A stretch of 64,000 nucleotides of DNA, from the NCBI RefSeq assembly GCF_004010155.1, contig NZ_RRYH01000007.1, forward strand, positions 124,001 through 188,000, in the 5' to 3' direction. Shown piece by piece: positions 1-64,000 of this stretch. A model generated the notes under the pieces. That model was not told the origin of the DNA and ran no database searches. It saw only the letters and a list, made by a program, of their open reading frames with translations. This stretch comes from Solirhodobacter olei. GTDB taxonomy: Bacteria > Pseudomonadota > Alphaproteobacteria > Rhodobacterales > Rhodobacteraceae. Position numbers and translations under genes: made by a program. Numbering within the stretch: the stretch's first letter is position 1; each line of letters begins with the position of its first letter.

Positions 1-1
1 G

Positions 2-1294
2 CACGAAGAGCAGCTGAAGGCCGAGGGCGCGAAGGTCAGCCGTGGCGTGGCCGGGATCCCGACCGCGGTGGTGGGCGAATGGGGCTCCGGCGGGCCGGTC
101 ATCGCCATCCTCGGCGAATACGACGCGCTGCCGGAACTGGGGCAGGAGCCGGGTGTGGCCGAACCGCGGCCGACCGGCGGACCGGGCCACGGCTGCGGGC
201 ACAACCTTCTGGGCTCGGCCGCGATGATGGCGGCGACGGCGCTGGCCGACTGGCTGAAGGAAACCGGCACCCCCGGCACAGTGCGCTACTACGGCTGCCC
301 GGCCGAGGAAGGCGGCGCGGCGAAGACCTTCATGGTCCGCGCGGGTCTTTTCGACGATGTCGACGCGGCGATCTCCTGGCACCCGGCGACGCTGAACGGG
401 GTGAGCGAGCCGCATTCGCTTGCCAACACCCGGATCGACTACACCTTCCACGGCCGCGCCTCGCATGCCGCGGCTGCGCCGGAGCTGGGCCGCTCCGCGC
501 TGGACGCGGTGGAGCTGATGAACATCGCGGTCAACTACATGCGCGAGCACATGCCGGATGATGCCCGGGTCCACTACGCCTATCTCGATGCGGGCGGGGT
601 GGCGCCGAATGTCGTGCAGGCGAAGGCCACGGTACGCCAGCTGGTGCGCGCGCGCGACCTGCCGGGCCTGCGCGAGCTGATCGCGCGGGTCGACAAGATC
701 GCCAACGGGGCCGCGCTGATGACCGAGACGCGGGTGGAGCGGAAGGTCGTCTCGGGCGTGTCCAACATCATGGGCAACCGGGTGCTGGAAGAGCTGATGC
801 AGGCCGAATTCGACCGCCTCGGCGCGCCGGACTTCGACGCAGACGACCGAGCCTTCGCCGAGGAGATCCGCAAGACCCTGACGCCCGAGCATATTACCCA
901 GAGCTTCCGCCGCTTCGGAATCACCCCCCGCGCCGACATGCCCCTGGCCGATTTCGTCGTGCCGCTGGAACGGCAGCCGACGGGCGGCGAGGGCTCGACC
1001 GACGTGGGCGATGTCAGCTGGGCGGTGCCGACGGTACAGGCCCGGGTCGCCACCTGCGCGGTGGGCACGCCGTTCCACACCTGGCAGCTGACGGCGCAGG
1101 GCAAGTCGCCCATGGCGCACAAGGGGATGGAACATGCCGCCAAGGTGATGGCGGCGACCGGCAAGGCGCTGTTCGCCAAGCCCGACGTCCTCGCCGCGGC
1201 CATTGCCGAGCATGCCGCCAAGATGAAGGAAACGCCCTACGTCTGCCCGATGCCGGACGAGGTACAGCCCCCGATCCGCCCGCGCGCGGCGTGA
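2..1294 (+). CDS. M20D family amidohydrolase (AbgB-like), 5' end outside window
   Basis: This is the 3' part of a metal-dependent amidohydrolase of the M20D group, which includes AbgB (p-aminobenzoyl-glutamate hydrolase) and IAA-amino acid hydrolases. The reading frame is open at the window edge, so the true start lies upstream. Visible family motifs are GHGCGHN (metal-binding Cys/His), PAEEGG (catalytic and metal-binding Glu), SWHPA, and GTPFHTW near the C-terminus. These match the order of metal ligands in M20D dimetal enzymes. About 430 residues are present, close to full length. The substrate cannot be set from sequence; hydrolysis of an amide between an acyl or aryl group and an amino acid is the family role. 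It converges with the ATP-grasp gene, with a hairpin terminator between them. Confidence 0.85.
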   Translation, partial: HEEQLKAEGAKVSRGVAGIPTAVVGEWGSGGPVIAILGEYDALPELGQEPGVAEPRPTGGPGHGCGHNLLGSAAMMAATALADWLKETGTPGTVRYYGCPAEEGGAAKTFMVRAGLFDDVDAAISWHPATLNGVSEPHSLANTRIDYTFHGRASHAAAAPELGRSALDAVELMNIAVNYMREHMPDDARVHYAYLDAGGVAPNVVQAKATVRQLVRARDLPGLRELIARVDKIANGAALMTETRVERKVVSGVSNIMGNRVLEELMQAEFDRLGAPDFDADDRAFAEEIRKTLTPEHITQSFRRFGITPRADMPLADFVVPLERQPTGGEGSTDVGDVSWAVPTVQARVATCAVGTPFHTWQLTAQGKSPMAHKGMEHAAKVMAATGKALFAKPDVLAAAIAEHAAKMKETPYVCPMPDEVQPPIRPRAA

Positions 1295-1342
1295 AGCGAC
1301 GCTGAAGGCCCTCCTGTCCGGCAACAGGGCCAGGAAGACCCG

Positions 1343-1379
1343 GACCCGCCACGGCATTCAGACCGTCGGCGGGTCTTTT
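1343..1379 (+). terminator. Rho-independent terminator after the amidohydrolase
   Basis: The arms GACCCGCC-ACGG (1343-1354) and CCGT-C-GGCGGGTC (1363-1375) pair with a single bulged C around an 8-base loop, followed by TTTT. It sits 48 bases past the stop codon of the upstream gene. Confidence 0.75.
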
Positions 1380-1384
1380 CGTCC

Positions 1385-2512
1385 TCAGCTCGACTCGAGG
1401 TAGGATCGCCCCAGCCGCGCCTGCTTTAGTGCGAGACCGAGCAGCCGGAAAGCGTTGACGGAGGAGAAGCCGCGCGCGCGGTTGGCGGCGCCAAATTCGA
1501 ACAGCGTGCGCTGCTGGAAGAACAGGAAGCGGTAGGCATCGCCCAGCTTCGTGGTCTTGTCCCAGATATGGGTGGCTTCCGAACCCGCGCCGTTCACCTC
1601 GATCAGGTGGAAGTTCCGCCCCGCCCGCAGATCGGCGATATCGTCATAGCGGATGTCGAACCGGCCGAAGTAGAACTCCGGCATGCCACGGGCGATGGCG
1701 TCGAAGCGATCCTCCATCTCCGGCGTGATATGGGCTCGGCCGTCCTGGAACACGGCGCCGCGGCAATGGTTGCCGGTGAAGACCAGCGGAAAGATCTCGC
1801 CCTTCTCCAGCACCCGGTCCTTCTGGGCGCCGTGGCGGGCAAGGTAGACGTCCTTGATCTTGCCGGCGCGGGGATCGGCCTCGATCAGCTCCTCCAGCGT
1901 TGACAGGCCGTCGCCCACCACCTCGGGGAAGAGCTTCAGCGTGACCGAAACGATGCGGCCGCGATCCTCGCCCGGGGCGCGGATGTAGAAAATCCCGGCC
2001 TCGTTCTTCGCGGTGATCAGCTTCTGGAAGATGATCCGTTCCCGGCGCGGGAAATGCGTCAGGTAATGGTCGAGGTCAGCGACGGTGCGGATGATCCGTA
2101 CCCCCGCGCCGCGGCAGCCGATATCGGGCTTGGCGACCAGCGGGAACTCCAGCCCCGCCGTCTCCAGCGCCGCGAGAGCCTGCGGCAGATCGGCCGAGGG
2201 CGCGCCGGAGGCGGTGCCGACCTGAAAGCCGGTATAGGGGGCGACCCATTTCTTCCCCTCGCGCCCGAGCTGGGACATGATCTCGAACTTCGACTCTCCG
2301 ACGAGGCCGCCGGCCTCCATGCCGGGGTTCGCCAGCGTGGGCAGCGTGATAGAGCGGTAGCGCAGCGCAAGCCCCATCCATTGCAGGATCATCGGGATAT
2401 AGAAGAACCGGGCCGGCCAAAGCTCGAAGGCCGAGAATGTCGCCTCGGATTTCCCATCCTGTGCGAACAGGCGGCGGAGGCGCGGTCGGGGATCGAGGGT
2501 TGTCAACGTCAT
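1385..2512 (-). CDS. ATP-grasp ligase-like protein of unknown substrate
   Basis: This 375-residue protein resembles the ATP-grasp superfamily (D-Ala-D-Ala ligase/carboxylate-amine ligase type), which joins a carboxylate to an amine or thiol through an acyl-phosphate. Supporting segments are FPLVAKPDIGCRGAGV (nucleotide-binding lysine and glycine loop), IIFQKLI, and the late acidic metal-binding stretch FDIRYDD with LIEVNGAGSEATHIWD. The N-terminal 90 residues are aromatic-rich (ARFFYIPMILQWMGLALRYR) and unlike D-Ala ligases, suggesting contact with the membrane. The ATG at 2512 overlaps the stop of the DedA gene by four bases (ATGA), so the two are translationally coupled. The in-frame extension upstream is antisense-like and was not used. 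The substrate is unknown. Confidence 0.75.
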   Translation of the reverse strand: MTLTTLDPRPRLRRLFAQDGKSEATFSAFELWPARFFYIPMILQWMGLALRYRSITLPTLANPGMEAGGLVGESKFEIMSQLGREGKKWVAPYTGFQVGTASGAPSADLPQALAALETAGLEFPLVAKPDIGCRGAGVRIIRTVADLDHYLTHFPRRERIIFQKLITAKNEAGIFYIRAPGEDRGRIVSVTLKLFPEVVGDGLSTLEELIEADPRAGKIKDVYLARHGAQKDRVLEKGEIFPLVFTGNHCRGAVFQDGRAHITPEMEDRFDAIARGMPEFYFGRFDIRYDDIADLRAGRNFHLIEVNGAGSEATHIWDKTTKLGDAYRFLFFQQRTLFEFGAANRARGFSSVNAFRLLGLALKQARLGRSYLESS

Positions 2513-3108
2513 TTCTCGTCCTTGCCCCTGATGCGCCGGGCCTGACGCCGCGCGACATATTGGCTGATGCCCAGCAGGATCACCGCGAGCGCAATGCCCG
2601 CGGGCCAACGCCAGGCTCCGAAATAGGTCATGATCACTTTTCCCGCCCCGAGAGCGAAGGTGAACAGCAACGACGTCCATATAAGCGTAGCGACAACGAC
2701 CGCCAAGGCAAAGCGAAGAAACGGCATTCCGAGAAAACCGCAGGCGGTGTAGGTCGGCAGACGCGCCCCCGGCAGGAAGCGGACGGAGATCACCGCGGCG
2801 ATCAGCCGGGTGTTGAGCCAGTCTTGCATCCCCTTCGCGCGGTCCGTTTTCACCCAGCGCCGCGCCCAGGGGTGACGGGCCGCGAAACGCCCGGCGGCGA
2901 AGAGGCCCAGATCGCCCAGCGTGATGCCGATGAACAGGCTGCCCAGCGCCAGCGGCATCGAGACATGGCCGTCGGCCACCACAAGCGCGGCCAGCACGGC
3001 GGCCGCATCCTCCAGCACGAAGCTCGACAGGATGATGCCGAAGAAGACAAGGAAGGGATTGGACGTGCCTTCGACGAAAAGCGTGAAGTCCTGCGCAAGG
3101 GCGCTCAT
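2509..3108 (-). CDS. DedA/SNARE-associated family membrane protein
   Basis: This 199-residue integral membrane protein of the DedA (VTT) family carries the typical re-entrant motif with a proline and conserved basic residues (SVRFLPGARLPTYTACG, around residues 105-121) and the G-x-x-x-G-rich segment LGDLGLFAAGRFAARHPW. DedA proteins are linked to lipid scrambling or undecaprenyl-phosphate recycling and membrane homeostasis. The start ATG at 3108 begins MSALAQDF; longer in-frame readings run into the leader and lack family similarity. It is the first gene of a two-gene operon with the ATP-grasp protein. Confidence 0.85.
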   Translation of the reverse strand: MSALAQDFTLFVEGTSNPFLVFFGIILSSFVLEDAAAVLAALVVADGHVSMPLALGSLFIGITLGDLGLFAAGRFAARHPWARRWVKTDRAKGMQDWLNTRLIAAVISVRFLPGARLPTYTACGFLGMPFLRFALAVVVATLIWTSLLFTFALGAGKVIMTYFGAWRWPAGIALAVILLGISQYVARRQARRIRGKDEK

Positions 3109-3451
3109 GCGGCCTCGCCCCGGGTCGGGGGCGCGGCCCTGCCCGCCTTGCCTGCCGCTGCGCCCATTGTTCGTCCTGACATCACCATAGATGCGCGGCT
3201 TATAGGCGAGGGTTGGCCAACCGGCAAGCCTCGCGGCCCGGTCGAAGGGCGCGCCGATGCCCTTGTAGCACAGCGTTATCCGGTCCTCGACAGGCCCGGC
3301 GCGAGGCAGCAAAAGACGACCGGCGGGCCCCAACCGGCCCGTCGTGCGGGCCTCGCGCCGCGCTGGCGCCCCCCGCCCCGGCCCGCACGTTCGGCCATTG
3401 ACCTTGGCTGGCCCGGCACTTACCCACGAAACTGTGACCCCGGAGGACGCC
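3109..3451. other. Divergent intergenic region dedA/pncA
   Basis: There are 343 bases without a convincing gene between the divergently transcribed dedA and pncA. It should hold promoters for both. I see no clear -35/-10 pair; the main feature is the large hairpin at 3298-3359. Confidence 0.6.
3298..3359. other. Large inverted-repeat structure upstream of pncA
   Basis: Outer arms GGCGCGAGGC (3298-3307) and GCCTCGCGCC (3350-3359) match perfectly over 10 bp. Inside are ACGAC/GTCGT (3316-3320/3341-3345) and GGGCC/GGCCC (3325-3329/3336-3340) around a six-base loop. There is no T-run, so it is not an intrinsic terminator in either direction. It lies about 90 bases before pncA and could be a leader RNA structure or a protein-binding site. 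Confidence 0.6.
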
Positions 3452-4060
3452 ATGCGGCCCACGACCGATGCCCTGATCGTCATCGACATCCAGAATGATT
3501 TCTGCCCCGGCGGCGCCCTTGCCGTGGCGGATGGCGACAGCATCATCCCCCGTGTCAACGCGCTGATGGACGAGTTTGCCGTGGTCGTCCTGACCCAGGA
3601 CTGGCATCCCGCGGACCATTCCTCCTTCGCAGCCAACCATCCCGGCGCGGCCCCCTTCACGACGGTGGAGATGCCCTACGGTCCGCAGGTCCTGTGGCCC
3701 GCGCATTGCGTGCAGGGCGGGGCCGGGGCGGAGTTCCACCCCGATCTGCGCACCGATCCGGCGGACCTGATCCTCCGCAAGGGCTTCCGGACCGATATCG
3801 ACAGCTATTCGGCCTTTTTCGAAAACGATCACAAGACCGCGACCGGCCTCGAGGGCTACCTGCGAAACCGTGGCGTGGCGCGGCTGACGCTGGTCGGCCT
3901 CGCCACCGATTACTGCGTCGCCTGGTCGGCGATCGACGCGGCAAGGCTGGGCTTTTCGGCGACGGTGCTGGAAGGGGCCTGCCGGGCGATCGACCTCGAC
4001 GGCTCGCTTGCGGCCGCGCGGGCGGCAATGCGCGACGCGGGCGTGACGCTGGAGCCCTGA
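3452..4060 (+). CDS. pncA: Nicotinamidase
   Basis: This isochorismatase-fold hydrolase of 202 residues converts nicotinamide to nicotinate and ammonia in NAD salvage. The catalytic triad is visible as D12 (VIDIQNDF), K110 (LRKGF) and C155 ([12 protein letters not shown]). The metal-binding motif is DWHPADH, with D50, H52 and H56. The ATG at 3452 follows a purine-rich GGAGGAC stretch and gives the family-typical N-terminus. The stop is separated by one base from the start of pncB, the next enzyme in the pathway. This is a confident assignment. Confidence 0.95.
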
Positions 4061-4061
4061 C

Positions 4062-5354
4062 ATGGTGGATATCGCGGCCCGGGTCTACAATCACCACTGG
4101 AAGATCGATCCGATCGTCCGGTCGCTGATCGATACCGATTTCTACAAGCTCCTGATGTGCCAGTCGGTTTTCCGGAACAGCCCGGATACCACGGTCACCT
4201 TTAGCCTGATCAACCGCACCACCTCGATCCGGCTGGCGGAGCTGATCGACGAGGGCGAGCTGCGCGAACAGCTGGACCATATCCGCACGCTGCGGCTGTC
4301 ACGGGGAGAGTCGACCTGGCTGCGCGGCAACACCTTCTACGGCAAGCGCCAGATGTTCCGCCCCGACTTCCTGGAGTGGTTCGAGGGGCTGCAGCTGCCG
4401 CCCTACCACCTGGAGAAGCGCGACGGGCAATACGAGCTGACCTTCGAAGGCAAATGGCCCGAGGTCATGCTGTGGGAGATCCCGGCGCTGGCGGTGCTGA
4501 TGGAGCTGCGCTCGCGCGCCGTTCTGCGCGACATGGGGCGGTTCGAGCTGCAGGTGCTCTATGCACGGGCGATGACCAAGCTCTGGGAGAAGGTGGAACG
4601 GCTGCGCAGCATCGAGGGCCTGAAGATCGCCGATTTCGGCACCCGGCGGCGGCATTCCTTCCTGTGGCAGGACTGGTGCGTTCAGGCGCTGCAGGAGGGG
4701 CTGGGAGAGGCCTTCATCGGCACCTCCAACTGCCTGATCGCCATGCGCCGCGAAGTCGAGGCGATCGGCACGAATGCGCACGAGATGCCAATGGTTTACG
4801 CCGCGCTGGCTGAGAACGACGCGGCGCTCGCCGAGGCGCCCTACAAGGTCCTCGCCGACTGGCACGAGGAGCATGAGGGGAACCTTCGGATCATCCTGCC
4901 GGACACCTACGGGACGGCCGGATTCCTGGCCCGGGCGCCGGACTGGCTGACCAGCTGGACCGGGATCCGGATCGATTCCGGCGACCCGGTTGCCGGTGCG
5001 GAGGAGGCGATCCGCTGGTGGACGGCGCGGGGCGAGGATCCGCGCACCAAGCTGGTGATCTTCTCGGACGGGCTCGACGTCGACAAGATCGAGGAGCTCC
5101 ACGCCCGCTTCGCCGGACGGGTCAAGGCGAGCTTCGGCTGGGGCACGCTTTTAACCAATGATTTCAGGGGGCTGGTCCCCGAAAACCGGCTTGCGCCGTT
5201 CAGCCTTGTCTGCAAGGCGGTCGCGGCGGAGGGACGGCCGACGGTCAAGCTTTCGGACAATCCCAACAAGGCGATGGGGCCGAAGGACCAGATCGAACGC
5301 TACAAGCGTGTCTTCGGCGTGGGCGCCCAGACGCCGGTGGAGGTCGTCGTCTGA
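4062..5354 (+). CDS. pncB: Nicotinate phosphoribosyltransferase
   Basis: This 430-residue enzyme makes nicotinate mononucleotide from nicotinate and PRPP, the rate-setting step of the Preiss-Handler route. Diagnostic segments are [13 protein letters not shown] at the N-terminus, [10 protein letters not shown] (active-site region with the conserved His), GTSNCLIA, and [11 protein letters not shown] with FSDGLD for phosphate binding. The length is normal for the bacterial family. It begins one base after the pncA stop, so nicotinamide deamidation and nicotinate capture are coexpressed. A dispersed repeat begins about 50 bases after the stop. Confidence 0.96.
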
Positions 5355-5403
5355 CTTTGCCACACCGCGGCGAGGATCTGACGTAAGGACCCGGAAAACC
5401 ACG

Positions 5404-5466
5404 GAAAAGCCGATACCGTAAAAGCACCGCTTTTGCACCGTTTTGCCACCGCAAGGCACCGGCGTC
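5404..5466. repeat. Dispersed ~60 bp repeat, copy A
   Basis: The segment running from AAAAGCCGATACCGTAAAAG through CACCGCTTTTGCACCG to GGCACCGGCGTC is nearly identical to the reverse complement of 58331-58390. I count about seven differences in 62 positions. It lies just after pncB. It contains a short perfect hairpin AAAAGC-ACC-GCTTTT, which is not kept in the other copy. Confidence 0.8.
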
Positions 5467-5467
5467 C

Positions 5468-5522
5468 GGCGCCGGGGGCTGTCTGCCCCCGGACCCCCGA
5501 GAGTATTTCCGCCAAGGAAAAG
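5468..5522. repeat. Intergenic hairpin element with GAGTATTT tail, copy 1
   Basis: A perfect hairpin CCGGGGGC-TGTCT-GCCCCCGG (5472-5492) is followed by ACCCCCGAGAGTATTTCC and GCCAAGGAAAAG. From memory, elements of this form are common between genes in Rhodobacterales genomes; this is recall, not a search. A second, shorter copy of the GAGTATTT-NNNNCCAAG-AAAAAG tail is at 24488-24528. It sits between convergent genes (pncB and the kinase) and may act as a bidirectional transcript end. Confidence 0.65.
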
Positions 5523-5523
5523 A

Positions 5524-6450
5524 TCAGAACCCGTCGAGCAGCCGGCGGGCCTGGGCCAGGGCACGCTCGGCATAGGCGCGAAGGCCGGGGCTGGCGGGCG
5601 GCAGGCGGGGCACCGCCCAGCCGCAGGAGGCGAAGCAGCGGAGCGCGACGAAGAAGGGAAGCTCGGCCGTGGTGAGGGGCCGGCGGGACGCGTAGCCCTC
5701 GGCGGCGGCGGCGAGGAGATCGGGGTAGCCGGGCTCGGCCAGGTTCTGAAGCATCAGCGTGGCGAGGTCATAGGCGCGGAAGCCGAAACCGGAATCGTCG
5801 AAGTCGATCAGGTGCAGGGCGGCTCCGTCCAGCAGGATGTTCTCGCGCATCAGGTCGGCATGGATCAGGCCCGTGTCGGCACCGGGCGAAAGCGCATCGA
5901 GATGCCGGCGAGCAGCATCGCGGGCCTGCAGCAACAGGGCCGATTCCGGCTGAGATAGAGCCGGATTTTTCCAGAAACGGCCCCAGAGCGGGGCGTCGCC
6001 CAGCAGGCCATCGGCATCCCAGGCGGGGCGGGTGAACCCCGCCGGAAGGGTCAGCGCGTCCGTTGCGTCATGGATCCGGGCAAGGAGCTGGCCGATGCGG
6101 TGGAAGGTTTCGGGCGGGGCCGAGAGCCGGGTGCCGGCCGTGCCGAGCGGCACGCCCGGGACCCAGGCAACGAGCGAGGCGATGCGCCCCCCGGGCAGGC
6201 TGTGGATCAGTGCGCCCTCGGCGGTGCGCAGCGGGCGCGGGACGGGCAGACCGGCCCCGGCCAGCGCCTCTGTCCAGATCAGCTCGGACCGGATCGCCTC
6301 GGCGCTTTGATAGCCGGGGCGGTGGAGACGGAGGGCAGCGCGGGTGCCGTCCGGAAGGGTGGCGGCGTAGACGGCGTTCTCGCGGTCCTTGATCAGGCGC
6401 GGCGCGGGGCAGCGGCCCCAGGCGGCGAGGGCCAGGGCGGCCTCGGTCAT
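5524..6450 (-). CDS. APH-fold kinase (possible amino-alcohol/hydroxylysine-type kinase)
   Basis: This 308-residue phosphotransferase has the aminoglycoside-kinase/choline-kinase fold. The catalytic loop is LIHADLMRENIL (Asp and Asn of HxDxxxxN) and the metal-binding motif is LIDFDDSGFG. The start overlaps by four bases with the end of a class III aminotransferase-like gene. In animals, the kinase AGPHD1 (hydroxylysine kinase) works with AGXT2L-type PLP phospho-lyases of the class III aminotransferase family, so this pairing suggests phosphorylation of a hydroxyl on an amino compound followed by ammonia-phosphate elimination. The substrate is inferred, not shown. Homoserine kinase type II is a less likely alternative, because no threonine genes are nearby. 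Confidence 0.75.
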   Translation of the reverse strand: MTEAALALAAWGRCPAPRLIKDRENAVYAATLPDGTRAALRLHRPGYQSAEAIRSELIWTEALAGAGLPVPRPLRTAEGALIHSLPGGRIASLVAWVPGVPLGTAGTRLSAPPETFHRIGQLLARIHDATDALTLPAGFTRPAWDADGLLGDAPLWGRFWKNPALSQPESALLLQARDAARRHLDALSPGADTGLIHADLMRENILLDGAALHLIDFDDSGFGFRAYDLATLMLQNLAEPGYPDLLAAAAEGYASRRPLTTAELPFFVALRCFASCGWAVPRLPPASPGLRAYAERALAQARRLLDGF

Positions 6451-7724
6451 GCCGGCATCGCGGCCAGCGCCTCTGCCAACGTATCGACGAGAAGGTCGAC
6501 GTGCTCGTGGGCAAAGGGCAGCGGCGGCCGGATCTTCAGCGTGTTGGCGCCGCGCCCGATACGGTTCAGAAGCACGCCGCGGCGGCGCATCTCCTCCACC
6601 AGCCTTGCCGTGAAATCACCGGCGGGCTCCAGCGTGCCGGGCAGGGTGAATTCGACCCCGAAGAAGAGGCCCGCGCCGCGGATGTCGGCAATCCTCGGGT
6701 CCTTCAGCGCGCGGAGCCGCTGTAGCGCGTAAGCGCCGGTTTTGGCCGCGTTGGAGACCAGATCTTCGCTGTCGATCACCTCCAGCGTGGCGAGGGCCGC
6801 CGCGCAGGAGACCGGGTTTCCGCCGAAGGTGTTGAAATAGCCGAAAGCCTCGCGGAAGGCGGCCATCACCTCGGGCCGGGTGACGACGGCCGCGACGGGA
6901 TGGCCGTTCGCCATCGGCTTGCCGAGCGTCACGATGTCGGGCGCGAAGCCCATGCGCTCGTGGCCCCAGAAATGGGTGCCGAGGCGGCCGAAGCCGGGCT
7001 GGACCTCGTCGGCGATGATGACGCCGGCGGCGGCCTTCACCATCTCGACCGTGGGGGCGAGGAAGCCGGGCTCGAGCGCCGGGAAGCCCTCATTCGCGAA
7101 GAAGGGGCAGAGGATGAGGCTGGAGAAACCGTGGCCCGCCGCCTCCAGCTCCTCGATCGCCCGGGCGACATGGGCGGCGAAGGCCCGGGACTGGCCCTCT
7201 GCCGAACCGTCGAGCGGGCGCAGGTGGTCCGGCGTCGGGACGAGGCGGACGTTGGGGGCGTAGCCACCGATCGGCGGGCGGCGGGTCGAGAGCTGCGAGA
7301 CCAGCGCGGTATTGCCGTGATAGGTGGCGTTGGTGGCGATCATGCCGGTCTTGCCGGTGACCGCCTGCGCCATGCGCAGCGCAACGTCGTTCGCCTCCGA
7401 CCCGGTGCAGACCATCATCAGCGTCGACAGGTCATGCCCGAAGCGCGCTGTCAGGCGCTCTGCGTAGTCGAGGATCCCCTCGTGCAGGTAACGGGTGTGG
7501 GTGTTCAGCGTCGCGGCCTGTCTGGCGATCGCCTCCGTCACCCGCGGGTGGCAATGGCCGACGCTGGCGACGTTGTTGTAGCAGTCGAGGTAGCGGCGGC
7601 CCGCAGCGTCCCAGAGCCAAACGCCCTCGCCCCGGACGATCTCTACCGGGTCGGCGTAGAAGGTCGGCACGTTGGGGCCCAGCAGGCGGCGGCGTCGGGC
7701 GAGGAGGGTTTCGGTGCGCGTCAT
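6447..7724 (-). CDS. Class III aminotransferase-like PLP enzyme (possible phospho-lyase)
   Basis: This 425-residue fold-type I PLP enzyme of aminotransferase class III shows GSEANDVALRMA (phosphate-binding), the Asp of IIADEVQPGFGRLG, and the Schiff-base lysine in VTLGKPMANGHPV. Family members include ordinary omega-transaminases and also AGXT2L-type enzymes that remove phosphate and ammonia from phosphoethanolamine or phosphohydroxylysine. The four-base overlap with a kinase downstream makes the phospho-lyase reading attractive. The upstream end overlaps arfB in the same way (ATGA), so the three form one transcript. Whether it transaminates or eliminates phosphate cannot be decided from motifs alone. 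Confidence 0.8.
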   Translation of the reverse strand: MTRTETLLARRRRLLGPNVPTFYADPVEIVRGEGVWLWDAAGRRYLDCYNNVASVGHCHPRVTEAIARQAATLNTHTRYLHEGILDYAERLTARFGHDLSTLMMVCTGSEANDVALRMAQAVTGKTGMIATNATYHGNTALVSQLSTRRPPIGGYAPNVRLVPTPDHLRPLDGSAEGQSRAFAAHVARAIEELEAAGHGFSSLILCPFFANEGFPALEPGFLAPTVEMVKAAAGVIIADEVQPGFGRLGTHFWGHERMGFAPDIVTLGKPMANGHPVAAVVTRPEVMAAFREAFGYFNTFGGNPVSCAAALATLEVIDSEDLVSNAAKTGAYALQRLRALKDPRIADIRGAGLFFGVEFTLPGTLEPAGDFTARLVEEMRRRGVLLNRIGRGANTLKIRPPLPFAHEHVDLLVDTLAEALAAMPA

Positions 7725-8143
7725 TCCTCCGCCTCCGGCTTGCCGCGGAGCGCCTTGACCTGGCCGCGAACCGTCTTCGCCGCCAGCCTGCGGCGCTGGG
7801 ATCCGAGCGTGGGGCGGGTCGCGATGCGGCGTTTAGGCTGGATCAGGGCCTGTTTGATCATCTCCACCAGCCGCTCGCGGGCGATGGCACGGTTGCGTTC
7901 CTGGCTGCGGGTTTCCTCGGCCCGGATCAGGATCGCGCCTTCCGCCGTCCAGCGGCGCCCGGCGATGCGCTTGAGGCGGGCCTTGACGGCGGGGGTGAGG
8001 TTGGGGCTGCGCGCGGCCTCGAACCGAAGCTCGACAGCGGTGGAGACCTTGTTGACGTTCTGCCCGCCCGGACCGGAGGAGCGCGTGAAGCTCTCGGTCA
8101 GTTCCCAGTCGGCGATGGCCAAGGTGTCGGTGACATGCAGCAT
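7721..8143 (-). CDS. arfB: Alternative ribosome-rescue factor / peptidyl-tRNA hydrolase ArfB
   Basis: This 140-residue protein of the release-factor-like family rescues stalled ribosomes by hydrolysing peptidyl-tRNA without a stop codon. The catalytic GGQ lies at residues 26-28 (SSGPGGQNVNKVST). The basic C-terminal tail (AKTVRGQVKALRGKPEAEE) fits insertion into the mRNA channel. It is the first gene of the arfB/aminotransferase/kinase operon and overlaps its neighbour by four bases. The length is typical of the family. Confidence 0.93.
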   Translation of the reverse strand: MLHVTDTLAIADWELTESFTRSSGPGGQNVNKVSTAVELRFEAARSPNLTPAVKARLKRIAGRRWTAEGAILIRAEETRSQERNRAIARERLVEMIKQALIQPKRRIATRPTLGSQRRRLAAKTVRGQVKALRGKPEAEE

Positions 8144-8339
8144 GGGGCGGAGGTTAGCGCGCCGCCGCGCGGAGCGGAACCGGATTTGCGGGGGCGTTGA
8201 GCTGGGCCAGCGCCCGTCCGCGGGTGGGCGCCAGGGGCGGCACGGGTCTGTCCGTTTATGGCGTAAGGAACCCCTTCGGTTTGCCGGGGCGATGCCTCAC
8301 AAAAAGCGCCCATCCGTCCGGGCGGACGGCGCTGGCCCG

Positions 8340-8356
8340 GCGGTGCAATGCACCGC
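8340..8356. repeat. Perfect 8+1+8 palindrome between arfB and the 6S-like RNA
   Basis: Arms GCGGTGCA (8340-8347) and TGCACCGC (8349-8356) flank a single A. There is no T-run beside it. It shares the GCACCGC core with the dispersed repeat at 5404 and 58331. It lies between the arfB start and the RNA terminator. Confidence 0.55.
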
Positions 8357-8368
8357 TGTTTCGGGCCG

Positions 8369-8404
8369 AAAAAACGGAAAGGGCCGCGCTAGTCGCGCGG
8401 CCCT
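8369..8404 (-). terminator. Strong intrinsic terminator of the 6S-like RNA
   Basis: On the minus strand a perfect 10 bp stem AGGGCCGCGC/GCGCGGCCCT with a five-base loop (8380-8404) is followed by TTTCCG and six T (8374-8369). This is the strongest intrinsic terminator I noticed in the window. It follows the structured RNA directly, with no protein gene between. Confidence 0.85.
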
Positions 8405-8556
8405 CCGAGTTCCCTGGAGATGGACCAGTTAGGTAGGCCCAATCAGAAGAAATTGCCCTTGGGGCTGCCCTCAGGCGGCGTCCCTCCTGACTGTCCCGGC
8501 ACCTCTCTCCAATATCCCTCTCGACACTGGACCACCTCCTTTCGCTGGGTTGAACT
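8405..8556 (-). ncRNA. ssrS: Probable 6S RNA
   Basis: No protein gene fits here, but the minus strand folds like 6S RNA. A closing stem GGAGGTGGTCCAGT (8540-8527) pairs with ACTGGTCCATCTCC (8430-8417), with one G-U pair and one mismatch. It extends outward through AGTT/AACT and CCC/GGG. A large asymmetric bubble follows (GTCGAGAGGGATATTGGAGAGA). An apical arm CAGTCAGGAG/CTTCTGATTG forms ten pairs including two G-U, and GGT-GCC/GGC-ACC continues it. The bubble segment CCAGT...GAG...GATATT recalls E. coli 6S (GCCAGUCCCCUGAGCCGAUAUU), the region copied as product RNA. Length of about 150 nt plus terminator fits. 6S RNA sequesters sigma-70 holoenzyme by mimicking an open promoter. Confidence 0.7.
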
Positions 8557-8562
8557 TAAGGC

Positions 8563-8591
8563 AAGGGTGCCACAGATTTTGTGTCTGTCAA
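8563..8591 (-). promoter_or_regulatory. Promoter of the 6S-like RNA
   Basis: A perfect -35 hexamer TTGACA (8591-8586, minus strand) is followed after 17 bases by ACCCTT (8568-8563), a weak -10. Initiation about seven bases on would fall at 8556, exactly where the outermost closing-stem pairs begin. The fit between predicted start and RNA structure supports both. Confidence 0.55.
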
Positions 8592-8656
8592 ACATTTTTA
8601 CGCAATTGGTGCGATCAAATTCACCGGGCGCGCAGGGATGCCCCGATCGGGGCAGA

Positions 8657-9550
8657 TCACGGCGCGGCAAGAACGGCGCTGCATTTGGCGGGCAGGTCCG
8701 ACATCAGGTATTCGCGCGGGCCGCGGCGGTGCGGGCGCGGGTGCGTCGGCGGCGGCGGGGGGTGCCTGAGCTCGTAGAGGTAGGTCGTCACCCACCAGTC
8801 GAGCGTCTTGTCGCAGCCGTATCCGCCGTGGGAAAGCTCGGCCACCGTCGGGTGCTGGGTCTCGCAGTCGCGCGCGCCGGGGGGGCATTTCAGGCGGACG
8901 TGGAAATGGTCGTTATGGCCGTACCAGGGGCGGAGCTTCTGCAGCCAGAACGTGTCCTGCGGGCGGGCGTTCCGGCAGAGCGCCAGCTTGATCGCGGCGG
9001 CGACGAAGATGCGGTCCACCCGCGGGTCGGCGGCGGCATGGGCGAGGATGTCGGCGGTCGACTGGGTGAAATTGGCGTTGATGTGCCGCTGGTCGGCGGT
9101 GCGGACGGAGATGGAGCTGACCTCCTCCCGCGCGGCGCGGCTGAGGTGGACCGTCCTGGGCGGCAGGAACCAGACATCGGCGTCGAGCCCGATCTGGTGG
9201 CTGGCGTGGCCGGAGGGCATCGGGCCGCCGCGGGGTTCGCCGATGTCGCCGATATAGAGACCCTTCCAGCCCTTCTGCGTGGCGGCGTGCCGGCTCAGAT
9301 CCTCAAGGAAGGAGATCGTCACCGGATTGCCCCAGTAGCGGTCGCGCGAGAGGCGCATGACCTGCCAGGTGGGGCCGCTTTCCGGCAGGGCGACGTTGCC
9401 GCCGGCGCAGCCCCGCGCATAGGTGCCGACCGGGTCGGCGGGGCCGGGGCTGGGCGCGGTCTGGGCGCTGAAGAGCTGGGCGGCAAGGGGGTCGGCGCAG
9501 GCGGGCGCGGCAAGCGCGAGGGCGGTCAGGAGGGCGGCGAGCGCCCTCAC
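8657..9550 (-). CDS. mepA: Penicillin-insensitive murein endopeptidase MepA
   Basis: This 297-residue periplasmic LAS-type zinc endopeptidase cleaves D-Ala-meso-DAP crosslinks. An N-terminal signal peptide (MRALAALLTALALAAPACA) is present. Zinc-site segments are GPMPSGHASHQIGLDADVWF and GHNDHFHVRL, and the conserved cysteines of the family are seen (ARGCAGG, LCRNA, CPPGARDCET, YGCDK). The C-terminal 40 residues are proline- and histidine-rich (HPPPPPTHPRPHRRG), an addition to the E. coli protein. Its start overlaps the end of the upstream transporter gene by four bases. Confidence 0.93.
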   Translation of the reverse strand: MRALAALLTALALAAPACADPLAAQLFSAQTAPSPGPADPVGTYARGCAGGNVALPESGPTWQVMRLSRDRYWGNPVTISFLEDLSRHAATQKGWKGLYIGDIGEPRGGPMPSGHASHQIGLDADVWFLPPRTVHLSRAAREEVSSISVRTADQRHINANFTQSTADILAHAAADPRVDRIFVAAAIKLALCRNARPQDTFWLQKLRPWYGHNDHFHVRLKCPPGARDCETQHPTVAELSHGGYGCDKTLDWWVTTYLYELRHPPPPPTHPRPHRRGPREYLMSDLPAKCSAVLAAP

Positions 9551-10893
9551 GCCGGGGCCGCCACGACGGGGCGCGTGCGGACCGGTAGCAGCAGGACGAG
9601 GCCGGCGAGGAACAGGACGATCAGCGGCGTGATCCCGGCCTGCTGCGAGCCGGTGATCTCGGTCGTCACGGCGATGGCGAAGGGCGCGATGAAGGAGGTG
9701 GCCTGACCGGCGAGCGCGTAGAGGCCGAAGGCCTCGGTCATCCGCTCGGGGTTGGCCTGCTGGACCATCATAGTGCGGCTCGCGGCCTGCATCGCGCCGG
9801 CGCAGGCCCCGATCAGCGCGCCGAGGATGTAGAAGACGATATCCGGCAGGCTGGAGCCGGCGACGACCGGCAGGCCGAAGACGGAGCTGCGCGACAGGTA
9901 GAGCGTCGCCGTGGCGACCAGCGTCAGGATGACGACGCAGATCAGGATCACCGGCTTGGGGCCGAAGGCGCTGTCGGCCTTGCCGCCGAGCCAGGCGAAG
10001 ATCGCGCCGGTGACGGCCGCAAGGATGCCGAAGACCCCGACGTTGACCACCGACCAGCCCAGCACGCCCGCCGCATAGACCCCCCCGAAGACGAAGATCC
10101 CGTTCAGCGCGTCGCGGTAGAGCATGGAGGCGACCAGGAACAGCGACAGGCTGCGGTTCCCTGGCAGGGTCGACAGCGTGGCCTTAAGGTCCGGCCAGGC
10201 GGTCCTTGCCGCGGCGAGGACGGAGGGCGAGCCCTTCGGCCTCGGGTCCCGCGTCCACAGGAAGAACGGGATGATGAAAACGGCGAACCAGATCGCGGTG
10301 AAGGGGCCAACGGCGCGCGTGCCCTCGCGCGTCGCCGGGTCGAGTCCGAAGAGCGGGTGGATCCCGATCAGCGTGTATCCGTTGTGCTGCTCGGCGAAGA
10401 AGGCGAGCACCAGGACCAAGGAGACGACGCCGCCGACATAGCCGAAGCCCCAGGCGGAGCCGGAAATGCGGCCAAGTTCGTGCCGCGCGCCGAGACCCGG
10501 CAGCATGGCATTGGCGAAGATCACCGAAAGCTCCGTCGCGATCAGGCCGAGGCCGAAGGAGAGCATCAGGAAGGCGAGGCTGTAATGGCCGGGCACGGCG
10601 TACCACAGGCCCCAGGCGCCAAGCATGTAGAAGATCGCGAAGAAGGCGATGAAGCGCTTGCGCCCGCCCGCCTTGTCGGCGATCGCGCCAAGGAAGGGGG
10701 CCGAGATCGCGACGATCAGGCCGTAGGCCGAAACGCCGTAACCCCAGATCGTCTGCGCGGTCGATCCCTTGCCGACCAGATCAACGACATAGGGCGCGAA
10801 GATGAAGGTCAGAAGCAGGGTGAAATAGGGCTGGGCGGCCCAGAAATAGAAGAACCAGCCCCAGATGCGGCGCCGCTTGGACGGTTCTGCCAT
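9547..10893 (-). CDS. UMF1/Atg22-type major facilitator transporter
   Basis: This 448-residue polytopic membrane protein has about 12 predicted transmembrane segments. The start MAEPSKRRRIWGWFFYFWA and the loop GAIADKAGGRKRFI fit the UMF1 (Atg22-like) branch of the major facilitator superfamily, whose yeast member exports amino acids from the vacuole. The ATG at 10893 is preferred over an upstream in-frame start because the longer reading has no family similarity. It overlaps mepA by four bases, so transport and murein hydrolysis are coexpressed. The substrate is unknown. Confidence 0.85.
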   Translation of the reverse strand: MAEPSKRRRIWGWFFYFWAAQPYFTLLLTFIFAPYVVDLVGKGSTAQTIWGYGVSAYGLIVAISAPFLGAIADKAGGRKRFIAFFAIFYMLGAWGLWYAVPGHYSLAFLMLSFGLGLIATELSVIFANAMLPGLGARHELGRISGSAWGFGYVGGVVSLVLVLAFFAEQHNGYTLIGIHPLFGLDPATREGTRAVGPFTAIWFAVFIIPFFLWTRDPRPKGSPSVLAAARTAWPDLKATLSTLPGNRSLSLFLVASMLYRDALNGIFVFGGVYAAGVLGWSVVNVGVFGILAAVTGAIFAWLGGKADSAFGPKPVILICVVILTLVATATLYLSRSSVFGLPVVAGSSLPDIVFYILGALIGACAGAMQAASRTMMVQQANPERMTEAFGLYALAGQATSFIAPFAIAVTTEITGSQQAGITPLIVLFLAGLVLLLPVRTRPVVAAPA

Positions 10894-11019
10894 GCCTGCC
10901 CCCTCGCCATGTCGTGATCGAATTGAACGGGAAAGCGCGGCGCGGCGCAAGGGCGGATGGAAAGAGCTGCGACCGGGGCCCGCCCCTTCAACGTGCTTCG
11001 GATATCGACGGCACCGCGT

Positions 11020-11562
11020 CTAGGGCCGGCCTGCCCCCTCGGGGGGCCAGGGGCGTTCGCCCTCCGCCTCGATCCAGGCCGCGACCCAGGCGGGCAGCGG
11101 CGGGCTTTCGGTGGCCTCGCCCAGCGCCTCGACCAGCCGGGCGGGGGCGATGATGCCGGCCTTCGACGTCACGGCGGAGCGGATCAGAATCTGGTTCGCC
11201 GCCTCGCCGTTCCGCCAGAGGCTCTGCTCGATGTAAAGAAAGCGGTCGTCCCAGCCGAGGCCGCGGCTGCGCATCTCGACCCTGTCGAAGGCCTTTATGC
11301 GGCGGCGGTAGCGGACGGAGGCACCGGCGACGGCCATGCCCCAGCGGTTGGCGCGCAGCGCGCGGTCCAGCCCGATGCGCCGTCCGTAGGGAATGCGGCC
11401 AAGATCGTAAAGCGTCAGCGTGCGGCCGTTGTTCAGCTCCATCCAGGGGTCGATGTCCCAGGGCATGCAGGTGTGGTGCGAGACATGGGTGCCGGTCAGC
11501 CCCAGGGGTGGCAGGCGGCGGCTGAGGGCAAGCTCTGTGGCAAGGCGGAGGAACGGATACAT
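11020..11562 (-). CDS. Hotdog-fold thioesterase family protein
   Basis: This 180-residue protein resembles the 4-hydroxybenzoyl-CoA thioesterase-like (THEM6/DUF4442-like) branch of the hotdog fold. The segment DIDPWMELNNGRTLTLYDLGRI carries the Asn/Asp helix start typical of the active site, followed by RYRRRIKAFDRVEMRSRGLGWDDRFLY. It probably hydrolyses an acyl-CoA or acyl carrier protein thioester; the substrate is unknown. It is transcribed alone, divergent from yggT. Confidence 0.78.
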   Translation of the reverse strand: MYPFLRLATELALSRRLPPLGLTGTHVSHHTCMPWDIDPWMELNNGRTLTLYDLGRIPYGRRIGLDRALRANRWGMAVAGASVRYRRRIKAFDRVEMRSRGLGWDDRFLYIEQSLWRNGEAANQILIRSAVTSKAGIIAPARLVEALGEATESPPLPAWVAAWIEAEGERPWPPEGAGRP

Positions 11563-11704
11563 GGCCCCCCTCGCCTGCCGGGAGGGCGCGGCGCGGTCAA
11601 GCGCGACCCTGCGTCAGGGCGCGGCCGGGCATGGCATGCGAAGGCGGTTGCCCTTTTTCGCGCCGGACCATATCTAGGATCGGCACTGGCCAGAGACGGG
11701 ACCG

Positions 11705-11989
11705 ATGACCTCGCTGATCGAAATCATCCTGCTGATCCTCAACCTCGTTTATTTCGTGGTGATCGTTCACATCATCATGAGCTGGCTGATCAACTTCCAG
11801 GTGCTGAACCTGCGCCAGCCTCTCGTCTACCAGATCTGGGACGGGCTGAACCGGCTGCTCGACCCGATCTATTCGCGGGTGCGGCAGGTGCTGCCGAACA
11901 CCGGCGCGCTGGACCTGGCGCCGCTTGTCGTGCTGATCGCGATCTACGCGATCCGGATCGTGCTGATCAACAACGCCTATTCCTTCTGA
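11705..11989 (+). CDS. YggT family membrane protein
   Basis: This 94-residue protein has two hydrophobic helices (residues about 5-30 and 70-90) around the YggT signature LNRLLDPIYSRVRQVLPNTGALDLAPLVVL. YggT proteins influence membrane protein placement, cell shape and osmotic tolerance in several bacteria, and in cyanobacteria thylakoid and nucleoid distribution. It ends nine bases before recQ, so the two are likely cotranscribed. Confidence 0.88.
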   Translation: MTSLIEIILLILNLVYFVVIVHIIMSWLINFQVLNLRQPLVYQIWDGLNRLLDPIYSRVRQVLPNTGALDLAPLVVLIAIYAIRIVLINNAYSF

Positions 11990-11998
11990 GGCCGGGCG

Positions 11999-14035
11999 AT
12001 GCCCGCGCCCGAGGAACTGCTGCATTCGGTCTTCGGCTTTCCCGAATTCCGGCCCGGGCAGGCAGAGATCGTCGCCGCCGTCACCGCCGGGAAGAACACG
12101 CTCGCCATCATGCCCACGGGCGGGGGCAAGTCGCTCTGCTTCCAGCTACCGGCGCTGTGCCGCGAGGGGGTGACGGTCGTCATCTCTCCCCTGATCGCGC
12201 TGATGCGCGACCAGGTCCGCGCGCTCCGCGAGGCGGGGGTGGAGGCCGGGGCGCTGACCTCCGGCAATACCGAGGAAGAGACCGAGGCGGTGTTCCAGGC
12301 GCTCGATGACGGGCGTTTGAGGCTGCTCTACATGGCGCCGGAACGGCTTTCGGCCAGCGGAACGCAGGTGCTTCTGAAGCGGATCGGGGTCAGTCTTCTG
12401 GCGGTGGACGAGGCGCATTGCGTCAGCCAGTGGGGCCATGATTTCCGCCCCGACTACCTGCGGATCGGCGAGCTGCGCCGCGCGCTGGGCGTACCGCTCG
12501 CCGCCTTCACCGCCACGGCGGACGAGGAAACGCGGGCCGAGATCGTCACCCGGCTGTTCGACGGGGCGCAGCCGGAGACCTTCCTGAGGGGGTTCGACCG
12601 GCCGAACATTCACCTTGCCTTCGCGGTGAAGGACCAGCCGCGGCGGCAGATCCTGAGTTTCGCCGCAGCGCGGAAGGGCCAGTCCGGCATCGTCTATTGC
12701 GCGACGCGCGCGAAGACCGAGGGGCTGGCGGCGGCGCTGCGCGAGGCGGGGCTGGCGGCGGTGCATTACCACGGCGGGATGGAGGCGGACGACCGGCGGC
12801 TGGTAGAGGGCCAGTTCCAGCGCGAGGACGGGCTGATCGTGGTGGCCACGGTCGCATTCGGCATGGGGATCGACAAGCCGGATATCCGCTGGGTGGCCCA
12901 TGCCGACCTGCCGAAGTCGATAGAGGCCTATTACCAGGAGATCGGCCGCGCCGGCCGCGACGGCGCGCCGGCGGAGACGCTGACGCTTTACGGGCCAGAG
13001 GACATCCGGCTGCGCCGCGCGCAGGTGGACGAGGGGCTGGCCCCGGCGGAGCGCAAGGCCGCCGACCACGCCCGGCTGAACGCGCTTCTGGGGCTGGCCG
13101 AGGCGGTCCGGTGCCGCCGTCAGGTGCTTCTGGGCTATTTCGGCGAGGCGGCGGAGCCCTGCGGCGCCTGCGATTTCTGCGACAGCCCGCCGGAAATCGT
13201 CGACGCGACCGAGGCTGTGCGCAAGGCGCTTTCGGCGATCCTTCGGACGGGGGAGAGCTTCGGCGCAGGGCATCTGACCGATGTGCTTACCGGCACCACG
13301 ACCGAGAAGGTGCGCGGGCGGCGGCATGACGAGCTGCCGACGTTCGGCGTGGGGCGTGATATCTCCAAGGGCGAATGGGCGGCGATCTTCCGGCAGATGA
13401 TGGGGCGGGATCTCGTCCGCCCCGATCCGGAGCGCCACGGCGCGCTGCGCATGACCGAGGCCGCGCGGCCGGTGCTGCGGGGGGAGGAGACCGTCGCCTT
13501 CCGGCGCGACACGGTGCGGGCGAAGAGCCGGACGGTGGTGAAGGCGCTGGTGGCTGAGGAGGACGCGCCGCTTCTGTCCGCGCTGAAGGCCAAGCGGCGG
13601 GCGCTGGCGGAGGCGGCCCGGGTTCCGGCCTATGTGATCTTCACCGACCGGACGCTGATCGAGATGGCGGAGCGGCGGCCGGAGACGCTGGACCAGATGG
13701 CCGGGATCACCGGCGTCGGGGCCAAGAAGCTCGACAGCTACGGCGCGATGTTCCTGGAGGTCATCACCGGAGAGACCGCGGCGCGGATCCATCCGGCGCG
13801 CCGGAAGCTTGCCGGGCGGGACGCAGGCACGCTCTACGACCGGCTGCTGGAGGCGCATGGGCGGCTGACACGGGGCGGCGACGGGACGGAAAAGCCGCTG
13901 TCCTGCTCGGCCTCGCTGATCGCCAAGGTGGCCGAGCTGCGGCCGCGCGACGGCGCCGGGCTGACCCGGCTTCTGGGCGAGGCCCGCGCGGAACGCTTCG
14001 CCGAGGCGTTCCTTGAGGTGCTGGCAGACGAGTGA
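11999..14035 (+). CDS. recQ: ATP-dependent DNA helicase RecQ
   Basis: This 678-residue 3'-5' superfamily 2 helicase acts in recombination and fork repair. Visible parts in order are motif I PTGGGKSLCFQLP (about residues 40-52), motif II VDEAHCVSQWGHDFRPDY (about 137-154), motif VI QEIGRAGRDG (about 312-321), the RQC zinc site with four cysteines (VRCRR and EPCGACDFC) and a C-terminal HRDC domain (EMAERRPETLDQMAGITGVG). The protein is longer than E. coli RecQ because of a C-terminal extension. It follows yggT by nine bases and converges with hemE. Confidence 0.96.
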   Translation: MPAPEELLHSVFGFPEFRPGQAEIVAAVTAGKNTLAIMPTGGGKSLCFQLPALCREGVTVVISPLIALMRDQVRALREAGVEAGALTSGNTEEETEAVFQALDDGRLRLLYMAPERLSASGTQVLLKRIGVSLLAVDEAHCVSQWGHDFRPDYLRIGELRRALGVPLAAFTATADEETRAEIVTRLFDGAQPETFLRGFDRPNIHLAFAVKDQPRRQILSFAAARKGQSGIVYCATRAKTEGLAAALREAGLAAVHYHGGMEADDRRLVEGQFQREDGLIVVATVAFGMGIDKPDIRWVAHADLPKSIEAYYQEIGRAGRDGAPAETLTLYGPEDIRLRRAQVDEGLAPAERKAADHARLNALLGLAEAVRCRRQVLLGYFGEAAEPCGACDFCDSPPEIVDATEAVRKALSAILRTGESFGAGHLTDVLTGTTTEKVRGRRHDELPTFGVGRDISKGEWAAIFRQMMGRDLVRPDPERHGALRMTEAARPVLRGEETVAFRRDTVRAKSRTVVKALVAEEDAPLLSALKAKRRALAEAARVPAYVIFTDRTLIEMAERRPETLDQMAGITGVGAKKLDSYGAMFLEVITGETAARIHPARRKLAGRDAGTLYDRLLEAHGRLTRGGDGTEKPLSCSASLIAKVAELRPRDGAGLTRLLGEARAERFAEAFLEVLADE

Positions 14036-14247
14036 ACCGGGCCGGAATAGGCCCTGTTTCCGAGTCTGGCCACACTCTCGTTCCGGCCGCAGCGCACCGA
14101 AGGCGCAGGGCGCGCTTTTCATTGGCGGCGAAGAGCTGCCGTGCTCCAGCCGCCGCTCCTTCGCGCGTTTCTCCGCCGGGGTCATGCCCGCCCTCGTGCC
14201 GCATGGGCCAAGGATCGGGCATCGGGATGAACAGGGCTTAAGGCCGG

Positions 14248-15294
14248 TCAGCCGCCACGGATCGCGTCAATCATGCGCTGGACGTTGTCGGGGTCGGCCT
14301 CGGGCGTGATGCCATGGCCGAGGTTGAAGATATGCGGACCGTTCGAGAAGGCCCGCACGATGCGCCGCGTCTCCTCGGTCAGCGCGGCGCCGCCGGTGAC
14401 CATGTGGCGCGGGTCAAGGTTGCCCTGCACGCAGCCGTCCACCTGCACATGCGCCGCCGCCCAGTCGGCGGAAACCGAATTGTCGATCGCCACGCAATCG
14501 GCGCCGGTGGCCCGGGCGAAGCCGATGTAGCCCTCGCCCGCCTCGCGCGGGAAGGCGATGACGGGGATGCCCGGGTGGCGGGCCTTGAGCGCCGCGATGA
14601 TCCGCCGCGTCGGGTCGACCGCGTAGCGGGCGAAGGCCTCGCCCTTCAGCGATCCGGCCCAGCTGTCAAACAGCTTCACCACCTCGGCCCCGGCTGCGAT
14701 CTGGGCCGAAAGATACTCTATCGTTGCCGAAATCAGCAGCTCGATCAGCGCGTCGAACGTGTCGGGGTCGGCCATGCGCAGGGCATGGGCGGGGCCCTGG
14801 TCCGGGGTGCCGCGCCCGGCAATCATGTAGGTGGCGACGGTCCAGGGCGCGCCGGCGAAGCCGATCAGCGTGGTCTCCGCGGGCAGTTCCCCCTGCAGGA
14901 TCCGCACCGTCTCGTAGACCGGGGAGAGGGTTTCGTGGATCGCCTCCACCGGCTTCAGGCGGGCGAGGTCCCCGGGGCCGGTGACGGTCGAAAGCCGCGG
15001 GCCCTCGCCGGTGGCGAACCACAGTTCCGCGCCCAGCGCCTGGGCGATCAGCAGGATGTCGGCGAAAAGGATGGCGGCGTCGAACCCGTAGCGGCGGATC
15101 GGCTGCAGCGTGACCTCGGCCGCCAGATCGGGCGTGTAGCAGAGCGAGAGGAAATCGCCCGCCTTGGCGCGGGTTGCGCGGTATTCCGGCAGGTAGCGGC
15201 CCGCCTGCCGCATCATCCAGACCGGAGGGATGGCCTGCCGCTCGCCCGAAAGCGCGCGCAGGATGGTCTTGCTGGGAGAGGGCAAATCCGTCAT
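14248..15294 (-). CDS. hemE: Uroporphyrinogen decarboxylase
   Basis: This 348-residue enzyme removes four carboxyl groups from uroporphyrinogen III to make coproporphyrinogen III in heme and, where present, bacteriochlorophyll synthesis. Signatures are [17 protein letters not shown] (conserved arginines) and [13 protein letters not shown], with LFADIL and a terminal [13 protein letters not shown]. The ATG at 15294 gives the family start [16 protein letters not shown] long upstream in-frame extension runs through idi and the glycosyltransferase in antisense and is a GC-rich artefact. Confidence 0.96.
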
Positions 15295-15405
15295 GGGCCC
15301 GTGGTCCGATGCCGGGCGGGCGAAGTCAAGCGGGCGCGATGTCCCGGCTTGGCGGGAGGCTTGAAATGAGGAAGGATGGGCAGGTGTTGCGATGGGAAGA
15401 GTGTG

Positions 15406-15933
15406 ATGGGTGAGGCAATCCCGGCCTGGGTGGACGGCCAGCTGGCGCCGGTCGAGAAGCTGGAGGTGCACCGGCGGGGCCTGCGCCATCCGGCGGTGTC
15501 GGTCTTCGTGATGGCGGGCGGGCGGGTGCTGCTGCAGCGCCGGGCGCTTCAGAAATACCACACGCCGGGCCTCTGGGCGAACACCTGCTGCACCCATCCG
15601 ATCTGGGGCGAGACGCCGCTCGACTGCGCCACGCGGCGCCTGAAGCAGGAACTGGGGATCGAGGGGCTGGCGCCTGAGTGGCGCGAGCAGGTCGAATACC
15701 GCGCCGACGTGGGCGGCGGGATGGTGGAGCATGAGGTCGTCGAGGTCTTCGTGGCCGAGGCGACCGAGGGGCTGACGATAGCGCCCGACCCGGCCGAGGT
15801 GATGGACTGGCACTGGGCGGAGCTGGGCGAGCTGGCGCGAGAGGTGGCGCGGGAACCGGCCCGCTTCGCGCCCTGGCTGGGGATCTACCTCGCCCGGCAT
15901 GGCGCGGCGATCTTCGGCGATCTGGCGAAATGA
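15406..15933 (+). CDS. idi: Isopentenyl-diphosphate delta-isomerase, type I
   Basis: This 175-residue Nudix-fold isomerase interconverts IPP and DMAPP, supplying isoprenoids (quinones, carotenoids, undecaprenyl phosphate). Active-site markers are the cysteine segment WANTCCTHP, the Nudix-like helix [13 protein letters not shown], the glutamates of [13 protein letters not shown], and WHWAELGEL. The ATG at 15406 sits five bases after GGGAAGAG and gives the usual length; an alternative start is ten codons upstream. Divergent from hemE. Confidence 0.93.
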
Positions 15934-15948
15934 TCCCGGGCTAGCAAG

Positions 15949-16833
15949 GTGGGCGCGGCACCCCTTTCCGACAGGCCCGGCGGCGCCGTCATCATTCCGC
16001 ATTTCAACGATCCGCTGCGGCTTGAACGCTGCCTGTCGGCGCTGACCGCCAACGACCTGACCGGGGTGGAGGTGGTCGTGGTCGACAACGACTCCGCAAC
16101 GCCGCCCGACGGGGTGATCGGCGCCTTCTCCGGCGTCCGCCTTGTCACGGAGCCGGAGCGTGGCGCCGCCGCCGCGCGCAACAGGGGCCTGGCGGAAACC
16201 TCGGCCCCGGTGGTCCTGTTCCTTGACGCCGATTGCGTCCCTGCGCCGGACTGGGTGGTCATGGCGCGCCGCGTGGCGGTAAGCGCCGATCTGGGCTGTG
16301 GCAGGGTCGATCTGTTCGATGAGACCCCGCCGCCGAGAAGCGGGGCCGAGGCGTTCGAGACCGTCTTCGCCTTCCGCTTCCGCGACTATGTCGAGCGGCA
16401 GGGCTTCGCCGGGGCCGGGAACCTCGTCATCCATCGCGGCATCTTTGATGCGGTGGGCGGGTTCCGCCCGGGCGTGTCGGAGGATCGCGACTGGTCCATG
16501 CGCGCGGTCGCGGCGGGCTATCACCTGGTCTATGCCGAGGCGATGCGGGTCGGCCATCCGACCCGAGCCGACTGGCCGGCCCTGCGCGCCAAGTGGCGGC
16601 GGCTGACGGCAGAGACATGGCGCTTCGAGCGGCAGCGGCGCGGCTGGCTGGCGCGGCCCTACTGGCTGGGCCGGGCGGTACTGGTGGCGGCAAGCGCGCT
16701 GCCGCATCTGGCGCGGGTCGCGCGCGACCCGCGGCTGCGCGATGCGACGGAACGACGGCGCGCGGCGGCAGTGCTGGTGCGGCTGAGGCTCGCGCGGGCG
16801 TTCTGGATGCTGGGGCAGGTCTTCCGCGCCTGA
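15949..16833 (+). CDS. Family 2 glycosyltransferase
   Basis: This 294-residue GT-A fold transferase uses a nucleotide sugar. It has the N-terminal strand [19 protein letters not shown], the nucleotide site [10 protein letters not shown], the metal-binding DxD in [13 protein letters not shown], and an acceptor-side [15 protein letters not shown] (the ED motif). The start is GTG at 15949, 15 bases after the idi stop; an internal ATG would cut the first strand. It opens a small polysaccharide gene group. Sugar and acceptor are unknown. Confidence 0.87.
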
Positions 16834-16901
16834 GCCGCGCACAACCCTTGCGCGAATGGCGGGACTGTGCATTCTGAAGGCGGGGTGCTCAGGACGGCCA
16901 T

Positions 16902-17944
16902 ATGACCTATCTGGGCAATGTCGCGACCGGACGCGATAACAACTTCAACCTGATCCGGTTTGGCCTGGCCCTCGCGGTCATGGCCTCTCACGCCTGGCCG
17001 ATCGCGCTGGGCCCCGGCACGGTGGAGCCGCTCGAGGCGGCGCTGGGCCGAAGCCTCGGCACGCTCGCCGTCTGGGCCTTCTTCGCGCTCTCCGGCTTCT
17101 TCGTCACCGCGAGTTTCGAAGCCAGCGCCTCGCCGGCCGATTATCTGCTGGCCCGGGGGCTGCGGCTGCTGCCCTGCCTGGCGGTGTCGCTTGTCCTCGT
17201 GGCTCTGGCACTGGGGCCGGCGGTCACGGCGCTGCCGGTGGCGACATACCTGCGCGCGCCCGCGGTCTGGGGGTTCCTGGCGCGTAACATGACCCTGCTT
17301 CGGCCCGAATATGGGCTGCCGGGGGTCTTCGCAGGCAACCCCTATCCGGCGGTCGAGGGCTCGATCTGGACGCTGGGGCACGAGGCGGCATGCTACGCGC
17401 TGGTCCTGCTCGCCGGGATGGCCGGCCTGACCCGGTGGCGGCGGGCTATGGCGGGGGCGCTCGCGGCTACGCGCTGCTTTGGGTCCTGACGCGCGACGCG
17501 GCCCTTCCGGTGAAGGCGATGGCGTTCCGCGATCTCTCCCTTCCCTTCGCGCTCGGCATGGCGCTGCGGGTCTGGCGCCACCGCGTGCCGCTGTCGGGCC
17601 TTCTGGCGCTGGGGCTTTGCGGCCTTGCCTTCGCGGCGCGCGGGGGGGAGGGGTTCGAGCCGCTGGCGGCTGCGGCGCTGGCCTACGGGACCCTCTGGCT
17701 CGGCTATGTGCCGGGCGGGTGGATCCGGGCGTGGAACCGGCTGGGAGATTATTCCTACGGGCTTTACGTCTATGCCTTTCCGCTGCAGGGGCTGGCGGTC
17801 TGGCTTCTCGGCCCGCAGGGGCCGGCGCAGAACCTCGCCTGCGCCGTGCCCATGACGCTGGTCTGCGCCATCCTCTCTTGGCACGCGGTGGAGCGGCCGG
17901 CGCTGGCGCTGCGCCGGCGCGCCCTGCCGGCCCCGGCGGAGTAG
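16902..17944 (+). pseudogene. Acyltransferase 3 family membrane protein, frameshifted
   Basis: Two overlapping frames together make one acyltransferase 3 protein of about 346 residues. The first part (16902-17489) has the catalytic histidine segment VMASHAWPIAL and FFALSGFFVTASF. The second part, in the -1 frame from about 17450 to 17944, has GDYSYGLYVYAFPLQG and the last helices. These enzymes O-acylate exported or membrane-bound sugars. The frames switch near the five-G run at 17453-17457; adding one G would restore a single frame. It may be a true inactivating mutation, a phase-variable tract or a sequencing error. ATG at 16902 is 68 bases after the glycosyltransferase. Confidence 0.8.
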
Positions 17945-17967
17945 GGCCGATGGCGGCGTTTCAGGTC

Positions 17968-20073
17968 CTATGCAGGCTGGATCGCGCCGACCCGGGCGCT
18001 GCCGTCATCGGCGACGGGGCGGCCCTTCATGTCCAGCGGGAAGGGGGCGAGCCCGGCCGGAACGCAGGGCAGGGCAGAGCCCGCGCCGGGCGTGTAATCC
18101 CCCATTCCACCGCCCCCCGCGCCAAAGGACTGGTCATCGGCCCAATCGGCGGCAAGCGGCGTGGCGATGGCGCCATAGGCATCGCCGGGTCCCGCGACCT
18201 CGCCCAACCAGGCGCCCGTGCCGCAGGCGGCGTTTCCGGCCTTGTCGCCCAAGAGCGCCGCATTGCCGCGGTGGCCGCAGTTGAAGGCCGCCGGCCAGTT
18301 GCCGGTCAGGTTGCCGTTCTGGCCGAAGATGTCGGTCTTGGTGTTCCGCTCCATGTTTACCGTGAAGCGCATCCAGCCGCTTTTCGCCACCCTGCTGCTG
18401 CCGCTGTCCTGGTAAAGCCAGTTGGTGCGCGAGCCGACCACCGTATTGGCGATCGACAGCACGTTCTCCGCCGTGGTCACGTCGCCATCCGCGCTTACGC
18501 CGAAGGCGCAGTTGGTGTCGCCCCCGGCCTGCTCGATCACGCAGCCGACGACGGCAAGCCCGCGCGGACCGATCGCTCCGCGGCCGGTGGCGTCGAACAC
18601 CCGCGTGCCGTCCTGCGACAGGGTGAAGTGGCTGTGACTGAAGAACTGCCCCTCGCCCCGCATCAGGTTGGTGGAGCCGGGGACGCGCCCGCTTGCCGCC
18701 GTCACCTGGCTTGCCACGATGTTGAAGGTGGTGTTCTTGCTGCCCGCCCCGGTGCAGCCGACGGCGGTGATATGCTTCGCCGTGCCGCCGAAATCGTCGA
18801 AAACCGCGTTGGCCCCGGTCATGTCGCAGTCTTCCAGGAAGATCCGGCCGACCCGGTAGATCCAGGCGGCATAGGCCGAGGTGCCGTTGAGATCGACGGT
18901 GACGTTCTGCATCACCACGAGATGGTCGAGCGAGGCGAGCGTCGCCGCACTGTCGAGGAAGACGGTGCTGCCGCCGGCCTTGCGCAGGGTCAGGTTGCGG
19001 AAGGCCACCATAGGGGGCAGCCCGCCGGAGATGCTGCTGCCCGGATCCTGATAAACGGTGGTGGCCATCTTCGCCGGATCCGCCGCCTCGATCGTGACCG
19101 GGATCGTGCTGGCCGCGCAGGCGGAGAAATTCGCGTGCAGATGCGTGCCTTCGATCAGCCGGATCGTCCCGCCGCTGGCCTCGTCCCGCCCGAAGTTCGC
19201 AAGGTTGAAGCCGCGCAGCGCACTGGCCGCCGCCGCGATGCTCCGGAACGGGGCCGCCCCGGCAGTGGCGGGGGTGGTGGAGGCCGCGCCCGTTCCGTCG
19301 CTCCCCCCGGCCGCGTCGACATAGGCGAAGGCGGCGCCGTAGCTGCCGGTGCGGTCGTTCAGGAATTTCAGCACGCAGAGATTGGCGGAGGGCCAGGCGT
19401 CGGCGTCGGTCGAGATCCGGAACGCCTCGCCCACCCAGGGGTAGATGATCGCGTCGAGCGTGCAGAGGGTCGCGGGGGCCAGGGCGGACAGGTCGATCGC
19501 CGCCTCGAAATACGGCGCGCTGAGGCCGGAGGCCCATTGCCGCGCGCTCATGGTGGAGACGAGCTGATCCACCTCGGTCGTGCCGTCGGAGGCGATGAAG
19601 CGCACGGCGGCGACGGGCTGGCCCGCGCGGGCATAGGCATGGGCGACGGCGAGGCGAGCCGTGAAGCTGGCCCCCGTCGTGCGCTGCAGATCCGGGGTCA
19701 GCCAGCAGGCGATCGGCTTGGGGTAGGCGCGGGTGGACGCGTTGGCGACGCCGGGGATGGTGTCGCCCGAAAAGACGAAGTCGGACAGGCTCACCTGGTC
19801 GGCGGTCAGCGTGGCCTGGTCCGGGTAGGGCTGCCGCAGTCGGGTCATGATCACCACCGGGTCCGTCCGGGTGGTAGCGAGGCCGGCGGGGGTGAAGCCG
19901 GGGCGGGTGACCGCGATCATCTCTGGGGCCGTGACAGGGTCGAATATGGAGGGATCTGGATAGGTGGCGGTGAAGCCCTCGGCGCCGATCGCGGTGACGG
20001 GCGAGGGCGCGGCGGGGGCGGCGCTGCGCCGTTCGGAGGGGCGGGAAAGATGAAGTCCGATCGTCATCTGCAT
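17968..20073 (-). CDS. Large protein with predicted right-handed beta-helix, function unknown
   Basis: This 701-residue protein has no named homologue that I recognise. From about residue 275 it shows the entry motif of pectin-lyase-like parallel beta-helices (AYVDAAGGSDGTG...APFRSIAAAASAL), then repeating short strands rich in Asn, Thr and Gly through about residue 600 (HLVVMQNVTVDLNGTSAYA, RIFLEDCDMTGANAVFDDF). The first 230 residues look like beta-sandwich material (FTATYPDPSIFDP, VVIMTRLRQPYPDQATL). No signal peptide or transmembrane helix is visible, so export would need another route or the protein is cytoplasmic. The ATG at 20073 has AAGGA eight bases upstream. It lies inside a polysaccharide gene group, divergent from an O-antigen-ligase-like gene; binding or cleaving that polymer is a guess. 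Confidence 0.65.
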   Translation of the reverse strand: MQMTIGLHLSRPSERRSAAPAAPSPVTAIGAEGFTATYPDPSIFDPVTAPEMIAVTRPGFTPAGLATTRTDPVVIMTRLRQPYPDQATLTADQVSLSDFVFSGDTIPGVANASTRAYPKPIACWLTPDLQRTTGASFTARLAVAHAYARAGQPVAAVRFIASDGTTEVDQLVSTMSARQWASGLSAPYFEAAIDLSALAPATLCTLDAIIYPWVGEAFRISTDADAWPSANLCVLKFLNDRTGSYGAAFAYVDAAGGSDGTGAASTTPATAGAAPFRSIAAAASALRGFNLANFGRDEASGGTIRLIEGTHLHANFSACAASTIPVTIEAADPAKMATTVYQDPGSSISGGLPPMVAFRNLTLRKAGGSTVFLDSAATLASLDHLVVMQNVTVDLNGTSAYAAWIYRVGRIFLEDCDMTGANAVFDDFGGTAKHITAVGCTGAGSKNTTFNIVASQVTAASGRVPGSTNLMRGEGQFFSHSHFTLSQDGTRVFDATGRGAIGPRGLAVVGCVIEQAGGDTNCAFGVSADGDVTTAENVLSIANTVVGSRTNWLYQDSGSSRVAKSGWMRFTVNMERNTKTDIFGQNGNLTGNWPAAFNCGHRGNAALLGDKAGNAACGTGAWLGEVAGPGDAYGAIATPLAADWADDQSFGAGGGGMGDYTPGAGSALPCVPAGLAPFPLDMKGRPVADDGSARVGAIQPA

Positions 20074-20198
20074 CGCGGGATCCTTCGCAAGACGCGGCCG
20101 GCGCGGGCCGGCGGCAAGGCGCCAGACCCTGCCACGGCGCCCCGGGCCGTTGCGCCGGGACGGGGTGGAGCGCGCGCAACCAGGGGGAGGGCCGCGCA

Positions 20199-21584
20199 AT
20201 GGCAGTGATCGAACGGGTCGTACCGGCGACCGGGGAAGATGCGCCGGGGCCGCTTGCGCTGCCGGTGCAGCTTTACCTGGTCACGGTGCTGTTGACCGTC
20301 AGCGTGCAGATCGGCCCGCTTTACGTCACCGGGCTGCGCGCGCTGCTGATCGTGCTGGTGCTGCCGCTTGCGTTCGGCCTCGTCAACGGGCGCTTCGGGC
20401 CGCCGCGCGCGGTCGACGGGTTCTTCGCCGCGCATCTCCTCTGGGCCGGGCTGGCGCTGGCGCTCGACAACCCCGGCCGGGTGGTGGAGAACTTCGGCGC
20501 GCAGGGGGTGGAGTTCTCTGGCGGCTACCTGCTCGCCCGGGCGCATATCCGCAGCGCCGCAGATTTTCGCGCCCTCTGCCGTGCGCTGACGCTGTTGACC
20601 CTCGCCACCCTGCCGCTGGCGCTGTGGGAGGCGGCGACCGGCCAGGCCCCCCTGATCGCGCTTCTCTCCGCGCTGCCGGGCGTGGCGACGGTCGCGCCGG
20701 TGGAGGCGGGGCTGCGCCTCGGCCTTCACCGCGTGCAGATGGATTTCGCCCACCCGATCCATTATGGCCTGTTCTGCTCCGTCGCCTTCGTCTTCTGCCT
20801 TTTGGGCCTGAACCGGGTCTTTCCAGACGGCGCACGCCGTCTTGCCGCCGCTGCCGTGGTACTCTGCGGGGGCCTGGCGCTGTCGAGCGGCGCGCTGCTC
20901 GCCATGGCGCTGCAACTCGGGCTGCTCGCCTGGCACCGGATCTTCGGGGCCAGCCGCTATTGCTGGGGGGCGCTGATCGGGGTGCTCGGCTCGGGCTACC
21001 TTGTGGTCGATCTGGCCGCGCACCGCACGCCGATGCAGCTGTTCATGGCCTATGCCACCTTCGACGCGCAGACCGCCTATTACCGCAAGCTGATATTCGA
21101 CTGGGGGATGGTGAACGTCCTCGCCCATCCTGCCTTCGGCATCGGGCTGAACGACTGGGTGCGGCCCTCGTTCATGGCCTCGCCCTCGGTCGACAACTTC
21201 TGGCTGCTGACGGCGATGCGCTACGGGCTGCCGGGGTTTGCCTTCCTCGCCGCCGGCTGGGGCCTGGCCCTGGTGCAGGTCGCGCGGCGGGACCTGGCGG
21301 GCGATCCGGGGCTGGAGGCGCTGCGGCGGGCCTGGGTCTTCGCAATGGTCGGGCTGAGCTTCACGCTGGCGACGGTGGATATCTGGCGGACGATCTATTC
21401 CTTCACCGTCTTCCTCTTCGGTGCCGGGGTCTGGCTGTTGGAGGCGGAGCCGTCCGAAAGGCCCGCCCCGCCGGACCCCGCACCGCACCGCCGCCATGCG
21501 CCGCCGCTCTACCGCCGCCCCGGGCTGACCACAGCGCGACCAAGGCAGCCGGCGCGGCGCACCCGCTTTCCGCCCGCGGGCTGA
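20199..21584 (+). CDS. O-antigen ligase/polymerase-like membrane protein
   Basis: This 461-residue polytopic protein has about 10-12 hydrophobic segments. A large periplasmic loop (about residues 275-345, MQLFMAYATFDAQTAYYRKLIF... NVLAHPAFGIGLNDWVRP) carries the AHPxxGIG element seen in Wzy and WaaL proteins. Such proteins polymerise or transfer undecaprenyl-linked glycans at the periplasmic face. The last 45 residues are proline- and arginine-rich and cytoplasmic in character. Divergent from the beta-helix gene and convergent with the ABC exporter. Confidence 0.8.
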   Translation: MAVIERVVPATGEDAPGPLALPVQLYLVTVLLTVSVQIGPLYVTGLRALLIVLVLPLAFGLVNGRFGPPRAVDGFFAAHLLWAGLALALDNPGRVVENFGAQGVEFSGGYLLARAHIRSAADFRALCRALTLLTLATLPLALWEAATGQAPLIALLSALPGVATVAPVEAGLRLGLHRVQMDFAHPIHYGLFCSVAFVFCLLGLNRVFPDGARRLAAAAVVLCGGLALSSGALLAMALQLGLLAWHRIFGASRYCWGALIGVLGSGYLVVDLAAHRTPMQLFMAYATFDAQTAYYRKLIFDWGMVNVLAHPAFGIGLNDWVRPSFMASPSVDNFWLLTAMRYGLPGFAFLAAGWGLALVQVARRDLAGDPGLEALRRAWVFAMVGLSFTLATVDIWRTIYSFTVFLFGAGVWLLEAEPSERPAPPDPAPHRRHAPPLYRRPGLTTARPRQPARRTRFPPAG

Positions 21585-21589
21585 TCCCC

Positions 21590-23374
21590 TCAGGCCAGCT
21601 GCGCGAGCGCGCGGAACGCGGGGCTGGTGGCGAGCATCTCTTCATACCGGCCGTCGGCCCGCACCCGGCCACCCTCCATCAGGATGATCCGGTCGCAGCC
21701 GCGCACCGTGCTCAGGCGGTGGGCGACCATGATCAGGGTCTTCTGGCCCGCGACCTGCCGCAGCGCGTCCATCACCGCCGCCTCGGTGACGCTGTCGAGG
21801 GCGGAGGTCGCCTCGTCCAGCACCAGAACGTCGGGATCGCGGTAAAGCGCGCGGGCGATGCCGACGCGCTGGCGCTGCCCGCCGGACAGGCGCAACCCGC
21901 GCTCGCCAAGCGGCGTGGCGTAGCCCTGCGGAAGCTCGCGCTCGACGAACCCATCGAGGCAGGCGAGCCGGGCGGCGCGGCGGACCGCCTGCATGTCCAC
22001 CTCCTCCGCCGGCAGGCCGAAGGCGATATTGGCGGCCAGCGTGTCGTCGGCCAGGAACAGGGTCTGAGGCACGTAGCCGATGCTGGCCTGCCATGCGCGC
22101 GGGTCCTTTACCACCTGCCCGTCGATGCTGAGCGTGCCCGATTGCGGGGCCAAAATCCCCAGCAGCAGATCCAGCAGCGTGGATTTCCCGGCCCCGGTGC
22201 CGCCGACGATGCCGAGGGAGGAACAGGCCGGGATCCTCAGGCTCAGCTCTGCCAGCGCCGGCGCCTCGCCACCAGGGTAGCGGTACGTGACCCGGTCAAG
22301 GGTCAGGCTCTGTTTCAGCCGGATTCGGGCCTTTGCCGGGGGCGGCAGCACGGGCGGGAGGGCGACGAGCTCGTCCCGGATGCCCTCCAGCACGGCGTCG
22401 TTGAAGCGGATCTGCGTCACCTTGGAATAGACCTGCTGCAGCGCGGGCAGAAGCCGGCCAAGCGCGAGCACGGTGAAGCCCAGGATCGGCAGAACCTCCG
22501 CCAGCCCGCCCTGCCCCCTGAGCATCAGGGCGAGGATCATCGCCACGATCCCGCCCAGCGCGATCGCCTCCACGGCGTGGCGCGGCACCTCGTTCAGCAC
22601 CAGCACCCGCGATTTCAGCCGGGCGGTGCACAGGGCGGCGGCGTCGAAGCGGGCGGCGAAGGCCTCCTCCAGCCCCATCAGCTTCACCTCCTTCACCCCG
22701 CCCGCAGCCTCCTGCGCGACATGGAAGCGGCGGGCGTTTGCCGCCTGATGCTGGCGCCCGAGCCGCGAAAGCGCAGGGCGCAGGCCAAGGTAGATCGCGA
22801 GATAGGCGCCGCCGAGCAGCGCGAGGGCGGCCAGCGCGATGGCGGGCTCTATCACCAGAACGGCCGCGGAGAGCAGCCCCGCCGTCATCAGATGCGGCAG
22901 CAGTTGCAGCGCGGTCAGCAGCGTGCCCGTCACCAGCTGATCCACCTCGGTCAGAAGCATCGCCCCCAGCCGCGCGCTGTGACGGGTCAGAAACCAGGCG
23001 TAGGGCTGATGCAGTGACCCACGCAGCAGGCGGCTGGCGAGGGCGAAGGCCTGCATCGCCCCGAAACGGGTCAGCGCGTAGAGGGTAAGAATCCGCAACC
23101 CGCTCGCCACCAGCAGGAGCGCGAGAACGGCAAGGCCGAGCGCAAAGGAAAACGCCCCGGGCGACCCGAACCCCGCCGCGTCCTGGGCCCAGCGCAGGGG
23201 CGGGATCTGCCGGATCGCCCCGGGCCGGGCGAGGACCCGCAGGAAGGGCAGCATCAGCCCGACGGAGGCCACGTCGAGCAGCGCCGAGAGCAGCGAAAGG
23301 CCCAGTAGTAGCCCGAACCGCCGCCGGTCCCTGCGGGACAGAAGCGCAAGAAGCGTCCTGTAGGTTCGGATCAT
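21590..23374 (-). CDS. ABC transporter, fused membrane and ATPase domains (exporter/flippase type)
   Basis: This 594-residue half-transporter has an N-terminal six-helix membrane domain (residues about 20-310) and a C-terminal nucleotide-binding domain. The ATPase has Walker A GGTGAGKST, signature LSGGQRQRVG, Walker B VLVLDEATSAL and the switch histidine in MVAHRLSTV. The organisation resembles MsbA/PglK-type lipid and lipid-linked glycan flippases, so exporting the glycan made by the neighbouring genes is a reasonable guess. It ends five bases from the convergent O-antigen-ligase-like gene. Confidence 0.88.
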   Translation of the reverse strand: MIRTYRTLLALLSRRDRRRFGLLLGLSLLSALLDVASVGLMLPFLRVLARPGAIRQIPPLRWAQDAAGFGSPGAFSFALGLAVLALLLVASGLRILTLYALTRFGAMQAFALASRLLRGSLHQPYAWFLTRHSARLGAMLLTEVDQLVTGTLLTALQLLPHLMTAGLLSAAVLVIEPAIALAALALLGGAYLAIYLGLRPALSRLGRQHQAANARRFHVAQEAAGGVKEVKLMGLEEAFAARFDAAALCTARLKSRVLVLNEVPRHAVEAIALGGIVAMILALMLRGQGGLAEVLPILGFTVLALGRLLPALQQVYSKVTQIRFNDAVLEGIRDELVALPPVLPPPAKARIRLKQSLTLDRVTYRYPGGEAPALAELSLRIPACSSLGIVGGTGAGKSTLLDLLLGILAPQSGTLSIDGQVVKDPRAWQASIGYVPQTLFLADDTLAANIAFGLPAEEVDMQAVRRAARLACLDGFVERELPQGYATPLGERGLRLSGGQRQRVGIARALYRDPDVLVLDEATSALDSVTEAAVMDALRQVAGQKTLIMVAHRLSTVRGCDRIILMEGGRVRADGRYEEMLATSPAFRALAQLA

Positions 23375-23455
23375 CCGCCGCCTTCCGAGAGGTCCTGTCC
23401 CCCCGGATGGCGCCGGTATGGTTAAAACGCGGTTAACGCCTGCCGTCGGGCGGGG

Positions 23456-24424
23456 TCAGCCGATGTCGACCTCCAGCGCCTTGCCGCTGGCGCGGGCGGC
23501 CTCCAGCACCCGGGCGGCGACGGCGAGGTCCTGCAGCGCGACGCCGGTGCCGTCGAAGAGCGTGATCTCCTCCGCCGACTGCCGCCCGGGGGCGAGGCCC
23601 GCGATGACGGCGCCGATCTCGGTGATCGCCTCCGGCGCCAGAAGCCCCTCGGCCACGGCATGCTGCGCCTCGCCAAGGCTGACGGACTGTGCCCGCTCGT
23701 CGCAGAAGACCCGGGCGCGGGCGAGAAGTGCTGCCTCCACCTCCTGCTTGCCCTTCGTGTCGGTGCCCATGCAGGCGACGTGGGTGCCGGGGCGGACCTG
23801 CGCGGCCATCAGGATCGGTGCGAAGCTCGAGGTGATCGTGACGATCACGTCGGCCTCGGCGCCCAGCGCATCGAGGCTGACCGGTTCGAAGGGCAGGCCG
23901 ATCTCGGCGGCGGTGGCGGCGAGGCGGTCGAGCATCTCGGGATGCAGGTTCCAGCCCACCACGCGCTCGAAATTCCCGACCCGCGCCGCCGCGCGCATCT
24001 GAAAGGCGGACTGGTGACCGGCACCGATCATGCCGAGAACCTTCGCCTCCGGCCGCGCGAGATGGCGGATCGAGACCGCCGCCGCGGCCGCCGTCCGCAG
24101 TGCGGTCAGAAGGTTGCCGCCGACCATCGCCGCGGGCCGTCCGCTGTCCGGGTCGAAGAGGAAGACGGTCGACTGGTGGTTGGTCAGCCCCTTCGCGGCG
24201 TTGCCGGGCCAGTAGCCGCCGGCCTTCACGCCCAGCACCTCGCCGGCCCGGTCGAAGCCGGATTTGAAGCCGTAGAGGGCATCGGCATGGCCGATCGCCT
24301 CTCGGATCACCGGGAAATTCACCGCCTCGCCCCGGGCCATCGCGGCGAAGACCGCCTCCACCGCCTCATAGGCATCGGCCTCGGTCATCAGCGCGGCGAT
24401 CTCGCGCTCCGGCACGATCAGCAT
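23456..24424 (-). CDS. bhcD: Iminosuccinate reductase (beta-hydroxyaspartate cycle)
   Basis: This 322-residue NAD(P)H-dependent enzyme of the ornithine cyclodeaminase/mu-crystallin family has the Rossmann motif MIGAGHQSAFQMRAA, the substrate-side lysine region GVKAGGYWPGN, and EITLFDGTGVALQDLAVA. By name it would be an ornithine cyclodeaminase, but as the last member of a bhcA-bhcB-bhcC-bhcD order it matches BhcD, which reduces iminosuccinate to aspartate and so regenerates the amino donor. The ATG at 24424 has AGGAGG eight bases upstream; an in-frame start 11 codons earlier lacks this. It is separated from bhcC by 107 bases containing a repeat element. Confidence 0.88.
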   Translation of the reverse strand: MLIVPEREIAALMTEADAYEAVEAVFAAMARGEAVNFPVIREAIGHADALYGFKSGFDRAGEVLGVKAGGYWPGNAAKGLTNHQSTVFLFDPDSGRPAAMVGGNLLTALRTAAAAAVSIRHLARPEAKVLGMIGAGHQSAFQMRAAARVGNFERVVGWNLHPEMLDRLAATAAEIGLPFEPVSLDALGAEADVIVTITSSFAPILMAAQVRPGTHVACMGTDTKGKQEVEAALLARARVFCDERAQSVSLGEAQHAVAEGLLAPEAITEIGAVIAGLAPGRQSAEEITLFDGTGVALQDLAVAARVLEAARASGKALEVDIG

Positions 24425-24487
24425 CGCCGGTTCCTCCTGTCTTCTGTCCATCAACATCCCCCGCGGAGCGCGCCCTGGCTGGCCATC

Positions 24488-24528
24488 GGGCGCCTCCGGC
24501 GGGGGAGTATTTCTTCCAAGAAAAAGCC
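24488..24528. repeat. Intergenic element with GAGTATTT tail, copy 2, inside the bhc operon
   Basis: CGCC-TCC-GGCG, GGGGGAGTATTTC and TTCCAAGAAAAAG resemble the right half of the element at 5468-5522 in the same orientation. It lies between bhcC and bhcD, where the other bhc genes are spaced by only a few bases. Confidence 0.6.
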
Positions 24529-24531
24529 CTG

Positions 24532-25686
24532 TCAGAGCCCCTTGCCGCGTGCCGTCACCGGGATCAGCCGCTCTACCTTGCCGCCACGAACGCCGACGTA
24601 CCAGTCATGCACGTTGCAGGTCGGGTCGCAGTGGCCGGGGACGAGGCGCAGCTTGTCGTTGATCTGCAGCTTGCCGGCCGGATCCTCGATCACCCCGTGC
24701 TCGTCGGAACACTTGATGTATTTCACGTCGGTCCGCCCGAAGACCACCGGCAGGCCACTATCGACCGACTGCGCCTTCAGGCCCGCGTCGCAGACGGCCT
24801 TGTCCGCCTTGGTGTGGCTCATCACCGAGGTGAGCAGGAACAGGCTGTGCTCGAATTCCGTCTCGTCGATGCGGCGCCCGTCCTTGTCATGGATCCGGCC
24901 GTAATCGGCATCCATGAAGGCGTAGGAGCCGCATTGCAGCTCGTTATAGACGCCGGAGGTGCCCTCGAATTCATAGCTGCCGGTGCCGGCGCCGCCGACG
25001 ATGGCGCAGGTCAGGCCCTCGGCCTTCAGCGCGGCGACCGCCTCTGTCACCATGGCGACGGCCACGTCGATCTTGGCCTTGCGGTCGGCCCAGTCCTGCA
25101 GGTGCTGCATCGCACCCTGGTAGGCCTGGATGCCGGAGAAGGCGAGGCCGGGGGCCGCGGCGATGGCCTTCGCGATCTCCACCACGGCCTCGGTCGAGTT
25201 CACGCCGCAGCGGCCGGCGCCGCAGTCGATCTCCACCAGGCACTCTATCGTGCTGCCGTGGCGCTGCGCCGCGGCCGAGAGGTCGGCCACATTGGTCGGG
25301 TCATCTACGCAGACGATGGTGCGGCAGAGTTTCGGCAACCGCGCCAGCCGGTCGATCTTCGCCGGGTCGCGGACCTGGTTCGACACCAGGACGTCCTTCA
25401 CCCCGGCGCGGGCGAAGGCCTCTGCCTCGCTCACCTTCTGGCAGCAGATGCCGCAGGCGCCGGCGGCGATCTGCATCAGCGCGATGTCGGCCGATTTGTG
25501 CATCTTGCCGTGGACCCGCAGCCGCACGCCCATCTGGTTGGCGAAACCCTGCATCTTGGCGATGTTGCGGTCGAGCGCGTCGAGATCGACGACGAGGCAG
25601 GGGGTCTGGATCTCCGCCTCGGCCATGCCCGGGGCGGCGGGGATGTCATAGCCTACTTCTAGGCCGTTGAAAGTCTGTGCGTTCAT
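24532..25686 (-). CDS. bhcC: Beta-hydroxyaspartate aldolase (beta-hydroxyaspartate cycle)
   Basis: This 384-residue fold-type III PLP enzyme of the D-threonine aldolase/DSD1 family condenses glycine and glyoxylate into (2R,3S)-beta-hydroxyaspartate. The PLP lysine lies in RVHGKMHKSAD (K61), and the metal-binding C-terminus is GHCDPTCNVHDWYVGVRGG. The N-terminus (GYDIPAAPGM...IQTPCLVVDLDALDRN) agrees with the Paracoccus denitrificans BhcC as I remember it. The start at 25686 follows GAGGAGGAACC, nine bases after the bhcB stop. Gene order supports BhcC over a generic D-threonine aldolase. Confidence 0.9.
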   Translation of the reverse strand: MNAQTFNGLEVGYDIPAAPGMAEAEIQTPCLVVDLDALDRNIAKMQGFANQMGVRLRVHGKMHKSADIALMQIAAGACGICCQKVSEAEAFARAGVKDVLVSNQVRDPAKIDRLARLPKLCRTIVCVDDPTNVADLSAAAQRHGSTIECLVEIDCGAGRCGVNSTEAVVEIAKAIAAAPGLAFSGIQAYQGAMQHLQDWADRKAKIDVAVAMVTEAVAALKAEGLTCAIVGGAGTGSYEFEGTSGVYNELQCGSYAFMDADYGRIHDKDGRRIDETEFEHSLFLLTSVMSHTKADKAVCDAGLKAQSVDSGLPVVFGRTDVKYIKCSDEHGVIEDPAGKLQINDKLRLVPGHCDPTCNVHDWYVGVRGGKVERLIPVTARGKGL

Positions 25687-25695
25687 GGTTCCTCC

Positions 25696-26649
25696 TCAGC
25701 CCTTCATCCAGGGCAGCTTGTCCAGGTCGACGTTCCCGCCGGTGATCACGACGCCGACGCGCTTGCCGGCGAAAAGCTCTCGGTTCCTCAGGATCATGGC
25801 CAGCGGCACGGCTGAGGACGGCTCCATCACGATCTTCATCCGCTTCCAGATCAGCTTCATCGCCTCCACGATCTCGTCTTCCTCGGCGGTGAGGATGTCG
25901 GTGACGAAGCGGCTGACGAAATGCCAGGTGAGTTCCTTCAGCGGCACCTTCAGCCCGTCGGCCACCGTCTCGGGCGCATCATCGGCGATGATATGGCCGG
26001 CGCGGAAGCTGCGGGCGGCGTCATCGGCCTGTTTCGGCTCGGCGGCGTAGATCTTCACCCCCGGCGCGAGGGTGGAAAGCGTCAGGCAGGTGCCGGAGAT
26101 CATGCCGCCGCCGCCGATGGGGGCGACGATCGCGTCCAGTCCCTCGACCTGATCCAGCATCTCGCGCGAGCAGGTGGCCTGCCCGGCGATCACGCGCGGG
26201 TCGTTGTAGGGATGGACGAATTCCGCCCCCGTTTCCGCCACCACGCGGGCGAAGACCTCCTCTCGCGAAGAAGTCGAGGGTTCGCATTCCACGACGCGCC
26301 CGCCATAGCCCTTCACCGCGTCCTTCTTGGCCTGCGGCGCGGTGCGCGGCATGACCACGGTGCAGGGGATGCCCCGCCGGCCCGCCGCATAGGACAGCGA
26401 CAGCCCGTGGTTGCCGGAGGAATGCGTGGCCACACCGCGCGCCGCCTGCGCCTCGGTCAGCCCGAAGACGGCGTTGGAGGCGCCGCGTGCCTTGAAGGCA
26501 CCGGCTTTCTGGAAGTTCTCGCATTTGAAGAACAGCTCCGCCCCGGTCAGCGCATTCAGGTAGCTGGAGGTCAGCACCGGGGTACGGTGGACATACGGCG
26601 CGATGCGGTCGTGCGCGGCCAGGACGTCATCGAAGGTCGGGATATACAT
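25696..26649 (-). CDS. bhcB: Beta-hydroxyaspartate dehydratase (beta-hydroxyaspartate cycle)
   Basis: This 317-residue fold-type II PLP enzyme related to threonine dehydratase and serine racemase dehydrates beta-hydroxyaspartate to iminosuccinate. The PLP lysine is K53 (AGAFKARGASNAVF), and the phosphate-binding glycine loop is PIGGGGMISGT. The start MYIPTFDDVLAAHDRI at 26649 matches the family N-terminus; an alternative ATG 12 codons upstream (26685) lies one base past the bhcA stop and would be translationally coupled. Neither has a clear Shine-Dalgarno sequence. No ACT regulatory domain is present, unlike biosynthetic threonine deaminase. Confidence 0.9.
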   Translation of the reverse strand: MYIPTFDDVLAAHDRIAPYVHRTPVLTSSYLNALTGAELFFKCENFQKAGAFKARGASNAVFGLTEAQAARGVATHSSGNHGLSLSYAAGRRGIPCTVVMPRTAPQAKKDAVKGYGGRVVECEPSTSSREEVFARVVAETGAEFVHPYNDPRVIAGQATCSREMLDQVEGLDAIVAPIGGGGMISGTCLTLSTLAPGVKIYAAEPKQADDAARSFRAGHIIADDAPETVADGLKVPLKELTWHFVSRFVTDILTAEEDEIVEAMKLIWKRMKIVMEPSSAVPLAMILRNRELFAGKRVGVVITGGNVDLDKLPWMKG

Positions 26650-26686
26650 GGTGTTCAGGCTGTTCGCTGTGTTCGGGTGATCCATC

Positions 26687-27877
26687 TCAGGCCGCGGCGC
26701 GCGCCGCCTCCCCATGCGTGTTGCGATAGTAATCCTGCGCCGCCGCGACGCCAGCGCCAAGCCGGACCGGCCAGCCAAGATCCGCCATGCACATCTCCAC
26801 CGTGGCGAGCCCGGCGAGCGCCATCACGTCGGTCATCTGGCCGAGGTGGCCGATGCGGAAGACCTTGCCCGCGACCTCGCCAAGGCCGACACCGAAGGCG
26901 ACATCATACTTGCTCGCGGCAAGCTGGACGAGGTCGGTGCCGTTGCAGCCCTCGGGCACGGTAACGGCAGTGACCGTCTCGGAATAGAGGTCGGGCGAAG
27001 CGGCGAAGGGGCGCAGGCCCCAGGCCGCGACGGCGCGGCGCACGCCCTCGGCAATGCGGTGGTGGCGGGCGAAGACATTCTCCAGCCCCTCGTCCAGCAG
27101 CATCCGGACGGAGGTGGCAAGCCCGTTCAGCAGACCCACGGCGGGCGTGTAGGGATAGCCGCCGGTGGCATAGCTGCGGCGCATGTCGGCGAAGTCGAAG
27201 AATGTCCGTGGCAGCTGTGCGGTTTCCATCGCCGCCAGCGCCTTCGGGCTGACCCCGACGATGGCGAGGCCCGCGGGCAGCATGAAGCCCTTCTGGCTGC
27301 CCGTCACCGCGATATCGACGCCCCAGGCCCCCATCTCGAACGGCATGGAGGCGATGGAGGAGACGCCATCGACGAACAGCATTGCCGGATGCCCGGCCGC
27401 GTCCATTGCCCGGCGGATCCCCGCGATGTCGGAGCGGACGCCGGTCGCCGTCTCGTTATGCGTGGCGAGGACGGCCTTGATCTGGTGGCCCCGGTCGGCC
27501 TTCAGCGCCGCCTCGATCTGCGCGATGGGCGCGCCCTGGCCCCAGGGCGTCTCGATCACCTGGACGTTCAGCCCGTGGCGGCGGCAGAGGTCGATCCAGC
27601 GGTGGCTGAACATGCCGAAGCGCGCCGCCAGAACCGTGTCGCCGGGCGAAAGGGTGTTGGCCACCGCCGCCTCCCAGCCGCCGGTTCCGCTGGAGGGGAA
27701 GATGATGACCTCGCCCTCGCGCATCCTCAGCACCTCACGCACCCCCGCCACGGCCGGCTGGAAGATCCCGGCGAAGACCGGCGAGCGGTGATCGATCGTC
27801 GGCATGTCGCAGGCCTTGCGGAGGGCCTCCGGCATATTGGTCGGGCCGGGAATGAAGACGGGGTTCTGCGAAGTCAT
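26687..27877 (-). CDS. bhcA: Aspartate-glyoxylate aminotransferase (beta-hydroxyaspartate cycle)
   Basis: This 396-residue class V (serine-glyoxylate type) aminotransferase makes glycine and oxaloacetate from glyoxylate and aspartate, the first and last chemistry of the cycle. The PLP lysine is K196 (VTGSQKGFMLPAGL), with the Asp in FVDGVSS and PSSGTGGWEAA as the phosphate loop. The ATG at 27877 has GGAAGGAACC just upstream. It is the first gene of the bhcABCD operon and divergent from bhcR. By sequence alone it could be a serine-glyoxylate aminotransferase; the operon decides. Confidence 0.9.
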   Translation of the reverse strand: MTSQNPVFIPGPTNMPEALRKACDMPTIDHRSPVFAGIFQPAVAGVREVLRMREGEVIIFPSSGTGGWEAAVANTLSPGDTVLAARFGMFSHRWIDLCRRHGLNVQVIETPWGQGAPIAQIEAALKADRGHQIKAVLATHNETATGVRSDIAGIRRAMDAAGHPAMLFVDGVSSIASMPFEMGAWGVDIAVTGSQKGFMLPAGLAIVGVSPKALAAMETAQLPRTFFDFADMRRSYATGGYPYTPAVGLLNGLATSVRMLLDEGLENVFARHHRIAEGVRRAVAAWGLRPFAASPDLYSETVTAVTVPEGCNGTDLVQLAASKYDVAFGVGLGEVAGKVFRIGHLGQMTDVMALAGLATVEMCMADLGWPVRLGAGVAAAQDYYRNTHGEAARAAA

Positions 27878-27957
27878 GGCGGGTTCCTTCCGGCAGGCTT
27901 GTGTCGCGGATCAATCGGACCGCCCCGGCAAGCTAGGCGGAGGGGGCTCGCAGTGCA

Positions 27958-28056
27958 ATTTTTTCGAAATATTTTTTCATATCTGCCATCATGCCGATCA
28001 AACCACTTGTTTTGCAGGCATTTCTGGTTTTTCATCTGCCGCAACATTTTTTCATG
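27958..28056. promoter_or_regulatory. bhcA-bhcR control region with four TTTTTC-type repeats
   Basis: Within a GC-rich genome this spacer is strikingly AT-rich. It holds ATTTTTTCGAAAT (27958-27970, with the inner palindrome TTTCGAAA), ATTTTTTCATATCTGCC (27971-27987), TTTTTCATCTGCC (28028-28040) and ATTTTTTCATG (28046-28056), all in the same orientation. Such repeated sites between a divergent IclR regulator and its target are likely BhcR operators. No experiment is implied by the sequence. Confidence 0.6.
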
Positions 28057-28073
28057 CTGCTGGAGATTCCCCC

Positions 28074-28886
28074 ATGCCTCCTCCCCGCGCGCGCGGCCGG
28101 CCGAAGGCCTTCCACGACAAGACCGAGCAGAACACGGTGCAATCGCTCGACCGGGCGATGGCGCTTCTGCGCCGGTTGAGCGAACGCCCGGGGCTGACCC
28201 TGTCAGAACTTGCGGCAGAGACCGGTCAGGCCCCGGCGACGGTCTACCGCGTACTCACCACCCTGCAGAAGCACCGCATGGTGGAGATGGAGGAGGCCGG
28301 CCAGCTCTGGCACGTGGGCGCGGGCAGCTTCCGCATCGGCTCTGCCTTCCTGCGGCGCACCAAGCTGGCCGAGCGCGCGCGCGGGCCGATGCAGGCGCTG
28401 ATGCGGCAGACGGGGGAAACGGCGAACCTCGGCGTCGAATGCCAGGAGGAGGTGCTGTTTCTCGCCCAGGTCGAGACGCATGAGGCAATCCGCGCCTTCT
28501 TCCCGCCCGGCACGCTCAGCCCGATGCATGTCTCCGGCATCGGCAAGGCGCTGCTGGCCTGGTACCCGGAGGACCGCGTGAGCCGGATCATCGCGCTGCG
28601 CGGCCTTCAGGGATTCACGCCGCGCTCGCTGACCGACCGGGCGGCCCTGGCGGCCGACCTTGCGCAAACCCGCCTGCGCGGCGTCGCGATCGACGATCAG
28701 GAGAAGGCGGAGGGGATGCGCTGCATCGCCGCGCCGATCTTCAACGCGTTCGGAGAGCCGGTCGCGGGGCTGTCGGTCTCCGGGCCCGCCTTCCGCATTC
28801 CGCTGTCGGAGGCCGGGCAGATCGGCGCGCTGGTGCGCGCCGCCGCCAACGAGGTGACGGAAGCCATCGGCGGCACCGGGCGCTGA
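28074..28886 (+). CDS. bhcR: IclR-family regulator of the beta-hydroxyaspartate cycle
   Basis: This 270-residue IclR protein has an N-terminal winged helix-turn-helix (about residues 22-80, LTLSELAAETGQAPATVYRVL) and a C-terminal GAF-like effector domain (about 95-265) with GTLSPMHVSGIGKALLAW. In Paracoccus, BhcR controls the bhc operon in response to glyoxylate; the same role is inferred from the divergent position. The ATG at 28074 has GGAG ten bases before it and avoids a long antisense extension. It converges with the permease gene, 22 bases apart. Confidence 0.9.
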   Translation: MPPPRARGRPKAFHDKTEQNTVQSLDRAMALLRRLSERPGLTLSELAAETGQAPATVYRVLTTLQKHRMVEMEEAGQLWHVGAGSFRIGSAFLRRTKLAERARGPMQALMRQTGETANLGVECQEEVLFLAQVETHEAIRAFFPPGTLSPMHVSGIGKALLAWYPEDRVSRIIALRGLQGFTPRSLTDRAALAADLAQTRLRGVAIDDQEKAEGMRCIAAPIFNAFGEPVAGLSVSGPAFRIPLSEAGQIGALVRAAANEVTEAIGGTGR

Positions 28887-28908
28887 GGCCCGGCGCCGCC
28901 GCGCGGGC

Positions 28909-30390
28909 TCAGGCCTCGGCGGCTTCCGCCGCGTCGCGGGCGTCCGTCAGCGTGCCATGGGCGCCGTTCAGGAAGGCGTTCAGCACGACGGCCGAGACGG
29001 TGGCGAGCAGGATCCCCGATTCCAGCATCGGGTGCAGCGCCTGCGGCATCCACTGGTCGAAGTTCGGCGCCACCATCGGGATCATCCCCATGCCGATGGA
29101 GATCGCGACGATGAAGAGGTTGTGCCGGTTGTTGTGGAAATCGACCCGGCCGAGGATGCGGATCCCGGTCGCCGCCACCATGCCGAACATCACCAGCCCC
29201 GCGCCGCCCAGCACCGCCGTCGGCAGCGCTGCGACCAGCGCGCCGATCTTTGGCACCAGCCCGAGGACCAGCATGATCGCCCCGCCCGTCACCGTCACGA
29301 AGCGCGAGCGGATGCCGGTCACGCCCACCAGCCCGACGTTCTGCGAGAAGGAGGTATAGGGGAAGGTGTTGAAGAGCCCGCCCACCAGCGTACCGAGGCC
29401 ATCGCCCCGAAGACCGGCGGCAAGCCGCGGCTGGGTCATCTCGGAATCGGTCATGTCGCAGAGCGCAAGGAACATGCCGGTCGATTCGACCATCGTGATC
29501 AGGATCACCAGGACCATCGTCAGGATCGGCACGACCTGGAAGATCGGGGTGCCGAAATGGAACGGCACGATCGGCGCGAACCAGGCCGCCCCGGAGAGGG
29601 CGCCGAAGCCCATCAGCCCGGCGATGGCGGCGACCACGCCCCCCGCGACGATCCCCATCAGCACGGCGATATTGGCCAGGAACCCCTTGGCGTAGCGGGC
29701 GAAGCCCAGCACCACGATCAGCACGAGGGCCGAGATCAGAAGGTTCGTGCCATTGGCATAGGCCGGGTTCGCCTGCGTCGGCACCAGCTTCAGGCCGTGC
29801 GGCACGGCGGGCACGGCGGAACCCTGCGCGGCGGCCAGATCGCCGATCTGCTTCAGCCAGTGCGCCTGCGCCGGATCGACCAGCTTCGGCGGCATCACCG
29901 CCGGGTTGCCGAAGATCCACCAGATCCCGATCTCCATCAGCGTGATCCCGATCACGGTGATCACCGTGCCGGTCACCACCGCCGGGAAGAACCGCAGCAG
30001 CTTGCTGACCGCCGGGGCGATCAGGATGCCGACGACACCGGCGGCCATGATCGAGCCGAAGATGATCCGCGCGCCCTCGGTGCCGGAATGATGCACGCCG
30101 ATGGCGATCATCGGCCCGACCGAGGCGAAGGTCACCCCCATCATCACGGGCAGCCGCACGCCGACCCATCCGCCGATCCCGAAGGACTGGATGATCGAGA
30201 CGATGCCGCAGGCGAAGAGGTCGGCCGAGATCAGATAGGCCACATCCGCGCGCGGAAGGTTGAGGACGCCGCCGATGATATAGGGCACGGCGATGGCCCC
30301 GGCATACATCACGAGCACGTGCTGCAGCCCGAGCGTAAGGAGCTTGCCGGCCGGCAGCACCTCGTCGACTGGATGGGTGGATTGGGTCAT
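28909..30390 (-). CDS. NCS2 family xanthine/uracil permease
   Basis: This 493-residue nucleobase:cation symporter-2 protein has about 14 membrane segments. Recognisable elements are LGLQHVLVMYAGAIAVPYIIG in helix 1, the TMVESTGMFLAL region in helix 8, and FNTFPYTSFSQNVGLVGVTG in helix 10. The QH motif and SQNVG(L/I) favour purines (xanthine or urate) over uracil, but specificity is not settled. Transcribed alone toward bhcR; no purine riboswitch-like leader seen. Confidence 0.9.
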   Translation of the reverse strand: MTQSTHPVDEVLPAGKLLTLGLQHVLVMYAGAIAVPYIIGGVLNLPRADVAYLISADLFACGIVSIIQSFGIGGWVGVRLPVMMGVTFASVGPMIAIGVHHSGTEGARIIFGSIMAAGVVGILIAPAVSKLLRFFPAVVTGTVITVIGITLMEIGIWWIFGNPAVMPPKLVDPAQAHWLKQIGDLAAAQGSAVPAVPHGLKLVPTQANPAYANGTNLLISALVLIVVLGFARYAKGFLANIAVLMGIVAGGVVAAIAGLMGFGALSGAAWFAPIVPFHFGTPIFQVVPILTMVLVILITMVESTGMFLALCDMTDSEMTQPRLAAGLRGDGLGTLVGGLFNTFPYTSFSQNVGLVGVTGIRSRFVTVTGGAIMLVLGLVPKIGALVAALPTAVLGGAGLVMFGMVAATGIRILGRVDFHNNRHNLFIVAISIGMGMIPMVAPNFDQWMPQALHPMLESGILLATVSAVVLNAFLNGAHGTLTDARDAAEAAEA

Positions 30391-30741
30391 GTCTCTTCCC
30401 TAGGTTTGTCCGGAGCAGGGCCTTATTGAATCCGTCCCGCCGCGCCGGCCCTGGCGCGCGGGTATGGGCGGGCAGCCCCTGCGGCCGTTGCGCCGCGCGG
30501 ATCGGGGCCCGGCCGTCCTCCTCGAAGGTCACGGGGCCCCGGCAGACGCCTTCACGCCGCCGACACTTTCCGTGATAGGCCAATCGGACGGACCGGAATA
30601 TCTGTCTTTTCTTGAAAGTCTTGCCGCCGGTCGCGACGGGCGACCGAACGGGGCGACGCCACCCCCCCCTCGGCGACGGGCGCGCGCCCTTAGTACCGGG
30701 CCTGCATCTTCAGCAATTCGCGGGATATCGGCGGAGAAGAA
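30391..30741. other. Intergenic region upstream of the permease and beyond tRNA-Thr
   Basis: About 350 bases without a supported gene. It must contain the permease promoter, but I see no convincing hexamers and no riboswitch fold. Short possible ORFs here have arbitrary proline/arginine-rich translations. Confidence 0.5.
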
Positions 30742-30817
30742 TGGTGCCGGTGAAGGGACTCGAACCCCCGACCCCATCATTACGAATGACGTGCTCTACC
30801 AGCTGAGCTACACCGGC
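30742..30817 (-). tRNA. tRNA-Thr (anticodon CGT)
   Basis: The minus strand folds into a 76-base cloverleaf. The acceptor stem is GCCGGTG/CACCGGC, the D arm GCTCAGCTGGTAGAGC, and the anticodon stem CGTCA/TGATG with loop TTCGTAA (anticodon CGT). The T arm has TTCGAGT, the discriminator is A, and the 3' CCA is encoded. CGT reads the ACG threonine codon. Confidence 0.95.
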
Positions 30818-30947
30818 ATTCTTCTCTGTCACGGCCTGAACGAGGCCCTACCTGCTACTGAAACGTCCCTCGGGGACAGGCCTCCGGGGAAACCTCCTCC
30901 GGCGCCGTGGCGCGGCTGATAGCATCATCGGAACGGGCTGTGTAGCC

Positions 30948-32435
30948 CTAATTTGTGCTCTCCGATCCGCCCGGCGCGGCGCCTTCCTCGATCACCTCGG
31001 CATCCTCCACAAGCGCGGCACTGGCGGCGGCGGTCTCGTCCTTCGCCGCCGCTGCGGCGGGCGTGCCGACGATCAGCGGCAGCATCTCGCTGCCGGTGGG
31101 CGAAACCCCGGGCGCGCCCTTGATCTCGCGCCAGCTCAAGGTGTCGACGCTGCCGCAGCCGGTGCAGACCGGCTCCCATTCGGCGTGCGGCGTGTTGCAC
31201 TTGTCGCAGACCCATTGCGGCCCGCGCGAGGCGGTGAGCGCCCGGGTCAGCCAGCCGCGCACCACCGCGTCCTCCGACCCCTCGCCGCGCTCGATCGCGG
31301 CCATGATGGTCAGCGCGCGGGCGGTGGGGTGGGTTTCGGGCAGATCGCCCAGCGCCTTGCGGGCGGCCGCGAAATCTTCGGCCGCGATGTTCAGCTCCGC
31401 CAGCAGCAGCCGCGTCTCTTCCGCCTTCGGGCGGATGTCGGTCAGGTGGCGGAACCGCTTCAGGCGCTCCTGCGGGCTCTCCTCCGGCGCGATCTCGGCG
31501 AAGGCAGCGGCAAGCTCGGGGTGCGGCAGCGCCTCCCAGGCCTTGCGGATGATCTTGGCCGCCTGGCGCGCGTGCCCGGCGCCGATCTCCGCCCGCGCGG
31601 CCATGGCGGCGGCGGGCACGAGGTCGGGCGACTCGCGGTTGGCGGCGATCGCGGCCTCTCCCGCGGCCTGGGCATTGCCGGCCTCGGCGAAGGCGCGGGC
31701 CTGCTCGAGCGCAAGCACCGCGTCGCGGCGGCGGTGGACGTCGCGCGGCAGGTTCCCGGCCTGGCGCTTGGCCTGCAGCGTGGTCCGCGCGCCCTTCCAG
31801 TCCCCCGCGCCCGCCTGGAGTTTCAGCAGTGTGTCCTGTACCTCCTCGTGCTTCGGCTTCAGGGCAAAGGCCTTCTCGGCCAGCTTCAGCGCCGTCTCGG
31901 TATCCCCCTCGGCCAGCTTCTGCTTCAGGATCCCGCGCACGCCGGCAAAGCGTGTGCGCTCATCGGTCAGCAGACGCTTGTAGACCTCGGTGGCGCGCCT
32001 GGTGTCGCCCGCCATCTCGGCCGCCTGGGCGGCGATCAGGTTGGTCAGATGCGGCCGCTGCAGGAATTTCTCGGCCCGGCCGATCTTGCCCAGCGCCTGC
32101 CGCGCCTCGCCCGAGGCCAGCGCCATCAGCGCGTCGGCCAGCGCGTCAAAGCCCTTGCGCTCGCGGTTGCGGGTGAAGGCGCGGGTCAGCGCCGTGTCGT
32201 CGCCGTTGAAGAAGCGGACGGTGGCGACGAGGATCCCCACCAGCCGGATCAGAAGCCAGACGAGCGCGACAAGGATCAGCGCCGCCACGATCACCTGGAT
32301 CGGGCCAAGCGTTACCTCCCAGCCGTCCATGGCGATCACCATGTTGCCGCTGGTGTGCAGCAGATAGCCGCCGCCGAGCGTCACCGCGGCGACAAGCGCG
32401 ACGAAGATCAGGATCTTGAGAAGGGACCAGAGCAT
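30948..32435 (-). CDS. hemY: HemY-like membrane protein with TPR repeats and C-terminal zinc ribbon
   Basis: This 495-residue protein has two N-terminal membrane helices (residues about 5-25 and 45-65) and the HemY N-terminal domain, followed by tetratricopeptide-like helices to about 400. The C-terminus adds a zinc ribbon (CDKC...CTGC, about residues 425-446), absent from E. coli HemY as I know it, and then an Ala/Glu-rich tail. HemY sits beside hemD in many proteobacteria and is proposed to scaffold late heme-synthesis proteins; this is not the Bacillus protoporphyrinogen oxidase. It follows mic60 by nine bases in the hemD operon. Confidence 0.87.
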   Translation of the reverse strand: MLWSLLKILIFVALVAAVTLGGGYLLHTSGNMVIAMDGWEVTLGPIQVIVAALILVALVWLLIRLVGILVATVRFFNGDDTALTRAFTRNRERKGFDALADALMALASGEARQALGKIGRAEKFLQRPHLTNLIAAQAAEMAGDTRRATEVYKRLLTDERTRFAGVRGILKQKLAEGDTETALKLAEKAFALKPKHEEVQDTLLKLQAGAGDWKGARTTLQAKRQAGNLPRDVHRRRDAVLALEQARAFAEAGNAQAAGEAAIAANRESPDLVPAAAMAARAEIGAGHARQAAKIIRKAWEALPHPELAAAFAEIAPEESPQERLKRFRHLTDIRPKAEETRLLLAELNIAAEDFAAARKALGDLPETHPTARALTIMAAIERGEGSEDAVVRGWLTRALTASRGPQWVCDKCNTPHAEWEPVCTGCGSVDTLSWREIKGAPGVSPTGSEMLPLIVGTPAAAAAKDETAAASAALVEDAEVIEEGAAPGGSESTN

Positions 32436-32444
32436 CGCCGCCTC

Positions 32445-33809
32445 CTATTTACCGAGGCTCTTGGCAAGCGCGTCGACCGCCTGCAAGGCCTGCAGCCTCG
32501 CATTGGCCATTGTCAGCCAATCCGCCATCGCCGACTGGCCGACGACGGGCAGCGCGTCGGTCTCTTTCACCGCCTCGGCCAGCTTGCCGTCGCGCAGATC
32601 CGCCTCCACGCGGGAGAGAATCGCATCCGGGCCGCTGCCCTGGCGCGGCTTCAGCGAACGCAGGCCGGTCTGGGTCTTCAGGAACGCACCGATCCGGTCC
32701 ATCACGCCGGAGCCCATCGTCGCCTTGATCGAGGCGTCGAGCGCGGCGCGCGCGGCGGCCGGGTAGGCGCGCAGCAGGTCGGCCCGGGTCGGCACCCCGG
32801 CCTCGGCCGTATTGGTCAGCGCGGCGGGCACCTTGGCGCCCTGGGCGCGCAGCTCGGCCAGCGCCGGGGCGAAACTGCCGCCGAGGTCCAGCGCCGTCTG
32901 CACCCGGGTCAGCGCGGCGCGGGCGAGCGCGGCCTTGGCGGTCGCCTCCGCGTCGGCCTTCATCTGCTGGGCCTGCTTCTCGGCCTCTGCGATCCCGGCG
33001 GACGCCTTGTCGCCGACGGACTTGATCTGTGCCGCGAGGTCGGCGCTGGCCTTCCGCTGGGCCTCGATCTGGGCGGAGAGAGAGGCGAGCGCCGCCGCAT
33101 CCGGCGCCCCGGCCGCCGGGGCGGAGGAAGCGGCAGAGGCAGGGGCACCCGTGCCGGAGGCCTGCGGCATCTTCTCCAGCGCCGCGACCCGTCCTTCAAG
33201 GCTCTTCAGGCTCTGATCCAGCCCGTTCTGGCCCTTTTGCAGCTCTGTTTTCAGCGCCGCGACCTGCGCCTGCGCGGCGCTGATCCTGGCGCCGAGGCCC
33301 GCGGCAGAGGCCGCCTGCTCCTCCGTCGCCTTCACCGATTTGTCGAGCGCGGCCACCTGCGTCTTGAGGGCCGAAAGCGCCGCTTCCGCCGTGTCGAGCC
33401 GTTGGGAAAGGCTGTCGGTCACCTGCACCGAGGGCCCGAACGGCCAGCCCTGCGGCACCAGCTGCGCCAGCCCGAAACCGATCGCCGCCGCGACGACCCC
33501 GCCTAGAATCGCCCCCAGCGCCCCGCCAGAGCGGCGCGGGCTTTCCGGCGCGGGTGGCGGCGCGATCGGGGGCACCGGCCCTGCCGCGCCTTCTTTCGCG
33601 GGCGCCTCGGGCGCGGCCTCGGGTTCCGGCTCCGCCTCTGCGGCCCCGGTCTTGGACTCGGTCTCGGCCCCGGGCTTTTCGGCGGCCTCCCCGGCGCTGG
33701 CCTCGGGGGTCGATTCGCTCTTGTCGCCAAGCGCGATCACGGCCGCCGGGCTGTCCATTTCCTCGGCCGTCTCTTCCTTGGCGCCCTTGGACGTCTTGCG
33801 GTCGGCCAT
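32445..33809 (-). CDS. Mitofilin/Mic60 homologue (alphaproteobacterial)
   Basis: This 454-residue protein is acidic and Pro/Ala-rich at the N-terminus (1-90), with a single membrane helix (about 94-112, GGALGAILGGVVAAAIGFG). A long coiled-coil region follows (about 125-290, LSQRLDTAEAALSALKTQVA and repeats) and then a C-terminal mitofilin-like helical domain. Alphaproteobacterial Mic60 is considered the ancestor of the mitochondrial crista-junction protein and bends intracytoplasmic membranes in relatives. The position between hemD and hemY is its known conserved context. Low-complexity composition makes homology judgement partly dependent on context. Confidence 0.8.
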   Translation of the reverse strand: MADRKTSKGAKEETAEEMDSPAAVIALGDKSESTPEASAGEAAEKPGAETESKTGAAEAEPEPEAAPEAPAKEGAAGPVPPIAPPPAPESPRRSGGALGAILGGVVAAAIGFGLAQLVPQGWPFGPSVQVTDSLSQRLDTAEAALSALKTQVAALDKSVKATEEQAASAAGLGARISAAQAQVAALKTELQKGQNGLDQSLKSLEGRVAALEKMPQASGTGAPASAASSAPAAGAPDAAALASLSAQIEAQRKASADLAAQIKSVGDKASAGIAEAEKQAQQMKADAEATAKAALARAALTRVQTALDLGGSFAPALAELRAQGAKVPAALTNTAEAGVPTRADLLRAYPAAARAALDASIKATMGSGVMDRIGAFLKTQTGLRSLKPRQGSGPDAILSRVEADLRDGKLAEAVKETDALPVVGQSAMADWLTMANARLQALQAVDALAKSLGK

Positions 33810-33883
33810 GCACTCATCTCCTCGGGCAGAGGGCTCGCGCCCCAGCGTGACCCGGCAAGACTACCCCGTCGCCGCCCGCCGCT

Positions 33884-34597
33884 TCAAGCGGTTGAGCCTG
33901 CGACGAGTTCTTCCGCCAACGCGTCGAGCATGGCCCCGGCATCCGGCCGCGCGGCGACGCGGACCGGGCCCGGCCCCAGCGCCTCCGCCACGGCAGGGCT
34001 CAGCGCGACAAGGCGAAGCGGCGCGTCGGGCGCCGGGAAAGCCGCGCGGAAAAGCCGCGCCGAGCGGGGCGAGAAGACCGGCGCGATCACCGGGGTTTGA
34101 CCGGCAAGCGCCGCCAGCGCTTCGGCCGAGGGCGCGCGCGCCTCCTGGGCATAGGCCGGATGGCTGCGCAGCGCGATTCCGGCCGCAGCCAGCCGCCCTT
34201 CCAGATCCCCGGCCCGATGCGCGCCGTGGCTATGCAGAAGCGGGCCCGTGACGCCTTCGCGCGCCAGCATCTCGGCCAGCGCCGCCACGTCGCCGCCCGC
34301 CGCATGGGCCCGAAGGCCCCCGGCCCGCGCCGCCTCTGCCGTGCGGGGGCCGACGCACCAGGCGGGCAGAATTCGACCCTGTTCCAGCCGAAGATAGGCC
34401 GCGACGCCATTCTCGGAGGTGAAGACAAGCCCCCTGATCCCGGCCAGGTCGGGGCGCGTGTCGGCGAAGGTGATTTCGATCAGCGGCGCGATCAGCGGCA
34501 CGACCGCCGCCCCGAACCGCGCCCGCGCAGCTTCCGCGAAACGGCGGGAGGCCGCTTCGGGCCGGGTCAGAAGCAGGATCGGGGCAGGCTTTCGCAT
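33884..34597 (-). CDS. hemD: Uroporphyrinogen-III synthase
   Basis: This 237-residue enzyme cyclises hydroxymethylbilane with inversion of ring D. The family has low sequence conservation; supporting parts are [18 protein letters not shown] at the start, [26 protein letters not shown] and [11 protein letters not shown]. It is the first gene of the hemD-mic60-hemY operon, and the hemE gene lies elsewhere in this window. Divergent from tsaD. Confidence 0.9.
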
Positions 34598-34674
34598 CGG
34601 CGCCGGGATTGTCTGAGGGGTATCGCGGTGTTACCTGCGATGCACGCCTGCCGCAACAGATTGCCCCGACCCGG

Positions 34675-35772
34675 ATGCCTGAACCCGTCATCATGCTTGG
34701 CCTTGAAAGCAGCTGCGACGACACCGCCGCGGCGCTGGTCCGGCATGTGCCGGGGGAACCGGCAGAGATCCTCGCCTCCGTCGTCGCCGGCCAGACCGAT
34801 TTGCACGCCCCCTTCGGCGGGGTGGTGCCGGAACTGGCCGCCCGTGCCCATGCCGAAAAACTCGATCTCTGCGTCGAAGAGGCGCTGGCGACCGCGGGCC
34901 TGACCCTTTCGCAGGTCGACGCCGTGGCCGTCACCGCCGGCCCGGGGCTGATCGGCGGCGTCCTGTCCGGCGTGATGTGCGCCAAGGGTCTTGCCGCGGG
35001 CGCGGGCCTGCCGCTGGTCGGGGTGAACCACCTCGCAGGGCACGCGCTGACGCCGCGGCTGACGGACGCGCTCGCCTTCCCCTACCTGATGCTCCTCGTC
35101 TCCGGCGGGCATTGCCAGTTCCTGCTGGTGCGCGGGCCGGAGGACTTCACCCGCCTCGGCGGCACGATCGACGACGCGCCGGGCGAGGCCTTCGACAAGG
35201 CGGCAAAGCTCCTCGGCCTGCCCCAGCCCGGCGGCCCTTCGGTGGAAGCGGAGGCGGCCGCGGGCGATCCCCGCCGCATCCCCCTGCCCCGTCCACTGCT
35301 CGACCGGCCGGGATGCGACATGTCTTTTTCGGGTCTCAAGACGGCCCTCCTGCGCGCCCGCGACCTCGCCATGGCCGGAAAGGGCGGCCTGACCCGCGCC
35401 GACCGCGCCGATCTCTGCGCAGCCTTTCAATCGGCGGTGGCCGATGTGCTGGCAGAGAAATCCTGCCGCGCGATCGGCGAATACATGGCTCTAATGCCGC
35501 CCGAACCGGCCTTTGCCGTCGCCGGTGGCGTTGCGGCCAATGCCACGATCCGTGCAGCCCTCGAAGGGGTGGCGGGGGCCGCGAGCCTCCGCTTCCTCGC
35601 CCCGCCGCTGCGGCTCTGCACCGACAATGCCGCGATGATCGCCTGGGCCGGGATCGAGCGCTTCCGCCTTGGCCATCGCGACGACATGACGCTCGGCGCC
35701 CGGCCGCGCTGGCCGCTCGACAAGGCAAGCCCCGCCATGCTCGGCTCCGGCAAGAAGGGGGCGAAGGCGTGA
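34675..35772 (+). CDS. tsaD: tRNA t6A threonylcarbamoyltransferase TsaD
   Basis: This 365-residue ASKHA-fold enzyme transfers threonylcarbamoyl from its AMP adduct to A37 of ANN-decoding tRNAs, with TsaB and TsaE. Signatures are [16 protein letters not shown], the metal-binding HxxxH motif in [22 protein letters not shown], and the glycine motif [12 protein letters not shown]. The ATG at 34675 gives the standard start; upstream in-frame codons run into the leader. The stop overlaps the gpsA GTG start. tsaE of the same pathway is 10 kb away in this window. Confidence 0.96.
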
Positions 35773-36734
35773 GCCTCGCCGTCGCCGGTTCCGGCGCCTT
35801 CGGCACCGCGCTGGCGGTGGCGCTGGGCCGCACCGGCGCGGCGGTCACCCTCTGGTCCCGCGACCCCGATCAGGCGCGCGTGATGGTGGAGACCGGGCGG
35901 AACGACCGCCGCCTGCCCGGCGTGGATCTGCCTGACACGGTCACACCCACCGGCGACGCGGGCGCCCTCGCCACCAGCAAGACCGTTCTTCTTGCCATGC
36001 CGATGCAATCCCTCGCCGGGTTCCTCGACGCGCACGGCTCCACGCTCGATGGCCGCGCCCTCGTCGCCTGCTGCAAGGGGATCGACCTGACCCGCCTCGA
36101 AGGGGCAAGCGCGCTGATCGCCCGCGCCTGCCCGGCGGCGGTGCCCGCCGTGCTGACCGGGCCGAGCTTCGCCGCCGACATCGCCAAGGGCCTGCCGACC
36201 GCCCTGACGCTGGCCTGCGCGGACGAGGCCGCGGGTGCCCGGCTGCAGGCGCAGCTCTCTACCCCCATTCTCAGGCTCTATCGCAGCCCGGACGTGATCG
36301 GCGCAGAGCTGGGTGGCGCGCTGAAGAACGTCATCGCCATCGCCGCAGGGGTCGTCATCGGCGCCCGGCTGGGCGAAAGCGCCCGCGCCGCGCTGATCAC
36401 CCGCGGCTTCGCCGAGATGCAGCGCCTTGCCCTCCGCCTCGGCGCGCGGACAGAGACGCTCGCCGGCCTGTCCGGTTTCGGCGACCTGGTCCTCACCTGC
36501 ACGTCCGAGCAGTCGCGGAACTTCCGCTTCGGCATCGCGCTGGGTCAGGGCACCGCCTTCGACACCTCCGTCACCGTCGAAGGCGCCGCCACCGCCCGCG
36601 CCGCCACGGCACTGGCGCAGAGCCTTTCCATCGACATGCCGATCACCGGCATGGTCGCCGCCCTCCTCGACCAGCGGATCGGCATCCGCGCGGCCGTGGA
36701 GGCGCTGATGTCCCGCCCTCTCAAACAGGAGTGA
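35769..36734 (+). CDS. gpsA: NAD(P)-dependent glycerol-3-phosphate dehydrogenase
   Basis: This 321-residue enzyme reduces dihydroxyacetone phosphate to sn-glycerol-3-phosphate for phospholipid synthesis. The Rossmann loop is [16 protein letters not shown], the catalytic lysine lies in [17 protein letters not shown], and [20 protein letters not shown] is the substrate site. It starts at GTG 35769, overlapping the tsaD stop (GTGA). YciI follows after three bases. Confidence 0.95.
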
Positions 36735-36737
36735 TCC

Positions 36738-37010
36738 ATGCGCGTCGCGCTCATCTGCCGGGACAAGCCCGGCGCCCTTCAGACCCGGGTCGACAATCGC
36801 CAGGCCCATCTCGACTACATCGCAAGGACCGGGGTGGTGGAATTCGCCGGCCCCTTCCTTGATGCCAAGGGCGGGATGTGCGGGTCCCTGGTGATGCTCG
36901 ACGTGCCGGACATGGCGGCGGCAGAGGCCTGGGCGGCGGCCGATCCCTATGCGAAGGCCGGGCTTTTCGCCGATGTCTCGCTGCAGGAATGGAAGAAGGT
37001 GATCGGCTGA
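36738..37010 (+). CDS. YciI family protein
   Basis: This 90-residue protein has a ferredoxin-like alpha/beta fold of the YciI/YCII family. The conserved His lies in RQAHLDYI and the Asp in FAGPFLDAKGGMCGSLVML. The molecular function of most YciI proteins is unknown. Its last base is the first base of the EVE gene start, so it belongs to the tsaD-gpsA transcript. Confidence 0.88.
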   Translation: MRVALICRDKPGALQTRVDNRQAHLDYIARTGVVEFAGPFLDAKGGMCGSLVMLDVPDMAAAEAWAAADPYAKAGLFADVSLQEWKKVIG

Positions 37011-37429
37011 TGGCCTACTGGTTGTTCAAATCCGAACCCGACACCTGGTCCTGGGACCAGCAGGTGGCCAAGGGCGCGGAAGGCGAGGAATGGAACGGCG
37101 TGCGCAATTACCAGGCGCGCAACAACATGCGGGCGATGCAGCTGGGCGAGAGGGGATTCTTCTACCACTCCAACCAGGGCAAGGAGATCGTCGGCATCGT
37201 CGAGGTCTCGGCCCTCTGCCACCCCGACAGCACGACGGAGGATCCGCGCTGGGAATGCGTCGACATCCGCGCGGTCCGGCCGGTGCCGAACCCGGTCAGC
37301 CTCGACATGTGCAAGGCGGATCCGCGGCTGGCCGATATGGTGCTGGTGAACAACTCCCGCCTTTCCGTCCAGCCGGTAAGCGAGGCGGAATGGAAGGTGA
37401 TCTGCGAGATCGGCGGCGTAGAGGGCTAA
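37010..37429 (+). CDS. EVE domain protein
   Basis: This 139-residue PUA-like EVE protein starts MAYWLFKSEPDTWSWDQQV, with the conserved NGVRNYQARNNMRAMQLG and FFYHSN. EVE domains bind modified bases in RNA or DNA; small stand-alone alphaproteobacterial members are widespread and unassigned. The start overlaps the YciI stop (TGATG). Confidence 0.92.
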   Translation: MAYWLFKSEPDTWSWDQQVAKGAEGEEWNGVRNYQARNNMRAMQLGERGFFYHSNQGKEIVGIVEVSALCHPDSTTEDPRWECVDIRAVRPVPNPVSLDMCKADPRLADMVLVNNSRLSVQPVSEAEWKVICEIGGVEG

Positions 37430-37436
37430 GCGGCCC

Positions 37437-37778
37437 TCAGCCGTAGATCTTCTCGCGGCCGAGCTGCTTGACCAGCAGGTAGCAGAGGACGGCGCGGGAC
37501 TTGCGCGGCTCGCCCCGGCCGTAGGTGTCCAGCGCGGCCTCAATCGCGTCCTGCAGGCGCGGGTGATCGGGCAGGTTCAGCTTGCGGATCAGGAAGTTCG
37601 ACTTCAGATGCGCCAGCGCCGCCGGGTCGCCATCGTCCAGTATCTCGCCCTCGGGATCGAAGATCGCCGGGCCGCAGCCGATCGTCACCTTCTCGAGCAG
37701 CGCCATATCCGGCTCCATGCCGCATTTGCTGCGCAGTTCACCCGCGTATTTCGCGATCAGGTCGTCTCGCTTTCCCAT
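37437..37778 (-). CDS. DUF2853 family protein
   Basis: This 113-residue, all-helical small protein has the family pattern FLIRKLNLPDHPRLQDAIEAAL and RAVLCYLLVKQLGREKIY. The function is unknown. It converges with the EVE gene, with seven bases between stops, and is expressed alone. Confidence 0.82.
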   Translation of the reverse strand: MGKRDDLIAKYAGELRSKCGMEPDMALLEKVTIGCGPAIFDPEGEILDDGDPAALAHLKSNFLIRKLNLPDHPRLQDAIEAALDTYGRGEPRKSRAVLCYLLVKQLGREKIYG

Positions 37779-37876
37779 CCTGTCCCTCGTCCCGGCGCGT
37801 CACGGGCCCGAGTCTAGGGGAGGAGCCGCCGCGCCGGAAGGGAAATGTCGGCGGCAGGGGACGGCCCGGGCGAATG

Positions 37877-37907
37877 GAAAAGGGCCGGCCCGTCGCCCGG
37901 CCTGCCC
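37877..37907 (-). terminator. Probable terminator after DUF2853-side spacer, downstream of ahcY
   Basis: On the minus strand GGCCGG (in GGGCAGGCCGG) pairs with CCGGCC, followed by CTTTTCC. It is about 30 bases past the ahcY stop. The stem is short and GC-only, so confidence is moderate. Confidence 0.5.
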
Positions 37908-37934
37908 CTCCCGAATCCTCGCCCCGACGGGCGC

Positions 37935-39329
37935 TCAGTAGCGGTAATGCTCCGGCTTGAACGGGCCTTCCGGGGTCACGCCGATATAGCTCGCCTGTTC
38001 CGAGGAAAGCTGCGTCAGCTTCACCCCGATCCGGCCGAGGTGCAGGCGCGCGACCTTCTCGTCGAGATGTTTCGGCAGGATGTAGACGCCGGGCTTGTAT
38101 TCGTCGCCCTTGGTGTAAAGCTCCATCTGCGCCAGCACCTGGTTGGTGAAGCTTGCAGACATCACGAAGCTCGGGTGCCCGGTGGCATTGCCGAGGTTCA
38201 GCAGGCGGCCTTCGGACAGCAGGATGATCCGGTTGCCCGAAGGCATCTCGATCATGTCCACCTGGTCCTTGATGTTGGTCCATTTGTGGTTGCGCAGTGC
38301 GGCCACCTGGATCTCGTTATCGAAATGGCCGATGTTGCCGACGATCGCCATGTCCTTCATCTCGCGCATATGCTCGAGCCGGATCACGTCGCGGTTGCCG
38401 GTGGTGGTGATGAAGATGTCGGCCTTGGCGACCTCGTCTTCCAGCAGCACCACCTCGAACCCGTCCATCGCCGCCTGCAGCGCGCAGATCGGGTCGACCT
38501 CGGTCACCTTCACCCGGGCGCCGGCGCCGCGCAGCGAGGCGGCGGAACCCTTGCCGACATCGCCATAGCCGCACACCACGGCGACCTTGCCGGCCATCAT
38601 CACGTCGGTCGCGCGGCGGATGCCGTCGACCAGGCTCTCGCGGCAGCCGTACTTGTTGTCGAACTTCGACTTGGTGACCGAGTCGTTCACGTTGATCGCC
38701 GGGAAGGGCAGCAGGCCCTTCTTGTGCAGATCGTAAAGGCGGTGAACGCCGGTCGTCGTCTCTTCCGACACGCCCTGGATCGCGTCACGCTGCTTGGTGA
38801 ACCAGCCGGGGCTTTCGGCCAGCCGCTTCTTGATCTGGTTGAAGAGGCAGACCTCCTCGTCGCTGGTCGGAACCGCGATCAGGTCCTTTTCGCCCGCCTC
38901 GACCCGCGCGCCGAGCAGGATGTAGAGCGTCGCGTCCCCGCCGTCGTCGAGGATCATGTTCGCCGTCCCCCCCGCGAAGCGGAAGATCTGGTCGGTATAG
39001 GCCCAGTACTCCTCCAGGCTCTCGCCCTTGACGGCGAAGACCGGGGTGCCGCCCTCGGCGATCGCCGCCGCCGCGTGGTCCTGGGTCGAGAAGATGTTGC
39101 ACGACGCCCAGCGGACATCCGCGCCCAGCGCCTTCAGCGTCTCGATCAGCACGGCGGTCTGGATCGTCATGTGCAGCGAGCCCGCGATCCGCGCGCCCTT
39201 CAGCGGTTTCGACGTGCCGAATTCCTCGCGCAGGGCCATCAGGCCGGGCATCTCCGTCTCGGCAATGTCGAGCTCCTTGCGCCCGAAAGCGGCCAGCGAC
39301 ATGTCCTTGACGATGTAATCCTTCGGCAT
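37935..39329 (-). CDS. ahcY: Adenosylhomocysteinase
   Basis: This 464-residue NAD-bound enzyme hydrolyses S-adenosylhomocysteine to adenosine and homocysteine, relieving product inhibition of methyltransferases. Visible parts are [55 protein letters not shown] (NAD site), and the C-terminal KPEHYRY ending. The ATG at 39329 has AAGGAG seven bases upstream. In Rhodobacter ahcY lies next to hvrA and regA; here an HD phosphohydrolase gene is placed between. A palindrome in the leader is listed separately. Confidence 0.97.
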
Positions 39330-39369
39330 CGCCGTACTCCTTCACAACATCCGGTTTCGCGGTGAGATA

Positions 39370-39395
39370 GCATTGGCGACCGGTGGCGACAATGC
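39370..39395. promoter_or_regulatory. Inverted repeat in the ahcY leader
   Basis: GCATTG (39370-39375) and CAATGC (39390-39395) flank a 14-base interval containing the palindrome ACCGGT. It lies 41-66 bases upstream of the ahcY start, between ahcY and the divergent HD gene. It does not match the SAH riboswitch as I know it; it may be an operator. Confidence 0.45.
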
Positions 39396-39497
39396 CGGGC
39401 CCCTGGGCGCAATTCCGGCGGGCCAGGGCACGGCTCGCTTGATCCCGCCCGCCCCGGGATGCGAACAGGGGGCAGGGCAGAACAGACAGGGGCGGAG

Positions 39498-40088
39498 ATG
39501 AAGCAACCACGCGCATGGCAAAGGATGCTGTCGGGCCGCCGGCTTGACCTCTTGGACCCGACCCCGGTCGATATCGAGATCGAGGATATCGCCCACGGCC
39601 TTGCCTTCGTCGCCCGCTGGAACGGGCAGACGGTGGGCGACTGGCCCTATTCGGTGGCCGAGCATTCGCTGCTGGTGGAAGAGATCTTCGCCCGCCAGAA
39701 CCCGGGCATCGAGGCGAAGTGGCGGCTGGCGGCGCTGCTGCACGACGCGCCGGAATACGTGCTGGGCGACATGATCAGCCCGGTGAAGGCCGCCGTCGGC
39801 AAGGATTACGGCGAGCTTGACGCGCGGCTGACCGCCGCCGTCCACCTGCGCTTCGGCCTTCCCGCGCAGCTTCCGGTACAAATCAAGAAGAAGATCAAGG
39901 CGGCGGACAAGGTTTCCGCCTGGCTGGAGGCGATCCAGATCGCCGGCTTCACCAAGCCGGAAGCGGACCGCTTCTTCGGCCGGCAGGATTACAACCTCGT
40001 CTCGACACTGGAGATCCGGCTGCGCCCGCCGGTGGAGGTGCGGGCGGATTATACCGCCCGCCACCTGGCGCTTCTCGCCGCGGCATAG
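39498..40088 (+). CDS. HD-domain phosphohydrolase (YfbR-like)
   Basis: This 196-residue metal-dependent HD phosphohydrolase has the first His in VAEHSLLV, the HD pair in LLHDAPEYVLGD, and the late Asp in KAADKVSAW. The arrangement fits YfbR-type 5'-deoxynucleotidases, though the substrate is not proven. The start MKQPRAWQRML at 39498 follows a GGGGCGGAG stretch. It converges with hvrA, with seven bases between. Confidence 0.82.
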   Translation: MKQPRAWQRMLSGRRLDLLDPTPVDIEIEDIAHGLAFVARWNGQTVGDWPYSVAEHSLLVEEIFARQNPGIEAKWRLAALLHDAPEYVLGDMISPVKAAVGKDYGELDARLTAAVHLRFGLPAQLPVQIKKKIKAADKVSAWLEAIQIAGFTKPEADRFFGRQDYNLVSTLEIRLRPPVEVRADYTARHLALLAAA

Positions 40089-40095
40089 CCGCAGG

Positions 40096-40410
40096 TCAGA
40101 TCAGCAGATCGTCGGGCGACTTGCCGGCCTTCAGCGCGGCTTCCATCCATTTCGGCTTGCGGCCGCGGCCGGTCCAGGTCTGCGTCGGATCCGCCGGATT
40201 GGCGTATTTGGGCGGCGCGCTGCCGCGTTTGCGGGTGCCCGCGGCCACGGTCAATTCAGACAGGTTGAAGCCGAGACGTTTCGCCGTCTCTTCCAGTTCG
40301 GCCACGGCCTCGCGCTTGCGCCGTTCCTCGAAGGAGGCAATGGCGCGGGAAACCTGGGCCTGCAGTTCTTTCAACTCTTTGAGAGAAAGGGAATTCAGAT
40401 CGATTTGCAA
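40096..40410 (-). CDS. hvrA: H-NS-like DNA-binding regulator HvrA/Spb
   Basis: This 104-residue H-NS family protein has an N-terminal coiled-coil oligomerisation region (residues 5-50) and a C-terminal DNA-binding motif TQTWTGRGRKPKWM. In Rhodobacter the homologue (HvrA or Spb), encoded beside regA and ahcY, tunes photosynthesis and nitrogen-fixation genes with light. The family start MQIDLNSLSLKELK corresponds to TTG at 40410 with GGGGT upstream; the nearest in-frame ATG would add about 21 non-family residues, and a GTG about 11. The start is therefore inferred. Confidence 0.88.
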   Translation of the reverse strand: MQIDLNSLSLKELKELQAQVSRAIASFEERRKREAVAELEETAKRLGFNLSELTVAAGTRKRGSAPPKYANPADPTQTWTGRGRKPKWMEAALKAGKSPDDLLI

Positions 40411-40467
40411 GGTGTCTACCCCGTTCGTTGAGATGCGCACACAATGGGAACGCGAATTACGACTTAT

Positions 40468-40498
40468 TTCCATTAAACCTAATTTTTGGTTAATGGAA
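40468..40498. promoter_or_regulatory. AT-rich 11 bp inverted repeat between regA and hvrA
   Basis: TTCCATTAAACC (40468-40479) and GGTTAATGGAA (40488-40498) are inverted copies with one bulged A, around the spacer TAATTTTT. It lies 58-88 bases upstream of the hvrA start and 50 bases past the regA stop. The low GC content suggests a regulator-binding site rather than a terminator. Confidence 0.6.
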
Positions 40499-40548
40499 GA
40501 GGAGACCCGCAATCGACTTTATTTGATTCGGACTTTTTGCGCCGCCGG

Positions 40549-41115
40549 TTATTTCGGCGAGCGCTTCGCCAGGATCCGCTGAAGCGTGCGCCGGTGCATG
40601 TTCAGCCGCCGCGCCGTTTCCGAGACATTGCGGTCGCAAAGCTCATAGACCCGCTGGATATGCTCCCAGCGCACCCGGTCGGCCGACATCGGGTTTTCCG
40701 GCGGCGGCGGCAGCGCCTCGCCATTGGCCAGAAGGGCATTGGTGATGTCATTGGCATCGGCCGGTTTCGACAGGTAATCGATTGCGCCGATCTTCACCGC
40801 CGCGACGGCGGTGGCAATCGCGCCGTAGCCGGTCAGCACCACGATACGGCAGTCCGGCCGCTTGTCGCGAAGCATCTCTACAACGTCGAGCCCGTTGCCA
40901 TCCTCCAGCCGCAGGTCGACCACGGCATAGGCCGGCGGGCGCGATCCGGCGATCGCCTTTCCGGCCGCAACGCTTTCCGCCGTCTCCGGAACAAAGCCGC
41001 GTTTTTCCATTGCCCGGGCAAGGCGTTTGACGAACGGCTCGTCGTCATCGACCAGAAGAAGCGAACGATCCGCCCCTAGCTCGGCCCGCTCTTCGGCGTC
41101 CTGCGCGTCCGACAT
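40549..41115 (-). CDS. regA: Redox response regulator RegA (PrrA/ActR)
   Basis: This 188-residue global response regulator partners RegB and controls photosynthesis, respiration, nitrogen and carbon fixation genes. The receiver domain (about 18-130) has LLLVDDDEPF, phospho-acceptor D67 in VVDLRLEDGNG, and the lysine of YLSKPAD. A poly-proline linker (PPPPEN) follows. The helix-turn-helix is VYELCDRNVSETARRLNMHRRTLQRIL in the last 45 residues, which is nearly invariant in RegA proteins. It is transcribed after senC. Confidence 0.96.
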   Translation of the reverse strand: MSDAQDAEERAELGADRSLLLVDDDEPFVKRLARAMEKRGFVPETAESVAAGKAIAGSRPPAYAVVDLRLEDGNGLDVVEMLRDKRPDCRIVVLTGYGAIATAVAAVKIGAIDYLSKPADANDITNALLANGEALPPPPENPMSADRVRWEHIQRVYELCDRNVSETARRLNMHRRTLQRILAKRSPK

Positions 41116-41175
41116 GTTCCACTCCTGGCGTTCTTGATGTCCCGCCAGTTGTTCTATGGCGAAGGCGGGGTGCGG

Positions 41176-41805
41176 TCAAACGCCGCGCGCATGGGCGACG
41201 AAACAGGCGACGCTGTCGGCCATTGCCTTGGCGGAAATGTCACTGCGGTAGAACTCCGCGAAACCGGTTCCCGGCAGCATCAGGTAGGTATTGGACGAGT
41301 GGCTGACGGGGTAATTCGGCTGGCTCTGATCGCCAAGCTTGAAATAGACGTGATAGGCCCGTGCCGCCGCCTTCACTTCATCCGGCGTTCCCGTAAGGCC
41401 GATCATCTTGGGTGAAAAGCTCTGCGTATATTCGCGCATGACTTGTGGCGTGTCGCGTTTCGGGTCCACCGAAATGAACACCGGCGTCACATTATAGCCC
41501 CGTTCTGCCAGCAGATCGCTTGCCTCGGCATTGCGCGCATTGTCGACAGGGCAGACATCGGGGCAGGAGGTATAGCCGAAATAAACCAGCACCGGCCCCC
41601 TGATCACGTCCTTGTCGGTTACCGTCCGGCCGGATCCGTCGATCAGCGTGAAGGGCCCGCCGATCGTGGCCCCCGCGTCGCTGAAGGGGCGGCTGCGGCA
41701 GGCCGCGAACGGGTCGCGCCCGGCGCCGGTCCAGACCATGACACCCAGTCCCAGCAGCAGGGCCGCCGTCAGCCCCGCCGCCACAATCGCATAAACCCGG
41801 GTCAT
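41176..41805 (-). CDS. senC: SCO1/SenC copper chaperone
   Basis: This 209-residue membrane-anchored thioredoxin-fold protein binds copper through C81 and C85 (CPDVC) and H169 (PVSHSSNTYLM) and helps assemble the Cu-A or Cu-B site of cytochrome oxidase. In R. sphaeroides the same gene (prrC) also affects signalling through the RegB homologue. An N-terminal membrane anchor spans residues 5-27. It is first in the senC-regA-hvrA run and divergent from regB, 91 bases away. Confidence 0.95.
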   Translation of the reverse strand: MTRVYAIVAAGLTAALLLGLGVMVWTGAGRDPFAACRSRPFSDAGATIGGPFTLIDGSGRTVTDKDVIRGPVLVYFGYTSCPDVCPVDNARNAEASDLLAERGYNVTPVFISVDPKRDTPQVMREYTQSFSPKMIGLTGTPDEVKAAARAYHVYFKLGDQSQPNYPVSHSSNTYLMLPGTGFAEFYRSDISAKAMADSVACFVAHARGV

Positions 41806-41896
41806 GCCCGCCTCTCCCTACTCATGCGCGCCTCATTGATCCCACCTGGGCCGGCGTCTAACAATAGGACAGACTGACCCGCCCGAAGGCCCGCCC

Positions 41897-43306
41897 GTGA
41901 TCGCCTCCCCTCCTCCCGGCCTTGCCCTGCGCGACACAAGAAGCGACTGGGTCCGCATCCGCACCCTGGTGCTGCTGCGCTGGATGGCGATCTGCGGCCA
42001 GCTCGCCGCGCTTTCGGTCGCGGTCTTCGTCTACCGGCTGCAGATCGAGTTCGGGCTCTGCCTGCTCGTCATCGGCGCCTCGGTGGTGGCCAATCTCGCC
42101 GCGGGCTTCATCCTGCCCTCCAACAAGCGCCTGTCGGAAGGCGAGGCGCTTCTGACGCTGCTCTTCGACATCACCCAGCTCGCGGCGCTTCTTTACATGA
42201 CCGGCGGGCTGGACAATCCCTTCGCGCTGCTGATCCTCGCGCCGGTGACGATCTCGGCCACCGCGCTGCAGCTGCGCACCACCGTGGTGCTCGGCGCCGC
42301 CGCCGCCGCGCTGATCACGGTGCTGGAGCTTTACGCCCTGCCGCTGCGCCTGCCCACCGGCGCGCCGCTCGCCGTGCCGCCGACCCTGCGCTTCGGCTTC
42401 TGGGTCGCCATCGTCACCGGCATCCTGTTCATGGCGGTCTATTCCCGCCGCGTCGCCTCCGAGATCCGCTCCATGTCCGAGGCGCTGCTGGCCGCGCAGA
42501 TGGCGCTCGCCCGCGAGCAGAAGCTGACCGACCTCGGTGGCGTGGTCGCCGCCGCCGCGCATGAGCTGGGCACGCCGCTCGCCACCATCAAGCTGGTCTC
42601 CACCGAGCTGATGGAGGAGCTGAAGGACGACCCCGACCTCGCCTCCGACGCAGAGCTGATCCGCCAGCAGGCCGACCGCTGCCGCGACATCCTCCGCTCC
42701 ATGGGCCAGGCCGGGAAGGACGACCTGCAGATGCACTTCGCCCCGGTGGCCGAAGTCATCCGCGAAGCCGCCGAACCGCACATGGCGCGCGGCAAGACGA
42801 TCGAGCTCTCCGCCCACCCGATCCGCGACGGCGCCGCCCGCCAGCCGACGATCCAGCGCCGGCCGGAGATCGTCCACGGCCTGCGCAACCTGGTGCAGAA
42901 CGCAGTGGATTTCGCCCGCTCCACCGTCTGGGTAGAGGCGGAGTGGACCGCGCGCAGCCTGTCCATCCGCGTCATCGACGATGGGCCGGGCTATCCGCCG
43001 AACGTGCTCGGCCGGATCGGCGACCCGTTCATCCGCGCCCGCGGCGAGGCGCAGCCCGACCCGGAGCGGCCGGAATACGAGGGCATGGGCCTCGGTCTCT
43101 TCATCGCCAAGACCCTGCTGGAGCGCTCGGGAGCCGAGCTGAGCTTCGCCAACGCCGCGCCCCCCACTCCCGCCGCCGCCCCGGCCGGGGGCAGCCCCTC
43201 CGGCCCCGAACGCAGCGGCGCCATCGTCGAGGTGATCTGGCCCCGCGACAGGATCGAGGCAGAGGCCCCGGCCGCCCTTGGCCGGAACCGCCCGATCACG
43301 GCCTAG
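41897..43306 (+). CDS. regB: Redox sensor histidine kinase RegB (PrrB)
   Basis: This 469-residue sensor kinase has six membrane helices (about 25-185). The quinone-binding heptad GGLDNPF is at 103-109, the H-box is AAAAHELGTPLATIK with H222, and the redox-sensing cysteine is C262 in QQADRCRDIL. The ATPase has VQNAVDFA (N-box), DDGPGYP and GMGLGLFIAKTL. Oxidation of the cysteine and of the quinone pool shuts the kinase down. The start is GTG at 41897. Divergent from senC-regA, the standard Rhodobacter arrangement. Confidence 0.96.
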   Translation: MIASPPPGLALRDTRSDWVRIRTLVLLRWMAICGQLAALSVAVFVYRLQIEFGLCLLVIGASVVANLAAGFILPSNKRLSEGEALLTLLFDITQLAALLYMTGGLDNPFALLILAPVTISATALQLRTTVVLGAAAAALITVLELYALPLRLPTGAPLAVPPTLRFGFWVAIVTGILFMAVYSRRVASEIRSMSEALLAAQMALAREQKLTDLGGVVAAAAHELGTPLATIKLVSTELMEELKDDPDLASDAELIRQQADRCRDILRSMGQAGKDDLQMHFAPVAEVIREAAEPHMARGKTIELSAHPIRDGAARQPTIQRRPEIVHGLRNLVQNAVDFARSTVWVEAEWTARSLSIRVIDDGPGYPPNVLGRIGDPFIRARGEAQPDPERPEYEGMGLGLFIAKTLLERSGAELSFANAAPPTPAAAPAGGSPSGPERSGAIVEVIWPRDRIEAEAPAALGRNRPITA

Positions 43307-43551
43307 GCCGCTGTAGGCGAATCCCCCCCCGGGTGTCCCATGTGCCCTGGTCGGGCGGCGGGCGCGTTCGGCCCCGGTGACCCCCCTGGCGGATCCGGGA
43401 ATTGGCCCAAATCCGGGGTCGCCGCCGGGCGGTTGCACCACCATCCGGATCACGATTCCCTTCCGGCGCAGCGCATTAACACACTGTTAACCTTTTCAAC
43501 CTCTGGTTTTAACTTCGAACCCACGCAGATGGGCAGGATGGGAAAAGGTCT

Positions 43552-45105
43552 ATGCCAGTTATCCACTTTTTTACGATTGTTACCGCCTCCGTAACTGCCG
43601 CTATGGTTGTTCTTGCCTACTTGCAGCCCACGATGAACCGGTCACGCCGGCGACACGGGGCCGAGGCCGGGGCGCCCTGCGTCTTCCTCTTCGACCGCGC
43701 CGAGCTGCTCGACGCCACGGACGGCGCGCGCGCCCTCCTGGCGGCCAGCCCGTTGGACGGCGACGCCTGGACCCGGTTCCTCGCCTTCGCCGCGCCGCGC
43801 TTCCTGGGGGTGGAGGAAAAGCTGGCCCGGCTCGCCGATCTTGGCCGCCTCTGCCTTCCCGCCGCCAGCCGAACCCCGATGACGCTCCGCGCCGAATGGC
43901 ATGCCGGCCTGATCCGCATCGTCATCAGCCAGCAGCCCTGCACGGATGGCGCCGAGGCCAGCGACGGCCTCGACCGCCAGGCGATGGAGGAAGAGGTGGA
44001 GACGCTGCGCAGCACGCTCGACCGCGCGCCCCTGCCGGTCTGGCGCGAGGATGCCACCGGCACCGTCACCTGGGCCAACCGCCCCTACATGGATCTCGCC
44101 GGCCGCCTCGAAGGCCGGGGCGATGTGCCCGCCTGGCCGCTGCCCGCGGTCTTCCCCGGGGGCGACGGCGCCACGGCCCGGCGCCGCCACGAACTGGCCC
44201 TGCCCGGGCAGGAGGACCCCGGCTGGTACGATATCCTCAGCTTCCCGCAGGGCGGCGACCGGATCCATTATGCCCTGCCCGCCGACGAGGCCGCCCATGC
44301 CCAGGCGGCCTTGCGCAGCTTCGTGCAGACCCTCACCAAGACCTTCGCGCATCTCACCATCGGCCTCGCCATCTTCGACGGCAAGCGCCAGCTCGCGCTC
44401 TTCAACCCGGCCCTGATCGAGCTGACCGGCCTGACGGCGGAATTCCTGTCCTCCCGTCCCAGCCTGTTTAGGATGCTCGACGCCATGCGCGAGCACCAGA
44501 TGCTGCCCGAGCCGCAGGACTACAAAGCCTGGCGGGCCGAGATCGTCGCCCTCGAACAGGCCGCCGCCACCGGCCAGTTCGAGGAGACCTGGACCCTGCC
44601 GGGCGGGCAGACCTACCGCGTCACCGGCCAGCCTCACCCCGACGGCGCGCTCGCCTTCGTGCTGGAGGACATCAGCGCCGAGATGACGCTGACCCGCCGG
44701 TTCCGCGCCGACCTGGAACTCAGCCACGCCGTCATCGACTGCTTCGACGAGGCGGTGGCCGTCTTCTCCCCCTCCGGTCTCCTGGTCCATGCCAATGCCG
44801 CCTATGGCGAACTCTGGCACGACGCGGCCGACGCCGGCGGCGACACCTCGATCACAGAAGCCGTGCGCTCCTGGCAGCGCCGCTCCTCAGTCTCGCCGGT
44901 CTGGTCAGAGGCGCGCGCCTTCGTGCTGGACAGCGGCGTGCGAAAACCCTGGCAAGGCGAGGCACGGCTCAGCGACGGGCGGCTCCTCGCCTGCCGGTTC
45001 GCCGCCCTGCCGGGCGGCGCGTCGCTGATCGGTTTCTCGATGGCCCGGGCGGACGGCACCCGCCGGCTGTCGGGCGTTGCCGGGGGCAAGCGCCAGACCG
45101 CCTGA
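43552..45105 (+). CDS. Membrane-anchored multi-PAS protein lacking a kinase domain
   Basis: This 517-residue protein has one N-terminal membrane helix (about 5-24, HFFTIVTASVTAAMVVLAYL), then three PAS-like regions around residues 155-240 (PVWREDATGTVTWANRPYMDL), 265-385 (LTIGLAIFDGKRQLALFNPA...VTGQPHPDGALAFVLEDIS) and 395-505 (CFDEAVAVFSPSGLLVHANAAY). No histidine kinase, GGDEF, EAL or output domain follows. It sits between regB and tsaE. It may be a truncated sensor or an adaptor for another kinase. The start ATG at 43552 has AAAGG upstream; the preceding 80 bases are AT-rich and promoter-like. Confidence 0.75.
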   Translation: MPVIHFFTIVTASVTAAMVVLAYLQPTMNRSRRRHGAEAGAPCVFLFDRAELLDATDGARALLAASPLDGDAWTRFLAFAAPRFLGVEEKLARLADLGRLCLPAASRTPMTLRAEWHAGLIRIVISQQPCTDGAEASDGLDRQAMEEEVETLRSTLDRAPLPVWREDATGTVTWANRPYMDLAGRLEGRGDVPAWPLPAVFPGGDGATARRRHELALPGQEDPGWYDILSFPQGGDRIHYALPADEAAHAQAALRSFVQTLTKTFAHLTIGLAIFDGKRQLALFNPALIELTGLTAEFLSSRPSLFRMLDAMREHQMLPEPQDYKAWRAEIVALEQAAATGQFEETWTLPGGQTYRVTGQPHPDGALAFVLEDISAEMTLTRRFRADLELSHAVIDCFDEAVAVFSPSGLLVHANAAYGELWHDAADAGGDTSITEAVRSWQRRSSVSPVWSEARAFVLDSGVRKPWQGEARLSDGRLLACRFAALPGGASLIGFSMARADGTRRLSGVAGGKRQTA

Positions 45106-45147
45106 TCGCGCTTGCGGAGGTCCGCGCCCTCGGTCAGACTCGGGAGC

Positions 45148-45642
45148 ATGAGCGCCGCCCGCCTTCGCATCCCCCTCGCCTCGGCCGAGGCCACCACCCG
45201 GCTCGGCGCCCTGCTCGCGCCGTACCTCGTGCCGGGCGATACGCTGCTCCTCTCCGGCCCGATCGGCGCAGGAAAGACCCATCTCGCCCGCGCCCTGATC
45301 CAGGCCCGCCTCGCCGCCGAGGGTCTGGCGGAAGACGTGCCCTCCCCCACCTTCACGCTGGTCCAGACCTATGTCGCCGGGGATGTGGAGATCTGGCACG
45401 CCGACCTTTACCGCCTCTCCGACCCGGCCGAGATCGCCGAGCTGGGGCTGGAGGATGCGTTCGAGACCGCGATCTGCCTGGTCGAATGGCCCGACCGACT
45501 CGGCCCCGACGCGCCCGCCGGCGCGCTGACGATCGACCTCGCCGCGACCTCCGACGGCCTTTCGCGCACCGCGGACCTGCACGGGCCGGAACGCTGGGCC
45601 CCGATCCTCGCCGCGATCTCGGGGGAGCGCGCCCTTGCCTGA
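45148..45642 (+). CDS. tsaE: tRNA t6A synthesis ATPase TsaE
   Basis: This 164-residue P-loop ATPase supports TsaD in making t6A37. Walker A is GPIGAGKTH (residues 37-45), with SPTFTLVQTY and the conserved WHADLYRL. The ATG at 45148 follows GGGAG and gives the normal length. The end overlaps the TTG start of amgK by eight bases. Confidence 0.93.
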   Translation: MSAARLRIPLASAEATTRLGALLAPYLVPGDTLLLSGPIGAGKTHLARALIQARLAAEGLAEDVPSPTFTLVQTYVAGDVEIWHADLYRLSDPAEIAELGLEDAFETAICLVEWPDRLGPDAPAGALTIDLAATSDGLSRTADLHGPERWAPILAAISGERALA

Positions 45643-46654
45643 CCGCGCCCGTGACGCCACGGCCTTCTGCCGCGCCGCCGGCTGGGGGGAAGCCAGTCGC
45701 CGCTTCCTCGCCGGCGACGCCTCCGCCCGCCGCTACGAGCGGCTGACGCGGCCCGGCGGCGAAACCGCCGTCCTGATGGACGCGCCCCCCGGCTCCGGCG
45801 AAGACCTCCCCGCCTTTCTGCGCATCGGCGCCCACCTCCACGCCCTCGGCCTCAGCACCCCCACGGTGCTGGCCGAGGATCAGGCCCAGGGCTTCCTCCT
45901 CCTGGAAGACCTCGGCGACGCCCTCTTTGCCCGGGTGCTGGAGGCCGAACCCGCCCGCGAGGCCGAACTCTACACCGCCGCGACCGACGTGCTGATCCGC
46001 CTGCAATCGGCCCCGCCGCTCCCCGGCCTGCCGGTCTACGACACCCCCGCGCTGGCCGAGGCCGCAGGTCCCGCGATCACCTATTACCGCTTTGCCCTGA
46101 CCGGCGAGCGCGACGACCCGGCCGCGCTCACCGCCGCCCTCCACGCGGCCCTCGACGCGCTGCCGCCACTCGCCCCGGTGATGATCCATCGAGACTATCA
46201 CGCCGAAAACCTGCTCTGGCTGCCGGACCGGGAAGGCCTCGCCCGCGCCGGGGTCATCGACTTCCAGCTCGCCATGCTGAGCCACCCCGCCTACGACCTC
46301 GTCTCGCTCCTGCAGGACGCGCGCCGCGATATTTCGCCCGCGACAGAGGCCGCGATGATCGCCCGCTTCACCGCCGCCCGAGGCCTCGACCCCGCCGCCT
46401 TCCGCCGCGCCTACGATACCATCGGCGCCCAGCGCCACCTGCGCATCCTCGGCATCTTCGCCCGCCTCGCGCTCGAGGATCGCAAGACCGGCTACCTCGT
46501 CCACATGCCCCGGATCTGGCGCGACCTTCAGCGCTGCCTCGCCGACCCCGCCCTCGCGCCGCTGGCCCAGACCGTCGGCCGCCTCTTGCCCGCCCCCAGC
46601 CCCGAAGCCATCCAGCGCCTGACCGACCGATGCCAGACCTGCCCCACGCCCTGA
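45635..46654 (+). CDS. amgK: N-acetylmuramate/N-acetylglucosamine kinase AmgK
   Basis: This 339-residue APH-fold sugar kinase phosphorylates the anomeric carbon of MurNAc (and GlcNAc) for peptidoglycan recycling that bypasses de novo UDP-MurNAc synthesis, a route linked to fosfomycin tolerance. Motifs are SARRYERL, FLLLEDLGDALF, the catalytic VMIHRDYHAENLLWL and VIDFQLAMLSHPAYDL. The start is TTG at 45635, overlapping tsaE; the next gene is murU, the following enzyme, which fixes the assignment among APH kinases. Confidence 0.9.
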   Translation: MPDRARDATAFCRAAGWGEASRRFLAGDASARRYERLTRPGGETAVLMDAPPGSGEDLPAFLRIGAHLHALGLSTPTVLAEDQAQGFLLLEDLGDALFARVLEAEPAREAELYTAATDVLIRLQSAPPLPGLPVYDTPALAEAAGPAITYYRFALTGERDDPAALTAALHAALDALPPLAPVMIHRDYHAENLLWLPDREGLARAGVIDFQLAMLSHPAYDLVSLLQDARRDISPATEAAMIARFTAARGLDPAAFRRAYDTIGAQRHLRILGIFARLALEDRKTGYLVHMPRIWRDLQRCLADPALAPLAQTVGRLLPAPSPEAIQRLTDRCQTCPTP

Positions 46655-47319
46655 TGCTCTTCGCCGCCGGCCTCGGCACCCGCATGGGCGCGCTGACGGC
46701 CGACCGCCCGAAGCCGCTGGTAGAGGTCGCCGGCCGGCCCCTGATCGACCACGCCCTTGCGCTGGCCGATGCCGCCGGCGTCACCCGCATCGTCGCCAAT
46801 ACCCATTACCTGCCCGGCCAGATCGCCGCCCACCTCGCCCCCCGCGGCATCCCGCTCTCGCACGAGTCCGAGCGGCTGGAGACCGGCGGCGGCCTCAAGG
46901 CGGCGCTGCCGCTCCTTGGCCCCGGCCCGGTCTTCACGCTGAACACCGATGCCGTCTGGACCGGCGCCAACCCGCTTCTCGAACTCGCCGCCGCCTGGGA
47001 TCCCGCGCGGATGGACGCGCTTGCCCTCGTCGTCCCGCAGGAAAACGCGCTGGGCCACCCGGGGCTCGGAGATTTCCTTCTCGATGCCGAGGGCCGCATC
47101 ACCCGCGGCCGCGGCCCGATCTACGCCGGCGTCCAGATCATCAAGCCGGAGTTCGTCGCCGCCGTCCCCGACACGGTTTTCTCCATGAACAGGGTCTGGG
47201 ACAGCCTGATCGCCAACGGCCGCTGCTTCGGCGCCGTGCATGACGGCCTCTGGTGCGACGTCGGCCGCCCCGAGGGCATCGCACTGGCCGAGGCGATGCT
47301 GGCAGGCGCCGATGTTTGA
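46630..47319 (+). CDS. murU: N-acetylmuramate-1-phosphate uridylyltransferase MurU
   Basis: This 229-residue nucleotidyltransferase makes UDP-MurNAc from MurNAc-alpha-1-phosphate. It has the signature LMLFAAGLGTRMGALT...RPKPLVEVAGRPLI (nucleotide loop and lysine), NTHYLPGQI, ESERLETGGGLKAAL, and the metal Asp in TLNTDAVW. It overlaps amgK by 25 bases and addB by eight. Nucleotidyltransferases of this type can also act on other sugar phosphates, but the amgK neighbour decides. Confidence 0.92.
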   Translation: MPDLPHALMLFAAGLGTRMGALTADRPKPLVEVAGRPLIDHALALADAAGVTRIVANTHYLPGQIAAHLAPRGIPLSHESERLETGGGLKAALPLLGPGPVFTLNTDAVWTGANPLLELAAAWDPARMDALALVVPQENALGHPGLGDFLLDAEGRITRGRGPIYAGVQIIKPEFVAAVPDTVFSMNRVWDSLIANGRCFGAVHDGLWCDVGRPEGIALAEAMLAGADV

Positions 47320-50242
47320 TCCCGCCGCCCCCCGCATCTTCGGCCTTGCCCCCGGCGTGGACTTTCCCCGCGCCCTTGCCGAGGGCCTGCTGGCCCGCAC
47401 GAAAGACCAGCCGCCCGAAGCGCTGGCCCGGGTCGAGATCTTCCTCAACACCGGCCGGATGCAGCGCCGCCTGCGGGGCCTTCTTGCCGAAACCGGGGCG
47501 CTGTTGCTCCCGAAGCTCCGCCTCGTCACCGACCTCGCCACGGACCCGGCCGCCGCCGCGCTTCCGCCCGCCGTTCCGCCGCTGCGCCGGCGGCTTGAGC
47601 TCACCCGCCTCACCGCGGCGCTTCTGGATGCAGAGCCCGACCTCGCCCCCCGCGCGGCCCTCTACGACCTCGCCGACAGCCTCGCGCGGCTGATGGACGA
47701 GATGCAGGGCGAAGCCGTCCCCCCAGAGGCGCTCGACACGCTCGACCTTTCCGAGCACTCCCGCCATTGGGACCGAAGCCTGAAGTTCCTCAAGATCGTC
47801 GCCCCCTTCTTCGGCCCCGAGGCCGAGCCCGATCAGGAGGCCCGCCAGCGCCGGATCGTGGAGGCGCTCGCCGCCCGCTGGCTGACGAACCCGCCCGATC
47901 ACCCGGTGATCATCGCCGGCTCCACCGGCTCGCGCGGCACGACGCTCGCCTTCATGCGCGCGGTGGCGCAGCTTCCCCAGGGCGCCATTGTCCTGCCCGG
48001 CTTCGACTTCGACACGCCGGCGCCTGTCTGGGACAGCCTCGCCGATGCGATGACGGGCGAGGATCACCCCCAGTTCCGCTTCATGCGGCTCTGTTCCAGC
48101 CTGAACCTATCCCCCACCGAGGTTCGCCCCTGGACGGACACGCCCGCCCCCGACCCGGCCCGGAACCGCCTCGTCTCCCTTTCCCTGCGCCCCGCGCCGG
48201 TCACCGACCAGTGGATGCGCGAGGGCCAGCACCTGCCCGACCTGCCCGGGGCGACCGCCGCCCTCTCCCTCATCGAGGCCCCCGGCCCGCGGGCCGAGGC
48301 GCTGGCCATCGCGCTCCGCCTCCGCCGCGCGGCGGAGGACGGGCAGACGGCCGCCCTCGTCACCCCGGACCGGATGCTGACCCGCCAGGTCACCGCGGCG
48401 CTCACCCGCTGGGGCCTGCGCCCCGACGACAGCGCCGGCCAGCCGCTGCCGCTCTCGCCCCCCGGCCGGCTCCTGCGCCATGTCGCCGCCCTCTCCGGCC
48501 GCCGCCTGACGATGGACGCGCTGCTGACCCTGCTGAAGCACCCGCTCACCAACTCCGGCTCCGGCGCGCGCGGCGACCACCTGCGCTGGACCCGCGCGCT
48601 GGAAATTCACCTCCGCGCCTCCGGCCCCGCCTTCCCGGAGCCGGAAGGCCTGCTCGCCTGGGCCGAGGACAAGGACGACCCCGCCCTCACCGCCTGGGCC
48701 CGCTGGCTCGGCGCGGCCACCGGCGGGCTGGCGGAAACCGGAACGGAGCCGCTCGAAACCCATGTCTCCCGCCACATCGCCCGGGCGGAGGCACTGGCCT
48801 GCGGCCCCTCGGGCGAGGGCAGCGGAGAGCTCTGGCTGAAGGAGGCCGGGGCCACAGCCCGCACCGCGGTCGATGAACTCCTGCGCGAGGCGAAATACGG
48901 TGGCGAGATCTCCGCCTTCGATTACGAGGCCCTCTTCACCGCCATCCTGCAGCGGCACGAGGTCCGCAGCGCCGAAACCGTCCACCCGCAGATCATGATC
49001 CGCGGTACGATCGAGGCGCGAGTGCGCGAGGCCGGCCTCGTCATCCTCGGCGGGCTGAACGACGGGATCTGGCCGCCCAGCCCCGCGCCTGACCCCTGGC
49101 TGAACCGCCAGATGCGTCACGATCTGTCTCTGTTACTGCCCGAACGGCAGATCGGCCTCTCCGCCCACGACTACCAGCAGGCCGTCGGCGCGCCGGAGGT
49201 CATCCTCTCCCGCGCCATTCGCGACGACGAGGCGGAAACCGTCGCCTCCCGCTGGCTGAACCGGCTGACGAACCTGCTGGACGGCCTGCCCGCCCGCAGC
49301 GGGCCAGAGGCGCTGGCCGCCATGAAGGCCCGCGGCCGCCATTGGCTGGCGCTTGCCGAAGCGCTCGACGCCCCGCCCGAAGCCACGCCCCCGGCAAACC
49401 GCCCCTCCCCGCGCCCGCCGGTGGAGGCGCGGCCCAGGCGTCTCGCCGTCACCGGCATCCAGCGCCTGATCCGCGACCCCTACGCGATCTACGCACGCTA
49501 CATCCTGCGCCTCTTCCCGCTCGACCCGCTCCACCCCGCGCCGGACCCCCGCCTGCGCGGCTCGGTCCTGCACGCGATCCTCGAAAAGTTCATCAACGAG
49601 CGCCGTGATGCGCCGGCGGAGGCCACGCAGGCCCGCCTTCTCGCCATCGCCGACGAGGTCATGGCAGCGGAAATCCCCTGGACCACCGCCCGCCGCCTCT
49701 GGCGGGCCCGGCTGGAGGCCGCCGCCCCAAGCTTCCTCGCGCTTGAACAAAGGCGCCCCGGCGCCCCCGCGCTGCTGGAGGAAAAGGGCGGTGCCGACCT
49801 CCCCGGCCTCGGCTTCACCCTGACCGCGAAGCCCGACCGGATCGACGAATTGCCCGACGGCAGCCTGCATATCCTCGACTACAAGACCGGCGCGCTGCCC
49901 AGCGCCCGCCAGCAGCGCGTCTTCGACAAGCAGCTGCTGCTGGAAGCCGCGCTAGCCGAACGCGGCGCTTTCAAAAGCCTCGGCCCGCGCCCGGTTTCGC
50001 TGGTCACCTACCTCGGCCTCACCCGCCCGGCGAAGGAATCGGCCATCGAGATCACGCCCGATCTGACCGCGCAGGTGTGGGAGGAGCTGGAGAGCCTGAT
50101 CAGACGCTATTCCAGCCCGAAACTCGGCTACACCGCCCGCCGCGCGATGGAGCGGGAGGCCGACCGCTCGGATTACGACCACCTCGCCCGCTTCGGCGAA
50201 TGGGACATGGCCGACGCTCCGAAGCCGGAGGATGTGCCATGA
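47312..50242 (+). CDS. addB: Double-strand break repair protein AddB
   Basis: This 976-residue subunit of the AddAB helicase-nuclease processes DNA ends for RecA. It has an inactivated helicase-like N-terminal region (FGLAPGVDFPRALAEGLL start, alphaproteobacterial type) and a C-terminal RecB-type nuclease with LHAILEKFINE and the catalytic HILDYKTGALP. I see no four-cysteine Fe-S cluster of the Bacillus kind. The ATG at 47312 overlaps the murU stop, and the end overlaps addA by four bases. Confidence 0.93.
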   Translation: MFDPAAPRIFGLAPGVDFPRALAEGLLARTKDQPPEALARVEIFLNTGRMQRRLRGLLAETGALLLPKLRLVTDLATDPAAAALPPAVPPLRRRLELTRLTAALLDAEPDLAPRAALYDLADSLARLMDEMQGEAVPPEALDTLDLSEHSRHWDRSLKFLKIVAPFFGPEAEPDQEARQRRIVEALAARWLTNPPDHPVIIAGSTGSRGTTLAFMRAVAQLPQGAIVLPGFDFDTPAPVWDSLADAMTGEDHPQFRFMRLCSSLNLSPTEVRPWTDTPAPDPARNRLVSLSLRPAPVTDQWMREGQHLPDLPGATAALSLIEAPGPRAEALAIALRLRRAAEDGQTAALVTPDRMLTRQVTAALTRWGLRPDDSAGQPLPLSPPGRLLRHVAALSGRRLTMDALLTLLKHPLTNSGSGARGDHLRWTRALEIHLRASGPAFPEPEGLLAWAEDKDDPALTAWARWLGAATGGLAETGTEPLETHVSRHIARAEALACGPSGEGSGELWLKEAGATARTAVDELLREAKYGGEISAFDYEALFTAILQRHEVRSAETVHPQIMIRGTIEARVREAGLVILGGLNDGIWPPSPAPDPWLNRQMRHDLSLLLPERQIGLSAHDYQQAVGAPEVILSRAIRDDEAETVASRWLNRLTNLLDGLPARSGPEALAAMKARGRHWLALAEALDAPPEATPPANRPSPRPPVEARPRRLAVTGIQRLIRDPYAIYARYILRLFPLDPLHPAPDPRLRGSVLHAILEKFINERRDAPAEATQARLLAIADEVMAAEIPWTTARRLWRARLEAAAPSFLALEQRRPGAPALLEEKGGADLPGLGFTLTAKPDRIDELPDGSLHILDYKTGALPSARQQRVFDKQLLLEAALAERGAFKSLGPRPVSLVTYLGLTRPAKESAIEITPDLTAQVWEELESLIRRYSSPKLGYTARRAMEREADRSDYDHLARFGEWDMADAPKPEDVP

Positions 50243-53200
50243 CCCCCCGCGACCCGGCCACCGCCGCCCAGATCCGCGCCGCGAACCCCGGCACCTCGAC
50301 CTGGCTTTCCGCCAATGCGGGCTCCGGCAAGACCAGCGTGCTCACGAACCGCGTGGCGCGGCTCCTGCTCGACCATGTGCCGCCCCAGCGCATCCTCTGC
50401 CTGACCTACACCAAGGCCGCGGCAAGCGAGATGCAGAACCGCCTCTTCAAGCTCCTCGGCTCCTGGGCGATGGCGGAGGACGAGGTGCTGGCCCGGAAGC
50501 TCGCGGGCCTCGGCGTGGAGGCCACGCCTAGCGCCGAGGACCTTGCCCGCGCCCGCCGCCTCTTCGCCCAGGCGATCGAGGCGCCGGGCGGGCTGAAGAT
50601 CCAGACCATCCACTCCTTCTGCGCCGCCCTCCTGCGCCGCTTCCCGCTGGAGGCCGGGGTGACCCCCGATTTCGCCGAAATGGACGACCGCGCCGCAACG
50701 CTTTTGCGCGAGGAGATCGTGGAAGACCTCGCCACCGGCCCCTCCCTGCCGCTGGTCGACGCGATGGCCCGCCAATTGGGCGGGGGCGATTTCGCCACGC
50801 TCACTGCAGAGATTGCTGGCAATCGGGCTGGATTCGAGACGGAATTGACCCGGGGTGCCGCCCTTGCCCGCTTCGGCCTGCCCGCCGGCCTCACCCGCGC
50901 GGCGCTGGTGTCAGAGGTGCTGACCGGGGCGGAAGCGGCCTGGTGGCCGAAGCTGATCGAGGCGCTGAAAGCCGGCAGCAAGACCGACCTCAAGGCGGGC
51001 CATGACCTCTCCGCCATCGACCCCGCCGCCCCTGGTTTCGACGCGATCGAGACGCTGGAGGGCACGCTGCTTTTCGGCAAGTCGGCCGCCAACGCCTTCG
51101 GCGCGAAGATCGGCAAGTTCCCGACCAAGGCCACGCAATCCGCCCTCGGCGCCGTCCTGCCCGACCTCGAGGACCTGATGGAACGCGTCGCCGAGGCCCG
51201 CCCCCGCCGCCTCGCCCTGCAGACGGCGGAGCGCACGCTGGCGTTGCACCGCTTCGCCCGCGCCTTCCTCGCCCTCTACGCCCGGCGCAAGGCCGACCGC
51301 GGCTGGCTCGACTTCGACGACCTGATCCTGCGCGCCGCCGCGCTTCTGACCGACCCGTCGGTGGCGCAATGGGTGCTCTTCCGGCTCGACGGCGGCATCG
51401 ACCACATTCTCGTCGACGAGGCACAGGACACCTCGCCCGCGCAATGGCAGGTGATCGCGCTTCTGGCGCAGGAATTCACCGCCGGGCGCGGCGCGCGGGA
51501 GGTCGCGCGAACCATCTTCGTCGTCGGCGACAAGAAGCAGTCGATCTATTCCTTCCAGGGCGCGGATCTTTCGGAATTCGACCGTATGCAGGCCGAATTC
51601 GCCGAAAAACTCGCCGCGGCCAGCCTGCCCCTCGCCCGGCTGACGCTCGACCATTCCTTCCGCTCCTCCCCCGCCCTCCTCCGCCTCGTCGACCTCACCT
51701 TCGACGAGCGCACCCATGCCGGCATCGGCGGCGAGGCCAGGCACCTCGCCTTCCACGAAGGCCTGCCCGGGCGCGCCGATCTCTGGCCCGTCATCCCCAA
51801 GGCCGAGGCGCCGGAAGACGGCGAGTGGTTCGACCCGGTCGACCGCATCACCGAAACCCACCACACCGCGCTTCTCGCCCGCCGCATCGCCGGGCAGATC
51901 GCCGGCCTCCTTGCCGCCGGCACCCGCATAACCGTGAAGGGCGAGGTCCGCCCCCTCTCCCCCGGCGACGTGCTGATCCTCGTCCAGCGCCGGTCGGAGC
52001 TGTTTCACGAGATCATCCGCGCGCTCAAATCCGCCGATCTCCCCGTGGCCGGCGCCGACCGGCTGAAGCTCGGCGGCGAGCTGGCGGTGAAGGATCTCGC
52101 AGCACTCCTGAATTTCATCGCCCTCGACGCCGATGACCTCTCGCTCGCCGCCACGCTCCGCTCGCCCCTTTTCGGCTGGTCGGAGGCGCGGCTCTACGCC
52201 CTCGCCCAGCCCCGCAAGGGCCTGCTGTGGGAGGCCCTGCGCGACGCGAAATCGGCCCATGTGGAGACGTTCGAGATCCTCACAGATCTCCGCGACGCCG
52301 CCGACTTCCTGCGCCCTTACGACCTGATCGAACGCATCCTGACCCGGCACGACGGCCGCCGGAAGCTGATCGCCCGCCTCGGCCCGGAGGCGGAGGACGG
52401 GATAGACTCCCTCCTCGCTCAGGCGCTGGCCTACGAGCGGATGGAGGTGCCAAGCCTCACCGGCTTTCTTGTCTGGCTGGAATCCGGCGAGGTCGAGGTG
52501 AAGCGCCGCCCCGATGCCGCGGGCGATCGCATCCGGGTTATGACCGTCCACGGCGCCAAGGGGCTGGAGGCGCCGCTGGTCATCCTGCCCGACACGATGG
52601 ACCGCCGCCCGCCGCAGGAGGGCCGGATCATCGCCCTGCCGGACGGACCCGCCTGGCGCGCATCCACCGACGAGGCGCCGGACGCGATGGCCGACGCCAA
52701 ATCCGCCCAGGCGCGGCGGCTGCAGGAGGAGCGCCTGCGCCTGCTCTATGTCGCGATGACCCGGGCGCAAAGCTGGCTCATCACCTGCGGCGCGGGCGAC
52801 GATCCGGGACCGGACAGCTGGTACGGCATGATCCGGCAGGGAATGGAGCAGGCCGGCGCGACCCCCTGCGAAATCAGGGACGATTCCGGCCCGATGGAGG
52901 TTCTCCGCCTCGCCCACGGCACCTGGCCGGAGGATGGCGCCGCCGCCGGGGCCGCGGCTGCGGAAGCCGTGCCGCTGCCCGGCTGGGCCGCCCGCCCCGC
53001 GCCCCCGCCTGTCGAGCCGCCGCCGCCTCTCTCGCCCTCCGATCTCGGCGGCGCCAAGGCGCTTCCGGGTGAGGCTGAGGGCAGAGACGCCGAGCTTGCG
53101 TTGCGCCGGGGCCGCCAGCTGCACCTGTTGTTCGAGCATCTCCCCGCCCACCCGCAGGCAGACTGGCCGGCGCTGGCCGGCGCGCTCCTGTCCTCCGGCG

Positions 53201-53604
53201 ACGATGCGGCGGAGGCGGTAGAGATCGCGACCCGCCTCGCGGAGGCACGGCGCGTGCTGACGGCCCCTGCCCTCGCGCCGATCTTCGCCACCCCGGCGCT
53301 GACCGAGGTCGAGATCGCAGCCGACTTCGCCGGCCGCCGCCTTCTGGGCGCGATCGACCGGCTCATCGTCGCCGCCGATTACGTGCTTGCCATCGACTAC
53401 AAGTCGAACGCCGTGATCCCGGACAGGCCGGAAGACGTGCCCGAAGGCATCCTGCGCCAGATGGCCGCCTATGGCGCGGCGCTGGCGCAGGTTTACCCCG
53501 GCCGCCGGATCGCGCTCGCCGTGCTCTGGACGCAGGGTCCCAGCCTGATGGAACTGCCTCCAGATATTGTGGCCCGGGCCGCTGCGACCACGAGTACGTC
53601 TTGA
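50239..53604 (+). CDS. addA: Double-strand break repair helicase AddA
   Basis: This 1121-residue UvrD-type helicase and nuclease is the active motor of AddAB. Motif I is ANAGSGKT (25-32), motif II is HILVDEAQDTSPAQW, motif III is VVGDKKQSIYSFQGADL, motif V is VMTVHGAKGLEAP and motif VI is LYVAMTRAQ. The C-terminal nuclease has LLGAIDRLIV and VLAIDYKSNAV. A proline-rich linker (APPPPVEPPPPLSPS-like) precedes it. The ATG at 50239 overlaps the addB stop (ATGA). Confidence 0.95.
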   Translation: MTPRDPATAAQIRAANPGTSTWLSANAGSGKTSVLTNRVARLLLDHVPPQRILCLTYTKAAASEMQNRLFKLLGSWAMAEDEVLARKLAGLGVEATPSAEDLARARRLFAQAIEAPGGLKIQTIHSFCAALLRRFPLEAGVTPDFAEMDDRAATLLREEIVEDLATGPSLPLVDAMARQLGGGDFATLTAEIAGNRAGFETELTRGAALARFGLPAGLTRAALVSEVLTGAEAAWWPKLIEALKAGSKTDLKAGHDLSAIDPAAPGFDAIETLEGTLLFGKSAANAFGAKIGKFPTKATQSALGAVLPDLEDLMERVAEARPRRLALQTAERTLALHRFARAFLALYARRKADRGWLDFDDLILRAAALLTDPSVAQWVLFRLDGGIDHILVDEAQDTSPAQWQVIALLAQEFTAGRGAREVARTIFVVGDKKQSIYSFQGADLSEFDRMQAEFAEKLAAASLPLARLTLDHSFRSSPALLRLVDLTFDERTHAGIGGEARHLAFHEGLPGRADLWPVIPKAEAPEDGEWFDPVDRITETHHTALLARRIAGQIAGLLAAGTRITVKGEVRPLSPGDVLILVQRRSELFHEIIRALKSADLPVAGADRLKLGGELAVKDLAALLNFIALDADDLSLAATLRSPLFGWSEARLYALAQPRKGLLWEALRDAKSAHVETFEILTDLRDAADFLRPYDLIERILTRHDGRRKLIARLGPEAEDGIDSLLAQALAYERMEVPSLTGFLVWLESGEVEVKRRPDAAGDRIRVMTVHGAKGLEAPLVILPDTMDRRPPQEGRIIALPDGPAWRASTDEAPDAMADAKSAQARRLQEERLRLLYVAMTRAQSWLITCGAGDDPGPDSWYGMIRQGMEQAGATPCEIRDDSGPMEVLRLAHGTWPEDGAAAGAAAAEAVPLPGWAARPAPPPVEPPPPLSPSDLGGAKALPGEAEGRDAELALRRGRQLHLLFEHLPAHPQADWPALAGALLSSGDDAAEAVEIATRLAEARRVLTAPALAPIFATPALTEVEIAADFAGRRLLGAIDRLIVAADYVLAIDYKSNAVIPDRPEDVPEGILRQMAAYGAALAQVYPGRRIALAVLWTQGPSLMELPPDIVARAAATTSTS

Positions 53605-53662
53605 CGCACCAGCCCCCCCACCCTAGTTTCCTAGGCCGACCCCCCGTTCCAGGAGCACCCCC

Positions 53663-53983
53663 ATGGCTACCGTCCCCGTCACCGATGCCACGTTCGATAC
53701 CGAGGTTCGCGCCTCCGACATTCCCGTCGTCGTCGACTTCTGGGCCGAATGGTGCGGCCCCTGCCGCCAGATCGGCCCGGCGCTCGAAGAGCTCTCAGAA
53801 GAGCTCAACGGCAAGGTCAAGTTCGTGAAGGTCAACGTGGACGAGAACCCCGCCTCGCCCTCGCAGCTTGGCGTGCGCGGCATTCCGGCGCTGTTCCTGT
53901 TCAAGGATGGCGAGGTCGTCTCCAACAAGATCGGCGCCGCACCGAAGGCCTCGCTGGCCAGCTGGATCGCCGGCGCGGTCTGA
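53663..53983 (+). CDS. trxA: Thioredoxin
   Basis: This 106-residue cytoplasmic thioredoxin has the active site WCGPC at residues 30-34 ([14 protein letters not shown]), the cis-proline in [10 protein letters not shown], and normal length. It is a general protein disulfide reductase. It lies 58 bases after addA, with a good Shine-Dalgarno (CAGGAGCACC), and is followed by a clear terminator. Confidence 0.96.
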
Positions 53984-54004
53984 TTTCGGCCACAGGTCCT
54001 GACG

Positions 54005-54030
54005 AAGGGGCGCCCAGGCGGCGCCCTTTT
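54005..54030 (+). terminator. Intrinsic terminator after trxA
   Basis: GGGCGCC (54008-54014) and GGCGCCC (54020-54026) form a 7 bp stem with a five-base loop, extended by G-U and A-T pairs, and followed by TTTT. It lies about 20 bases past the trxA stop. Confidence 0.85.
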
Positions 54031-54203
54031 GCATTTCGCGAAGATATTGATTTCAAACGCGACTTTCCGGCCAGGCAATACAACCGCAGGCCGTCATGGC
54101 CACGGGATGACCTTTCGCTTTGCACATGTGCGCCGCGATTGAGACGCAATCCCCCGGGATCAAGGACCCCGTTCCGTCATCCTCTCAGGGGGCCTGCCTT
54201 ACC

Positions 54204-55352
54204 ATGAAGACCTACGAGTTCCTCGCGCGTCGAAACTGGCCGAAGAGCTATACCGGGAAGATCCTCCTCGTCAGCTTCCTCGGCGTCCACGTCCCGATGA
54301 TCGGCGCGGTCACCTATGTGCTGCTCGCCGATCCCACGCCGTTTTCGCAGGAAATCGGCATCCTGCTGGCCATGCTCGCCGCCACCCTTCTCGGCACCGC
54401 CGGCACGATGCTGGTGATGAATGCGCTTCTCGCCCCCGTTGTGGCGGCGACCAACGCGGCCGAGGGCTACCTGCGCGAGCGCAAGACCCCGCGGATGCCG
54501 ACCCGCTACACCGACAGCGCGGGCGTGCTGATGGCCAGCGTCCAGGAATGCATCACCCGCCTCGACAGCGCGCTGGCCACCACCGAATACCAGCGCGAGG
54601 AGCTGGCCCGCGACCATTCCGAGAAGTTCAAGATGCTCGCCGGAATGCGGCACGACTTCCGCACGCCGCTGACCCATATCCTGGGTTTCGCCGAGCTGAT
54701 GAAGTCGGAGGCGATCGGCCCGCTCGGCAACAAGGCCTATCATTCCTACCTGGAAAAGATCGGCGACTCCGGCCGCGACCTGCTGCAGACGCTGCAATCC
54801 GTGCTCGACCTCTCCGATGGCGAGGCCCGCCGCCAGCTCGACGAGGACAGCGAAAGCTTCGACATCGTCGCCATGGCGCGGGACGCGGTCAGCCTCGAAC
54901 ACCTCCACGCCGAGAAATGCGATATCGCCGTCTCGGTGGAAGCCCCGGCCGAACTGGCGCTCTACTCGGTGAGATCCGTGATGAAGAACCTGCTGGGCAC
55001 GCTGCTGGACGCCACGATCACCGGCACCCCGGCCGGCCGCAGCGTCACCCTGCGGGTGAGCGAGGGCGGCTTCGGCACCTGTCTGGTGGCCGAAAGCCAC
55101 GGCGGCCAGCTCTGCATCGAGGACGTGCCCGCCAACCTCGCCCATTTCTTCGGCACGCTGCCCAGTTCGGCCGGTGCGCCTTCGGCCAGGGCGGAGACCT
55201 CGACGCCGCTTACCGTGCGGCTGACCCTGATCGCGACGCTCGCCAAGGCCATCGGCGCCGAGCTGGCGATGGACCAGACCGCGGGCGAGGGCTTCCGCAT
55301 CGCCGTCACCCTGCAGCCGCATCAGGCAGGCTACGCGATCGCCGCCGAATAG
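54204..55352 (+). CDS. Histidine-kinase-like membrane protein with degenerate ATP site
   Basis: This 382-residue protein has two membrane helices (about 18-36 and 48-72), a short HAMP-like region, an intact H-box GMRHDFRTPLTHILGFAEL (His near residue 151), and a C-terminal domain shaped like HATPase. The N-box reads MKNLLGTLLDATITG, lacking the Mg-binding Asn of NLLxNA, and the D-x-G-x-G and G-x-G-L-G loops are replaced by VAESHGGQL and AEGFRI-type residues. It may dimerise and be phosphorylated by, or titrate, another kinase. The start ATG 54204 (MKTYEFLARR) is chosen over one 28 codons earlier because that stretch is not helix-forming or family-like. Confidence 0.75.
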   Translation: MKTYEFLARRNWPKSYTGKILLVSFLGVHVPMIGAVTYVLLADPTPFSQEIGILLAMLAATLLGTAGTMLVMNALLAPVVAATNAAEGYLRERKTPRMPTRYTDSAGVLMASVQECITRLDSALATTEYQREELARDHSEKFKMLAGMRHDFRTPLTHILGFAELMKSEAIGPLGNKAYHSYLEKIGDSGRDLLQTLQSVLDLSDGEARRQLDEDSESFDIVAMARDAVSLEHLHAEKCDIAVSVEAPAELALYSVRSVMKNLLGTLLDATITGTPAGRSVTLRVSEGGFGTCLVAESHGGQLCIEDVPANLAHFFGTLPSSAGAPSARAETSTPLTVRLTLIATLAKAIGAELAMDQTAGEGFRIAVTLQPHQAGYAIAAE

Positions 55353-55374
55353 CCCCGCCCACGGGCACAGACGG

Positions 55375-55410
55375 AACCGCCGCCGGGGCCCGTGGCTCCG
55401 GCGGTTTTCC
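55375..55410 (+). terminator. Intrinsic terminator before hslV
   Basis: AACCGCCG (55375-55382) and CGGCGGTT (55399-55406) pair perfectly, with a GC-rich loop that can fold further, followed by TTCCTTT. It ends the kinase-like gene 23 bases past its stop. Confidence 0.75.
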
Positions 55411-55492
55411 TTTGCAATCTGGCCGCTTCGGCCTCCCGCCCTTGCCCCTCAGCGCCCCGCCAGCCATATAGGCCGAAAGACAGGAGGCCCCT

Positions 55493-56050
55493 ATGGCGGA
55501 CGACAAATTCCCCGGCTGGCACGGCACGACGATCATCGCCGTGCGGCGCAACGGCAAGGTCGTGGTGGCGGGCGACGGGCAGGTGAGCCTCGGCAACACG
55601 GTGATCAAGGGCTCCGCCCGCAAGGTCCGCCGCCTCTCCCCCGGCGGGCGCGACATCGTCGCGGGCTTCGCCGGCTCCACCGCCGACGCCTTCACCCTGC
55701 TGGAGCGGCTGGAGAAGAAGCTCGAGGGCGCCTCGGGCCAGCTCGCCCGCGCCTGCGTCGAGCTCGCAAAGGACTGGCGGACGGACAAGTACCTCCAGAA
55801 GCTCGAGGCCATGCTGATCGTCACCGACGGCAAGGACCTCCTCGTCGTCACCGGCGCGGGCGACGTGCTGGAACCCGAAAATGACATCGCGGCCATCGGC
55901 TCCGGCGGCAACTTCGCGCTGGCCGCCGCCCGCGGCCTGATGGAGACGGACCTCGACGCCGAGGCCATCGCCCGCCGCGCCATGGCCATCGCGGCCGATA
56001 TCTGCGTCTACACCAACGGCAACCTGACCGTCGAAGCCATCTCCGCCTGA
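55493..56050 (+). CDS. hslV: ATP-dependent protease peptidase subunit HslV
   Basis: This 185-residue proteasome-like N-terminal nucleophile peptidase forms a double hexamer capped by HslU. The catalytic Thr follows the propeptide at [10 protein letters not shown], with [11 protein letters not shown] and the KVRRL and [14 protein letters not shown] segments. The propeptide is about ten residues, longer than in E. coli. The RBS AGGAGG precedes ATG 55493. hslU follows after 117 bases. Confidence 0.96.
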
Positions 56051-56167
56051 CCCCCCTGCATTTCCCGGCCGAACCCCTTCGGGGACGGCCCCCGGGGCGC
56101 GCGGGCGCCGCCGCCCCCTTGGACTCACCGGCCCGGATGCGTAGATGACAGGGCCAAGGAGACCCGA

Positions 56168-57475
56168 ATGACCGACCTGACCCCCCGCGAGATCGTCTCA
56201 GAGCTTGACCGCTTCATCATCGGCCAGAAGGAAGCCAAGCGCGCCGTCGCCGTTGCGCTGCGCTCCCGCTGGCGCCGGCGCCAGCTCGACGGCGAGCTGC
56301 GCGACGAGGTCTATCCCAAGAACATCCTGATGATCGGCCCCACCGGCGTCGGCAAGACCGAGATCTCGCGCCGTCTCGCCCGCCTTGCCCGCGCGCCCTT
56401 CATCAAGGTCGAGGCGACGAAGTTCACCGAGGTCGGCTATGTCGGCCGCGATGTCGAACAGATCATCCGCGACCTGGTCGACAGCGCCATCCAGATGGTG
56501 CGCGAACACATGCGCGAAGACGTGAAGGCCAAGGCCCATTCCGCCGCGGAGGAGCGCGTGATCGAGGCCGTCGCCGGAACGGACGCGCGCGAACAGACGC
56601 GCGAGATGTTCCGCAAGAAGCTGCGCGACGGCGAGCTTGACGGCACGATGATCGAGCTCGACGTCCCTGACACGTCCAACCCGATGCCGATGTTCGAGAT
56701 CCCCGGCCAGCCCGGCGCCAACATGGGCATGATGAACCTCGGCGACATCTTCGGAAAGGCCTTCGGCGGCCGCAAGACCCGCCGCCGGATGACCGTCGCC
56801 GACAGCTACGAGATCCTGCTTTCCGAAGAGGCCGACAAGCTTCTGGACGACGAGACCGTCAACCGCGCCGCGCTCGAAGCGGTGCAGGAAAACGGCATCG
56901 TCTTCCTCGACGAGATCGACAAGGTCTGCGCCCGCGCCGACGCCCGCGGCGCCGATGTCTCGCGCGAAGGCGTGCAGCGCGACCTCCTGCCGCTGATCGA
57001 GGGCACGACGGTCTCGACCAAGTACGGCGCGGTGAAGACCGATCACATCCTTTTCATCGCCTCCGGCGCTTTCCACATCGCAAAGCCTTCGGACCTTTTG
57101 CCGGAACTGCAGGGCCGCCTGCCGATCCGCGTCGAGCTGCGCGACCTGACCGAAGGCGATTTCGTCCGCATCCTGACGGAGACGGACAACGCCCTGACCC
57201 GGCAATATACCGCGCTCCTGGCGACCGAGGGCGTAACCGTCACCTTCAGCGAAGACGGCATCGCGGCGCTGGCCCGGATCGCCGCGGAAGTGAACCGCAG
57301 CGTGGAAAACATAGGCGCCCGGCGGCTCTACACCGTCATGGAGCGGGTGTTCGAAGAGCTCAGCTTCACCGCCCCCGACCGCTCTGGCGAGGCGATCACC
57401 GTCGATGCCGCCTTCGTCGACAAGAACCTGGGCGAGCTGACCAAGAGCACCGACATCAGCCGCTACGTGCTCTAG
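56168..57475 (+). CDS. hslU: ATP-dependent protease ATPase subunit HslU
   Basis: This 435-residue AAA+ unfoldase feeds substrates to HslV. Walker A is GPTGVGKTE (57-65), the pore-loop GYVGRDVE is present, Walker B is [10 protein letters not shown], and the C-terminal tail TDISRYVL docks into HslV. The start ATG at 56168 follows GGAGACCCGA. The length and I-domain (about 110-230) are normal. Confidence 0.97.
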
Positions 57476-57601
57476 CGGCCAGCCGCGCGTCCCGCGCGGA
57501 AGGGCCGGCAGGGGGCCGCCACCCGGCCCCGGCCGCGCCCTTGACCCCGCCTCGTCCACAGGCGCATATCGCCTTCACCCGCGCCCCTGCCGGCAAGGTC
57601 C

Positions 57602-58324
57602 ATGGTGAAGCCGCTCGCAAAGGCCCTCCTCATCCTTCTGCTTCTCGCCGCCGCGGCCCTTGCGACGGCGCTCTACGCGACGCCCTCCGTCTCTGACGCG
57701 CGGGCCCGGGCCGACGCCCGCGCGCAGCTCCACGGCGGGATCACCCCCGCACCAGCACCGCCCCGGCGCTTCGTCACCGCGCTGGTCGCGACCGAGGATC
57801 AGCGGTTCTTCTCGACGCTCGACCCCGGCATCGATCCTTTCGCGGTGTTCCGCGTCGGGGTGGAAACGCTCGCCGGGCACCACGGCGATCTCGGCGGCAG
57901 CACGATCACTCAGCAGCTGGCCAAGATGCTTTACAGCCCGCATCGCCGGGACCTCGCCGCCAAGCTGCGCGAGGTGGCGCTGGCGCTGAAGCTCAGCGCC
58001 ACCTATTCCCGGCCCGAGATCCTCGCGATGTATGCCAATGTCGCCTATTACGGCGATCGCTATTACGGGCTGACCGCTGCCGCCTGCGGCTATTTCGGCA
58101 AGCGGCCGGCGGATCTCAGCTGGGCCCAGGCGGCGATGCTGGCTGGCGCCGTCAACGCCCCTTCCTTCGACGATCCCCGGCGGCACCCGGACCATGCGCG
58201 CGCCCGGCAGGCGCATGTCTTTTCCCGCCTCGTCGCCGTCGGCGCGCTCACCCCGGCAGAGGCGGCGGCCGCCCGCGCGGAACCGCTGGGCCTGGTTCCC
58301 CGTGGCACCGGCTGCACCGGCTAG
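57602..58324 (+). CDS. mtgA: Monofunctional GT51 peptidoglycan transglycosylase
   Basis: This 240-residue, membrane-anchored (residues 7-26) glycosyltransferase polymerises lipid II. Motif 1 is TEDQRFF with the catalytic Glu, but the usual HxG after it is replaced by STLDPG. Motif 2 is GGSTITQQLAK, motif 3 is AKLREV with the second Glu, and motif 4 is ILAMYANVAYYG. Smaller than typical MtgA. Start ATG at 57602. The dispersed repeat copy B begins seven bases after the stop. Confidence 0.87.
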   Translation: MVKPLAKALLILLLLAAAALATALYATPSVSDARARADARAQLHGGITPAPAPPRRFVTALVATEDQRFFSTLDPGIDPFAVFRVGVETLAGHHGDLGGSTITQQLAKMLYSPHRRDLAAKLREVALALKLSATYSRPEILAMYANVAYYGDRYYGLTAAACGYFGKRPADLSWAQAAMLAGAVNAPSFDDPRRHPDHARARQAHVFSRLVAVGALTPAEAAAARAEPLGLVPRGTGCTG

Positions 58325-58330
58325 GCCGAA

Positions 58331-58390
58331 ACGCCGGTGCGATGCGGTGACAAAGCGGTGCAAAAGCGGTGCTATTACGGTATCGGTTTT
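58331..58390. repeat. Dispersed ~60 bp repeat, copy B
   Basis: This is the reverse complement of the element at 5404-5466, with about seven differences in 62 positions. It lies directly after the mtgA stop and, like copy A, between two genes. The shared core reads GCACCGCTTTTGCACCG. Confidence 0.8.
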
Positions 58391-58538
58391 TTGGAGCGCT
58401 CCCAATCGGTTGACCCCATTTTCTCGGCGCAGCTCAGCTCCGCCGCGCGCGCCTGAAACCCTTCGTTAACCGGCGCGCTGGCCATGGCGGCGCGCCTGTC
58501 GTATCCGTGAGGGGCGGAAGGGAAGAGGAGCCGGGGCC

Positions 58539-59639
58539 ATGCGGATCATCCTGTCGCTCTGCTGCGCGGTGCTTCTTGCGGCCTGCGCCCCACGCGGGCA
58601 GATCACGCTCGACCCCGCCGCCGCGACGCTCGGCGACGCCCGCCCGATCTTCGTCGGCACCACCCGCCAGCTCGACCCCGTCACCGGCCAGTTCACCAGC
58701 GCCCGCAGCGCGCAGGTGGATTACGCCCGGCTCACCGTCTCGGTCCCGCCGGAGCGGGCGCTCGGCACCATCACCTACCCGCCCGAGGGGCAGAAACCCA
58801 ATGCCGCCAAAGACTTCCTGACCACCGCCGAGACGCTCTACCCCGGCCCCACCGCGTTCCGCGCGGCTCTCGCCAAGGCCCTCGCCGCCCGGCCCGCGGC
58901 CCAGCGAGAGGCAATGGTCTATGTCCACGGCTTCAACAACACCTTCGCCGAAAGCGTCTACCGGCTGGCCCAGATCAGCCACGACCTCGCGGTGCCTGCG
59001 GTGCCGGTCGCCTATGCCTGGCCCTCCGCCGCCAATCCGCTCGCCTATGCCTACGATCGCGACAGCGTCCTCTTCGCCCGCGACGGGCTGGAGCGGCTCC
59101 TGACCCAGATCGCCCGCGCCGGCGCCCGCCGGATCCTGCTCGTCGGCCATTCCGTCGGTTCCGAACTGGTGATGGAGGTGCTGCGCCAGATGCGTCTCGA
59201 CGGCAACCGGGCCGTCATGTCCCGCCTCTCCGGCGTGGTGCTGATCTCCCCCGATCTCGACGTCGACGTCTTCCGGTCCGAGGCCCTCCGCATAGGCCAA
59301 CTACCTCAGCCCTTCGTCATCTTCACCTCGCGCCGGGACCGTGCGCTGGCGCTGGCCGCGCGGCTGACGGGGGAACGGCAGCGGCTCGGCAACCTTACCG
59401 ATGTGAAGCGGCTGGAGGATCTGAAGGTGACGGTTCTGGAAGTCGGCGCCTTCTCGCAGGGTGTGGGGCATTTCACCGCCGCCACCTCGCCCGCGCTGAT
59501 CCGGATTCTTCAGCGGGTCAATGACTTGAACCAGGCCTACGCGCTTGATCCCGCCGCCCGGCTGGGGCTTCTGCCGGGCGCGGTGCTGAGCGTGCGCAAG
59601 GCGACGCAAGTGGTTCTGATCCCGCGCGGGGCGCCCTGA
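58539..59639 (+). CDS. Alpha/beta hydrolase lipoprotein (DUF900 family)
   Basis: This 366-residue lipoprotein has a signal peptide with lipobox LLAAC and lipidated C16. The alpha/beta hydrolase core has YVHGFNNTFAESVYRL, the nucleophile elbow LVGHSVGSELV (GxSxG) and the acid region SPDLDVDVF. The late His may be in SQGVGHFTAA. Members are outer-membrane or periplasmic esterase-like proteins without known substrate. Confidence 0.83.
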   Translation: MRIILSLCCAVLLAACAPRGQITLDPAAATLGDARPIFVGTTRQLDPVTGQFTSARSAQVDYARLTVSVPPERALGTITYPPEGQKPNAAKDFLTTAETLYPGPTAFRAALAKALAARPAAQREAMVYVHGFNNTFAESVYRLAQISHDLAVPAVPVAYAWPSAANPLAYAYDRDSVLFARDGLERLLTQIARAGARRILLVGHSVGSELVMEVLRQMRLDGNRAVMSRLSGVVLISPDLDVDVFRSEALRIGQLPQPFVIFTSRRDRALALAARLTGERQRLGNLTDVKRLEDLKVTVLEVGAFSQGVGHFTAATSPALIRILQRVNDLNQAYALDPAARLGLLPGAVLSVRKATQVVLIPRGAP

Positions 59640-59645
59640 TCGGGC

Positions 59646-60224
59646 TCAGCGCGGCCGGCGGAGATAGACGTAGAACGCCCCGGCCCCGCCATGGCGCAGA
59701 TGCGCCTCGGTCACCTGCAGCACCACCGGCGCCAGCGGCGCCTGGGCCAGCCAATGCGGCACCTGCCGGCGCAGCGCGCCCGGCCGCTCGAAGAGCGTTG
59801 GCCCCTCGGCACCGCCCCGGCCCTTGCCGGTTATCACCAGAACCAGCCGAAGACCCGCCGCGTGGGCGTCGAGGATGAAGCCGTTCAGCCGCGGATGCGC
59901 CTCGGCAAGCGTCATTCCGTGCAGGTCGATCCGGGCCTCGGGCGCAAGTTTGCCGCGGCGCATCTTGGTGTGGGTCTTGGCATCCATCCGCAGCGGCGGC
60001 GGGGCCGGGCGCTCTACCGCCGGCGCGGCGGCGGCCGGGGCTGGGCGGCGCTGCGGGGCCGTCTTCCGCGCTGGCTCGGTCTGCGGCGGCGCTTCGGGGG
60101 CGGGCGCCACCGCCGCCTCTGTCAGACGGCCACGCTGGCGGTGAAGCGGGGCGACGGTACCTGCCACCGACCGCCACAACGCTTCTTCCTCCGGCGACAG
60201 CCCGCGTGGCGGGCGGCGCCTCAT
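59646..60224 (-). CDS. Smr/MutS2 domain protein
   Basis: This 192-residue protein has a Pro/Ala-rich N-terminal half (30-85) and a C-terminal Smr domain (about 95-190) with IDLHGMTLAEAHPRL, VLVITGKGRG and AFYVYLRR. Smr domains are small nicking endonucleases acting on DNA or RNA, some linked to ribosome rescue. The start ATG at 60224 overlaps the mltA stop (ATGA). Confidence 0.9.
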   Translation of the reverse strand: MRRRPPRGLSPEEEALWRSVAGTVAPLHRQRGRLTEAAVAPAPEAPPQTEPARKTAPQRRPAPAAAAPAVERPAPPPLRMDAKTHTKMRRGKLAPEARIDLHGMTLAEAHPRLNGFILDAHAAGLRLVLVITGKGRGGAEGPTLFERPGALRRQVPHWLAQAPLAPVVLQVTEAHLRHGGAGAFYVYLRRPR

Positions 60225-61246
60225 TCCCGCGCCTCCGCCATGGTCACTTCGATGGGCTTGAGCACATACATCCGCCCCGGATCGCGCATCCGCCCGGCAA
60301 TCCGGCCCGCCTTCGGACCGGAGCCGATGAAGACATCTGCCCGCCATGGCCCCTTGATCGCGGTACCGGCATCCTGCGCCACCATCAGCCGGTGCATTGG
60401 ATGCGCCCCGCCGATCGACACCCAGACCGGCGCGCCAAGCGGCACATAGCGCGGATCGACGGCGAGGCTGCGGCCCGCTGTCACCGGCACATGCATCGCG
60501 CCGTAGGGGCCAAGGTTGGCCGGAAGGTGCAGTCTGTGAAAGAACACAAAGGAGGGGTTCGACCACAGCAACGCCTGGCCCTCCTCCGGATGGGCCCGCA
60601 CCCAGTGGGCGATGGACTGCGCCGAGACGGCGGAGGCCGGCAGCAGCCCGCGCCGTGCCATCTCTCGCCCGACGGAGCGGTAGGGCTGGCCATTCTTGGC
60701 GGCGAACCCAACGCGCATAACCGTGCCATCGGGCAGCAGCAGGCGGCCCGAGCCCTGAATCTGCAGGAAGAAGACCTCCACCGGATCGGCAAGCCAGGCA
60801 AGTTCCAGCCCGCGGCCCTTCAGAAGGCCCCGGGATTCGATCGCCTTGCGGCTATACCAGCGGTGGCCCGGCACAAGCTCTGGCGGCTTGGCGTAGATTG
60901 GATAGGCAAACCGCGCCGTCCGAACGGGCGAGGCCGCGATCTCCGGTTCGTAATAGCCGGTGAAAAGCGTGCGGCGGCCCGTGCCGACCCGCTCGAGCCG
61001 GAAGTATCGCTCGAAAAAGGCCCGGGCATCGCCGGCTTGCGACGCAGCGTCGCAGGCCTCGCGCCAGGCCGGGCGCTCCATCTGCGGGCAGCTTTTTCGA
61101 AACGCAGCCAGCGCCGCCGCCTGATCGTCGGCGGACCAGCCGACCAGGTCGTGAAACCGAAGCGGCTTCGCCCGTCCCGGCGCGGCGGGCCCGAGGGTCA
61201 CCGCGGCAAGCGCCGTGATGAGCGCGGCGCGGCGGGCACGTCTCAT
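60221..61246 (-). CDS. mltA: Membrane-bound lytic transglycosylase A
   Basis: This 341-residue enzyme cleaves the glycan strand, forming 1,6-anhydroMurNAc. A signal peptide is present (RRAALITALAAVTLG). Family segments are TGYYEPEI, FFLQIQGSGRLLLPDG, SFVFF and the catalytic Asp region MVAQDAGTAIKGPWRADVFI. Products could feed the amgK-murU recycling pair. Overlaps timA and smr by four bases each. Confidence 0.95.
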   Translation of the reverse strand: MRRARRAALITALAAVTLGPAAPGRAKPLRFHDLVGWSADDQAAALAAFRKSCPQMERPAWREACDAASQAGDARAFFERYFRLERVGTGRRTLFTGYYEPEIAASPVRTARFAYPIYAKPPELVPGHRWYSRKAIESRGLLKGRGLELAWLADPVEVFFLQIQGSGRLLLPDGTVMRVGFAAKNGQPYRSVGREMARRGLLPASAVSAQSIAHWVRAHPEEGQALLWSNPSFVFFHRLHLPANLGPYGAMHVPVTAGRSLAVDPRYVPLGAPVWVSIGGAHPMHRLMVAQDAGTAIKGPWRADVFIGSGPKAGRIAGRMRDPGRMYVLKPIEVTMAEARE

Positions 61247-61908
61247 TCCCCGGTTTCGGCCAGCTGCCAGTTCGGATCGGAGGCGCCCATCTTGCGCGAG
61301 AAGGTCCAGACGTCCTTCTGGCGGCGGATCTCCTGCGGATCGCCTTCTACGATATCGCCCTTCGCGTCACGCACGACCGAGGTGATCTCGCCCACGAAGC
61401 GGACGCTGATCTCTGCGGTGCGGGAGGCCTCGTCAAAGCTGGCCTCGGTCAGCGCGATCTCGCGGATTCCGATGAAATTCGCTTCGATCACAAGGCCCTT
61501 GGCCTTCCGGCTGTCGACGATTTCGTGGAAGCTCGCCGCGACCTGCGGCGAAAGGAAGCGTTCGACCGGGGCAAGATCGCCGTTCTGGAAGGCCATCAGG
61601 ATCATCTCGTAGGCACCCCGCGCGCCGCGCAGGAATTCGCCGACGCCAAAGCTCGGCTCCACCCGCTTCATCGCGGCGAGCGCCATGGCGGCGGGGCTGC
61701 CCGCGGTCACGTGATCGGTGATGTCGTCATCGCCGGCGCCCGGGGTCGTGTTGACGAGCCGCGGCACCGGTCGCTCAGTCTTGTCGGGCGCCACCGGCAG
61801 GGCAGGGCGCTCGAACCCGTCGCGGGTGCCAAGAACGCTCTTGAGCCGCAGGATCAGGAAGATCGCGACCCCCGCGAGCACGATGAGCTGTATGATGGCG
61901 CTGTTCAT
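61243..61908 (-). CDS. Tim44/TimA-like domain protein
   Basis: This 221-residue protein has an N-terminal membrane helix (about 4-21) and a C-terminal Tim44-like domain (about 85-215, FLRGARGAYEMILMAFQNGDL, FLSPQVAASFHEIV). Alphaproteobacterial TimA is regarded as related to the mitochondrial import-motor adaptor Tim44 and may help membrane-protein biogenesis. The ATG at 61908 with GAGG just upstream is preferred over a TTG one codon earlier. It is the first gene of the timA-mltA-smr operon. Confidence 0.88.
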   Translation of the reverse strand: MNSAIIQLIVLAGVAIFLILRLKSVLGTRDGFERPALPVAPDKTERPVPRLVNTTPGAGDDDITDHVTAGSPAAMALAAMKRVEPSFGVGEFLRGARGAYEMILMAFQNGDLAPVERFLSPQVAASFHEIVDSRKAKGLVIEANFIGIREIALTEASFDEASRTAEISVRFVGEITSVVRDAKGDIVEGDPQEIRRQKDVWTFSRKMGASDPNWQLAETGE

Positions 61909-62015
61909 CAAGACCTCGTTAGCCTATCCGGGTTGGTATCCGCGGCCTGCGTTTCCTATGTAGGGTACGTGTGCCGGCAAGTCTACCTCGGCCCCGGCTG
62001 ACAAGGAGTTCATGG

Positions 62016-62516
62016 ATGCCCATTCTGGCCCTTCTGGTGCTGCTTCCGATGATCGAAATCGGACTTTTCGTCACGCTCGGCGCCTGGATCGGGCTGTGGG
62101 GTACGCTGGGCATCGTTCTTGCCAGCGCGCTTCTGGGTGCCTCGGTGATCCGGCGTCAGGGTTTCGTGACCATGCTGGAGGTGCGCGAGGCGCTGCAGAT
62201 GCGCCGCGATCCCGGTCCGAAGCTGGCCGATGGCGCCCTGACGGTGCTGGCGGGCGTGCTGCTGATCGTGCCGGGCTTCTTCACGGATGCGGTCGGGCTT
62301 CTGCTACTGGTCCCGCCGCTTCGGGCGGCGGTGATCGCATGGGGCGGGCGCAACATGCGGCTTCGCGGAATGGTGATCCAGTCGGGCCCGCAATCGCGCA
62401 CGCAGGGCGACACGCGGCATGCCGACGCGTCGGCCGACACCATCGACGGCGACTTCTTCGAGGTCGACCCCTCCAAGCGGCCCACGCATCGGCCCTCTGG
62501 CTGGACACGGCATTGA
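62016..62516 (+). CDS. fxsA: FxsA family membrane protein
   Basis: This 166-residue protein has membrane helices at about 1-50 and 70-100, with IEIGLFVTLGAWIG and ADGALTVLAGVLLIVPGFFTDAVG as family markers. E. coli FxsA counters F-exclusion of phage T7; its general role is unclear. ATG 62016 has AAGGAG seven bases upstream and wins over the overlapping ATG at 62012 in another frame. Faces timA, in the conserved secB neighbourhood. Confidence 0.9.
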   Translation: MPILALLVLLPMIEIGLFVTLGAWIGLWGTLGIVLASALLGASVIRRQGFVTMLEVREALQMRRDPGPKLADGALTVLAGVLLIVPGFFTDAVGLLLLVPPLRAAVIAWGGRNMRLRGMVIQSGPQSRTQGDTRHADASADTIDGDFFEVDPSKRPTHRPSGWTRH

Positions 62517-62618
62517 ATTGAGGGCCCCGCGCCCGCGCGCGGCATTGAGGCGGCCCCCCGGCCCTGCTAAGGAAGGCGCCGACACCGCGTTAAGACGCCT
62601 TTCCAACAGGAGATCCCG

Positions 62619-63107
62619 ATGTCCGACAACGGCGCCGAGGCCGAGGGCCAACAGGTCCAGATGCAAATCCTCGCCCAGTTCATCCGCGACATTTCGTTCG
62701 AGAACGTGCTTGCCCAGAAGGGCATCCAGGGCGACCAGGTGACGCCGGACATCCAGGTGCAGGTCAGCCTCGACGCGCGCCGCCGCCCGGTGGATAACCA
62801 GTTCGAGGTGATCTCGAAATACCGCGTGGAGTCGAAGAACCAGGACTCCGGCGAGATGCTGTTCCTGCTGGAGCTGGAATATTCGGGCATCTTCCACGTC
62901 GAGGGCATCCCGGATGATCAGCTGCACCCGTTCCTGCTGATCGAATGCCCGCGGCTGCTGTTCCCTTACGTCCGTCGCATCGTCGGCGACATGACGACGG
63001 ATGGCGGCTTCCCGCAGCTGAACCTCGACATGATCGACTTCATGGCACTCTACCGCCAGGAAATGGAGCGGCAGCAGGCCGTCGAAGGCGCCGCGCGCCC
63101 GTCCTGA
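62619..63107 (+). CDS. secB: Protein-export chaperone SecB
   Basis: This 162-residue tetrameric chaperone holds preproteins unfolded for SecA. It has FIRDISFENVLAQKG, YSGIFHVEGIP, LIECPRLLFPYVRRIV and GGFPQLNLDMIDF. The normal alphaproteobacterial length, with a Shine-Dalgarno ACAGGAG nine bases before the start, gives a confident call. Converges with dnaQ. Confidence 0.96.
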   Translation: MSDNGAEAEGQQVQMQILAQFIRDISFENVLAQKGIQGDQVTPDIQVQVSLDARRRPVDNQFEVISKYRVESKNQDSGEMLFLLELEYSGIFHVEGIPDDQLHPFLLIECPRLLFPYVRRIVGDMTTDGGFPQLNLDMIDFMALYRQEMERQQAVEGAARPS

Positions 63108-63115
63108 ACGCCCGC

Positions 63116-63808
63116 CTAGGCGCGCTTCAGCCAGATCGCGTCGCCGCCCAACCCCTCGATGAAGGCGGCATGGGCGGCGGACTCCTCCTCTGTGATCCGG
63201 GGGGAGAGGGGCTGCGGCCGCGGCCCCGGGCGCCAGTCCGCCTCGGCCCTGCCGCCGGTCGTGGCCCCCGTGCTGGCTGTCAGCCCGAAATCCGGCTGTC
63301 GCCCGCCGATCAGCTCCAGATAGACCTCTGCCAGGATCTCGCTGTCGAGCAGCGCGCCGTGCTTCTCGCGCGCCGAATTGTCGATGCCGAAGCGGCGGCA
63401 GAGCGCGTCGAGAGAGGCCGGCGCGCCAGGAAACCTGGAGCGCGCAATTGCCAGGGTGTCGAGCGCCTGGCTCATGGGCAGGGTGGGCAGTCCGGCCCAG
63501 CCCAGCTCCGCGTTAAGGAATTTCATGTCGAAGCTGGCGTTGTGGATCACCAGCTTTGCGTCGCCGACGAACTCCAGGAACTTCGGGCCGATCGCCTTGA
63601 ACTTCGGCTTGCCGCGCAGGAAGTCGTCGCCGAGGCCGTGGACCTCGAATGCCTCGGTCGGCATCGCGCGCTCGGGGTCCAGATATTCGTGGAAGGTCTG
63701 GCCGGTCGGCATGTGGTTGAACAGCTCGACCGCGCCGATTTCCACGATCCGATGCCCCTCGGAGGGCTCGAAGCCGGTGGTTTCGGTGTCCAGAACGATC
63801 TCACGCAT
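63116..63808 (-). CDS. dnaQ: DNA polymerase III epsilon subunit (proofreading exonuclease)
   Basis: This 230-residue 3'-5' exonuclease of the DEDDh class has Exo [12 protein letters not shown], Exo [16 protein letters not shown], and Exo [20 protein letters not shown]. The C-terminal 45 residues form the linker and tail that bind the alpha subunit. The start ATG at 63808 lies inside the coaE stop region (8 base overlap); a TTG four codons upstream is unlikely. Confidence 0.96.
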
Positions 63809-64000
63809 GGCGGCCCCCAATTCTCTTCACCAAGGCTCGCACGGCGGCGCGGGCCTCTTCAAGCCCGACCGTCTCGATCACGCAGTCCGCCCGGCGGCGC
63901 TTCTCTTCATCCGGCATCTGGCGGGCAAGGATCGCCTCCAATGCCGCCTCTGTCATGCCCGGGCGGGCCAGGACGCGGGCGCGCTGCGCCTCTGCGGGGG
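63801..64000 (-). CDS. coaE: Dephospho-CoA kinase, C-terminal part
   Basis: The last 65 codons of coaE are present on the minus strand, and the start lies beyond the window. The translation reads [20 protein letters not shown], then [20 protein letters not shown], then [20 protein letters not shown] and RHA, matching the CoaE C-terminal helices ([13 protein letters not shown]). CoaE phosphorylates dephospho-CoA in the last CoA step. It overlaps dnaQ by eight bases. Gene order coaE-dnaQ is typical of Rhodobacterales. Confidence 0.9.

Follow-up and report, generated by a model that had tools for sequence, protein, structure and literature searches.

In bacteria, the beta-hydroxyaspartate cycle turns glyoxylate, a two-carbon acid, into a central metabolite without loss of carbon. 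In Paracoccus denitrificans, the bhc operon is controlled by BhcR, a glyoxylate-sensing regulator (PMC11323563), and the introduction of that paper discusses the cycle mainly as a route for algal glycolate. For glyoxylate of another origin, PMC12694930 describes PA1498-PA1502 of Pseudomonas aeruginosa, an allantoin-inducible gcl cluster.

The window, by which we mean the whole 64,000-nucleotide stretch of Solirhodobacter olei DNA analysed here, contains an intact bhcRABCD cluster at positions 23456-28886. The four enzyme genes are all on the minus strand in the order bhcA-B-C-D, and bhcR is divergent on the plus strand; the start codons of bhcR and bhcA are 196 bp apart. bhcA (26687..27877, minus strand) encodes the 396-residue L-aspartate:glyoxylate aminotransferase, which scores 741.6 bits against NCBIfam NF045640 (cut-off 650). 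It is followed by bhcB (25696..26649, minus strand; beta-hydroxyaspartate dehydratase, 317 residues, NF045641, 611.9 bits, cut-off 550), bhcC (24532..25686, minus strand; 3-hydroxy-D-aspartate aldolase, 384 residues, NF045642, 704.8 bits, cut-off 690) and bhcD (23456..24424, minus strand; iminosuccinate reductase, 322 residues, NF045643, 575.6 bits, cut-off 500). bhcR (28074..28886, plus strand) encodes an IclR-family regulator of 270 residues, with 406.3 bits against NF045644 (cut-off 350). In profile scoring, the equivalog cut-offs are therefore exceeded by all five proteins. Compared to the listed open reading frames, the starts were trimmed to 26649 for bhcB (ORF 25696..26778), 24424 for bhcD (ORF start 24457) and 28074 for bhcR (ORF start 27804); none of the five genes contains an internal stop.

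The catalytic residues are also in place. BhcA has a TGSQKG motif with K196, BhcB a GAFKARG motif with K53, and BhcC a HGKMHKS motif with K61 and, among the catalytic residues checked, a GHCDPTCN motif; the three lysines are the presumed PLP lysines. BhcD is a member of the ornithine cyclodeaminase family, whose enzymes use NAD(P), and thus has no PLP lysine to check. In the PDB, the top sequence match of BhcC is the D-3-hydroxyaspartate aldolase 6QKB (617.9 bits, residues 1-383) and that of BhcD is the iminosuccinate reductase 6RQA (464.4 bits), both from P. denitrificans. The first-pass annotation had proposed a complete bhcABCD with divergent bhcR and intact catalytic lysines, and both proposals are borne out, the former by agreement of the curated models with synteny, the latter by the motifs in BhcA, BhcB and BhcC. 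Of the comparison to the P. denitrificans proteins that it suggested, these PDB matches cover BhcC and BhcD; BhcA and BhcB were compared through equivalog model scores only. Only one BhcA and one BhcC exceed the cut-offs in the genome, and a second bhc copy was dismissed. With high confidence, we assign the cluster to a complete and intact beta-hydroxyaspartate cycle. This type of cluster is already known and widespread, and the copy in the window is an ordinary one.

Next to bhcR and convergent with it lies a gene for an NCS2 xanthine-type permease (28909..30390, minus strand; TIGR03173 pbuX, 482.6 bits, cut-off 414.15). Nothing close to it is encoded in the rest of the genome, where the next best proteins are 34-35% identical; it is 78-83% identical to the permeases of three related loci (L009, L010 and L012). 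The permease is the only such gene that adjoins bhc in the window (contig C91), and the allantoin genes are on a different contig, C69. The latter carries genes for a protein with a urate oxidase N-terminal domain, a LysR regulator, an HIU hydrolase, a PuuE/UraD fusion, a ureidoglycine aminohydrolase and a ureidoglycolate lyase; no permease was found beside them. Since the ureidoglycolate lyase is the sole PF04115 match of the genome, none lies within 10 kb of bhcC here.

In relatives, the two sets of genes come together. In three of the four nearest ones, a permease ortholog stands 0.1-3.3 kb from bhcD and heads an allantoin-to-glyoxylate gene block; these orthologs are on the bhcD side, whereas the permease in the window is on the bhcR side. 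Among the matches listed, 28 of the 73 family genomes with both genes have the ureidoglycolate lyase gene (allA) no further than 10 kb from bhcC. About 0.4 of 73 would be expected by chance under a Poisson model that places the genes uniformly in 4-Mb genomes and treats these genomes as independent; the actual set is one genome per genus from one family and hence non-independent. The counts derive from 81 BhcC matches of at least 362 bits, weaker paralogs being omitted; a 500-bit threshold then dropped two genomes (G030 and G034). When only BhcC proteins over the curated cut-off are counted, the linkage is 24 of 57 (allA among the matches listed). In contrast, glcD is within 10 kb of bhcC in 0 of 75 genomes, as judged by the best GlcD match per genome with G119 and G098 omitted. 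Of the 525 plasmid records that match BhcC, three were inspected. No report of a bhc-purine linkage was found in the open-access literature searched, the gene maps of the 2019 description of the cycle being outside that scope.

Because some relatives carry bhc beside purine-to-glyoxylate genes, a second, less-noticed use of the cycle is suggested, and the gene neighbourhoods favour allantoin as a glyoxylate source other than glycolate. Judged from synteny only, the purine route is somewhat likely to supply the bhc cluster of the window. The chances appear evenly balanced for a broader reading, in which bhc would be kept at its locus in many Rhodobacterales by urate or allantoin catabolism and not by glycolate, and would finish the breakdown of purines in a carbon-conserving way. 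The window would then represent a split ancestral bhc-purine block, with the permease left beside bhcR.

The standard account, in which bhc serves glycolate (and ethylene glycol) only and both the permease and the purine linkage of the relatives are incidental, is possible but less likely than not. The genome does contain glcD, glcE and glcF, adjacent to each other on contig C33 and separate from the bhc contig. GlcF scores 456.6 bits (cut-off 333); GlcD (442.7 bits, curated cut-off 567.9) and GlcE (282.2 bits, cut-off 284) fall below, and GlcD is under its cut-off in 149 of 149 family genomes, all 149 of which have a homolog. A glycolate linkage exists too, because two of the 80 related loci (L037 and L047) carry a glcD of 70-75% identity, together with glcE, directly after bhcD; among the loci with a match to glcD (five) or glcE (four), L024, L042 and L051 have a glcD, and L042 and L051 a glcE, of only ~30% identity. 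In this survey, neighbour matches were counted when they cover at least half of the query, ORF clusters were named by sequence and by position relative to neighbour matches, and antisense shadow ORFs were excluded by eye. Also in line with glycolate as the only substrate, the allantoin genes of this genome are neither adjacent to bhc nor accompanied by a BhcR-like site, and in 45 of the 73 genomes allA is further than 10 kb from bhcC (among the matches listed). allA is similarly common in genomes with a BhcC of at least 500 bits (73 of 77) and in the others (65 of 72), again among the matches listed. Almost every genome of the family carries allA (138 of 149, among the matches listed), and all carry a GlcD homolog, so the presence or absence of allA relative to bhc is uninformative and was dropped as evidence. 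What speaks against the glycolate-only account is the excess of bhcC-allA pairs over expectation, together with the distance of glcD, and a quick tree of BhcB plus BhcC, built from bhc loci only and without outgroup paralogs, in which the linked label needs 11 changes, four of them forced by starred branches.

Glycolate use by the organism is nevertheless plausible, because glcDEF is present on another contig and a profile search of the genome found no glyoxylate carboligase over the cut-off. As a competing glyoxylate route, the carboligase was rejected, its best candidate being an acetolactate synthase. The first-pass suggestion that the organism uses glycolate or other C2 compounds agrees with the presence of glcDEF, but the neighbourhoods of the relatives argue no less strongly for glyoxylate from allantoin, a source that the suggestion did not name.

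The R- A+ B+ C+ D+ order is kept in 66 of 80 related loci; at the thresholds used, the remaining 14 comprise nine ABCD without R, four BCD and one CD, and 11 of these 14 sit on stretches shorter than 21 kb. It is very improbable that the bhc enzymes are clustered paralogs serving other functions (serine-glyoxylate aminotransferase, threonine dehydratase, D-threonine aldolase, ornithine cyclodeaminase): these superfamilies are indeed those of the four proteins, and the best solved relatives are serine-glyoxylate aminotransferase for BhcA and serine racemases for BhcB, but every protein passes its curated Bhc cut-off, all miss the cut-offs of the other listed families (for BhcB, among the best 25 of 40) and the five-gene order is conserved.

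BhcR keeps eight of the nine ligand-pocket residues listed for P. denitrificans in Table 1 of PMC11323563, as counted gap-free from a single motif, and differs at position 143 (IclR numbering), where Ala replaces Thr. A conserved 14-base site, TTTCGAAAAAATTG (27956..27969, minus strand), lies between bhcR and bhcA, 78 bp upstream of the latter, and is a candidate BhcR operator. With up to two mismatches, it occurs in 59 of 61 intergenic regions, compared to a mean of 0.84 of 61 after dinucleotide shuffling, the motif having been derived from an alignment of 11 of the same 61 regions. These regions come from the window and from those 60 of the 80 loci whose matches to bhcR and bhcA start near the N-termini and are 60-400 bp apart. 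At one mismatch or fewer, the 4.78-Mb genome has a single site; allowing two mismatches adds a further match in the window, at 61089. No site with up to two mismatches is present in the 18 kb around the allantoin genes or the 14 kb around glc; therefore, nothing found ties either supply route to BhcR, and BhcR control of these two loci was rejected.

From the literature and general background, the pathway would run as follows. BhcA would transaminate glyoxylate to glycine, BhcC would join glycine to a second glyoxylate to give beta-hydroxyaspartate, BhcB would dehydrate this to iminosuccinate and BhcD would reduce the latter to aspartate, which would return to BhcA as amino donor and exit as oxaloacetate. 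BhcR would sense glyoxylate and switch the operon, with the conserved site in front of bhcA as its probable point of action. Glyoxylate would probably arrive by two routes, one starting from glycolate and using GlcDEF, the other leading from urate via allantoin and ureidoglycolate. With this cluster, a known pathway of ecological importance gains a further genome; the linkage with purine genes matters more than the cluster itself. If the cycle does recover purine carbon without CO2 loss, estimates of its marine role from gene or transcript counts would mix two substrates.

Like bhcRABCD of P. denitrificans (PMC11323563), the window cluster consists of four enzyme genes and a regulator gene divergent from bhcA, and the glyoxylate-binding residues of BhcR are kept except at position 143. 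A purine permease gene adjoins bhcR in the window, the comparison to P. denitrificans covering the cluster genes. Plasmid unnamed6 of Leisingera caerulea (NZ_CP081096.1) also carries bhcR and bhcABCD with an adjoining NCS2 symporter. Different from the window, where only the permease is present, that cluster sits among ureidoglycine aminohydrolase, ureidoglycolate lyase, puuE, uraH and urate hydroxylase genes, and its symporter is on the bhcD side, not the bhcR side; Tropicibacter permeases in the same place as this symporter are 32% identical to the window permease. In P. aeruginosa, the PA1498-PA1502 cluster works through a glyoxylate carboligase together with a tartronate semialdehyde reductase (PMC12694930), whereas the genome of the window has no carboligase over the cut-off. 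The likeness lies in the role: PA1498-PA1502 is a dedicated route for allantoin-derived glyoxylate, as we propose bhc may be.

In the window, bhcA (26687–27877), bhcB (25696–26649), bhcC (24532–25686) and bhcD (23456–24424) are located on the minus strand and the IclR-family regulator gene bhcR (28074–28886) on the plus strand, as determined by ORF listing and translation; the outer coordinates given for the cluster in the first-pass annotation are correct. The gaps between bhcA and bhcB, bhcB and bhcC, and bhcC and bhcD are 37, 9 and 107 bp, respectively, and 196 bp separate the bhcA start codon from that of bhcR. The starts of bhcB, bhcD and bhcR fall within, not at the ends of, the longest ORFs. 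All five proteins scored above their own NCBIfam equivalog cut-offs, BhcC narrowly (704.8 vs 690); among the families listed (25 of 40 shown for BhcB), none of the five reached the cut-off of another family. The catalytic lysines had also been described as intact, and the expected lysine motifs are found in the BhcA, BhcB and BhcC translations; the lysines within these motifs we take to be the PLP-binding residues. The best solved relatives of BhcC and BhcD are 3-hydroxyaspartate aldolase (6QKB) and iminosuccinate reductase (6RQA), both aligned over almost the full length. The best solved relative of BhcA is serine-glyoxylate aminotransferase 6PK1, and those of BhcB are serine racemases; because these nearest structures are of other enzymes, BhcA and BhcB are separated from their cousins by the equivalog models and gene order only.

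The cluster type is common. Scanning with BhcC gave at least 588 confirmed stretches, the best 80 of which were kept as related loci. bhcR is divergent from bhcABCD in 66 of these 80; the remaining loci contain bhcABCD without bhcR (9), bhcBCD (4) or bhcCD (1). In a set of 149 genomes of the family, one per genus and including the window's own, BhcC is over the cut-off in 60, and plasmid-borne relatives also exist, with BhcC matches in 525 plasmid records. The window cluster is an intact, ordinary example of this known type, rightly identified by the first-pass annotation.

Two supplies of glyoxylate are encoded on other contigs of the genome. Contig C33 carries a glycolate oxidase locus, glcD-glcE-glcF; its GlcF is above the cut-off, GlcE is short by 1.8 bits, and GlcD scored 442.7 vs a cut-off of 567.9, which was exceeded by GlcD in none of the 149 family genomes. 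Contig C69 carries allantoin genes, encoding HIU hydrolase, a PuuE/UraD fusion, ureidoglycine aminohydrolase and ureidoglycolate lyase (AllA), adjoined by a LysR regulator gene and a gene whose product has the urate oxidase N-terminal domain. No match to glyoxylate carboligase over the cut-off was found in the genome. Judged from this gene content, glyoxylate would be supplied both from urate onward and from glycolate onward, and bhc would be the sole dedicated assimilation route among those looked for.

Next to bhcR, and convergent with it, lies a xanthine-type permease gene (28909–30390), recognized by its family model and unremarked in the first-pass annotation. The 18 kb surrounding the allantoin genes of C69 yielded no permease of that kind, and its nearest other match in the genome is only a 34–35% identical relative. 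In three of the four nearest relatives of the window locus (L009, L010 and L012), a permease ortholog 78–83% identical to that of the window lies 3' of bhcD, at distances of ∼3.3, ∼0.1 and ∼1.1 kb, respectively. In all three it adjoins the genes for PuuE/UraD, ureidoglycolate lyase and ureidoglycine aminohydrolase, whereas the HIU hydrolase gene is on the opposite strand; family models were applied to L009 and part of L010. No permease or allantoin genes were seen within the flanks of the fourth relative, L011. The simplest reading would be that the bhc and allantoin genes were once adjacent in this lineage and later split in the window's genome, the permease gene having moved to the other side of bhc.

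A tRNA-Thr (cgt) gene (30742–30817), the sole tRNA gene found by ARAGORN in the window, adjoins the permease gene and might mark the rearrangement point. Also adjoining the permease gene, genes for a HemY_N/TPR protein, a weakly mitofilin-like protein (below the cut-off) and HemD follow one another on the minus strand (30948–34597), divergent from TsaD at 34609. Beyond the other end of the cluster, a 743-aa ORF (17968–20199), coding-like in base composition and lacking Pfam matches, is located near a weakly O-antigen-ligase-like gene (below the cut-off) and an ABC transporter gene. At the thresholds applied, none of the 80 loci yielded a match to HemY, the mitofilin-like, ABC transporter and O-antigen-ligase-like genes or the 743-aa ORF.

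Linkage of bhc to allantoin genes extends beyond this lineage. Within the available stretches of the best 80 loci, allA, puuE, HIU hydrolase and ureidoglycine aminohydrolase genes occur in 25, 24, 21 and 19, respectively; the 56 loci whose flanks are complete give counts of 22, 22, 20 and 17. Unpreselected ORF clustering of these 56 loci, with antisense shadow ORFs set aside and clusters named by eye and position, showed that the commonest non-bhc neighbours are allA and puuE (22 each), followed by a GAPDH-family gene and the ureidoglycine aminohydrolase gene (17 each). BhcC scored at least 500 bits in 77 of the 149 family genomes, 73 of which also contain AllA; in 28 of these 73 the two genes are no more than 10 kb apart, vs ∼0.4 expected under uniform placement (24 of 57 when only BhcC over the cut-off is counted). 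bhcC and allA have opposite orientations in each of the 28 linked genomes, with allA 3' of bhcC in 27 of them. Counting against the linkage, the other 45 of the 73 genomes show none within 10 kb. In two Aurantimonas loci (L024 and L035), the allantoin genes are on the bhcR side instead. Among three plasmid records examined of the 525 matching, the linkage is present in that of Leisingera; those of Aminobacter and Paracoccus marcusii have no allantoin genes in the stretch examined, for which the gene table describes itself as incomplete. On a quick BhcB+BhcC tree of the 56 loci and the window, with the linked state in 22 rows, the label changes 11 times (4 forced by starred branches) vs 17.5 with shuffled labels. 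This distribution suggests that the linkage is partly inherited and has been gained or lost repeatedly.

In 18 of the 80 loci (L009:12285–13292 and 17 others, L009–L088), the GAPDH-family gene, with its SCTTN motif intact, immediately follows bhcD in the same orientation; it is absent from this position in the window.

Glycolate genes served for comparison. Of 75 genomes, none has its best GlcD match within 10 kb of bhcC, and two have it within 25 kb. Linkage of bhc to glycolate genes exists as an alternative in two of the 80 loci (L037:2188 and L047:6851), where glcD and glcE homologs, 70–75% and 56–58% identical to those of the window's genome, directly follow bhcD.

The region between bhcR and bhcA contains TTTCGAAAAAATTG. 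Of 61 such intergenic regions, 59 carry this sequence with two mismatches or fewer (dinucleotide shuffling: mean 0.84, maximum 3) and 39 carry it when one mismatch is allowed (0.04 in shuffles). The motif was derived from an alignment of 11 of the 61 regions, so the count of 59 is no independent test for those 11. In 53 of the 59 regions it is 50–56 bp upstream of bhcA; in the window this distance is 78 bp. Allowing one mismatch, the bhcR-bhcA site is the single site in the 4.78-Mb genome, and the reversed pattern has zero sites. In P. denitrificans, a potential palindromic BhcR site was placed upstream of the bhcA -35 region (PMC11323563). Since the letters of that site are absent from the available text of the study, TTTCGAAAAAATTG is proposed here as a candidate BhcR site; the window BhcR has 8 of the 9 pocket residues tabulated in that study. 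Common control of the bhc, allantoin and glc genes by BhcR was also considered; at two mismatches, no such site is present in the allantoin or glc region of the genome, and shared control is therefore unsupported.

No report of bhc-purine linkage was found in the open-access literature, a weak negative as most subscription journals lie outside that search. Among the matches listed, the searched topics are mentioned jointly in the available text of PMC11323563 and of a peroxisome review (PMC12599240); that of PMC11323563 has no mention of bhc-purine gene linkage. It does name purines and allantoin as a possible origin of glyoxylate, and describes BhcR as sister to IclR and AllR. What the present locus adds to this known system is its neighbourhood, a testable tie between the beta-hydroxyaspartate cycle and purine catabolism, together with a candidate operator upstream of bhcA.
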